A program made the translations under genes and the position numbers. 31,708 nucleotides of DNA from a virus: positions 1-31,708 of IMG/VR virus record IMGVR_UViG_3300030116_007057; one strand, written 5' to 3'. Below are positions 1 through 31,708 of the stretch, one piece after another; the first letter of the stretch is position 1, and each line of letters opens with the position of its first letter. The notes beneath the pieces were generated by a model. It did not search any database, was not told the DNA's origin, and was given only the letters and a program-made list of their open reading frames with translations.

Positions 1-297
1 AACAGAACTCCTGTTTATACTTTGGGCGCGGCCAATGCTACTTCTATGTTACTTAATGGAGTTGAATCTGAGATGAGCATAGAATCGACTGGTTTAAATT
101 CTTTGATTGATTTTAGTGGTGGGGCCATAAGTTCTGATGTGACTTTGGGATTAAATAATATAGATGGAGATGGATTATCCACAAATTTGCCTAATGTTGG
201 CATGGTTAATGGTTCGAAAGTTGTTACCCAGAGTTACAGCATAGCAGGTAGTGACACTGTAAATACAAGAGCAACAATAAAACAAATAGATTTATAA
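1..297 (+). CDS. C-terminal part of a putative tail structural protein (5' end outside window)
   Basis: The frame is open from the first base and ends in TAA at 295-297, so only the last 98 residues are present. The sequence is rich in Ser, Thr, Asn and Gly with alternating hydrophobic residues, as in beta-rich virion proteins. Its end (LPNVGMVNGSKVVTQSYSIA) resembles the end of the tail protein at 23942-24757 (VPNACLVSESLSASSDGS), which suggests a related tail-tube-like fold; this is inference from eye alignment. No catalytic motif is seen. The next gene overlaps by one base (TAATG), so the two are probably translationally coupled. It might instead be a different beta-rich virion protein. 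Confidence 0.5.
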   Translation, partial: NRTPVYTLGAANATSMLLNGVESEMSIESTGLNSLIDFSGGAISSDVTLGLNNIDGDGLSTNLPNVGMVNGSKVVTQSYSIAGSDTVNTRATIKQIDL

Positions 298-782
298 TGG
301 ATTTAGAATTAGATTTTAGCGACGAAATAAGGGCTAAGTGGAGTATGAAGCGCAAGCGTAAGATTGATTGCGACAACCCCAAAGGTTTTAGTCAGAAGCA
401 GTATTGTAAGCGTCAAGAACGAGGTGGGGCATACAAAACAAAAGCAGATGAAAAAAGAACCCCCGAAAAAAGAAAAGATGGCACTAAGAGGCCAAAGTCT
501 GAACATTCTGATTTGTATACAGATGAAGACCCCAAAGGTACTATAAAAGGGCTTGGATTCAAAGATGCTGAGACTGCTAAAAAAAGTGTTGCGATTATTG
601 AGAAAGCAAGAAGACCACATAAGCATAAAGTGCAAGCCACCATGGCTATGGAGCAAAGATCTAGGTTTGCAGCTAAAAATGCTAAAGATCCTGAGAAAAA
701 GAAAAAACTCACTGCCGCGAATAAAATATATAAAGCTTATCTAGAAAAATTAAAGAAAAGGACTAAGGAGCGAAACAAATAG
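297..782 (+). CDS. Small very basic protein with a Cys/GFSQ-type motif, function unknown
   Basis: The product has 161 residues, mostly Lys, Arg and Glu. An N-terminal motif, CDNPKGFSQKQYCKRQ (about residues 25-40), holds two cysteines. A second block, KGTIKGLGFKDAETAKKSV followed by a His-rich HKHKVQATMAMEQRSR stretch (about residues 80-123), looks like a helical region. Short proteins with similar GFSQK.YC and KGLGFKD...AMEQR blocks are, from memory, common in aquatic phage genomes and are usually annotated as hypothetical. The charge suggests nucleic-acid or virion-DNA binding, but no function is established. It overlaps the upstream tail gene by one base and lies 15 bp before the PhoH-like gene. 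Confidence 0.7.
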   Translation: MDLELDFSDEIRAKWSMKRKRKIDCDNPKGFSQKQYCKRQERGGAYKTKADEKRTPEKRKDGTKRPKSEHSDLYTDEDPKGTIKGLGFKDAETAKKSVAIIEKARRPHKHKVQATMAMEQRSRFAAKNAKDPEKKKKLTAANKIYKAYLEKLKKRTKERNK

Positions 783-795
783 GTGTAAATATAAT
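783..795 (+). promoter_or_regulatory. GTGTAA motif overlapping a TATAAT box before the PhoH-like gene
   Basis: GTGTAA (783-788) runs into TATAAT (790-795), two bases before the ATG at 798. The same GTGTAA word stands 8-14 bases before several other gene starts in this window. No Shine-Dalgarno sequence is seen here, so a promoter with a very short leader is possible; no clear -35 box is present. Confidence 0.3.
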
Positions 796-797
796 AA

Positions 798-1517
798 ATG
801 CCCCGAAAAAAATCGAATCAATCTTCACCATTTGATTTTAGCTCTCAAATACACTCTATAAACTTCAAGCAAAGGGAGTTTAACTTTTCCAACAAACAGC
901 AGTTATTGCTAGAGGCAGTCTTAGATCCTGAGATGAAAATTATTTTTGTTTCAGGGCCAGCGGGATCTAGTAAGACTTACATGTCAGTTTATGGCTGTTT
1001 ACAGATAATGGCTAAGGATTTTAGTAAAGATCTAATATACATAAGAAGTATTGCCGAAAGTGCTGACAAAGGATTAGGTAGTTTGCCTGGAGATATATCA
1101 GATAAGTTCAATCCGTTTTTGATGCCGCTTTACGATAAGTTGGATGAAATGGTTCATGAGGGTGATACAGCCTACATGAAAAAAATAGAACGCATATCGG
1201 CAGTGCCAATTAACTTTTTAAGAGGAGCTAACTGGAACAATAAGCTCATTGTGGCAGATGAGGCTCAAAACTTTACATTTAAAGAATTAACTACTCTGAT
1301 TACTAGAATAGGTGAGAATACAAAACTAGTTATATGCGGCGATTTTATGCAGAGCGACATAAATGGTAGAAGCGGCTTTAGAGAAATGTTTGATCTGTTT
1401 AATTGTGAAGAATCTAAAGAGCAAGGTATAACTTCATTTAAGTTCAACAACAGAGATATAGTTAGAAGTAAAATTTTAAAATATATTGTATCTAAGATAG
1501 AAAAACACAAAAAATAA
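798..1517 (+). CDS. phoH: PhoH-like P-loop ATPase
   Basis: The product has 239 residues and matches the single-domain PhoH ATPase family that is widespread in aquatic phages. The Walker A motif is GPAGSSKT (residues 53-60). The Walker B motif is IVADEAQN (151-158), and a GDFMQSD segment (181-187) matches the conserved GD..Q motif after Walker B. The family is related to superfamily 1 helicases and is thought to bind or unwind nucleic acid. Its role in phages is unsettled despite the link of the bacterial name to phosphate starvation. The ATG follows a GTGTAA/TATAAT element with no Shine-Dalgarno sequence. A 134-bp gap with a candidate structured RNA follows. Confidence 0.93.
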   Translation: MPRKKSNQSSPFDFSSQIHSINFKQREFNFSNKQQLLLEAVLDPEMKIIFVSGPAGSSKTYMSVYGCLQIMAKDFSKDLIYIRSIAESADKGLGSLPGDISDKFNPFLMPLYDKLDEMVHEGDTAYMKKIERISAVPINFLRGANWNNKLIVADEAQNFTFKELTTLITRIGENTKLVICGDFMQSDINGRSGFREMFDLFNCEESKEQGITSFKFNNRDIVRSKILKYIVSKIEKHKK

Positions 1518-1530
1518 TTGTATTATTATA

Positions 1531-1597
1531 TAACAAGGCAACCGTCTAAGCGACAGCGGCCATCAGCTTTTTTAAAATTGAGACAATGATCTTGTTA
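1531..1597 (+). ncRNA. Candidate structured RNA element in the phoH-zinc ribbon gap
   Basis: The 134-bp gap 1518-1651 holds no gene. Within it TAACAAG (1531-1537) is a perfect complement of CTTGTTA (1591-1597). Inside this closing helix CCG (1542-1544) can pair with CGG (1557-1559), and ATTG-AGA-CAAT (1577-1587) forms a small hairpin, giving a possible three-way junction. The stretch 1537-1567 is far richer in G and C than its surroundings, which is a common sign of functional RNA in an AT-rich genome. It matches no riboswitch or ribozyme family I can recall; the strand is not determined. Confidence 0.35.
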
Positions 1598-1636
1598 CTT
1601 AAATATAATAAAATAGAAAAAAAATCAATTTTAATT

Positions 1637-1642
1637 TATAAT
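1637..1642 (+). promoter_or_regulatory. TATAAT -10-like box before the zinc-ribbon gene
   Basis: A perfect TATAAT lies nine bases before the ATG at 1652 in a gap where transcription could restart. There is no clear -35 box and the region is AT-rich, so a chance match is possible. Confidence 0.25.
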
Positions 1643-1651
1643 ATATAGCTT

Positions 1652-2002
1652 ATGAGCCATTTTTTTTGTTATAGTTGCGGATTCAAAATACAGTACTCTC
1701 GTGTCAAGCCTAATTTTTGTTCTAAGTGCGGGCAGCAATTGGGAGTTACTACAGCCTCAAGTGTCAATACGTTAAGTAAGCCCTCTTTAGAGGACTTAGA
1801 CTTAGCAGATGATGAGACAGCATGTGATTCAATTCCAAATATCTCAAAGATACAAGTCGAATATTCATCCGAAACTTATCAAACTCATACACTGGGTTCA
1901 TTAGCAGGAGAGCCACCACATAAAGGTGCTGGCAGAAAACCGCGTTCTAAGTCTGTTAATGAATTCCTTGATGAAAAGAGATCCGAAAAAGAAAACTTAT
2001 GA
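1652..2002 (+). CDS. Small zinc-ribbon protein
   Basis: The product has 116 residues. The N-terminus has two CxxC knuckles, CYSC (Cys6, Cys9) and CSKC (Cys23, Cys26), spaced as in a zinc ribbon. The middle is acidic and probably disordered. The C-terminus has a basic patch, GAGRKPRSKS, before a short charged tail. Zinc ribbons of this kind often mediate contacts with nucleic acid or RNA polymerase, but nothing here shows the partner. Its 3' end overlaps the start of the sigma-like gene, so the two are probably co-expressed, and a role in phage transcription is a reasonable but unproven inference. Confidence 0.75.
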   Translation: MSHFFCYSCGFKIQYSRVKPNFCSKCGQQLGVTTASSVNTLSKPSLEDLDLADDETACDSIPNISKIQVEYSSETYQTHTLGSLAGEPPHKGAGRKPRSKSVNEFLDEKRSEKENL

Positions 2003-2642
2003 GGAATGCTATGAGATAATCGACCAAGCCATTCAAAAACAAAAATATAAATGGAGATTGAATGCTATCAAATGGTTCGATTTTGAGGATGTACAACAAA
2101 TAATAAAAAGCCACATAGCTAAGAAGTGGCACATGTGGGATCAGTCACGCCCGCTTGAACCTTGGATTGGTAGGATCATATCAAACCAGCTTAGGAATTT
2201 ATTAAGGAATCATTATGGTAATTATACAAATCCTTGTAAATCTATGCATTTGCCAAATCATAACCCTTTGAAGTGTCAGGTTTGTTGCAAATGGGAAAAA
2301 ACTAAAAAAATTGGTTTGCAAATTAAGATACCTTTGTCTGTAGAGGATTATTCTAAAGAGATACAGAACAAACAACAAGATAATTTTGATTTTAAAAATT
2401 CATTAGAAAAGCTTGATAAACTAATGAAAAAAAAATTAAGCCCGATTCATTACAAGGCTTATAGAATGCTGTACTTTGAAAAGAAAACTGAGCAAGATGT
2501 AGCAAAGTACATGGGTTATAAAATATCCGCACAAAAAAATAAGTTAGGTTACAGGCAAGTTAAAAACTTAAAAAAGAAGTTTCTACAAACGGCCATAGAT
2601 TTACTAAGAGAAAACGATATTATTGATGATGGAACTATCTGA
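1971..2642 (+). CDS. Sigma-70-like transcription factor with a Cys/His-rich insert
   Basis: From ATG 1971 the product has 223 residues. Residues 34-82 resemble sigma region 2 (FEDVQQIIKSHI, then PWIGRIISNQLRNLLRN). Residues 165-215 resemble region 4, with a helix-turn-helix-like EQDVAKYMGYK. Between them lies CKSMHLPNHNPLKCQVCC (89-106), whose Cys89, Cys102, Cys105, Cys106 and His93, His97 could bind zinc. The frame is open back to GTG 1926 and ATG 1959; I chose 1971 because similar phage proteins, as I remember them, begin near the KDPKKKTYEEC block. It overlaps the zinc-ribbon gene by 32 bases. It probably redirects host RNA polymerase to phage promoters, a role inferred from the fold only. 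Confidence 0.75.
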   Translation: MKRDPKKKTYEECYEIIDQAIQKQKYKWRLNAIKWFDFEDVQQIIKSHIAKKWHMWDQSRPLEPWIGRIISNQLRNLLRNHYGNYTNPCKSMHLPNHNPLKCQVCCKWEKTKKIGLQIKIPLSVEDYSKEIQNKQQDNFDFKNSLEKLDKLMKKKLSPIHYKAYRMLYFEKKTEQDVAKYMGYKISAQKNKLGYRQVKNLKKKFLQTAIDLLRENDIIDDGTI

Positions 2643-3678
2643 AGAGCAAAAAAAGTTTATAGACGAAAATGCTACTAAAATCAAAAACTTAATTGATTTG
2701 ACTAAGCAGTGTTTTCAAGATGACACTTTAGATGGCAGATCTAAACAGGGCCGCGCTGTCAGAAAGTATTTAGTTGAGAATTGTATTGATTACAAAACAA
2801 CGGGTCGTGAACAAGTCGAAGCCATAGAACTAACACAACAACAAAAGGATTTTATACTTGAGCAAGCCGAACAAGGCTTGTCATCGCTTGAAATAGCAAA
2901 AATAATATTTGCCGATAGGCAAGTCAAGCCGCTATCAAATGAGCAAAGGACAGTATTAGCATACATTAGAGAGATAAATCCCGACATAATGCCATCACAA
3001 GACAGTGGTGCGCTGCATTCATACATTGCACCAAAGTCTACGAGTAGAATCATCAAAAAAATCAATGATGCCACTGGTCTAGGCTTAGATGACTCTAAGA
3101 TTAACAGGCAAACGCAAATTTGTATTGAAAAGTTAGGGGTCAATTTGAACAACTCGCGTTTTTTAAAAATAATTAATAATTATTTAAATGAATCAGATAG
3201 AGTTCTTTTTGAGCATGAATTTGTTAGACTGACTTGGGATAAGCCAGACCTAACTGCGGATGAGATAAATTTATATCTCAACGCATGCAAGGAAGTTATC
3301 AACCTTGAGGTTATAAGCAGTCACTTGAATAAACTTAACGATATGTTTGACGTAGCTGATGATCAAACAGATATGAGCGTTAGGTTAGCTGAGATAATCA
3401 AAGCAAAATCACAAGAATATCATCAATGCGAGACTAGAATAGAAAACCTAACTAAAAAGCTTCAGGGTGACCGTGCCGAGCGAATGAAAAAGTCTCAGAA
3501 AGAAAATGCATCATTTCTTTCGATAGTGCAACTCTTCCAAGAGGAGGAGGAGCGCAAAAACATGATTAGAATCGCTGAGATGCAAAAATTAGCGGTCAAA
3601 GAGGAGTCTGAAAGGTTAGAGGGTATGGCTGAGTGGAAAGCTAGAATTTTAGGCATAGGACCAAACGATGTCATTTAA
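2626..3678 (+). CDS. Protein with tandem HTH-like repeats and C-terminal coiled coil; candidate small terminase
   Basis: The product has about 350 residues; ATG 2626 and ATG 2629 are both possible and TTG 2623 is less likely. The N-terminus has two related copies of a segment beginning ELSEEQKKFIDENA and ELTQQQKDFILEQA, each followed by a helical stretch; in the second, LSSLEIAKIIF looks like a helix-turn-helix. The C-terminal third (IENLTKKLQGDRAERMKK, then EEEERKNMIRIAEMQKL) is strongly predicted by eye as coiled coil. DNA binding plus oligomerisation, two genes upstream of the large terminase, fits a small terminase subunit, but no family match can be claimed. It overlaps the sigma-like gene by 17 bases and the next gene by 11. 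Confidence 0.65.
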   Translation: MMELSEEQKKFIDENATKIKNLIDLTKQCFQDDTLDGRSKQGRAVRKYLVENCIDYKTTGREQVEAIELTQQQKDFILEQAEQGLSSLEIAKIIFADRQVKPLSNEQRTVLAYIREINPDIMPSQDSGALHSYIAPKSTSRIIKKINDATGLGLDDSKINRQTQICIEKLGVNLNNSRFLKIINNYLNESDRVLFEHEFVRLTWDKPDLTADEINLYLNACKEVINLEVISSHLNKLNDMFDVADDQTDMSVRLAEIIKAKSQEYHQCETRIENLTKKLQGDRAERMKKSQKENASFLSIVQLFQEEEERKNMIRIAEMQKLAVKEESERLEGMAEWKARILGIGPNDVI

Positions 3679-4672
3679 TTGTAGAGAATGCGGCCAGACT
3701 TTTGAGACGTTGCGTAGTTTACACGCACACTTAAAAAAGCACGACATGTTTGTCGGCGATTACTACGTCAAACACTTTGCAAAAAAAGACAGGTTTACTG
3801 ACGAGCTAATACCTTATAAAAATTATTCACAATATTTTTCAAAAGATTTTATTAGCGCCGATAACATGAGACTTTGGTGCGCGACAGCACCAAAAAAAGA
3901 AGTAAAAGATTACATAGTAACTTCTTTTCAAAAAAAATTAAAAAATAAAAAACTTTCGAAGATTCCACCATCTACTTATCTAAAAAGCGGGGATATACCA
4001 GATATAGAGATTTGTAAAAAAATTTTTGGTTCATACAATAACGCATGTAAAAAAATTAAAATGCTGCCCATGTTATCAAAGGGGCTTCCTAAGAATTTTG
4101 ATAAAGATTTTACAAACACAAAAATATTTATAGATACTAGAGAGCAAAACCCTTTATCATTTAAAAACGAAGAATTTTTAAAACTTGATGTTGGGGATTA
4201 TGCTGTCATGGGAGATGATTTTGATTATACCTTTGTAGATAGGAAATCCTTTCAGGACTTTTGCGCTACAGTAACAATTGGACATGAAAGATTTTTAAAT
4301 GAGATAGAAAGGTGCAAATCTTTAGGTTGTTATTTGTTTGTGGTGATTGAGACAGCTTTTGATGACATGGAGGCAGAGAACAGCAAGTCTTACAAAAAAT
4401 TTAAATTAGATTATGTGTTTCATAAAATGCGTAATATACAAGCTGAGCATTCAGACGCTTGTCAGTTCGTATTTAGTGGCTCCAGAGATAAAAGTATATT
4501 ATTGATTCCTAAAATACTAGTATTAGGCAAAAAACTTTGGGGTGTAGATTTAGAATATTTTTGGAGTAACCAATTAAAACAAAATGGCTTGGCAAACAGG
4601 AAAACAGAAACTAAAAAGACCTTACGCAGATATCAACCAACAAATAATCGAAAAAGAGGGATTTTTGGATGA
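3668..4672 (+). CDS. C2H2 zinc finger - HTH repeat - ERCC4-type nuclease
   Basis: The product has 334 residues. A C2H2 finger is at the N-terminus (Cys5, Cys8, His21, His25). Residues 97-136, with CKKIFGSYNNACKKI, resemble the small FGSWN-type helical repeat associated with phage endonucleases. Residues 152-230 match the ERCC4/XPF nuclease fold: IDTREQ (155-160), GDY (176-178) and VDRKS (190-194), which corresponds to the family's ERK motif with Asp in place of Glu. The protein should bind DNA and cleave it, perhaps branched or junction DNA before packaging. It overlaps the upstream gene by 11 bases and the large terminase start by 89, so a link to packaging is plausible but inferred. Confidence 0.85.
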   Translation: MSFNCRECGQTFETLRSLHAHLKKHDMFVGDYYVKHFAKKDRFTDELIPYKNYSQYFSKDFISADNMRLWCATAPKKEVKDYIVTSFQKKLKNKKLSKIPPSTYLKSGDIPDIEICKKIFGSYNNACKKIKMLPMLSKGLPKNFDKDFTNTKIFIDTREQNPLSFKNEEFLKLDVGDYAVMGDDFDYTFVDRKSFQDFCATVTIGHERFLNEIERCKSLGCYLFVVIETAFDDMEAENSKSYKKFKLDYVFHKMRNIQAEHSDACQFVFSGSRDKSILLIPKILVLGKKLWGVDLEYFWSNQLKQNGLANRKTETKKTLRRYQPTNNRKRGIFG

Positions 4673-6449
4673 GACTGAATCGAAGATACTTCTTTATAAA
4701 TTTTTAAGAGAAAACCCATCTTTCGCTACAGATTTATTTACTGGTGTAAAACTTTTTCCATTTCAACACATGGCTATAAAGGCTATGATGGAGTCCGATT
4801 ACTTTTTGGGCATATGGAGCCGAGGAATGTCCAAAAGCTTCTCTACGGCCATTTTCGCTTTGTTAGACGCTATTCTACATCAAGGTGTTCAGATAGGTAT
4901 ATTGTCTAAATCATTTAGACAGTCAAAAATGATTTTTAAAAAGATTGAAGACATATCAAAAAGCCCAAAAGCTACATTTTTTGCCCAATGTATAACTAGG
5001 ACATCAAAAATGAATGATGAGTGGATTATGGAGATAGGTTCTAGCAGTATAAGAGCTTTACCTTTAGGTGATGGTGAAAAGTTAAGGGGTTATAGATTTC
5101 AAAGAATAATTATTGATGAGTTATTGTTGATGCCAGAAAAAATCTTTAATGAGGTTATAATGCCCTTTTTGTCTGTCGTTGAAAATCCTACAGAGAGGCA
5201 AGAGATATATGATCTTGAAACAAAGATGATTGAACAGGGGAAAATGAAAGAGGAGGAGCGAAAACAGTGGCCAAACAACAAAATCATTGGTCTTTCATCT
5301 GCGTCCTACAAATTTGAATATTTATATAAATTATATCAGCAATATGAGAACTTAATATTAAATGAAAACAAACAAGATGGAGCACATAGAACAATAATGC
5401 ATTTTAGCTATGACTGCGCTCCTGCTCAGCTATACGATCAAAACTTAATTAATCAGTCCAAGAATACTATGAGTGAGTCTCAATTCCAAAGAGAGTTTGG
5501 GGCAATATTTACAGATGATAGCTCTGGATATTTTAAAGTAAGTAAAATGGCAGAATGCACGATACCTGATGGGGAAGGGCAATCTGTTGAGGTCATAGGT
5601 AATCCTAAAGATCAATATATATTAGCTTTTGACCCATCTTGGTCAGAGAGTGAAAGTTCGGATGACTTTGCTATGCTGCTTATAAAAATTAATTTAGAAA
5701 CTAGAAAGGGCATTGTTGTACATAGTTATGCATTATCTGGTTCAAGTCTAAAAACGCATATTAAGTATATGGCTTACATACTAACTCACTTTAATATTGT
5801 AGCTGTGGTTGGTGACTACAATGGTGGTGTGCAATTTGTTAACTCATGTAATGAAAGTGAAATATTCAAAAACAAAAATTTAAAACTTGGTGTTATAGAG
5901 GGCGATTTAGATAATACAAAAGATTATGATAAAAATTTAAGAAGGCTAAAAAACCAGTATAATAAATCAGAAAACAAATTTGTGTTTTTAAGAAAACCTA
6001 CTTCTGCTTGGATAAGGCTAGCTAATGAATCTTTACAGTCTGCTTTCGACCATAAAAGGATATTTTTTGCTGGGGCGGCTATGAATGATGATTATAACAA
6101 CCAAAGAAAGTCTAGAGTCCCAGTTGAAGAACTAAAGTTTATTAGGAATGACCCCAATCAAAAAGGCGGTAAAGGTGCTAGAATGATTGATTTTGTAGAG
6201 CATCAAAAGGACATGATGGACTTAATTAAGGTTCAATGTGCTTTAGTCCAGATAACAACCTCTGCTCAAGGCACTCAAAGTTTTGATTTGCCGCCAACAC
6301 TGAGGAAGCAAAAAGGCGCTGATAAAGCTAGAAAAGACTCATATTCAGCTTTAGTTTTAGGCAACTGGATGATGAACATTTATTATGATATGCAAGACTT
6401 CAATCAAAATAATAATCAACCGACATTTACCCCTATGTTTATTTCTTAA
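4584..6449 (+). CDS. terL: Terminase large subunit
   Basis: The product has 621 residues, the usual size for a two-domain packaging motor. The ATPase half has a Walker A-like SRGMSKS (79-85) and a Walker B IIIDE (175-179). The nuclease half has the first acidic residue in AFDPSWSES (Asp350), nearby Asp360/361, and Asp411 in VVGDYNGG. Walker A departs from the common GKS/T by having Ser before Lys. It cuts concatemeric DNA and pumps it into the prohead through the portal. The ATG lies deep inside the upstream nuclease gene (89-base overlap); I keep it because residues 15-35 (INQQIIEKEGFLDETES) look like the conserved N-terminus. A TTG at 4665 is an alternative start. Confidence 0.93.
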   Translation: MAWQTGKQKLKRPYADINQQIIEKEGFLDETESKILLYKFLRENPSFATDLFTGVKLFPFQHMAIKAMMESDYFLGIWSRGMSKSFSTAIFALLDAILHQGVQIGILSKSFRQSKMIFKKIEDISKSPKATFFAQCITRTSKMNDEWIMEIGSSSIRALPLGDGEKLRGYRFQRIIIDELLLMPEKIFNEVIMPFLSVVENPTERQEIYDLETKMIEQGKMKEEERKQWPNNKIIGLSSASYKFEYLYKLYQQYENLILNENKQDGAHRTIMHFSYDCAPAQLYDQNLINQSKNTMSESQFQREFGAIFTDDSSGYFKVSKMAECTIPDGEGQSVEVIGNPKDQYILAFDPSWSESESSDDFAMLLIKINLETRKGIVVHSYALSGSSLKTHIKYMAYILTHFNIVAVVGDYNGGVQFVNSCNESEIFKNKNLKLGVIEGDLDNTKDYDKNLRRLKNQYNKSENKFVFLRKPTSAWIRLANESLQSAFDHKRIFFAGAAMNDDYNNQRKSRVPVEELKFIRNDPNQKGGKGARMIDFVEHQKDMMDLIKVQCALVQITTSAQGTQSFDLPPTLRKQKGADKARKDSYSALVLGNWMMNIYYDMQDFNQNNNQPTFTPMFIS

Positions 6450-6474
6450 CTTTTAAAAGTTGAAAGTTAACTTT
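6448..6474. repeat. Two adjacent perfect palindromes between terminase and portal
   Basis: AACTTTTAAAAGTT (6448-6461) and AAAGTTAACTTT (6463-6474) are each perfectly self-complementary and share the AAGTT half-site. They sit just before the GTGTAA element and portal start. They may be an operator or a weak hairpin; the composition is AT-rich, so chance cannot be excluded. Confidence 0.35.
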
Positions 6475-6476
6475 AA

Positions 6477-6482
6477 GTGTAA
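6477..6482 (+). promoter_or_regulatory. GTGTAA motif before the portal gene
   Basis: GTGTAA ends 14 bases before the portal ATG at 6497 and follows the palindromes. It belongs to the set of start-proximal GTGTAA copies in this window. No Shine-Dalgarno sequence is evident. Confidence 0.3.
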
Positions 6483-6496
6483 AACAAAATATTGTT

Positions 6497-8467
6497 ATGG
6501 CCAAGAGAAAATATACCAAACGTTCAGAATATTGGAATAAATTTAATAAAGAAAGAAAAACCTATGTACCTATAGGGGAAGGTGGGCAAGTACAGCCTGA
6601 TTTACTAGGTGAGCCATTTTATACTTCTGATGCCTCTTTTCAAGAAATAGCTCAGGCCAGAAGGCAAGCTGCTAGCGCTAGCGCTTTCTCTGGCACTAGA
6701 CAAAATAGGGCAGCTTTTGTAAATCTTAGAAATAGATTTTCAAGCATTGCTATAGGAATGCTGCCATATGAGTACTCTACTGACGGGGTAAATATTCGAG
6801 ATGCTATAGAGCTTTGTCAAAAAGCATACGCAAATGTAGCAGTTTTTAGAAATGCTATTGATATCATGTCTGAGTTTACAAATACAGATGTTTATTTAGA
6901 GGGCGGCTCTAGAAAAAGCAGACAGTTTTTTGAAGAATGGTTTAGAAGAATAAACCTTATTAACATAAAAGATCAGTACTTTAGAGAATATTACCGCAGT
7001 GGGAATGTTTTTTTATACAGGATGGACGGCAGGTTTCAGGCTGATGACTATGCAAAAATTATAAATCAGGTTGGCGCAATCAATCCCGCAGCAAATAAAA
7101 TACCTCTTAGATATGTTTTACTTAATCCTTACGACATAACAGCTAAAAGGTCATCAACATTTTCAAGAAACGCATATGAGAAAGTTCTATCTGAATATGA
7201 GTTAGCAAGGCTTAGAGATCCTCAAACAGATGAGGAGAGGGCATTGCTAGATAGTTTTGATGAGTATACCCAAAAACTTATAAAGGATGGTGGCTATACA
7301 ACCACTGGAGTTAAAATGAAGCTCGACGGAGAAAAACTGTCATATTCATTTTATAAAAAACAAGATTATGAACCTTTTGCTGTTCCATTTGGTTTCCCAG
7401 TTTTAGATGACATAAATGCTAAGATGGAACTGAAGAAAATGGATCAAGCGATTACAAGGACTGTAGAGAATGTGATTTTGTTGATTACTATGGGGGCTGA
7501 TCCAGATAAAGGTGGCGTTAATCCTAACAATCTGGCTGCCATGCAAAATCTATTCAAGAACGAAAGTGTCGGTAGGGTTTTAGTTTCTGATTATACTACA
7601 AAAGCAGAATTTATAATACCAGAGCTTAATAGAGTTTTGGGGCCAGATAAATATAAGATTCTTAATGAAGATATTAAACAAGGCTTGCAAAACATCGTTG
7701 TAGGTGAAGAAAAATATAACTCTACTCAAGTTAAAGCACAAATATTTATTGATAGATTAAAAGAGTCTAGAAATGGATTTTTAAATGATTTTTTACAGAG
7801 AGAGATAAAAAGAATAGCATCTGATCTTGGTTTTAGATCTTACCCCCAAGTAAAGATGAAAGATATAGATATGAGAGACGAAACTCAATTGATGAGAGTT
7901 TCTACTCGATTGATGGAGCTTGGTATACTTACTCCGCAACAAGGAATGGAAATGTTCCATAATGGCAAGTTCCCTGATGCAGAAAATATTGCTCCAGCTC
8001 AAGAAACATTTATCCAAGAAAGAAAAGGAGGTTTTTACAATCCTTTAGTGGGAGGTGTACCCATGATAGAGTCTGATACCCCAAAAACAAAAACTCCGAA
8101 TGAAGTAGGCAGACCTGAAGGTACAGTCGATATACCTGTTTCAAGATCAACATATTCTAGAGCAAACATACAATCGACTCTCTACAAAATAGATAATTTT
8201 ATAAATGATTCTAGGGAGAAACTTGTAGCAAAAAGCGGTAAAGGTGAGATTTCTGAATCAATGGGTAACGTGCTAACTGATTTGTGTGAATCTATAGTAT
8301 GTTCCGAAAATGAAGAATCTTGGGCCGAAAGATTTGATTTCTGTGTAAATAACCTTGATGAGATAGAAAATCTAGAAACTTTGACAGAGGTTTTATCAAT
8401 ATCTGCAAAGCATAATCTTGAATTATATCCATCAGCAATTTTATACCACAGCACCAAAGAATCTTAA
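6497..8467 (+). CDS. Portal protein
   Basis: The product has 656 residues. Size and place, between large terminase and protease, are those of a phage portal, the dodecameric ring through which DNA enters and leaves the capsid. The body has segments typical of portals: AYANVAVFRNAIDIMSEF (about 111-128), EYYRSGNVFLYRMDGRF (about 164-180), a long helical region around DINAKMELKKMDQAITRTVE, and IERKGG-like basic C-terminal sequence before a probably flexible tail. The start lies 47 bp after the terminase stop. The stop shares its last base with the next start (TAATG), which implies coupling to the protease gene. The family assignment rests on context and general resemblance. Confidence 0.88.
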   Translation: MAKRKYTKRSEYWNKFNKERKTYVPIGEGGQVQPDLLGEPFYTSDASFQEIAQARRQAASASAFSGTRQNRAAFVNLRNRFSSIAIGMLPYEYSTDGVNIRDAIELCQKAYANVAVFRNAIDIMSEFTNTDVYLEGGSRKSRQFFEEWFRRINLINIKDQYFREYYRSGNVFLYRMDGRFQADDYAKIINQVGAINPAANKIPLRYVLLNPYDITAKRSSTFSRNAYEKVLSEYELARLRDPQTDEERALLDSFDEYTQKLIKDGGYTTTGVKMKLDGEKLSYSFYKKQDYEPFAVPFGFPVLDDINAKMELKKMDQAITRTVENVILLITMGADPDKGGVNPNNLAAMQNLFKNESVGRVLVSDYTTKAEFIIPELNRVLGPDKYKILNEDIKQGLQNIVVGEEKYNSTQVKAQIFIDRLKESRNGFLNDFLQREIKRIASDLGFRSYPQVKMKDIDMRDETQLMRVSTRLMELGILTPQQGMEMFHNGKFPDAENIAPAQETFIQERKGGFYNPLVGGVPMIESDTPKTKTPNEVGRPEGTVDIPVSRSTYSRANIQSTLYKIDNFINDSREKLVAKSGKGEISESMGNVLTDLCESIVCSENEESWAERFDFCVNNLDEIENLETLTEVLSISAKHNLELYPSAILYHSTKES

Positions 8468-9954
8468 TGGATTATAAATATAAAACAACTTTTGAATGCC
8501 CAATCTCAGTTTGCGAAATAAGCAAAGCTTCTCTAATATCTGAGGCTTCATTAAGTAATCTAGCCCCATTAGTCCCTAAAAATATAGATTATAAAAGTAA
8601 TGTGGATTTACTAGGAGTAGCTTTTAATGCAGCTGTTGTAAATAAATTCAATAGGAATGGCGACGGAATGTCAACCTCCACTGCAATTGAGTACACGCCA
8701 AATTTTATTCATAAACCAACTAATATAGAACATAATAAGCAAAAAATAGTTGGGCATATTGTAGATGCTGGATTTAGCGATATTAAGACTAATAAAATTT
8801 TAAATGCTGAAGATATAAAAAATAAAAAAAATTCTTTTAATATAGCTCTAGGGGCCGTTATTTACAAATCAGTAAATAAAGATTTTACTAATCTTGTTCA
8901 AAAATCCTTAGACCCAGATGATCCAGCATATCAAAAAGTTTCTGCAAGCTGGGAAGTCGGGTTCAGTAATTTTGTTTTAGCCGTGGGTAGCGATGACCTT
9001 GAAGATGCAAAAATCATCTCAGACCCTGAAAAAATAGCAGAAATGAAAGGATTTTTAAAAAGTTATGGTGGCACTGGAAAAACAGATAAGGGAGAAAATA
9101 TATATAGGCTGATAACTGGTAAAATATACCCTTTAGGTATTGCTTATACTATGAACCCAGCGGCAAATGTAAAAGGTTTGTATTCAGATAAACCTGAGAC
9201 AGATAAAATTTTTATAAATGATAAACGTGATAAAATTTCACAAAATTTAAATTTAAATGTAAACAACGAAAAGGATATTAACGCTATGGAAATCGAAAAA
9301 ACTATTTCAGAACTTAAAGAGCTTCTAAATGAGAAAAAATTCTCTAAAGAAGCTATCGCTTCAATGACTGACACTTTCTCTAATGCTATTAAAGAGCGCG
9401 ATGAGAAATACCGTGCAGATATTGAGGAAGCTAAGAATCAAAAAGAATTAATTGCTAAAGAATACGAGGATTTAAAAACCTCAGTAGCTGATCTTGAGCA
9501 GAAACTAGGAGAAGCAAATGAGCGCATCTCTGTTTTTGAAAACGAGAAAAAAGCTGAAGAAGCTATAGCTAGATTCAATGAAAGAATGGATTCTATTGAT
9601 GAGTCTTACGACCTTGATGATGAGGATCGTGAATTTTTAGCTAATGAGCTTAAAGATCTTGGTGAAGACGAAGAATTTACTTCTTTTGCTTCAAAACTAG
9701 AAGTTCTTTGGAGACACAAGAATAAAGAGGCACAAGCTTCAATTCAAGAGGAAATCCAAAAGCGTATTGATGAGGAAGTCGCTAAAAGAGTTTCAAACGC
9801 CTCTGAAGAGGTTGAAGTTGAAAAAGTTTTTGACGAAGCTGAAGTGACCGACTCTGAGATTCCTAACGCAAATGAAGCAGTCGCATCTGATAACAAATCT
9901 TTGATCGAAAGATTCAGAGAGGCTTTCAAGCGTGAAAATATTGAAATTTCTTAA
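8467..9954 (+). CDS. Prohead protease with C-terminal scaffold region
   Basis: The product has 495 residues. The N-terminal half (about 45-235) looks like a prohead protease: HKPTNIEHNKQKIVGH contains candidate catalytic His89 (or His97), and KVSASWEVGF contains candidate nucleophile Ser159 or Ser161. The C-terminal half from about residue 274 is acidic, Lys/Glu-rich coiled coil (EELIAKEYEDLKTS-type heptads), as expected of a scaffold that shapes the prohead and is then degraded. Codon use changes between the halves, with more CGY arginine and C-ending codons after 9286, resembling the capsid gene. A strong internal start there suggests the scaffold is also made alone. It starts within the portal stop codon. 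Confidence 0.8.
   Translation: MDYKYKTTFECPISVCEISKASLISEASLSNLAPLVPKNIDYKSNVDLLGVAFNAAVVNKFNRNGDGMSTSTAIEYTPNFIHKPTNIEHNKQKIVGHIVDAGFSDIKTNKILNAEDIKNKKNSFNIALGAVIYKSVNKDFTNLVQKSLDPDDPAYQKVSASWEVGFSNFVLAVGSDDLEDAKIISDPEKIAEMKGFLKSYGGTGKTDKGENIYRLITGKIYPLGIAYTMNPAANVKGLYSDKPETDKIFINDKRDKISQNLNLNVNNEKDINAMEIEKTISELKELLNEKKFSKEAIASMTDTFSNAIKERDEKYRADIEEAKNQKELIAKEYEDLKTSVADLEQKLGEANERISVFENEKKAEEAIARFNERMDSIDESYDLDDEDREFLANELKDLGEDEEFTSFASKLEVLWRHKNKEAQASIQEEIQKRIDEEVAKRVSNASEEVEVEKVFDEAEVTDSEIPNANEAVASDNKSLIERFREAFKRENIEIS
9286..9954 (+). CDS. Probable nested in-frame scaffold protein
   Basis: ATG 9286 (Met274 of the protease reading frame) is preceded by AAGGA at 9271-9275, a good Shine-Dalgarno match with a 10-base gap. 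Translation from it would give 222 residues consisting only of the coiled-coil scaffold part. Codon use improves at this point. The arrangement is the one known for lambda, where the scaffold Nu3 is read from an internal start in the protease gene C. Expression of the short form is inferred; a single fused product remains possible. Confidence 0.5.
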   Translation: MEIEKTISELKELLNEKKFSKEAIASMTDTFSNAIKERDEKYRADIEEAKNQKELIAKEYEDLKTSVADLEQKLGEANERISVFENEKKAEEAIARFNERMDSIDESYDLDDEDREFLANELKDLGEDEEFTSFASKLEVLWRHKNKEAQASIQEEIQKRIDEEVAKRVSNASEEVEVEKVFDEAEVTDSEIPNANEAVASDNKSLIERFREAFKRENIEIS

Positions 9955-9986
9955 CTAACTAAACTTTAATTTAACTAAAAAAAATT

Positions 9987-10655
9987 ATGGGATTACGAAT
10001 TCTACCTTTCAGACAATACTCTGATCATGATGTCATAAACTTATATTCCGTTATCGGAAGTGATGTTCTTGACTCTACCACTGATACTGGCGCTGGTGAT
10101 GCTGGCGTTTTCGTTAAAGTGAGTGATGGTGACTTCGATAAAGAGCCTGTTGAGTATCAAACAAATTCTTATTTGGGTGATAGCAGCTATCCGTTCTTAG
10201 GTACAACAAAAATGTACCCTGAAGTCAATCTTAAAATTACAGGTGCTAAAGATGAGGATCACGCCATTGGTATGACACTTCTTCAGACAGCTAAAAATGA
10301 TGAAAATGGCGAGAAGCTGCTTTACAATCCAACAAAGCAAGCAGAACTCCAAGCTGTATTACCTGGGCAAGCTGTACCTATTGCAACTAAAGGAATCTTT
10401 ACTTTGACCTCTGGTGCATTTGAAGGGCCACTTAGTAGCTATGCCCCAGGAAATAGAATTAAGCTTGGTTCAACTGCTGGTAAAATCACTGGTTTTGCTT
10501 CAATCGCTGCTGGATCTATCACTACTGGTGATTTGGTAGCTGAGGATAAAGTTTTTGGACACGTTCTTGGAACAGGATCTAGATTATCAACTACTGGGCC
10601 AGTGAACGATCAATTCCAAGGCACTTACATCATTGTTTCATTTGATTGTAACTAA
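9987..10655 (+). CDS. Putative capsid decoration or stabilisation protein
   Basis: The product has 222 residues and lies directly before the major capsid gene, where many phages encode a head decoration protein. The sequence is Gly-, Thr- and Asp-rich with short alternating hydrophobic stretches, suggesting mostly beta structure. The C-terminal half (GPLSSYAPGNRIKLGSTAGK and GKITGFASIAAGSITTGDLV) has the valine/glycine pattern of a small beta-barrel, as in lambda gpD-type proteins. No residue-level family match is visible. The leader is AT-rich without a Shine-Dalgarno sequence. Function is inferred from position; a minor head protein is the alternative. Confidence 0.6.
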   Translation: MGLRILPFRQYSDHDVINLYSVIGSDVLDSTTDTGAGDAGVFVKVSDGDFDKEPVEYQTNSYLGDSSYPFLGTTKMYPEVNLKITGAKDEDHAIGMTLLQTAKNDENGEKLLYNPTKQAELQAVLPGQAVPIATKGIFTLTSGAFEGPLSSYAPGNRIKLGSTAGKITGFASIAAGSITTGDLVAEDKVFGHVLGTGSRLSTTGPVNDQFQGTYIIVSFDCN

Positions 10656-10677
10656 TTATTAGAGAGGATTTTATAAA

Positions 10678-11820
10678 ATGAAAATTACTTTAAAACGTAC
10701 ACCAGAGCAGGTCGAGCTTATAAAAGCTATGGCTTCTCGCAATAAAACTATTGCATATGAGGCTCAGGTTGCACTTGCCGAGTTTATCGGACCAGTTTTA
10801 GCTGAGGTTCTTAACCAAGCTCCAACTGTAAGCAATCTGTTCCAGTCACTTCAGTTTAATGCTGATGATAATCCAAGCATTCCTTTGGACCTTTACTACA
10901 ACATTTCCAATGAGGATTATGTTCAGGTATACAGCCAAAGCCACGCTGGGGGTCTTCCAACTTCACAAGTTCTACCAACTGCATCTGAGTTGAAACTTGC
11001 TACTTATAGCCTTGATAGTGCTGTAAGCTTTGATCGTCGTTATGCTGCTAAAAGCCGCATGGACGTTGTGAGCAAGACTTTCACTCGTGTTGCTCAGGAG
11101 ATCTTAATTAAGCAGGAAACTACTTCTGCTACTTTGCTTATGACAGCTGTAGCAAATGCTACTACAAACGGCAGAGCGCACGTTGAGACCAACCGAGTTG
11201 AAAACAAGTTTACACTTGCTGACATGAATGACCTACTTACTCTCGCTAAGAGAATCAATACTTCATTCATCGGCGGCACACCAACAAGTCGCACAAAGGG
11301 CTTAACTGATCTTATTTGTTCGCCAGAAGTTGTTCAAGATATCCGTTCAATAGCTTACAACGCTATTAACTCTCAGGATGCAGACGGATCAGCTCCAGGT
11401 GGTACAGATGGTCTTGCAGCTCCTGATGAGCTTCGTATGGACATTTTCCGTAACGCAGGTATTCCTGAGTTTTACGGTCTTGGAATTATGGAGATCAATG
11501 AGCTTGGAACAAACCAAAAGTTTAACACTCTTTTCGATGTAGCTGCTGGTTCAACTACTTATAACAATCCAGCTGGCCTTCCCGCTATCACTTTCAACAC
11601 CGCAACTGACGATTTCGTCCTTGGTGTTGATCGCTCCAGAGACGCACTCATTCGTGCAGTCGCTGTCGATGATGAGAGCGGTGGAGAGTTCAATCTTATT
11701 GCTGACGATCAGTACAGCATACGCCAAAACAAGATCGGATATTTCGGATCTATGGAAGAGGGCAGAGTTGTCCTTGACAATAGAGTTCTTGTAGGTAAGA
11801 TTGTTGGAGCAGCTGATTAA
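10678..11820 (+). CDS. Major capsid protein
   Basis: The product has 380 residues. It follows protease/scaffold and decoration genes, has the best Shine-Dalgarno in the window (AGAGAGGA at 10662-10669, eight bases before ATG), and uses CGT/CGC arginine and C-ending codons far more than its neighbours, as expected for the most abundant protein. A strong terminator follows. The N-terminus is helical (EQVELIKAMASRNKTIAYEA), the middle has an E-loop-like and spine-helix pattern (SRMDVVSKTFTRVAQEI), and the C-terminus is beta-rich, compatible with the HK97 capsid fold. It assembles the icosahedral shell around the scaffold. Fold assignment is by context and general pattern. Confidence 0.9.
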   Translation: MKITLKRTPEQVELIKAMASRNKTIAYEAQVALAEFIGPVLAEVLNQAPTVSNLFQSLQFNADDNPSIPLDLYYNISNEDYVQVYSQSHAGGLPTSQVLPTASELKLATYSLDSAVSFDRRYAAKSRMDVVSKTFTRVAQEILIKQETTSATLLMTAVANATTNGRAHVETNRVENKFTLADMNDLLTLAKRINTSFIGGTPTSRTKGLTDLICSPEVVQDIRSIAYNAINSQDADGSAPGGTDGLAAPDELRMDIFRNAGIPEFYGLGIMEINELGTNQKFNTLFDVAAGSTTYNNPAGLPAITFNTATDDFVLGVDRSRDALIRAVAVDDESGGEFNLIADDQYSIRQNKIGYFGSMEEGRVVLDNRVLVGKIVGAAD

Positions 11821-11841
11821 TCTTCAATTGTTACTCATATT

Positions 11842-11877
11842 AAAAGGTCACCTCGAAAGGGGTGGCCTTTTTTTATT
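11842..11877 (+). terminator. Rho-independent terminator after the capsid gene
   Basis: The stem AAAAGGTCACCTC pairs with GGGGTGGCCTTTT (one or two G-T wobbles) and closes on a GAAA tetraloop (11855-11858). A run of T follows. It should end or strongly attenuate the capsid transcript. Confidence 0.9.
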
Positions 11878-11892
11878 TAAATTATTTACTAA

Positions 11893-11903
11893 GTGTATAT
11901 AAT
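11893..11903 (+). promoter_or_regulatory. GTGTAT/TATAAT element before the first connector-type gene
   Basis: GTGTAT at 11893-11898 overlaps TATAAT at 11898-11903, five bases before the ATG at 11909. Coming right after a strong terminator, this is a sensible place to restart transcription. No -35 box is obvious, and the leader would be very short. Confidence 0.35.
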
Positions 11904-11908
11904 ATTGT

Positions 11909-12343
11909 ATGAACGAAGAAGAAACACCATATGAAGAGGTTACTACAGGTCAAGAAGTACCTGAAAAAGAAGGTTTGCTTGAAGAGCTAGAGCGTCTTAG
12001 AAAAGCTGGAGAAACCAGCACTGCACGTTATCAAGAAGTGCTAAGAAAAGTTGAGGTAGCTTTTGGCACAGGGCAAACTAATTTTTTTGGTACTCATGAT
12101 ATGGAGGAATTAAAGAAAAAGATAAAAAAAATGAATAATGCTGATTTGCATAGTTTTGCAATGAAAGTTGGAATCAACCCTTTTTATGATAGACCTGTAT
12201 TAATTGAAAATATTAAAAAAGAATTTTATAAGTTTCAGAATAAAGGCAACATATTTACCAACCCTATCCCAGAACCATCAATTAAATTAGACCCCAAAGA
12301 TCCTAAACATAAAGAAGTTCTTGATTGGTTAAATACAGATTAA
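11909..12343 (+). CDS. Hypothetical head-region protein with a Rho-N/SAP-like helical segment
   Basis: The product has 144 residues. The N-terminus is acidic and coiled (LLEELERLRKAGETSTARYQ). Residues about 68-110 (MEELKKKIKKMNNADLHSFA, then GINPFYDRPVLIENIKKEF) have the helix-turn-helix-like pattern of small Rho-N or SAP-type DNA-binding modules. The C-terminus is a short Pro-rich tail. It lies between the capsid terminator and a connector-type gene, so a role in the head or neck is likely, but no function can be assigned from sequence. Confidence 0.7.
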   Translation: MNEEETPYEEVTTGQEVPEKEGLLEELERLRKAGETSTARYQEVLRKVEVAFGTGQTNFFGTHDMEELKKKIKKMNNADLHSFAMKVGINPFYDRPVLIENIKKEFYKFQNKGNIFTNPIPEPSIKLDPKDPKHKEVLDWLNTD

Positions 12344-12345
12344 TA

Positions 12346-12351
12346 GTGTAA
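12346..12351 (+). promoter_or_regulatory. GTGTAA motif before the second connector-type gene
   Basis: GTGTAA ends eight bases before the ATG at 12360. The context GTGTAATAACTTACATG closely parallels the opposite-strand site before the gene starting at 15996, GTGTAAAAATCTACATG. Confidence 0.3.
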
Positions 12352-12359
12352 TAACTTAC

Positions 12360-12839
12360 ATGACCGCTTTAGAAGACTTAGCTTCAGGAATTGTAGAAAC
12401 AGAATTTGATGGTGACACTGGAATAGCAACAGTGGCTTCAGTTAGTGGATGGCTATTTGAAAACTTAGGAAAACTAAATACACATATATATACAGATTTT
12501 AGCGGGGCGAACGCAAGCGGAACATATGGCGTAATTGATATTGAAGCTCAAGGCATATTAAAAGAGCTTTATCTTTACAACTATTATATTAAACAATCAC
12601 GAAATGCTTTGAGGGGTATAACTGACTCCTCAGTTAGCGGTGATAATGTTTTATCGTTAAAAGACGGAGAAAGCTCTGTAACGTTCGTTAACCGTAATGA
12701 GGTATCAAAGGTGTACAGAGGTCTTGCAAGCGATTCTATGGCCAATATAGAGCGATTATCAGCAAAGTATAATATATATCAGGCTCAGCCTAGACAACTT
12801 CATGGCGTTGATGGCAGCGGGATCTTAAATTATGAATAA
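12360..12839 (+). CDS. Putative head-tail connector protein
   Basis: The product has 159 residues. After a flexible start it has helical segments with aromatic residues (SVSGWLFENLGKLNTHIYTD and QGILKELYLYNYYIKQSRNA), and later a VTFVNRNEVSKVYRGLASDS stretch. This mainly helical pattern, and a position after the capsid gene at the end of the head operon, are those of adaptor proteins that bind the portal. That assignment is inferred from position. The stop is directly followed by a bidirectional terminator that separates it from the convergent minus-strand tail block. Confidence 0.6.
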   Translation: MTALEDLASGIVETEFDGDTGIATVASVSGWLFENLGKLNTHIYTDFSGANASGTYGVIDIEAQGILKELYLYNYYIKQSRNALRGITDSSVSGDNVLSLKDGESSVTFVNRNEVSKVYRGLASDSMANIERLSAKYNIYQAQPRQLHGVDGSGILNYE

Positions 12840-12869
12840 AAAACCCCGCCGAAGCGGGGTTTGTTTTAT
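12838..12869. terminator. Bidirectional rho-independent terminator
   Basis: AAACCCCGC pairs with GCGGGGTTT around a CGAA loop (TTCG on the minus strand). It is followed by TGTTTTATT on the plus strand and preceded by an A run that gives TTTTTT on the minus strand. It lies between convergent genes ending at 12839 (+) and 12918 (-) and can serve both. Confidence 0.93.
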
Positions 12870-12917
12870 TTAATAGTTAACTAATCAAGGTGTTGTCTGA
12901 CTATTTGAATTACCTCA

Positions 12918-14048
12918 TTATGAGGAGAATTCGAAAGCTGGATCTGTGTTAGCTCCGCTCATAAACAAACCAACACTAGATTCATCTATTCCTCCAACTT
13001 GAGTTGAAAAAGTTAAATCTACAGTTTTATTAGATCCAATAGACGATGACATACTCTCACTATCAATTTTAAGACCTTTTAAAGTGTAGGTAACAACGTC
13101 ATTTCCAGATTTATTTTTTAATGTAACTGAAGCATTTTGAACTCCTGAAGTTAAAGTATTAGCAAGGTTCATATCTGTCTCCTCATTAACCAACGCGCTA
13201 ACAGACATGCTCACATTAATTGGAAAATCAACTTCACGAGCGAATGGGAATCTGCTTCCTAATCTTTGTAATGGGCTTCTTGAAAGAGGCATATTTATTG
13301 AAACACTTTGTACGTGTGCTCCATTTTCTCCAGCGGATAAATTAGCGACAGTCTCTCCGTCAAGATTTGTTAAACTAACTGATATATCTCCTGGGCGTAA
13401 AGCTTTAATATCACTTACACCCTGCGAAGGCGTAGGTAGTTTAACTACTTTGGTCTCTGCGGTTCCGTCCTCTTGATCAACTGCTGGGCTGTTAACAAAT
13501 TCACCACCAGCTGTACTAGCATCAGAACGCACGTTTGCACCTTCCATACTTACAGATACCGTTGGAATAGATCCAACTGCTAAATCAACAGTGTAATCAC
13601 TTACATAGCAGTTTCCTACACCAATACAACTATGATTAGTGCCAGTTGTTGCACCATTTAAATCTTTACCTTCTGGACCTGTTAAAATAAAAACGTTTTT
13701 GCCAGAACTTGCAATCATGTGTCCTGAAGCAAATTGTGAATCAGTAGCCCTCTTACCGCCTCCAGTTCTTACGTAAAATCCTAAAAGTCTCTCATTAAAT
13801 CCATCAGTTAAATAATATGAAAAGTCCGTGCTAACTGTCGGCGCATCCATTATTACTGAATCAATTCTAGAAAGATCTCCAAATTGGTTAATGTCCTGTC
13901 TGTTAATGGTGTAACTAAAGTTAGCGCTTTGCACTCTCTCTATTTGTTGGACATCTGCCGCAGCATCGGGTCCAACCTTTCCTGTTGAGGCTGCGTCATG
14001 ACTTACAAAAAGTCCTTCTGATTGATAAATTACTCTGTTTCTGGCCAT
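12918..14048 (-). CDS. Putative tail tube-type structural protein
   Basis: The product has 376 residues, beta-rich and high in Ser, Thr and Gly. It is paralogous by eye to the tail protein at 25739-27331. Matching blocks are VQSANFSYTINRQDINQFG with VQNASFSIAFPHEKSKQLG, IGVGNCYVSDYTVDLAVGS with AAFGNCFLTSYGLTYGVNS, and AHVQSVSINMPLSRSPLQRL with SHLVQSLDMSVALQRVSNYG. The shorter gene at 23942-24757 shares the general pattern. As the one nearest the neck genes and without inserts, it is the best candidate for the major tail tube protein. It is the last gene of a minus-strand block, ending at the bidirectional terminator. A CTGTAA word lies 20 bases before its start. Confidence 0.65.
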   Translation of the reverse strand: MARNRVIYQSEGLFVSHDAASTGKVGPDAAADVQQIERVQSANFSYTINRQDINQFGDLSRIDSVIMDAPTVSTDFSYYLTDGFNERLLGFYVRTGGGKRATDSQFASGHMIASSGKNVFILTGPEGKDLNGATTGTNHSCIGVGNCYVSDYTVDLAVGSIPTVSVSMEGANVRSDASTAGGEFVNSPAVDQEDGTAETKVVKLPTPSQGVSDIKALRPGDISVSLTNLDGETVANLSAGENGAHVQSVSINMPLSRSPLQRLGSRFPFAREVDFPINVSMSVSALVNEETDMNLANTLTSGVQNASVTLKNKSGNDVVTYTLKGLKIDSESMSSSIGSNKTVDLTFSTQVGGIDESSVGLFMSGANTDPAFEFSS

Positions 14049-14096
14049 AATATAAATTCTTTACTTTGTTTACAGTTTTAGTTGAAAAATATGAAA

Positions 14097-14945
14097 TTAG
14101 TTAAATCGGAATCTGTGTTTGTGTATATCAAAATCTATAAAACCCACGTACAATTCGTGTGCTAATGATTTTCTATCTCTATCGGTTAATTTAGAAGTTC
14201 TAACTGAATTTACATAAAATCCTTGTTCTGATGAATAAGAATCTACAAATCCAGTATAATTATATGAGCCGCCTTTTAAATCTCCTAACTCTGTAATTGG
14301 ATATCCAGTCATAGGTAACTCTGTAATATCCTCATCTCTTGAGTCTGCAAAAATAGATAAAATGCCATCCAGTTGATATGTATCTTCGGCTAGGATGACA
14401 GCTTTTACTGAGCATTGTGTCTCTTGCATGCCACCAAGAGCATAAGGTCTATTTTCCATAGTTGCAGTAGATATAAAAACAGCTGGCACAACATCATCAT
14501 ATGGGGCTATAGCATCCTCAGCGGGTGATGGCAGTCTTGAATTGACAACATATTTGTTTTCTATAACTAAATCCTCTTCAGTATCATTAGTGATATATAC
14601 ATTAAAATCTTTTACTGCGAACTCTCCAGTTACTGTTAAATTCGTAGATGAACCTGAGATTAATGACCTTCCATTGTCAAAATCCAAAACAACGCCATTA
14701 TCTCTACCTGAAAAAGATCCACCTATAAAAACTCCCGATGGAATGTTAGCTCCTGAGATTGAGGAATCTGTAACCCATTGTTTATAAGCACTACCATAAG
14801 CTTTATAAGTAGCATCAAGCCTATCATCTGCATAATAAAATAGCTCCCCTGTTTTATTACTGAAAGCCTCCCCTTTAGTTAATAAAAAATTATCAAACCA
14901 GAGAAAAAATGATGTTGTTAAATTATGTTGAAATTGTGCTTTCAT
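14097..14945 (-). CDS. Neck or tail-completion protein, function unassigned
   Basis: The product has 282 residues. It begins with helical, aromatic-rich sequence (FQHNLTTSFFLWFDNFLLTK) and continues with mixed beta sequence and acidic loops (DSRDEDITELP), ending in a basic-aromatic tail. Its start overlaps the stop of the upstream 15523-14942 gene by four bases (ATGA), so they are translated together. The block order (three small proteins, then a tail-tube-type protein) resembles the head-closure, tail-completion and tail-terminator genes of long-tailed phages. Which of these roles it plays cannot be read from the sequence. Confidence 0.6.
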   Translation of the reverse strand: MKAQFQHNLTTSFFLWFDNFLLTKGEAFSNKTGELFYYADDRLDATYKAYGSAYKQWVTDSSISGANIPSGVFIGGSFSGRDNGVVLDFDNGRSLISGSSTNLTVTGEFAVKDFNVYITNDTEEDLVIENKYVVNSRLPSPAEDAIAPYDDVVPAVFISTATMENRPYALGGMQETQCSVKAVILAEDTYQLDGILSIFADSRDEDITELPMTGYPITELGDLKGGSYNYTGFVDSYSSEQGFYVNSVRTSKLTDRDRKSLAHELYVGFIDFDIHKHRFRFN

Positions 14946-15523
14946 TTTAAATTTTGAAATCTTTTTTCATATTTCCTTATAAATGATGATATATAAGCGG
15001 TATTTTTAAACCTACCGCCCCTTACTTTTACACGACTTTGTAGCGCAACGCCTGATCTACCTTTGCCTTTTTTTCTTAAAAGGAAGCCTAAACCAGAAAT
15101 TCCTGTCTCTATACCCTGCGCCCAACTTCTGCCAATCGCCCAAGGCATCGGGGTTATTGAGAATATTTGTTCTGCTGTAGGTAGTGTTACAGTAAAAACT
15201 CCTCCAACTTTATTAGTTTGTTTTAATTCTTTTAAATATTGTAGCTGGGTTCTTTCTAAAGCATTTAATATCGGGGCTATCGGTTGATCACCAGAATCAA
15301 AACCTATGAAAGCAAACAGGCTAGTAACTCCACCTAATGTTCCACTTATGTTTGGGGCATCAGGGCCACCTAAAAGTTCTTGTGTTACAGGAAGGCTTAA
15401 AAACTCCTGTATCATTTCTTTTTTAATCTTTTTAAATTTGGTGTTTATCTCCTTTTTTAAAGCAGATTTACCAACCCTAGGCACTTGATTTTTTATTGCA
15501 TTCTGTACTTCCCTATCAACCAT
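14942..15523 (-). CDS. Putative tail-completion protein
   Basis: The product has 193 residues. The N-terminal third is basic and helical (SALKKEINTKFKKIKKEMIQ). The middle contains a Gly/Pro-rich MPWAIGRSWAQGIETGISGL segment, and the C-terminus is strongly basic (GRFKNTAYISSFIRKYEKRF). Basic, HK97 gp10-like neck and tail-completion proteins have this general character, but no motif proves it. The ATG lies two bases after the stop of the upstream gene, and the stop overlaps the downstream start by four bases, so it sits inside a tightly coupled operon. Confidence 0.6.
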   Translation of the reverse strand: MVDREVQNAIKNQVPRVGKSALKKEINTKFKKIKKEMIQEFLSLPVTQELLGGPDAPNISGTLGGVTSLFAFIGFDSGDQPIAPILNALERTQLQYLKELKQTNKVGGVFTVTLPTAEQIFSITPMPWAIGRSWAQGIETGISGLGFLLRKKGKGRSGVALQSRVKVRGGRFKNTAYISSFIRKYEKRFQNLK

Positions 15524-15525
15524 AA

Positions 15526-15996
15526 TTACTCATCAATCGGGGTAAGCAAAAAAGTAAAGAACCTATTGCTTGTTAGCCCTCTAGGTTTTCCATCGCTCTT
15601 TATTGCAAATTTTCTGCCATCAAATTCAACCCTTCTAGCCTCTCTTATGAAGTTATATGCGGTTTCTTTCACAACCATTTTTACGCTGCCGTCTGGCAAA
15701 ATGACTTTATTTTGCGTACCAACCTGCCCAGTTCCAGCTTCGTCAGCGAGATATTCTTTCTCTAAGTCAACATAGTATATTCTAGCATCGAAAGTGTCTG
15801 AAACTGTAGTGTATTCAACTGAAGTATTAGAACCTGTATTCGTTCTCCTATAGAGAGAGTTCCAAGAAGTAGTTGATGCTATTAGTGTTTTTTTAGCATT
15901 TTTATATACAGTTATAGTTTGGGCAAATGTCGTATGAAGCGTGTCTGCCAAACTATTAATTTTATTTATTTGATTTTCAGATAAAAACCCAGCCAT
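15526..15996 (-). CDS. Putative head-closure or neck protein
   Basis: The product has 156 residues. The first 45 are helical (ENQINKINSLADTLHTTFAQ); the rest reads as mixed beta, with EYTTVSDTFDARIYYVDLEK and TQNKVILPDGSVKMVVKETA, ending in FFTFLLTPIDE. Small proteins that bind the connector and begin the tail often have this layout, but the assignment is positional. It is the first gene of the minus-strand block. A GTGTAA motif on the minus strand (16010-16005) stands eight bases before its ATG, and a TATAAATA word lies slightly further upstream (16021-16014). Confidence 0.6.
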   Translation of the reverse strand: MAGFLSENQINKINSLADTLHTTFAQTITVYKNAKKTLIASTTSWNSLYRRTNTGSNTSVEYTTVSDTFDARIYYVDLEKEYLADEAGTGQVGTQNKVILPDGSVKMVVKETAYNFIREARRVEFDGRKFAIKSDGKPRGLTSNRFFTFLLTPIDE

Positions 15997-16004
15997 GTAG
16001 ATTT

Positions 16005-16025
16005 TTACACTTTTATTTATATAAT
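16005..16025. promoter_or_regulatory. Divergent promoter region
   Basis: In the 45-bp gap between genes starting at 15996 (-) and 16042 (+), the minus strand has GTGTAA (16010-16005) and TATAAATA (16021-16014). The plus strand has TATAAT (16020-16025). Both directions must start here or nearby. The exact boxes used are inferred. Confidence 0.45.
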
Positions 16026-16041
16026 AAGATAGTATTCTGCC

Positions 16042-16329
16042 ATGAACGCTAAAAAAAAATTATCCAAAGATTCTTCATCTGAAATATCATCGCTATTTAA
16101 ACTAATGTTAATGATGGTTGAAGATATGAAAAAAGACCACGATTTTCATTATGACAAGCTGTACAATGAGATACCTAGTGAGTATCATTCAGTTTTGAGA
16201 GCCGCCGATCATTTCACAGATGACAAAGTTTCTTGGATTAGGAAAAGAATTTTAGATTTTGGCAATGAATCGATTAGAAATTTAGACTCAAAGTTAGATA
16301 ATTATACTGTTACTTTCATATTTAAATAA
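16042..16329 (+). CDS. Small hypothetical protein, first gene of the tail operon
   Basis: The product has 95 residues, mostly helical and charged, with a short Met/Leu-rich helix (SLFKLMLMMVEDMKK) and a His/Asp segment. No motif points to a function. It heads the plus-strand tail operon, 11 bp before a gene in the tail-chaperone position, and its product might help tail assembly; this is inference from place only. Confidence 0.65.
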   Translation: MNAKKKLSKDSSSEISSLFKLMLMMVEDMKKDHDFHYDKLYNEIPSEYHSVLRAADHFTDDKVSWIRKRILDFGNESIRNLDSKLDNYTVTFIFK

Positions 16330-16340
16330 GGAAAAAGGCT

Positions 16341-17096
16341 ATGGAATTTAAAGAATTATATTCATTCTCCCTCGATAAAGAGGAAGAAGTAGAAAAAGAA
16401 ACATCCAGAAAAAATAAAAAAACTGGCGATATCACTAAAAATATTAAAAAGGTAAAAGAAAAAGTACCTTATGCAATTAGATTAAAAAGACCATCAAGGA
16501 GAGAACTTGAAGAGGCTGAGCTAGAATATTCAGTCGAGATGAGTAGATGTGTCAAAAAAGGGATTCTTACAAGAGCTATGCTTTTTAAAAAATATAGTGA
16601 CACTGGTGGAATGTATACCGATACTGAAGCTGAAGATTATGGTAAAGTTTACAAAGATCTTTTAACTTTACAAAATGAGTATGTCAGAATGGATTCTGTT
16701 GAAAAGCCAACAGAAAAACAAAAAGAAAAATTAGAAAAAATTAAAGATGATCTAGCTGCCGCAAAGAAAAAACTCGTAGAGTTTGAATCTAATATGCATT
16801 CTTTGTTTGACCATACAGCTGATACAAAAGCCCAAAACAAACTTTTATTATGGTACACTTTAATGTTAACTCACATACAGAGTGAGTCAGACGAAGCTCC
16901 TGTTCCTTATTTTAAAGGTGATACTTTTGAAGAAAAGACAAAAGATTATTATGATAAAGAGGACAGCAGTGACGAGTTTTATCAAGAAATAGTAAAAAAA
17001 GTTACAACAATTTTAGCTTTCTGGTTCTTTAATCAGGCTTCAAAACCTGAAGAGTTTAATAACCTAATTGAACAAATGGAAAAAGGTGAGCTTTGA
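16341..17096 (+). CDS. Putative tail assembly chaperone, first of two
   Basis: The product has 251 residues, strongly charged and helical. It includes a long coiled coil (about 115-150, with KQKEKLEKIKDDLAAAKKKL) and two more hydrophobic helical parts (NKLLLWYTLMLTHIQ; VTTILAFWFFNQASKP). A position two genes before the tape measure is that of the tail assembly chaperones that coat the tape measure during assembly. A good Shine-Dalgarno (AAGGAAAAAGG) precedes ATG 16341. The stop TGA overlaps the TTG start of the next gene in a -1 frame relation. The role is inferred from context. Confidence 0.6.
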   Translation: MEFKELYSFSLDKEEEVEKETSRKNKKTGDITKNIKKVKEKVPYAIRLKRPSRRELEEAELEYSVEMSRCVKKGILTRAMLFKKYSDTGGMYTDTEAEDYGKVYKDLLTLQNEYVRMDSVEKPTEKQKEKLEKIKDDLAAAKKKLVEFESNMHSLFDHTADTKAQNKLLLWYTLMLTHIQSESDEAPVPYFKGDTFEEKTKDYYDKEDSSDEFYQEIVKKVTTILAFWFFNQASKPEEFNNLIEQMEKGEL

Positions 17097-18076
17097 ATGA
17101 AGAATTTTATATCTCTTTAATAGGCGAGGCTTTTGATGGTTATACTGAATGCAAAATAGATAAAAAAGATGTTTATCTAAAACACATAAGTATAAGAGAT
17201 CAAAGGTATCTCCATAAGTATTATGAGAAATATAAACAACTAGCCTTAGATCGAGGGTTAGAAACAGAGGCTGATAGAATAGACTCTGTTATTAAAGATG
17301 AGATTTGGACTAAAGATGACGATACTCAAATTGCATCATTAGAAAATGAAGTAGAAAATTTAAAAGCCACAATAAATGCCACTTTTTTACCCTCGCAAAG
17401 ACAAGCTCTTGAAGGTGATTTAAAAAAACGTAGGGCTGAACTCACTGATCTCATGATAAAAAGAAAAGAGGTCATAGGTAAAACCGCTGAGGATTATGCC
17501 ACTGTAAGAAGTGGGGATGAGCTTTTAAGATGTTTGCTTTATAAAGATGCAAATTTAAAAAATTATTTATATTCAGAGGATGAATTTGCTGAGCTGGAAA
17601 CTTGGGAAGTTTCTGATATAGGTAAAATACAACAGGACGTAGGGTCAAAGTTTTCTGATTCAGTAATTCAACAGGCTGTTTTAAGACCTTTTTTCAGCAT
17701 GTATTTGTCATCATGCGAAAACATGGCTCAGTTTTATGGTAAACCAGTAGTAGACCTAACTATTTATCAATTAAAAGTGGCAGCTTATGGAAGAATGTTT
17801 TTTAATATTTTTCAAAATGTTTCAGACATACCAGATAATATAAAAGACAATCCTGAACAATTAATTGCTTTTAGTGATGCTCAAATGAATAAGCATAAAA
17901 ATTCTGGAGGCATAGATGAGAATGCTGATGCAACAGCGGTTTTTGGGGCAACTAAGGAAGATATTGATACAGTCGCAGGAGGAGGTAAAACAGTTAGCTT
18001 ATCTGAAGAGTTAGAAAAGCATGGTGGTAAATTAAATATGGAACAAATGATGCGATTAGCGGGCCATGATGTGTAA
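17093..18076 (+). CDS. Putative tail assembly chaperone, second of two, TTG start
   Basis: The product has 327 residues. TTG 17093 is the only reasonable start: an in-frame stop (17087-17089) lies just before it, no ATG follows for more than 130 codons, and AAAAAGGTGAG gives a strong Shine-Dalgarno. Start and upstream stop overlap as TTGA. The N-terminus is helical and basic, a coiled coil spans about 75-125 (IASLENEVENLKATINATFL), and the C-terminus is Gly/Asp-rich. Lambda-type chaperone pairs join by -1 frameshifting; the frame relation fits, but the overlap lacks a convincing slippery site, so separate initiation is more likely. GTGTAA occurs twice around its 3' end, before the tape measure gene. 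Confidence 0.6.
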   Translation: MNEEFYISLIGEAFDGYTECKIDKKDVYLKHISIRDQRYLHKYYEKYKQLALDRGLETEADRIDSVIKDEIWTKDDDTQIASLENEVENLKATINATFLPSQRQALEGDLKKRRAELTDLMIKRKEVIGKTAEDYATVRSGDELLRCLLYKDANLKNYLYSEDEFAELETWEVSDIGKIQQDVGSKFSDSVIQQAVLRPFFSMYLSSCENMAQFYGKPVVDLTIYQLKVAAYGRMFFNIFQNVSDIPDNIKDNPEQLIAFSDAQMNKHKNSGGIDENADATAVFGATKEDIDTVAGGGKTVSLSEELEKHGGKLNMEQMMRLAGHDV

Positions 18077-18113
18077 ATCCTTGTGTAATTAAACATAAAA
18101 GGTTTACGGACAT

Positions 18114-21100
18114 ATGGCAGCAGAAATACCAGGAAAATTTGTAGGACTAGAAAAAAGCATTCAAGATGCAGCTAAAAACGCGGGCAGAAATCTCAAGATT
18201 AATTTAGGGACAAGCGCTAGAAGCATAGAGGCTTTATCTCAACCATTAGGTAGAATCACAGGAAGGGCTGATGAATTTACCAAGTCAATGGAAGCTGCTA
18301 ACGCTCGTGTTTTAGCTTTCGGTGCTTCTGTTGGAGTTTTAAGAAGTGTCACAAATAGCTTCAAAGAATTAGTTGCAACAACAATTCAAGTTGAAAAGCA
18401 GATAGCTAGCATAAATGCTATCTTGGGCGCATCAACTGGGGAGCTAAATAAATTTAAAAAAGAAATTTTTGATGTCGCTAGAAATACAGAGCAATCTTTT
18501 GAAACAGTTTCGACTGCTGCATTAGAATTAAGTCGTCAAGGTTTAGCTGCCGAGGAGGTTGTTAAAAGATTAAATGATTCTTTGATTTTAAGTAGATTAT
18601 CTGGACAGAGTGCGGCAGATGCGGTCGCTGGACTTACTTCAGCGATAAACGGTTTTAAAAGTGCGGGGATTACAAGTACTCAGGTAGTTAATAAATTTTC
18701 AGAAGCTGCTAAAAGTGCAGCGGTGTCAGAGAGAGACTTGGCTGAAGCTTTCAAACGAGCTGGAGCTGTTGCTGGACAGGCAGGAGTAACATTTGATGAA
18801 CTTGTTGGTATTGTTAGTGCTGTTCAAGAAAAAACTTCTAGGGGTGGATCAGTTATAGGTAACTCATTCAAGACAATTTTTACGAGAATACAAAGTCTTG
18901 AAAAACTAAACACTATGCAGACTTTAGGAGTTCAAGTTACTGATTCTGCTGGAGAGGTTTTATCTGCGACAAAAATTATACAGAATTTAGCAGCTGTCCT
19001 GCAATCCTTTCCTGATGCAAGGAGACTTCAGATAGCTGAGAACTTAGTGGGTAAATTCCAAGTTGCTCCATTTATATCTCTTTTAGAAGACTACAATGAC
19101 GAAACATCAAAAGCTATAAAAATAACAGAAATTTCTGCTAATGCCACAACAGCTGCTTATGAACGTAACACTGCTTTAAATCAAACTCTTTCTGCTGCAA
19201 TAAATCAAGCTACAGTAAATGTAGAGCAACTTTTCGACACTTTAGGAAAAATAGGCGTTACTGACAATTTACAAAATATTTTAGGATTTTTTAATGACTT
19301 AGTTGAAGGTTTAAGAGGTTTATTAGATGAAGAAACTGGAAGTAACATAGCCAAAGGTTTAGTAAAAGGCATAGGTAATGTAATATCTGGACCTGGGTTA
19401 GCTATCTTTGCCGCTATCATTGGTAAACTAACTAAAGATCTTGTTAGCTTTGGACTCGGCTCCATGAGGACTTTCTTTGGTTTGAATAAAGCTGCAAAAG
19501 AACAAGCTGCCGTACAAGGTCAGATAGCCTCGACCCTTTTAGGAAACTCTGATATCCAAAAAAGAATTCTAGCTATAGAAAATTCACAATTATCAACAGA
19601 GCAAAAGAAACTCGCACAGACTAAGTTTTTTACCACCGCTCTTAACGAGCAGTTGGCTGTAATGCAGAGAATGCAGAACATAGCTAGCCGTGTAGCACCT
19701 GGAGTGATAGCAGGTACAAGGGCGCGTAGAGGAGCTGGAGGTTACATCCCTAACTTTGCTGGAGGATCAGCATTCGGTTCAGAGCAAGCCGATATAAATC
19801 GCGGTGTTGGTGGTGCTCCTCGTTCAGCTAGACCTGTTACTATACCTAATTTTAATTTTGGTGGCGGCCAGCGTGGCACAATGGTTGCCAATACAAGTGA
19901 ATTTATTGTTCCTAATTTTGCTGGAGGTTCTGCTATATTTAATCAAAACATGGCGGCATCCATGGGACTTCCAGCTGGAGCTAGGCCAGTCGGAGCGGCT
20001 GGAGGTTATATCCCTAATTATGCATCATACATAGTAAACAATGTGAAATATAGTGGTGCTCAAATAGGCCGCGCCATTAGAGATAAAAAAATAACAAAAG
20101 AGCAAGCCACTAAAGCTGGATATGTTTCTACAGAAGACGCTAAAAAAGCGGCCTCAAAAGCTGTAGGGGCTGATGCCGTAAAAAATGGCATTTTAAGTAT
20201 GGACGCAAATCATTTAGGTGTCCTGTCACTTTTCGCTGGCAAAAAAGCTGCTTCAACAAGTTTAACTTTATCTGGTGCAAAAGTATCTCAGACAAATCCA
20301 GGTGTCAAAGCTCTTAGAGCAATGGGCGTAAACCAAGTTGCTTTAAATAATATTCAGCTGCAAAGCGTGGATAATATGAGAAAGGGTTTTAGTCAAACAA
20401 GGAACAGACAAAAAATAGCTCAGTATTTTACTAAACCTTTGGTCCAATATGGATCTATGTTATTAGGGGGCGCTTTTAAAAATGATGAGCTTAGAGGGGC
20501 TAGATCTAAACTAGCACAATTAGCTAGAAATAAAAGCTCAGCAGCTTTATTTTCTACATCAGGAGAGGGCGCTATATTTGAATCAGCTGTAAATATAGTT
20601 ACAAAGGGCGCAAAAGCAATAAGAGATTTTACAGATACTGAAAGTGAAAGAGCGCCATTCGATTTTGAAGAGGGAGGTAAGGCTGATCGTCAATTTAGAA
20701 AGACTTTTGGTTTTGGTGATAATTTAAGAAAAGCTGAAGCAAAAAGAACTGCCAGCGACTCGGCTGTTCGCACTTTAATAACAAAAGCTTTAAATGATTC
20801 ATTAGAAAGAGAAAAAATATTAGCAAAAGCTAAAAGCATAGGATTTAAAAAACGAGCTGCATCTGGTTATATACCTAACTATGCTTCTAGTCCTTTAGAT
20901 AACGCTATCAATAGGGAAGTCGCAGCTGGCCTTCCTATCAACCAGATAAGAATAAATCAAAAAGGCACACTAAGAAACTCAGCAAACCCAATGGGTCTCG
21001 CTGTCACTAATACTAGAGATGAGCCTACTGGGGCTATTCCTAGTTTCGCAAAAACAATAGTTCCAAAGAAGAAACCTGGATCTGGATCTGAATTAGAGCA

Positions 21101-23942
21101 GCCTACAAGAGATTTACTTGGTACTATTTTTGCAGTGCAAGCTGGATTTTCTCTTTTGACTGGTGCTACTAGTGATGTAGAACAAGGTTTTGGTAAAGTT
21201 GTAAATCAGATATCTAATTTTGCTGGCACTATTACCACTGGAGTTTTTGCTGGCACAGCTTTAAAAGATTTTGGAAGATCCTTAGAAAGCACTAGACCTA
21301 GACTTGGTGCTTTTACTAAAGGTTTAGGTACTTTATCCATAGCATTAAGTGCGGTAACTGCTGGATTCAATTTATTTAGAGAAATATATAAAGATCAGAC
21401 AGGCATAACAGATAGTACCAATGTTGTTATGGCTAGGTTGGCTGATTCTGCTGAGAACGCATCAAGGAGATTATCAGATTTAAGCAACGTTGACCAACGA
21501 CTACTTCAAAATGCTGTTAGAGATTTGTTAGGGTCAGATAGAACGCAAGATACGGCTTTAGCTGCCTTGGGAAGAGTTTTCGGCAAACCAATGAACGAAG
21601 GTCTGTTAAATACAGGTCTAATAGTTTCAGAAACTCAAACGAAACCTGGACAGGTTATAATAGACCCAGGTATGACTGAGGCAATTCAACAAACCTTTTT
21701 AGATGCGATGGTTGAAGGAATTGGTGCTCCTCAACTAAAAGACGCTTTAAGGCTAGCTGCAAAAGGAGGAGCTACAAAGGAGTTTTTAAGTGAAACAGTC
21801 AGAAGTGGAACTTTTCCAGCTGAAGTAGAAAAGGTAAGAACAGGTAGGGGTAGAAGAGGGACAGAAGTGTTTAGAAACGTATTTGAAATTTTAAGCGATA
21901 AAGAGTTAGAAGAATTTGAGCGAAGAGTTGAGGATTTGCGTAAAGGGGTAAGAGAAAATAATAAAAAAGAGGGAATAGGCGGTACAGATCCTGAAACTGA
22001 AAGAATACTAAGAGAGCAAAAAGCTTTAAGTATAAATAGACTTAGGCGTTTTGGTTTAAGTGTGCGTGAAAGAAACTTAACAACTCTTAGCCCCGCAGAA
22101 ATGACTCAAATGCGAGGGAGGGCAGGATTAGTAGGAGGTGCAGGAATATCTGCTGCCAACATAGCTGTTAACACTCAAAGATTTCAAGAAACAGCAATAG
22201 ATGATCTTATTAAAGGTTTAGAACAAGCTATAGAAAAAAGCCCAAGCCTTAATGTTGATCCAGCGAAAATTCAAGATGGCATAGACGATTTATCTAAAAA
22301 TTTAACATTTGATGAAATAAAAACTGAGTCGGGAATAGCTAAGGTCATAAGTGGATTTTTAGAGGCATCTGGATTGAAACCATTAGATGTTCCAGGAACA
22401 AAAGGTGAGGAACTAAACTTACTTGCTAAATCGCTTTTTGAAGCTCAAGAACAAAAAAGATTATTGAAGGAGGGTAATAATGTATCAGAAAAAATAAGAC
22501 GAGCATTGGAACTAGGAGATGCATCAACAGCCGCTGGTAAAGCTGCTATTGAGGCTAAAAACGCTCTTGAAGGTGGTCAATTGCAACTAAGAGCACTTTC
22601 AACTGCTGGAGCTTTTGGTCGATTAAGAGCTAAAAGTGAATTAGATCTTACTACAGCAATTAGAGATTCTGGCAATAATGTGCTTTTACAAAGACAAGCT
22701 AATGAAGCTAAGGCTTTACGGGATACTTTAATAAGTGCATCTGAAACGTTTGCTGATAATATAGCTAATGGTTTAGTGGATGCTATTGTTCAAGGCAAAA
22801 GCTTAGGAGAGGTTTTAAGGTCTGCTGCCACAGATTTTTTCACTATGATGTCAAAAGCTTATATGCAAAAGGCTGTTGACAGTATAGTAGCTGGTGACGG
22901 TGGTGGCGGTGGTATAATGGGATTTGTTGGAAATATGTTAGGCATTAAACTTAACAGTGGAGGTATGATAAGAGGTGGCTCTGGAACTAGAGATGATGTT
23001 CCCGCTCTACTAACTGGTGGAGAGTTTGTCATGAGAAAAAGTTCCGTGAATAAATATGGAACTGGATTTATGAGTGCTCTAAACCAAGGAGCTATTCCAA
23101 AGTTTGCTAACGGAGGGATGTTTGTCCCAGGAAGTTATGGACAAGGTGCAATCAGAGGAAAATCTGATTTGCTAGGATTTGCAACTCAAACTGGAACCTC
23201 TACAGCGGCTGACAGAATGGTCAGTGGAGCTAATTTTGCAGCCATAGCTTTAGCGCCTGAAAGTATTGCAATGACGAGCTTGGGCAGATCTATGAGTCCA
23301 GCCTTCAAGAGAACTCAAGAGGCTAAATCTCAAGCATTTAGTTTATATGTACAACAACTACAAGCAGACGAACAACGTAGAGAACAGCTTAGAGAAAGAG
23401 AAAGACTTAAAAAACAACAAAGCAGAGGATTACTTGCGTCTCTTGGAATGGCCGCTTTAAGTGGTTTTGTCTTTGGAGGAGGAATGGGAGGTATAGGTGA
23501 AAAATTTAAAAATATTTTTACAGGTCAAAAGACCACAACTAATGCAGGAGATATTGCGTATGATACCGCTAATAGATACCCAATGGGTGGTATGATTCCA
23601 TACATGGCTGGTGGAGGTGGAGTTGGTTACGCCGCTGGTGTTGACACTGTTCCAGCAATGTTATCTGGTGGTGAATTTGTAATGAACGCTGCTGCAACCT
23701 CAAGAATTGGGGCATCTAATTTACAAGCTTTAAATTCTGGAGCTTCTATGGGAAGTGGTAGCACCTCTATAACTAAAGGAGATACCAATATAAATATAGT
23801 AGTTAATTCTAATGGATCTGTTAATCAAAATGCTTCAGCTGATGCAGGGGCTGCTGATAAAGGTTTAGCGGTAAGATTAAAGGACGCAGTAAAAGGAGTT
23901 CTTGCTGAAGAAACAAGATTAGGAGGAATGCTCTCAGCTTAA
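18114..23942 (+). CDS. Tail tape measure protein with internal nuclease-like domain and GYIPNFA-type repeats
   Basis: The product has 1942 residues, the largest in the window; its length sets tail length. Residues about 120-325 match the conserved phage tape measure region (STAALELSRQGLAAEEVVKR; EKTSRGGSVIGNSFKTIFTR). Hydrophobic segments occur near 415-445 and 1010-1090. Seven copies of a motif like GGYIPNFA lie at about 543, 577, 597, 630, 917, 973 and 1659. Between the fourth and fifth is a 280-residue segment with Glu823, Asp850 and Glu875-x-Lys877 spaced like a PD-(D/E)xK nuclease core. The C-terminus has two copies of the common VPALLTGGEFVM-type block. AAAAGG precedes the ATG. The nuclease reading is inference. 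Confidence 0.92.
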   Translation: MAAEIPGKFVGLEKSIQDAAKNAGRNLKINLGTSARSIEALSQPLGRITGRADEFTKSMEAANARVLAFGASVGVLRSVTNSFKELVATTIQVEKQIASINAILGASTGELNKFKKEIFDVARNTEQSFETVSTAALELSRQGLAAEEVVKRLNDSLILSRLSGQSAADAVAGLTSAINGFKSAGITSTQVVNKFSEAAKSAAVSERDLAEAFKRAGAVAGQAGVTFDELVGIVSAVQEKTSRGGSVIGNSFKTIFTRIQSLEKLNTMQTLGVQVTDSAGEVLSATKIIQNLAAVLQSFPDARRLQIAENLVGKFQVAPFISLLEDYNDETSKAIKITEISANATTAAYERNTALNQTLSAAINQATVNVEQLFDTLGKIGVTDNLQNILGFFNDLVEGLRGLLDEETGSNIAKGLVKGIGNVISGPGLAIFAAIIGKLTKDLVSFGLGSMRTFFGLNKAAKEQAAVQGQIASTLLGNSDIQKRILAIENSQLSTEQKKLAQTKFFTTALNEQLAVMQRMQNIASRVAPGVIAGTRARRGAGGYIPNFAGGSAFGSEQADINRGVGGAPRSARPVTIPNFNFGGGQRGTMVANTSEFIVPNFAGGSAIFNQNMAASMGLPAGARPVGAAGGYIPNYASYIVNNVKYSGAQIGRAIRDKKITKEQATKAGYVSTEDAKKAASKAVGADAVKNGILSMDANHLGVLSLFAGKKAASTSLTLSGAKVSQTNPGVKALRAMGVNQVALNNIQLQSVDNMRKGFSQTRNRQKIAQYFTKPLVQYGSMLLGGAFKNDELRGARSKLAQLARNKSSAALFSTSGEGAIFESAVNIVTKGAKAIRDFTDTESERAPFDFEEGGKADRQFRKTFGFGDNLRKAEAKRTASDSAVRTLITKALNDSLEREKILAKAKSIGFKKRAASGYIPNYASSPLDNAINREVAAGLPINQIRINQKGTLRNSANPMGLAVTNTRDEPTGAIPSFAKTIVPKKKPGSGSELEQPTRDLLGTIFAVQAGFSLLTGATSDVEQGFGKVVNQISNFAGTITTGVFAGTALKDFGRSLESTRPRLGAFTKGLGTLSIALSAVTAGFNLFREIYKDQTGITDSTNVVMARLADSAENASRRLSDLSNVDQRLLQNAVRDLLGSDRTQDTALAALGRVFGKPMNEGLLNTGLIVSETQTKPGQVIIDPGMTEAIQQTFLDAMVEGIGAPQLKDALRLAAKGGATKEFLSETVRSGTFPAEVEKVRTGRGRRGTEVFRNVFEILSDKELEEFERRVEDLRKGVRENNKKEGIGGTDPETERILREQKALSINRLRRFGLSVRERNLTTLSPAEMTQMRGRAGLVGGAGISAANIAVNTQRFQETAIDDLIKGLEQAIEKSPSLNVDPAKIQDGIDDLSKNLTFDEIKTESGIAKVISGFLEASGLKPLDVPGTKGEELNLLAKSLFEAQEQKRLLKEGNNVSEKIRRALELGDASTAAGKAAIEAKNALEGGQLQLRALSTAGAFGRLRAKSELDLTTAIRDSGNNVLLQRQANEAKALRDTLISASETFADNIANGLVDAIVQGKSLGEVLRSAATDFFTMMSKAYMQKAVDSIVAGDGGGGGIMGFVGNMLGIKLNSGGMIRGGSGTRDDVPALLTGGEFVMRKSSVNKYGTGFMSALNQGAIPKFANGGMFVPGSYGQGAIRGKSDLLGFATQTGTSTAADRMVSGANFAAIALAPESIAMTSLGRSMSPAFKRTQEAKSQAFSLYVQQLQADEQRREQLRERERLKKQQSRGLLASLGMAALSGFVFGGGMGGIGEKFKNIFTGQKTTTNAGDIAYDTANRYPMGGMIPYMAGGGGVGYAAGVDTVPAMLSGGEFVMNAAATSRIGASNLQALNSGASMGSGSTSITKGDTNINIVVNSNGSVNQNASADAGAADKGLAVRLKDAVKGVLAEETRLGGMLSA
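19731..20024 (+). repeat. First cluster of IPNF/IPNY motifs in the tape measure gene
   Basis: Four of the seven protein motifs fall here: GGYIPNFAGG (543), TIPNFNFGG (577), FIVPNFAGG (597) and GGYIPNYAS (630). The remaining copies are at 20859 (SGYIPNYAS), 21030 (GAIPSFAK) and 23088 (GAIPKFANGG). They are repeated in the protein rather than as exact DNA repeats. Confidence 0.85.
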
Positions 23943-24757
23943 TGTTTGGCACTAAATTAAATTACGATTCAAGATTATTTCTAGAGGGCGAAGAGGTCTC
24001 TGGAATAAATACTGTTGATTTTTCGTATTCTAATTCTGCAACAACTGTAAATCCACTAGGTTTTAGCGATGGATTAACAACTATCAATGGAGAAACGCGA
24101 CAAAGTTTTTCTTTTACTAGAGATTTAGTTTACAAATCGATTGTAGCTTCTGGAGTTGGTGGTAGTAGTTCTTTCACTGGATCTAATAACTTATCAGGTA
24201 GCATTCATTACAATGGAGAGTCTTATGGATTTCAAAGTGGATACCTTAACAACTGGTCAATAAATTGTGCCGTTGGAGCGCCTGTAAAAGAAACTTGTTC
24301 TTTTGTTGTTTATGATGACATGAGAAGTGGCGCGAGTGCTTCAGGTTCTGCTACAGCACCAAGCTTGAGCATACCAAGCCAAGGCAGTATTACTGCCACA
24401 TGCGACAATAGCACCACTAATAGAGTCATAGGATTTGATTATGCAGTTACTTGTAATAGAAAGCCTTACTATTCAATAGGTAATAAGCTGCCCACAGAAG
24501 TTAAATTTATACCACCGATAAGCGTTACCGCTGCGGTTCAAGTAGAGGTTGATGATGCTTTTATGGAAAGTGGTAGAAATTTTTTAGAAACAGGTAAAAG
24601 CAGTAGAACAGTTAGTTTAAAAGTGAATGGCAGAAATGGCGGCCCAACTCTTGTTGATGCATCAGTGCCTAATGCTTGTTTAGTAAGTGAATCTTTAAGT
24701 GCATCTTCAGATGGAAGTTTAAGGTTAACTCTTAATTATATGGGGCATACATCATGA
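23942..24757 (+). CDS. Putative tail protein, tail-tube-like paralog
   Basis: The product has 271 residues, beta-rich. The N-terminal block VDFSYSNSATTVNPLGFSDG, the block NNWSINCAVGAPVKETCSFV and the following strand pattern parallel the proteins at 12918-14048 and 25739-27331 (compare YGLTYGVNSLPIVTTSYVAS), so it probably shares their fold; similarity is weaker than between those two. It starts within the tape measure stop (TAATG) and overlaps the next gene by four bases (ATGA). In this position long-tailed phages encode distal tail or tail-tip proteins, many of which share the tail tube fold. That role is inferred. Confidence 0.6.
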   Translation: MFGTKLNYDSRLFLEGEEVSGINTVDFSYSNSATTVNPLGFSDGLTTINGETRQSFSFTRDLVYKSIVASGVGGSSSFTGSNNLSGSIHYNGESYGFQSGYLNNWSINCAVGAPVKETCSFVVYDDMRSGASASGSATAPSLSIPSQGSITATCDNSTTNRVIGFDYAVTCNRKPYYSIGNKLPTEVKFIPPISVTAAVQVEVDDAFMESGRNFLETGKSSRTVSLKVNGRNGGPTLVDASVPNACLVSESLSASSDGSLRLTLNYMGHTS

Positions 24758-25737
24758 GTACTTTAACAGGATTAGAATCAGAAAACTTACTTTATAATAG
24801 AGATAGAAATATTTCTGGGGTCACTGCGCCAACACATTTTACTGGTTTAAGTTTAACACCAATTTATGGATCGACAGCGCAGTTTCAATCTAAATTGAAC
24901 ACTTTTATAACTGATGACTTTTACTATGAACTTGTGCCTTTATCTTTGAATAGTTTAGTCGTTAATTTTAATGTGGGTTATCAAACTGATGAAACCAACG
25001 CTAGAAAACTAGCTAACTTTTTTGAAAGTAAGTCTGGGTTTTTACCGATGGAGTTTAATGCTGACAATTCTGGAATATATAAAAATGTAACTGGATTTTG
25101 TAATTCTTATCAAGTAACAGCTGAGAATAACCAAAACTTCAATGTAGCAGCAGCGGTTACAATCGACACAGCTCCTAATCTTTTAAATTGGTCAGGTAAT
25201 AATTTTACAAATATAGATTTCCAAAACTGGGTTCCGTCTAGAGCATATAAAAAATATGATGTTGTTTTTTCTGGCGTTAACACAAACAACTTAAACAATT
25301 TCTTTTATTGCACTGGAGATCACACTTCATCCTCTGCTAACAGCCCAACTGGTGCATCAACTAATTGGACTCAAAAGTTTTTCTTTGAGCCTGATCAAAA
25401 CCAAAATTTTGAAGTGGGTATAAAATCTGATGTTGTTGAATTTAACAACTCTTTTACTCAGAGGCTAGGTGGAGATAAAAATACAAAAAATATAGCTAAA
25501 TTTGACATAGCTTATAACTTTACCAACATATCTAATCATCAGCTAAAGTCCATGTTGCATTTTTTAGAAAATAAAGCTGGCTATAGGAGGTTTGAACATC
25601 AAATACCATCGGTTTATAACAGGCCAAAAGTTTATTATTGTCCTGCTTGGACACATACTTGGGTATATAGTAACACAAATAATTTAAGTGTAAACTTTGT
25701 CGAAGATCCGTTAGGCGTAATTCCAACAGAGGTTTAA
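24754..25737 (+). CDS. Lambda gpM-like minor tail protein, duplicated, with a CBM-like insert
   Basis: The product has 327 residues. Residues about 57-141 and 228-320 are two related copies of a module: a strand like VVNFNVGYQTD or FDIAYNFTN, a helix ending in LANFFESKSGF or LHFLENKAGY, then Phe, Tyr and Cys landmarks. The second copy, with YYCPAWTHTW and VNFVEDP, is the better match to the phage minor tail protein M family, which joins the tail tip. Between them, residues 158-207 (NWVPSRAYKKYDVVFSG; FYCTGDHTSSS; TNWTQ) resemble a CBM5/12-type carbohydrate-binding module. The ATG overlaps the preceding stop by four bases. Duplication and insert are read by eye. Confidence 0.75.
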   Translation: MSTLTGLESENLLYNRDRNISGVTAPTHFTGLSLTPIYGSTAQFQSKLNTFITDDFYYELVPLSLNSLVVNFNVGYQTDETNARKLANFFESKSGFLPMEFNADNSGIYKNVTGFCNSYQVTAENNQNFNVAAAVTIDTAPNLLNWSGNNFTNIDFQNWVPSRAYKKYDVVFSGVNTNNLNNFFYCTGDHTSSSANSPTGASTNWTQKFFFEPDQNQNFEVGIKSDVVEFNNSFTQRLGGDKNTKNIAKFDIAYNFTNISNHQLKSMLHFLENKAGYRRFEHQIPSVYNRPKVYYCPAWTHTWVYSNTNNLSVNFVEDPLGVIPTEV

Positions 25738-25738
25738 A

Positions 25739-27331
25739 ATGTCAAGAGCTATAATACAGAGTCAAAAAGCAATAGTCGCCGCAAGTAATGATACTGGATC
25801 ATTTAAAACGACTAATATTGATTTAAATTTAATTAATAATGTTCAAAACGCCAGTTTTTCTATTGCCTTTCCCCATGAAAAATCAAAGCAATTAGGGAGA
25901 CAGGACTTCAGTATCGATAACACTTTTATACAGCCAGATGTAGAATTAACCTTATCATACATACCAGAGCCTAAATTACAAAATGAGATAAATAGTAATT
26001 TTATAAGTGGGGGTAATTCTTATACCACTAGCGTTCAAGCTCTTGCTGGTTCATTACCTAAAAATACTAATTTTTTAATTATAAATAGCCCCGATGATGG
26101 CAAAGATGCGCTAGATTCAGTTACAGTTGGTGGATCAGCGGTGGACCTCACTGGTTTTGAAGCTGCTGCTTTTGGAAACTGTTTTTTAACTTCTTACGGA
26201 TTAACATATGGCGTAAATTCTTTACCAATTGTTACCACTTCATATGTGGCATCAAACGCAAAATTTGAAAAATTAACTGGCACTAGTATGGAATCGCCAG
26301 CCATAAATTTACTTCAAGGCAATAACAATAACGTAGGGCTTCTAAACTTTACTTTTGATAATGGCATTAAAGATCCAAAAGTTTTAACACCAAATGATCC
26401 TAATAGCTCTATATCGTTTGAAAACTTACAAGTAGGAGGTCAAGCTATTTCTGGCAGTCATTTAGTTCAATCTCTTGACATGTCGGTGGCTTTACAAAGA
26501 GTTTCTAATTACGGTTTTGGCAGTGATTTTTCTTATGATAGAAAAGCTGAAATGCCAGCTGATGGATCATTTTCTATATCATCATTAGTATCAGGTTATG
26601 GAAACGGTAACATAACTGGTATATTAGATACTGAACAAACTTATGGTTTTGACTTAGTTTTAGGAAGTGAAAATCCTAACATGCTTGCGTTCTCAGAACG
26701 TTTTAGCCAATGGTCATTGCAAGACTCTGACGGCCCTATGTCAATAGTAAGCGAAAATAATGCTGATCCTAACGGTGGAAATAATGCGACTTTATTTAGA
26801 GCTAATACTACTGATGCTTATGCACTTCTATTTAGTAGTAATTCTAGCGATGTAAAATATATATTTGTCGAGGCAGGTAAACCCTATACTTTATCAGCAT
26901 TTGCTAAAGGTAAAGGTAGCACTATTGGTAAATCATTTAGATTACAAATTTGGTTTGGTGTTGGAACTGCAACAGGTCCATCAAGTGTTGGACTTTTTAC
27001 TCTCACAGATGAATTTCAAAGGTTTGAGATTACTGGAACTCCAACTGGATCTGGCAGTATAGCTGTAAGGTTCGATATAACAGAGCCTTCAGACCCAGCT
27101 GATGAGGTTTTTGTATTTGGGGTGCAGTTTGAACAAAACAATAAGGCTACTCAATATCTTAAAAACGATGGTAATAAAGATCCTAAATCAATAAAATACT
27201 CAATATCTAATGCTAGGTTGCAATCCTATAGTTCATCTTTGCCAGTGAATGGCAGGATGTCTTTTGATGCTTCGTTTACATTCCCCGTAAATGAAACTGT
27301 AGGGCTTGCATTAAGCGGAACGATTTACTAG
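25739..27331 (+). CDS. Tail-tube-like protein with an inserted carbohydrate-binding-like domain
   Basis: The product has 530 residues. Residues 1-310 and 480-530 align by eye with the 376-residue protein at 12918-14048. Between them lies an extra module (about 312-476) with the hallmarks of a carbohydrate-binding, jelly-roll type domain found in phage structural proteins: NMLAFSERFSQW at its start, AGKPYTLSAFAKGKG, FQRFEITGTPTG, and VFGVQFEQNNKATQYL at its end. The module probably projects from the tail and may bind cell-surface sugars. The start is one base after the gpM-like stop. The stop overlaps the convergent minus-strand gene within a CTAG palindrome. It is the last gene of the tail operon, with no hairpin terminator visible. 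Confidence 0.7.
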   Translation: MSRAIIQSQKAIVAASNDTGSFKTTNIDLNLINNVQNASFSIAFPHEKSKQLGRQDFSIDNTFIQPDVELTLSYIPEPKLQNEINSNFISGGNSYTTSVQALAGSLPKNTNFLIINSPDDGKDALDSVTVGGSAVDLTGFEAAAFGNCFLTSYGLTYGVNSLPIVTTSYVASNAKFEKLTGTSMESPAINLLQGNNNNVGLLNFTFDNGIKDPKVLTPNDPNSSISFENLQVGGQAISGSHLVQSLDMSVALQRVSNYGFGSDFSYDRKAEMPADGSFSISSLVSGYGNGNITGILDTEQTYGFDLVLGSENPNMLAFSERFSQWSLQDSDGPMSIVSENNADPNGGNNATLFRANTTDAYALLFSSNSSDVKYIFVEAGKPYTLSAFAKGKGSTIGKSFRLQIWFGVGTATGPSSVGLFTLTDEFQRFEITGTPTGSGSIAVRFDITEPSDPADEVFVFGVQFEQNNKATQYLKNDGNKDPKSIKYSISNARLQSYSSSLPVNGRMSFDASFTFPVNETVGLALSGTIY

Positions 27332-27714
27332 TCGTATTCAATTTTTACGTTTTTACTTTCGTAACCTTTTTCTTTTATTTGATTTATATGCTTAGCGCCA
27401 TGGCGAGCTTTTGAATAATTTTTATAATATTTTTCTTTTACAGGATCAACGCCTCCATTTTTCTGCGCTCTTTTTTCACTAAGCTCTTTAGAGTAATCCA
27501 ACATGTTACCCACTGTCCCTTTTTTTGCGGCGGTGTTTTCTAAAAATTGTCTACTATTAAATGGATCAGCATCAGAATCAATGGATGCATTAGGAGCGAG
27601 AAAAACTCGCTCCCATGCTAAACCATCTTGTTCATACTTATGCTCATCATTCATTCCTTGAATGACTTCGATATATTCTTCTTTATCAGGGTGTTTATAA
27701 ACGTAAATAGGCAT
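27328..27714 (-). CDS. Small protein with FmdB-like start but no zinc cysteines
   Basis: The product has 128 residues. It opens MPIYVYKHPDKEEYIEVIQG, similar to the MPIYEYxC opening of FmdB-type zinc ribbons, but it contains no cysteine, so zinc binding is lost. The rest is polar and basic (VDPVKEKYYKNYSKARHGAK). Similar small proteins occur in other phage genomes as I remember them, with no known function. Its ATG is nested in the Hsp20 stop (TAATG), so it depends on that gene's translation, and its stop overlaps the convergent tail gene by four bases. Confidence 0.65.
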   Translation of the reverse strand: MPIYVYKHPDKEEYIEVIQGMNDEHKYEQDGLAWERVFLAPNASIDSDADPFNSRQFLENTAAKKGTVGNMLDYSKELSEKRAQKNGGVDPVKEKYYKNYSKARHGAKHINQIKEKGYESKNVKIEYD

Positions 27715-28019
27715 TAAGTAATTTTTATTTCTTTACCTTCATTTACACCTTTTTTTGGCAATGTTAATTTTAATAACCCATGCGTATATTCAGCCACTAT
27801 GTGATCTATAGCAACTTGATTAGCAAGTCTGACAGTTCTTTTCTTAGAATCTTTTTTGTTTTTAGCTTCCACAGTTAATATGTTATCCGTGGCACTTATT
27901 TTTATTTGACTCTTAGAAAAACCAGCGAATGAAAGTTCGATTTCATAAGCGTCTTTGTTATCTGTCGGTTGGACTGGGTATTGTAATTGTTCGTTTAATA
28001 AGTTAAATAATGTGTTCAT
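27714..28019 (-). CDS. Small heat shock protein, Hsp20/alpha-crystallin family
   Basis: The product has 101 residues, short for the family. After a brief N-terminus the alpha-crystallin domain runs from about 20 to 95: DAYEIELSFAGFSKSQIKIS, DNILTVEAKNKK, then the characteristic GLLKLTLPKK near the end, followed by EIKIT. Such proteins hold unfolding proteins in a refoldable state. Phages of aquatic bacteria often carry one, probably to aid virion assembly or protect proteins during infection. The N- and C-terminal extensions are much reduced, so large oligomers may not form. It is coupled to the downstream FmdB-like gene (TAATG); a 36-bp gap with a hairpin separates it from the glycosyltransferase gene. 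Confidence 0.9.
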   Translation of the reverse strand: MNTLFNLLNEQLQYPVQPTDNKDAYEIELSFAGFSKSQIKISATDNILTVEAKNKKDSKKRTVRLANQVAIDHIVAEYTHGLLKLTLPKKGVNEGKEIKIT

Positions 28020-28038
28020 AATGCTTTATATATCAACA

Positions 28039-28059
28039 TTAAATGTGCCAATCATTTAA
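28039..28059. repeat. Perfect 7-bp inverted repeat at the end of the glycosyltransferase gene
   Basis: TTAAATG (28039-28045) and CATTTAA (28053-28059) are complementary around a 7-base loop and span the glycosyltransferase stop, just before the Hsp20 gene on the minus strand. There is no long T run, so it may modulate rather than end transcription. Confidence 0.35.
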
Positions 28060-29135
28060 CCCTTAAAAACAAGGGATAAAATAGAATCAACAGTCTTTTC
28101 ATAGGTCATTTTGTCTCCCATTTTGACACCCTCTGTGTTAACTTGACCCACTTTAGATTCAGCTAACTCCATCGCTGAAATAGCCTCTTCCTCTGTCCAA
28201 CTATAAAAAGTACCTTGATTAAAAGGTTGGTTTTGATTAAAAAATACTCCATCGCTAACTGCTATTTCTCCAGATGGCTCTATCAAAATTGAATTTTCTT
28301 TAGTAGCCCAGTCTTTATGCGAAGTAGAATTTAGAACAATACTCCACTTACCAAGACATGTTGCGTTGAACGATGGTAAATTCCAACCCTCACCACCAGA
28401 AAGGCCGCCAAGATCAATATCTATCGAGTTTAAGTACTCATTAACTTCTGAGTTAGTTGCTAAATGAGGTAGAAAATTAATGTTATTGTAATGTTCGCCT
28501 TGCAAAGTTTGGTTTATCAAACCCTTCATTTGCTCTGGTTGAAAAAATGGGTTGTTTATACAACAAGTAAGCAAATATTTATTGTTGTTGCCATATTTTT
28601 TAAGCCAAGTTTGTATAATTTTTTGAGTATGTTTTCTATTTTCATACTTACCCATTAACCCAAAATGAACACAGTCCTGCATATAGGTTTTGTTAGTCAC
28701 TTTAAAAGTGTCATCCAAACCTAGAGGAACCGCCTCACAATTTTCTAAACCTTTATTTAGAAAATGATCTCGTGCGTAAGTTGAACTAAATATAGTTTTT
28801 TCTTGATTGGCAACTATCGCAGTTTCTATTTCAGTGGGCTGATTGCATTCATAGAATGTGTATAAAAACTGATTTTTATTTTTTCTATTATCAGCACCGT
28901 TTATATGCCACAACTTTAAAGATGGTATATCCTCAGATAAAAATTTATACCTGCTATTTACAGCATCTTCGATATATTTTTTAAAATCTTGATCTAAAGA
29001 AAACGCATCTATGTTTATATCTGAAATAGGGAAAAGACCTATCTCGATATTCTTTTTATACAATTGTTTTAGAATGTTTACAGAAACATTACCAAAACTT
29101 AAATTGTTTAGAGCGGCTTCTACTAAGACCTTCAT
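28056..29135 (-). CDS. Glycosyltransferase, GT-B type (GT4-like)
   Basis: The product has 359 residues, the usual size for a GT-B enzyme with two Rossmann-like halves. The N-terminal half begins MKVLVEAALNNLSFGNVSVN. The linker region has CEAVPLGLD (133-141). The donor-binding half has FGLMGKYENRKHTQKIIQTW (158-177) and SGGEGWNLPSFNATCLGK (246-263). The last segment corresponds to the E-x7-E motif, with Glu249 present but Asn at the second position, which some families tolerate. It would transfer an activated sugar to an unknown acceptor: phage DNA, virion protein or host surface. Its start is next to the SSB stop, in one minus-strand operon. Confidence 0.85.
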   Translation of the reverse strand: MKVLVEAALNNLSFGNVSVNILKQLYKKNIEIGLFPISDINIDAFSLDQDFKKYIEDAVNSRYKFLSEDIPSLKLWHINGADNRKNKNQFLYTFYECNQPTEIETAIVANQEKTIFSSTYARDHFLNKGLENCEAVPLGLDDTFKVTNKTYMQDCVHFGLMGKYENRKHTQKIIQTWLKKYGNNNKYLLTCCINNPFFQPEQMKGLINQTLQGEHYNNINFLPHLATNSEVNEYLNSIDIDLGGLSGGEGWNLPSFNATCLGKWSIVLNSTSHKDWATKENSILIEPSGEIAVSDGVFFNQNQPFNQGTFYSWTEEEAISAMELAESKVGQVNTEGVKMGDKMTYEKTVDSILSLVFKG

Positions 29136-29503
29136 TAAAAAGGAACTTCTTCAGCAACTTTTTCTGTACTTACAGGTGCGCTAGAATCATCAGACTCTTT
29201 TTTCTTTGATGATAAAAACTGCAAATCTTTACCTCTTATAAAATATTTACTAAAGTTTTTACCATCTTTTTCCCAAGATGACATTGATAGTTCACCTTGA
29301 ACAATAAACTCTCTGCCTTTAGAAAGGTATTTTTCAGCGATCTCAGCTTGCTTGTCCCAGTATTGGACATCGACATAACATTTATCTTTCACATTAGATG
29401 ATGAGATGCCAACTCTTAGATTTACAACTTTTTTACCAGTAGAAGTTGTTCTAGATTCTGGATCTTTAACCAGATAAGCGGCAGCAGTTATTGAATTATA
29501 CAT
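29135..29503 (-). CDS. ssb: Single-stranded DNA-binding protein
   Basis: The product has 122 residues. The OB fold covers about 1-95: SITAAAYLVKDPESRTTSTG, VVNLRVGISS, CYVDVQYWDKQAEIAEKYL, GREFIVQGELSMSSWEKDG. The tail is acidic and ends EEVPF, close to the DDDIPF-type end that bacterial SSB uses to recruit replication proteins. It coats single-stranded DNA during replication and recombination. The tail is short, and the final residues differ from the host-type sequence, which might change partner choice. It overlaps the upstream sigma-like gene by eight bases and abuts the glycosyltransferase gene. Confidence 0.93.
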   Translation of the reverse strand: MYNSITAAAYLVKDPESRTTSTGKKVVNLRVGISSSNVKDKCYVDVQYWDKQAEIAEKYLSKGREFIVQGELSMSSWEKDGKNFSKYFIRGKDLQFLSSKKKESDDSSAPVSTEKVAEEVPF

Positions 29504-30104
29504 ATTTAGTTTGTTTGTTTATTTTAGTTAAAAATTTATTATGAATATTTATACAGCCTTGAATGCTCATGTCAAGCTCTTCAGCTATAATTTTCCAAGG
29601 TGTGAGCTTATGATTATCGACATTATACCTTTTGTCAATTATTTTTCTAACTCTATCATCTTTTTCTTTATCTAAAAATTTTGATAGTATTTTTAAAATC
29701 TCATCTTTGCTCAAATTTTCTAAAAATGACTCACATTGAGGCTCTATGAAAACATCGTCATCTTGGAATGATATTTCTTGGTGTTTCTTTTTTTTATTTA
29801 AAACTCCTAAACATTTCCACTTTGTATGATTTGCTAAGTAAGTTGGGAACTTAGTGTTTTTAGATGGGTCAAATTTTAGAGCGCACGAGTAAACCTCATG
29901 AACTTTTTCATCTAAAAGTGTATCCTTGTCTGCTACGTTTTTTGGGCCAGATAAAAAACTATTGACCATTGTATGGTAGATACCAGAGTGCCTGTTTATT
30001 AGCTCTAATAAACTGCTCTCATCGTTACGCTCTTTAATTTTATTAATTAAAGAAATATCGCTCTCCAGAGCCTCTGGCTCTGTAAATTTTAAACCTTTTT
30101 CCAT
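29496..30104 (-). CDS. Sigma-70-like transcription factor, second of two
   Basis: The product has 202 residues. Residues 27-105 resemble sigma region 2: SSLLELINRHSGIYHTMVNS, ALKFDPSKNTKFPTYLANH, TKWKCLGVLNKKKK. Residues 135-197 resemble region 4, with a helix-turn-helix pattern in LTPWKIIAEELDMSIQGCIN. It has no zinc-type insert, unlike the sigma-like protein at 1971-2642, and the two differ enough that they may serve different promoter classes. Both probably act with host RNA polymerase. It heads the minus-strand operon, and its start lies against the repeat-rich gap. Confidence 0.85.
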   Translation of the reverse strand: MEKGLKFTEPEALESDISLINKIKERNDESSLLELINRHSGIYHTMVNSFLSGPKNVADKDTLLDEKVHEVYSCALKFDPSKNTKFPTYLANHTKWKCLGVLNKKKKHQEISFQDDDVFIEPQCESFLENLSKDEILKILSKFLDKEKDDRVRKIIDKRYNVDNHKLTPWKIIAEELDMSIQGCINIHNKFLTKINKQTKYV

Positions 30105-30145
30105 TCTTTTTATATATATTATATAAAAATTATATATAAATTATA

Positions 30146-30206
30146 AAACGTAATGTATACAGAATAACGTATAGCTTTACTATAACGTAATAGGTATAGA
30201 TAACGT
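30146..30206 (+). repeat. Iteron-like direct repeats with 18-bp spacing
   Basis: ATAACGT recurs at 30164-30170, 30182-30188 and 30200-30206, exactly 18 bp apart, with a weaker AAAACGTAATG copy at 30147. Flanks are partly shared (ATAACGTATAG, ATAACGTAATAGG). A further ATAACG is at 30229. Strict spacing suggests a protein binding array. Confidence 0.65.
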
Positions 30207-30302
30207 CCTTAAACCGTTATACGGTATAATAACGACTAAATTGAATTTGTCAAATAAAAAAAAATTTTTTTCAAATACGGGTTGACAGCTAGCCCAAGGA
30301 TG

Positions 30303-30308
30303 GTGTAA
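30303..30308 (+). promoter_or_regulatory. GTGTAA motif and TTGACA promoter candidate before nrdB
   Basis: GTGTAA ends 11 bases before the nrdB ATG. TTGACA (30282-30287) stands 16 bases before TGTAAA (30304-30309), giving a sigma-70-like pair. Usual Shine-Dalgarno spacing is lacking: AAGGA lies about 18 bases upstream of the ATG. Confidence 0.4.
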
Positions 30309-30319
30309 AAACAGTAGTC

Positions 30320-31291
30320 ATGATTTTCGAAGAACAAATATCAAGGAAGCCCGACCATTATCCATGGGCACAAGAATTTATTGAGGCAATGCACAACGGT
30401 TTTTGGACCGACAAAGAGTTTAGTTTTAGCAGCGATATACAAGATTTCAATGTAAACTTAGACTCAGAGGAAAAAGAAATTATTATCAGAACACTTTCAG
30501 CTATTGGACAGATTGAGGTAGCCGTAAAGAAATTTTGGAGTAAATTAGGCGATAATCTGCCTCATCCTAGCTTAACAGACTTAGGCTATGTCATGGCAAA
30601 TGTTGAGGTAATTCATAACAATGCTTATGAAAGATTACTGAAAGTTTTGGGTCTTGAAGATGTCTTTGAGAAAAATCTAGAGCTTGATTTTATTCAAGGC
30701 AGGGTAAACTATCTTAGAAAATATAATCATAAATTTTACAAAGATTCAAAAAAGCAATATGTGTATTCGATTATTCTTTTCACGCTTTTTGTGGAAAATG
30801 TTTCTCTGTTTTCGCAGTTCTATATTATTAACTGGTTTAATCGTTATCGGAATATTCTTAAAGATACTGGACAGCAAGTCAAGTATACTCGCAATGAAGA
30901 AAACATTCATGCGTTGGCTGGGATCAAAATAATCAATACGATTAGAAGCGAGCACCCAGAATTATTTGATGATGAATTAGAAGCTAGAATAGTACATGAA
31001 GCTCAAGAGGCTTTTAAAGCTGAAAGTAAAATTGTTGATTGGATGATCAACGGCTTCAATGAAACAGGTCTTAACGGTGATATCTTAAAAGAATTTATTA
31101 AAAATAGAATAAATGACTCTTTAGAAAAAATAGGGTTTTCTTCTGCATTTAATGTTGACACTTCTGTTTTAGAAAATACAATGTGGTTCGAGGAAGAATT
31201 GATGGGCAATAATGCTACTGATTTTTTTCATTCTCGACCTGTTGAATATTCTAAAAACTCACAGACATTTGACGCAGACGATCTATTTTAA
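30320..31291 (+). CDS. nrdB: Ribonucleotide reductase class Ia small subunit
   Basis: The product has 323 residues, a normal length for this subunit. The six metal ligands can be placed: Glu66 (in IGQIEVAV), Glu96 and His99 (VEVIHNNAY), Glu159 (LFVEN), Glu194 and His197 (EENIHALAG). Tyr103 lies four residues after His99, as the radical tyrosine does in the family. The first ligand is Glu, where E. coli has Asp. The C-terminal tail ending TFDADDLF would dock on the large subunit. It generates the radical that lets NrdA reduce ribonucleotides to deoxyribonucleotides. The stop shares one base with the next start (TAATG). It begins a new plus-strand operon. Confidence 0.95.
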   Translation: MIFEEQISRKPDHYPWAQEFIEAMHNGFWTDKEFSFSSDIQDFNVNLDSEEKEIIIRTLSAIGQIEVAVKKFWSKLGDNLPHPSLTDLGYVMANVEVIHNNAYERLLKVLGLEDVFEKNLELDFIQGRVNYLRKYNHKFYKDSKKQYVYSIILFTLFVENVSLFSQFYIINWFNRYRNILKDTGQQVKYTRNEENIHALAGIKIINTIRSEHPELFDDELEARIVHEAQEAFKAESKIVDWMINGFNETGLNGDILKEFIKNRINDSLEKIGFSSAFNVDTSVLENTMWFEEELMGNNATDFFHSRPVEYSKNSQTFDADDLF

Positions 31292-31708
31292 TGAACAAAT
31301 ATTACTGGCTAAATAAAGATTCAAAAGCTTTTTTAAAAAGAGGTTATTTACAAGCTGGAGAAACTCCAGAGCAAAGAATTTCAGATATTGCTAAAGCTGC
31401 TGAAAATTATTTGAAAGTAAAAGGTTTTGCCGCAAAATTTGAAGATTATATGGCTAGAGGTTTTTACTCTTTAGCTAGCCCAGTTTGGGCAAACTTTGGC
31501 AGAGAAAGAGGTCTGCCGATCTCTTGCAATGGGGTTTATATCGAGGATCGAATGGATTCTATTTTAGACAAGCAAGCTGAGGTTGGCATGCAAACTAAAC
31601 ACGGATCAGGAACGTCAGCTTATTTTGGAGCGCTTAGAGGTAGAGGTGCAGAAATATCCTCTGGCGGCACTTCTAGTGGATCAGTGCATTTCATGGAGCT
31701 TTTTGATA
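31291..31708 (+). CDS. nrdA: Ribonucleotide reductase large subunit, N-terminal part (runs off the window)
   Basis: The first 139 residues are present; the frame is open at the window end. The start is an ATG sharing one base with the nrdB stop. The sequence RGFYSLASPVWANFGRERG leads to LPISCNG, where Cys79 is the first of the redox cysteines, followed by KHGSGTSAYFGALRGRG and SSGGTSSGSVHFMELF, typical of the large subunit's active-site barrel. The N-terminus is short and lacks the ATP cone, so activity control by ATP/dATP at that site is probably absent. It reduces ribonucleoside diphosphates with NrdB. Confidence 0.93.
   Translation, partial: MNKYYWLNKDSKAFLKRGYLQAGETPEQRISDIAKAAENYLKVKGFAAKFEDYMARGFYSLASPVWANFGRERGLPISCNGVYIEDRMDSILDKQAEVGMQTKHGSGTSAYFGALRGRGAEISSGGTSSGSVHFMELFD

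Follow-up and report, generated by a model that had tools for sequence, protein, structure and literature searches.

Enzyme domains in the tape measure proteins (TMPs) of phages are mostly known as cell-wall hydrolases. The TMP of mycobacteriophage TM4, with its peptidoglycan hydrolase domain (PMC1796659), shares with the locus described here an enzyme domain embedded in the TMP, but the substrate of the present module would be nucleic acid, in the cytoplasm, and not the cell wall. Contractile injection systems have TMP-related effectors with divergent, swappable domains, one of which acts on nucleic acid and has an immunity partner (PMC13277306). The Sle1-type effectors of actinobacterial contractile injection systems resemble our case in their TMP-like carrier and in their divergent swappable domains, including the nucleic-acid-acting one. 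Their variable domains are C-terminal, one with an immunity gene, whereas those described here are internal and lie in a phage TMP. Sle1-type effectors are also marked by being encoded next to Sle2 in a contractile injection system cluster, whereas the DNA analysed here is a phage record in which terminase and minor tail genes are present. Polyvalent proteins (Iyer et al., 2017; PMC5512222) are large single polypeptides, thought to be injected with the phage DNA, that combine several enzyme domains, and GNAT and lysozyme domains occur both in them and in the TMPs considered here. TMPs are mentioned 0 times in the paper on polyvalent proteins; our case has a TMP as the carrier, a slot with GYIPNFA peptides at its ends, and modules that replace one another at that site.

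The window (the whole stretch of 31,708 nt that was analysed) encodes a TMP of 1942 aa in a single open frame at 18114-23942 (+). The protein matches the Pfam family PhageMin_Tail (PF10145, 5.2e-28) over aa 120-313 (18471-19052) and is also matched by several PHROG tape measure families. A Kyte-Doolittle scan identified a hydrophobic segment at aa 419-437 (19368-19424), conserved in relatives and possibly a membrane span, and two further segments at aa 1001-1019 and 1070-1088 (21114-21377). A sequence-only reading of the window had placed a nuclease-like segment between two GYIPNYA motifs of this protein, and this layout is confirmed: GGYIPNYA starts at aa 630 (aa 630-637, 20001-20024) and SGYIPNYA at aa 917 (aa 917-924, 20862-20885). 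The module between them spans aa 638-916 (~280 residues, 20025-20861) and has the hydrophobic segment of aa 419-437 before it and those within aa 1001-1088 after it. An extra copy of the motif, GGYIPNFA, is found upstream at aa 542-549 (19737-19760).

Members of the PD-(D/E)xK superfamily are recognised by a GxxFE helix, by the order and spacing of E...D...(D/E)xK, and by a following helix with Lys or Gln. The module shares the Glu of the GxxFE helix, the Asp, and the (D/E)xK strand with a Lys- or Gln-bearing helix after it, but differs from solved or catalogued members in having no profile or fold match to them and in its location inside a TMP. The residues named in the sequence-only reading are in place (E823 in EGAIFESAVNI, D850 in ERAPFDFEEGG and E875-A-K877 in RKAEAKRTA). 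Conservation of these positions in homologs was one of two tests that the reading had proposed, and within a family that diverges strongly they are what is conserved best. Among 85 segments from related TMPs, G819, D850 and K877 are each kept in 85/85, position 823 is Glu in 81 and Asp in 4, and an Asp followed by (D/E)xK, in that order, is found in every segment. The ExK noted earlier needs correction in its detail: the position is kept, with Asp at 875 in 59 segments and Glu in 26, so that most relatives have DxK and the motif is still (D/E)xK. The GxxFE motif, from G819 to E823, lies at 20568-20582, D850 at 20661-20663, and E875-A876-K877 at 20736-20744. The superfamily's acidic residue in the first core helix, usually Glu, corresponds to position 823, which is in a predicted helix. 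K891 (20784-20786) belongs to the helix that follows the (D/E)xK strand, and 68/68 rows of the alignment of non-redundant members have Lys or Gln there (56 K, 12 Q). In that alignment, columns 823, 850 and 875 alone are ≥95% acidic.

The rest of the module is poorly conserved. Identity among the 68 non-redundant relatives is mostly only 15-25%, and the family falls into 11 groups at E < 1e-15, so that ~11 divergent families occupy the slot. Spacing varies from 18 to 37 between E and D (E-x17..36-D) and from 19 to 36 between D and (D/E)xK, and the signature pattern is thus not a copied block. The conservation of these residues rules out a chance resemblance to the PD-(D/E)xK signature, and we regard it as strong evidence for a predicted PD-(D/E)xK-type active site in the module.

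Structure prediction agrees with the signature in part. The AlphaFold2 model of aa 631-923 (68-row alignment) has a mean pLDDT of 83.9 and a pTM of 0.75. E823 lies in a helix (model residues 185-205), D850 at the edge of a short strand, just before it, and E875-x-K877 (model residues 245 and 247) in a strand (243-249) that is followed by a helix (252-264). A model of the compact relative L044 (36 rows; pLDDT 80.7, pTM 0.76) has the same order of elements, with the strand at model residues 154-157 and the helix at 163-177. The (D/E)xK motif thus sits in a core strand with a helix after it in both models. Both place N-terminal strands, in an antiparallel meander, ahead of the catalytic helix. 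The predicted topology is unusual, with no beta-1 strand between the helix and the Asp, and differs from the canonical alpha-beta-beta-beta-alpha-beta arrangement.

Fold and profile searches did not connect the module to any described family. No significant match, to a restriction endonuclease (REase) fold or otherwise, was found for the window model using Foldseek (PDB, BFVD) and VIA-align, or for the L044 model using Foldseek (PDB) and VIA-align; the best rows were unrelated helices or small GTPases. Pfam, PHROGs and NCBIfam scans, run for the window module and all 68 relatives, gave nothing significant (a weak match to DUF5633, at 0.011, is below cut-off), and a sequence profile of the module found no match among PDB chains. 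Comparison by hhalign with an alignment of 20-odd Mrr_cat proteins collected from genomes gave a probability of <1%, which is not significant. Thus, the earlier PD-(D/E)xK reading is upheld by residue conservation and by the surrounding secondary structure, but the proposed REase fold is not confirmed, neither of the two models having given a structural match. The module represents a candidate new family of PD-(D/E)xK-like enzymes that stands isolated in sequence.

We identified relatives of the segment and of the TMP that carries it. A scan with the window segment recovered two viral contigs (72% identity in L003 and 41% in L004), and a search with the resulting three-row alignment recovered 17 loci, down to 29% identity, in which the segment sits in a long ORF and mostly between two PNF/PNY motifs. 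The TMP N-terminus recovered 80 TMP loci, several of which share a contig or are near-identical and thus represent fewer independent phages. In nearly all 80, motifs of the form G-[FY]-[IV]-P-N-[FY]-A occur from ~aa 620, 160 to 340 residues apart. Clustering of the inter-motif segments placed 85 in one family, with one member per clustered TMP. Seven of the 80 loci end ahead of the slot, and in the 73 complete slots the module was found in 73, 70 by clustering and three (L053, L054 and L060) by inspection. In these three the second motif is a variant; L053 and L060 were read and carry the same signature, and the motif positions of L054 match those of L053. A scan of viral contigs with the motif pattern alone gave 79 stretches, and 78 ORFs were read. 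The TMP N-terminus is present in 67 of these 78, a direct match to the module profile in 58, and several of the remaining ORFs show the signature residues on inspection; matches of the HMM of cluster C1, which caught a conserved TMP linker, were left out here. Two more distant TMPs from genome bins (L104 and L105) have the motifs without a PD-(D/E)xK-like module.

Homing endonucleases and inteins are recognised by an empty-site allele or by self-splicing, and 0/73 complete slots are empty. On the count of empty sites, an intein or simple insertion is rejected. The module stays in frame with the TMP and is translated with it. In a set of 50,697 phage records, tblastn of the module in three versions, and of one P-loop module (see below), gave no match, and relatives of the TMP N-terminus reach only 20-28% identity; thus, no cultured model is at hand. 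A literature search for tape measure protein together with restriction endonuclease-like found nothing relevant. A search for 'IPNFA' returned no relevant paper, most subscription papers being outside the search, and an earlier description is possible.

The module varies between phages whose tails are otherwise closely related. The TMPs of L062 and L063 are 99.6% identical in the N-terminus and 21% in the module; the corresponding values are 96.4% and 20% for L027 and L088, and 89% and 19% for the window and L071. Among pairs with 80-85% N-terminal identity, the modules are <35% identical in 80%. In a blastn comparison of the window with L071, homology stops at 20023, the last base of a 20-nt match to the left motif, and restarts at 20864, one base ahead of the match to the second motif. 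For the boundary analysis, DNA coordinates were assigned to 70 of the 73 complete slots and to the window, giving 582 swapped pairs that are not independent of one another. At the left edge, homology ends 12-30 nt into the motif in 86% of the pairs, and exactly at nt 20 in 182. At the right edge, the start of homology falls -12 to +10 nt from the motif in 57%, with the rest mostly inside the flank. Such a sharp edge shows exchange of whole units at the slot, without placing the crossover in the motif DNA itself. Synonymous variants are mixed among the motif codons, which indicates that the motif is kept as a peptide.

Other kinds of segment occur between the same motifs. A P-loop module (YIYDSDR...GPAGSGKST; AAA_29 at 0.0029, below cut-off) is present in L062, L072, L075, L089 and L098-L100. 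It precedes the nuclease-like module in some TMPs and follows it in others, indicating that the units are reordered between phages. Further motif-bounded segments, at aa 915-1137 in L064 and at TMP ~aa 1080-1400 in L078, L080, L086, L087 and L089, look by eye like a kinase or aminoglycoside phosphotransferase (glycine-rich loop, VxVKK, DLHGSNY and IDxG); a Pfam kinase match to these segments was not found. Segments with a Glu/Asp/ExK pattern (GRRFE..VDGF..LLEVKAG or GEID..VDF..ESK) were seen in L063, L078, L086, L087, L095, L191 and L224. These may be additional PD-(D/E)xK domains, in which case some TMPs would carry two nucleases in tandem. One inter-motif segment of L104 has a weak GNAT match (0.005), and several motif-bounded segments of L104 and L105 are of no recognised kind. 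Between the L062 and L063 TMPs, a phage lysozyme domain (PF00959, 7.9e-20) is likewise exchanged for a GH19 domain (2e-9), at aa ~1900-2250 and ~2230-2650 of the two proteins. The window TMP has one recognised module, and its relatives have two to four, most of them recognised by motif only.

On balance we consider it probable, with some reserve, that aa 638-916 constitute an exchangeable PD-(D/E)xK-type nuclease that would be displayed or delivered in the cytoplasm at genome entry. We predict that a metal-dependent nuclease module of this type occupies an exchangeable slot in the TMP bounded by the GYIPNFA peptides. The TMP would precede the DNA through the tail and insert in the host inner membrane via the hydrophobic segments that flank the slot. 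The module could then be shown on, or released to, the cytoplasmic side as the DNA enters, where it may cut nucleic acid (of the host, a resident element, a competing phage or a defence-associated kind) and so aid the incoming genome. We infer the membrane topology, delivery, target and nuclease activity of the module; the flanking hydrophobic segments, together with parallels in phages TP901-1 and lambda and in the injection systems, suggest that it would reach the cytoplasm and cut nucleic acid there. In the TMP of TP901-1 the stretch between two hydrophobic regions is predicted to be cytoplasmic, although a membrane role for such regions is described by the authors of that work as unproven (PMC5099701). 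The lambda TMP touches inner-membrane proteins during injection (PMC13190303). A point against delivery is that a folded domain of ~250 residues must cross the tail lumen, presumably unfolded. That the module is obligate and yet extremely divergent points to an arms race, or to targets that differ.

Other explanations must be weighed against this one. The module may be another metal enzyme, such as a hydrolase, whose fold is different and possibly new and which happens to use Glu, Asp and (D/E)xK, as could be argued from two good models that found no fold match, from the unusual N-terminal meander and from the missing beta-1 strand. We think this unlikely given the order and spacing of the residues, the GxxFE helix and the next helix with Lys or Gln, all of which are features of the PD-(D/E)xK superfamily. 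It is quite unlikely that the module is a nuclease whose activity precedes assembly and takes place in the producing cell (for example, degradation of host DNA, or trimming of DNA late in infection), the virion carrying it passively. The TMP is indeed made in the infected cell, and the timing of activity is not fixed by the present data, but a protein that is packed into the tail tube and then ejected would be an odd fusion partner for such a task, for which separate nuclease genes would do, and no immunity or inhibitor gene co-varies with the module in the one pair of genomes compared.

A degenerate, non-cutting nuclease fold that holds or guides the leading DNA end, or that anchors the TMP in the tail, would account for a module in every complete slot, as expected of a structural part. 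What is seen, however, is that the catalytic positions are the most conserved and the remaining surface is unrecognisable, and a structural part would be expected to show the reverse; the module is also swapped between near-identical tails, and we consider this explanation very unlikely. Least probable, and highly improbable by our estimate, is that the modules are selfish homing cassettes whose nuclease cuts TMP genes with another version and so spreads in mixed infections. Cassette exchange among related phages is indeed sharp, but modules that do not look like nucleases occupy the same motif intervals, a motif conserved as a peptide with mixed codons provides no fixed DNA target, and one nuclease module is retained by every phage.

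Returning to a nuclease that would act at genome entry, a broader and more tentative proposal is that in a large uncultured phage lineage, which we assume to be mostly marine, the TMP serves as a standard injection carrier. Its GYIPNFA slot would always hold one nuclease, with optional P-loop, kinase-like or other modules, and each of these phages would possibly possess its own set of first-strike effectors, entering together with the DNA. If true, many phages would arm the injection machine against cytoplasmic threats ahead of all phage gene expression. With its short peptide boundary, the slot would be easy to search for in uncultured phages, and the boundary would also be useful for testing whether the TMP of a laboratory phage can carry other domains.

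A gene co-varying with the module, as an immunity partner would, was sought in the L062 and L063 pair only, over 29.5 kb, and none was found beside the module. The aligned stretches of the two contigs are mostly 91-99% identical. They differ in the variable TMP segments and, outside the TMP, at positions 3176-3437 and 24106-26387 of the L062 contig. An ORF of 239 aa (L114; 25655-26374 of the L062 contig) lies in a stretch that is absent from the near-identical L063 contig.

Elsewhere in the window, a block of four genes on the minus strand (12918-15996) separates the head genes from the plus-strand genes that precede the TMP. A Pfam match was found for neither of the two genes of the block that were tested, and at least three of its genes have counterparts in L003 and L004. 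Near the end of the window, at 30320-31291 (+), we identified a gene for the small chain of ribonucleotide reductase (PF00268, 3.6e-48).
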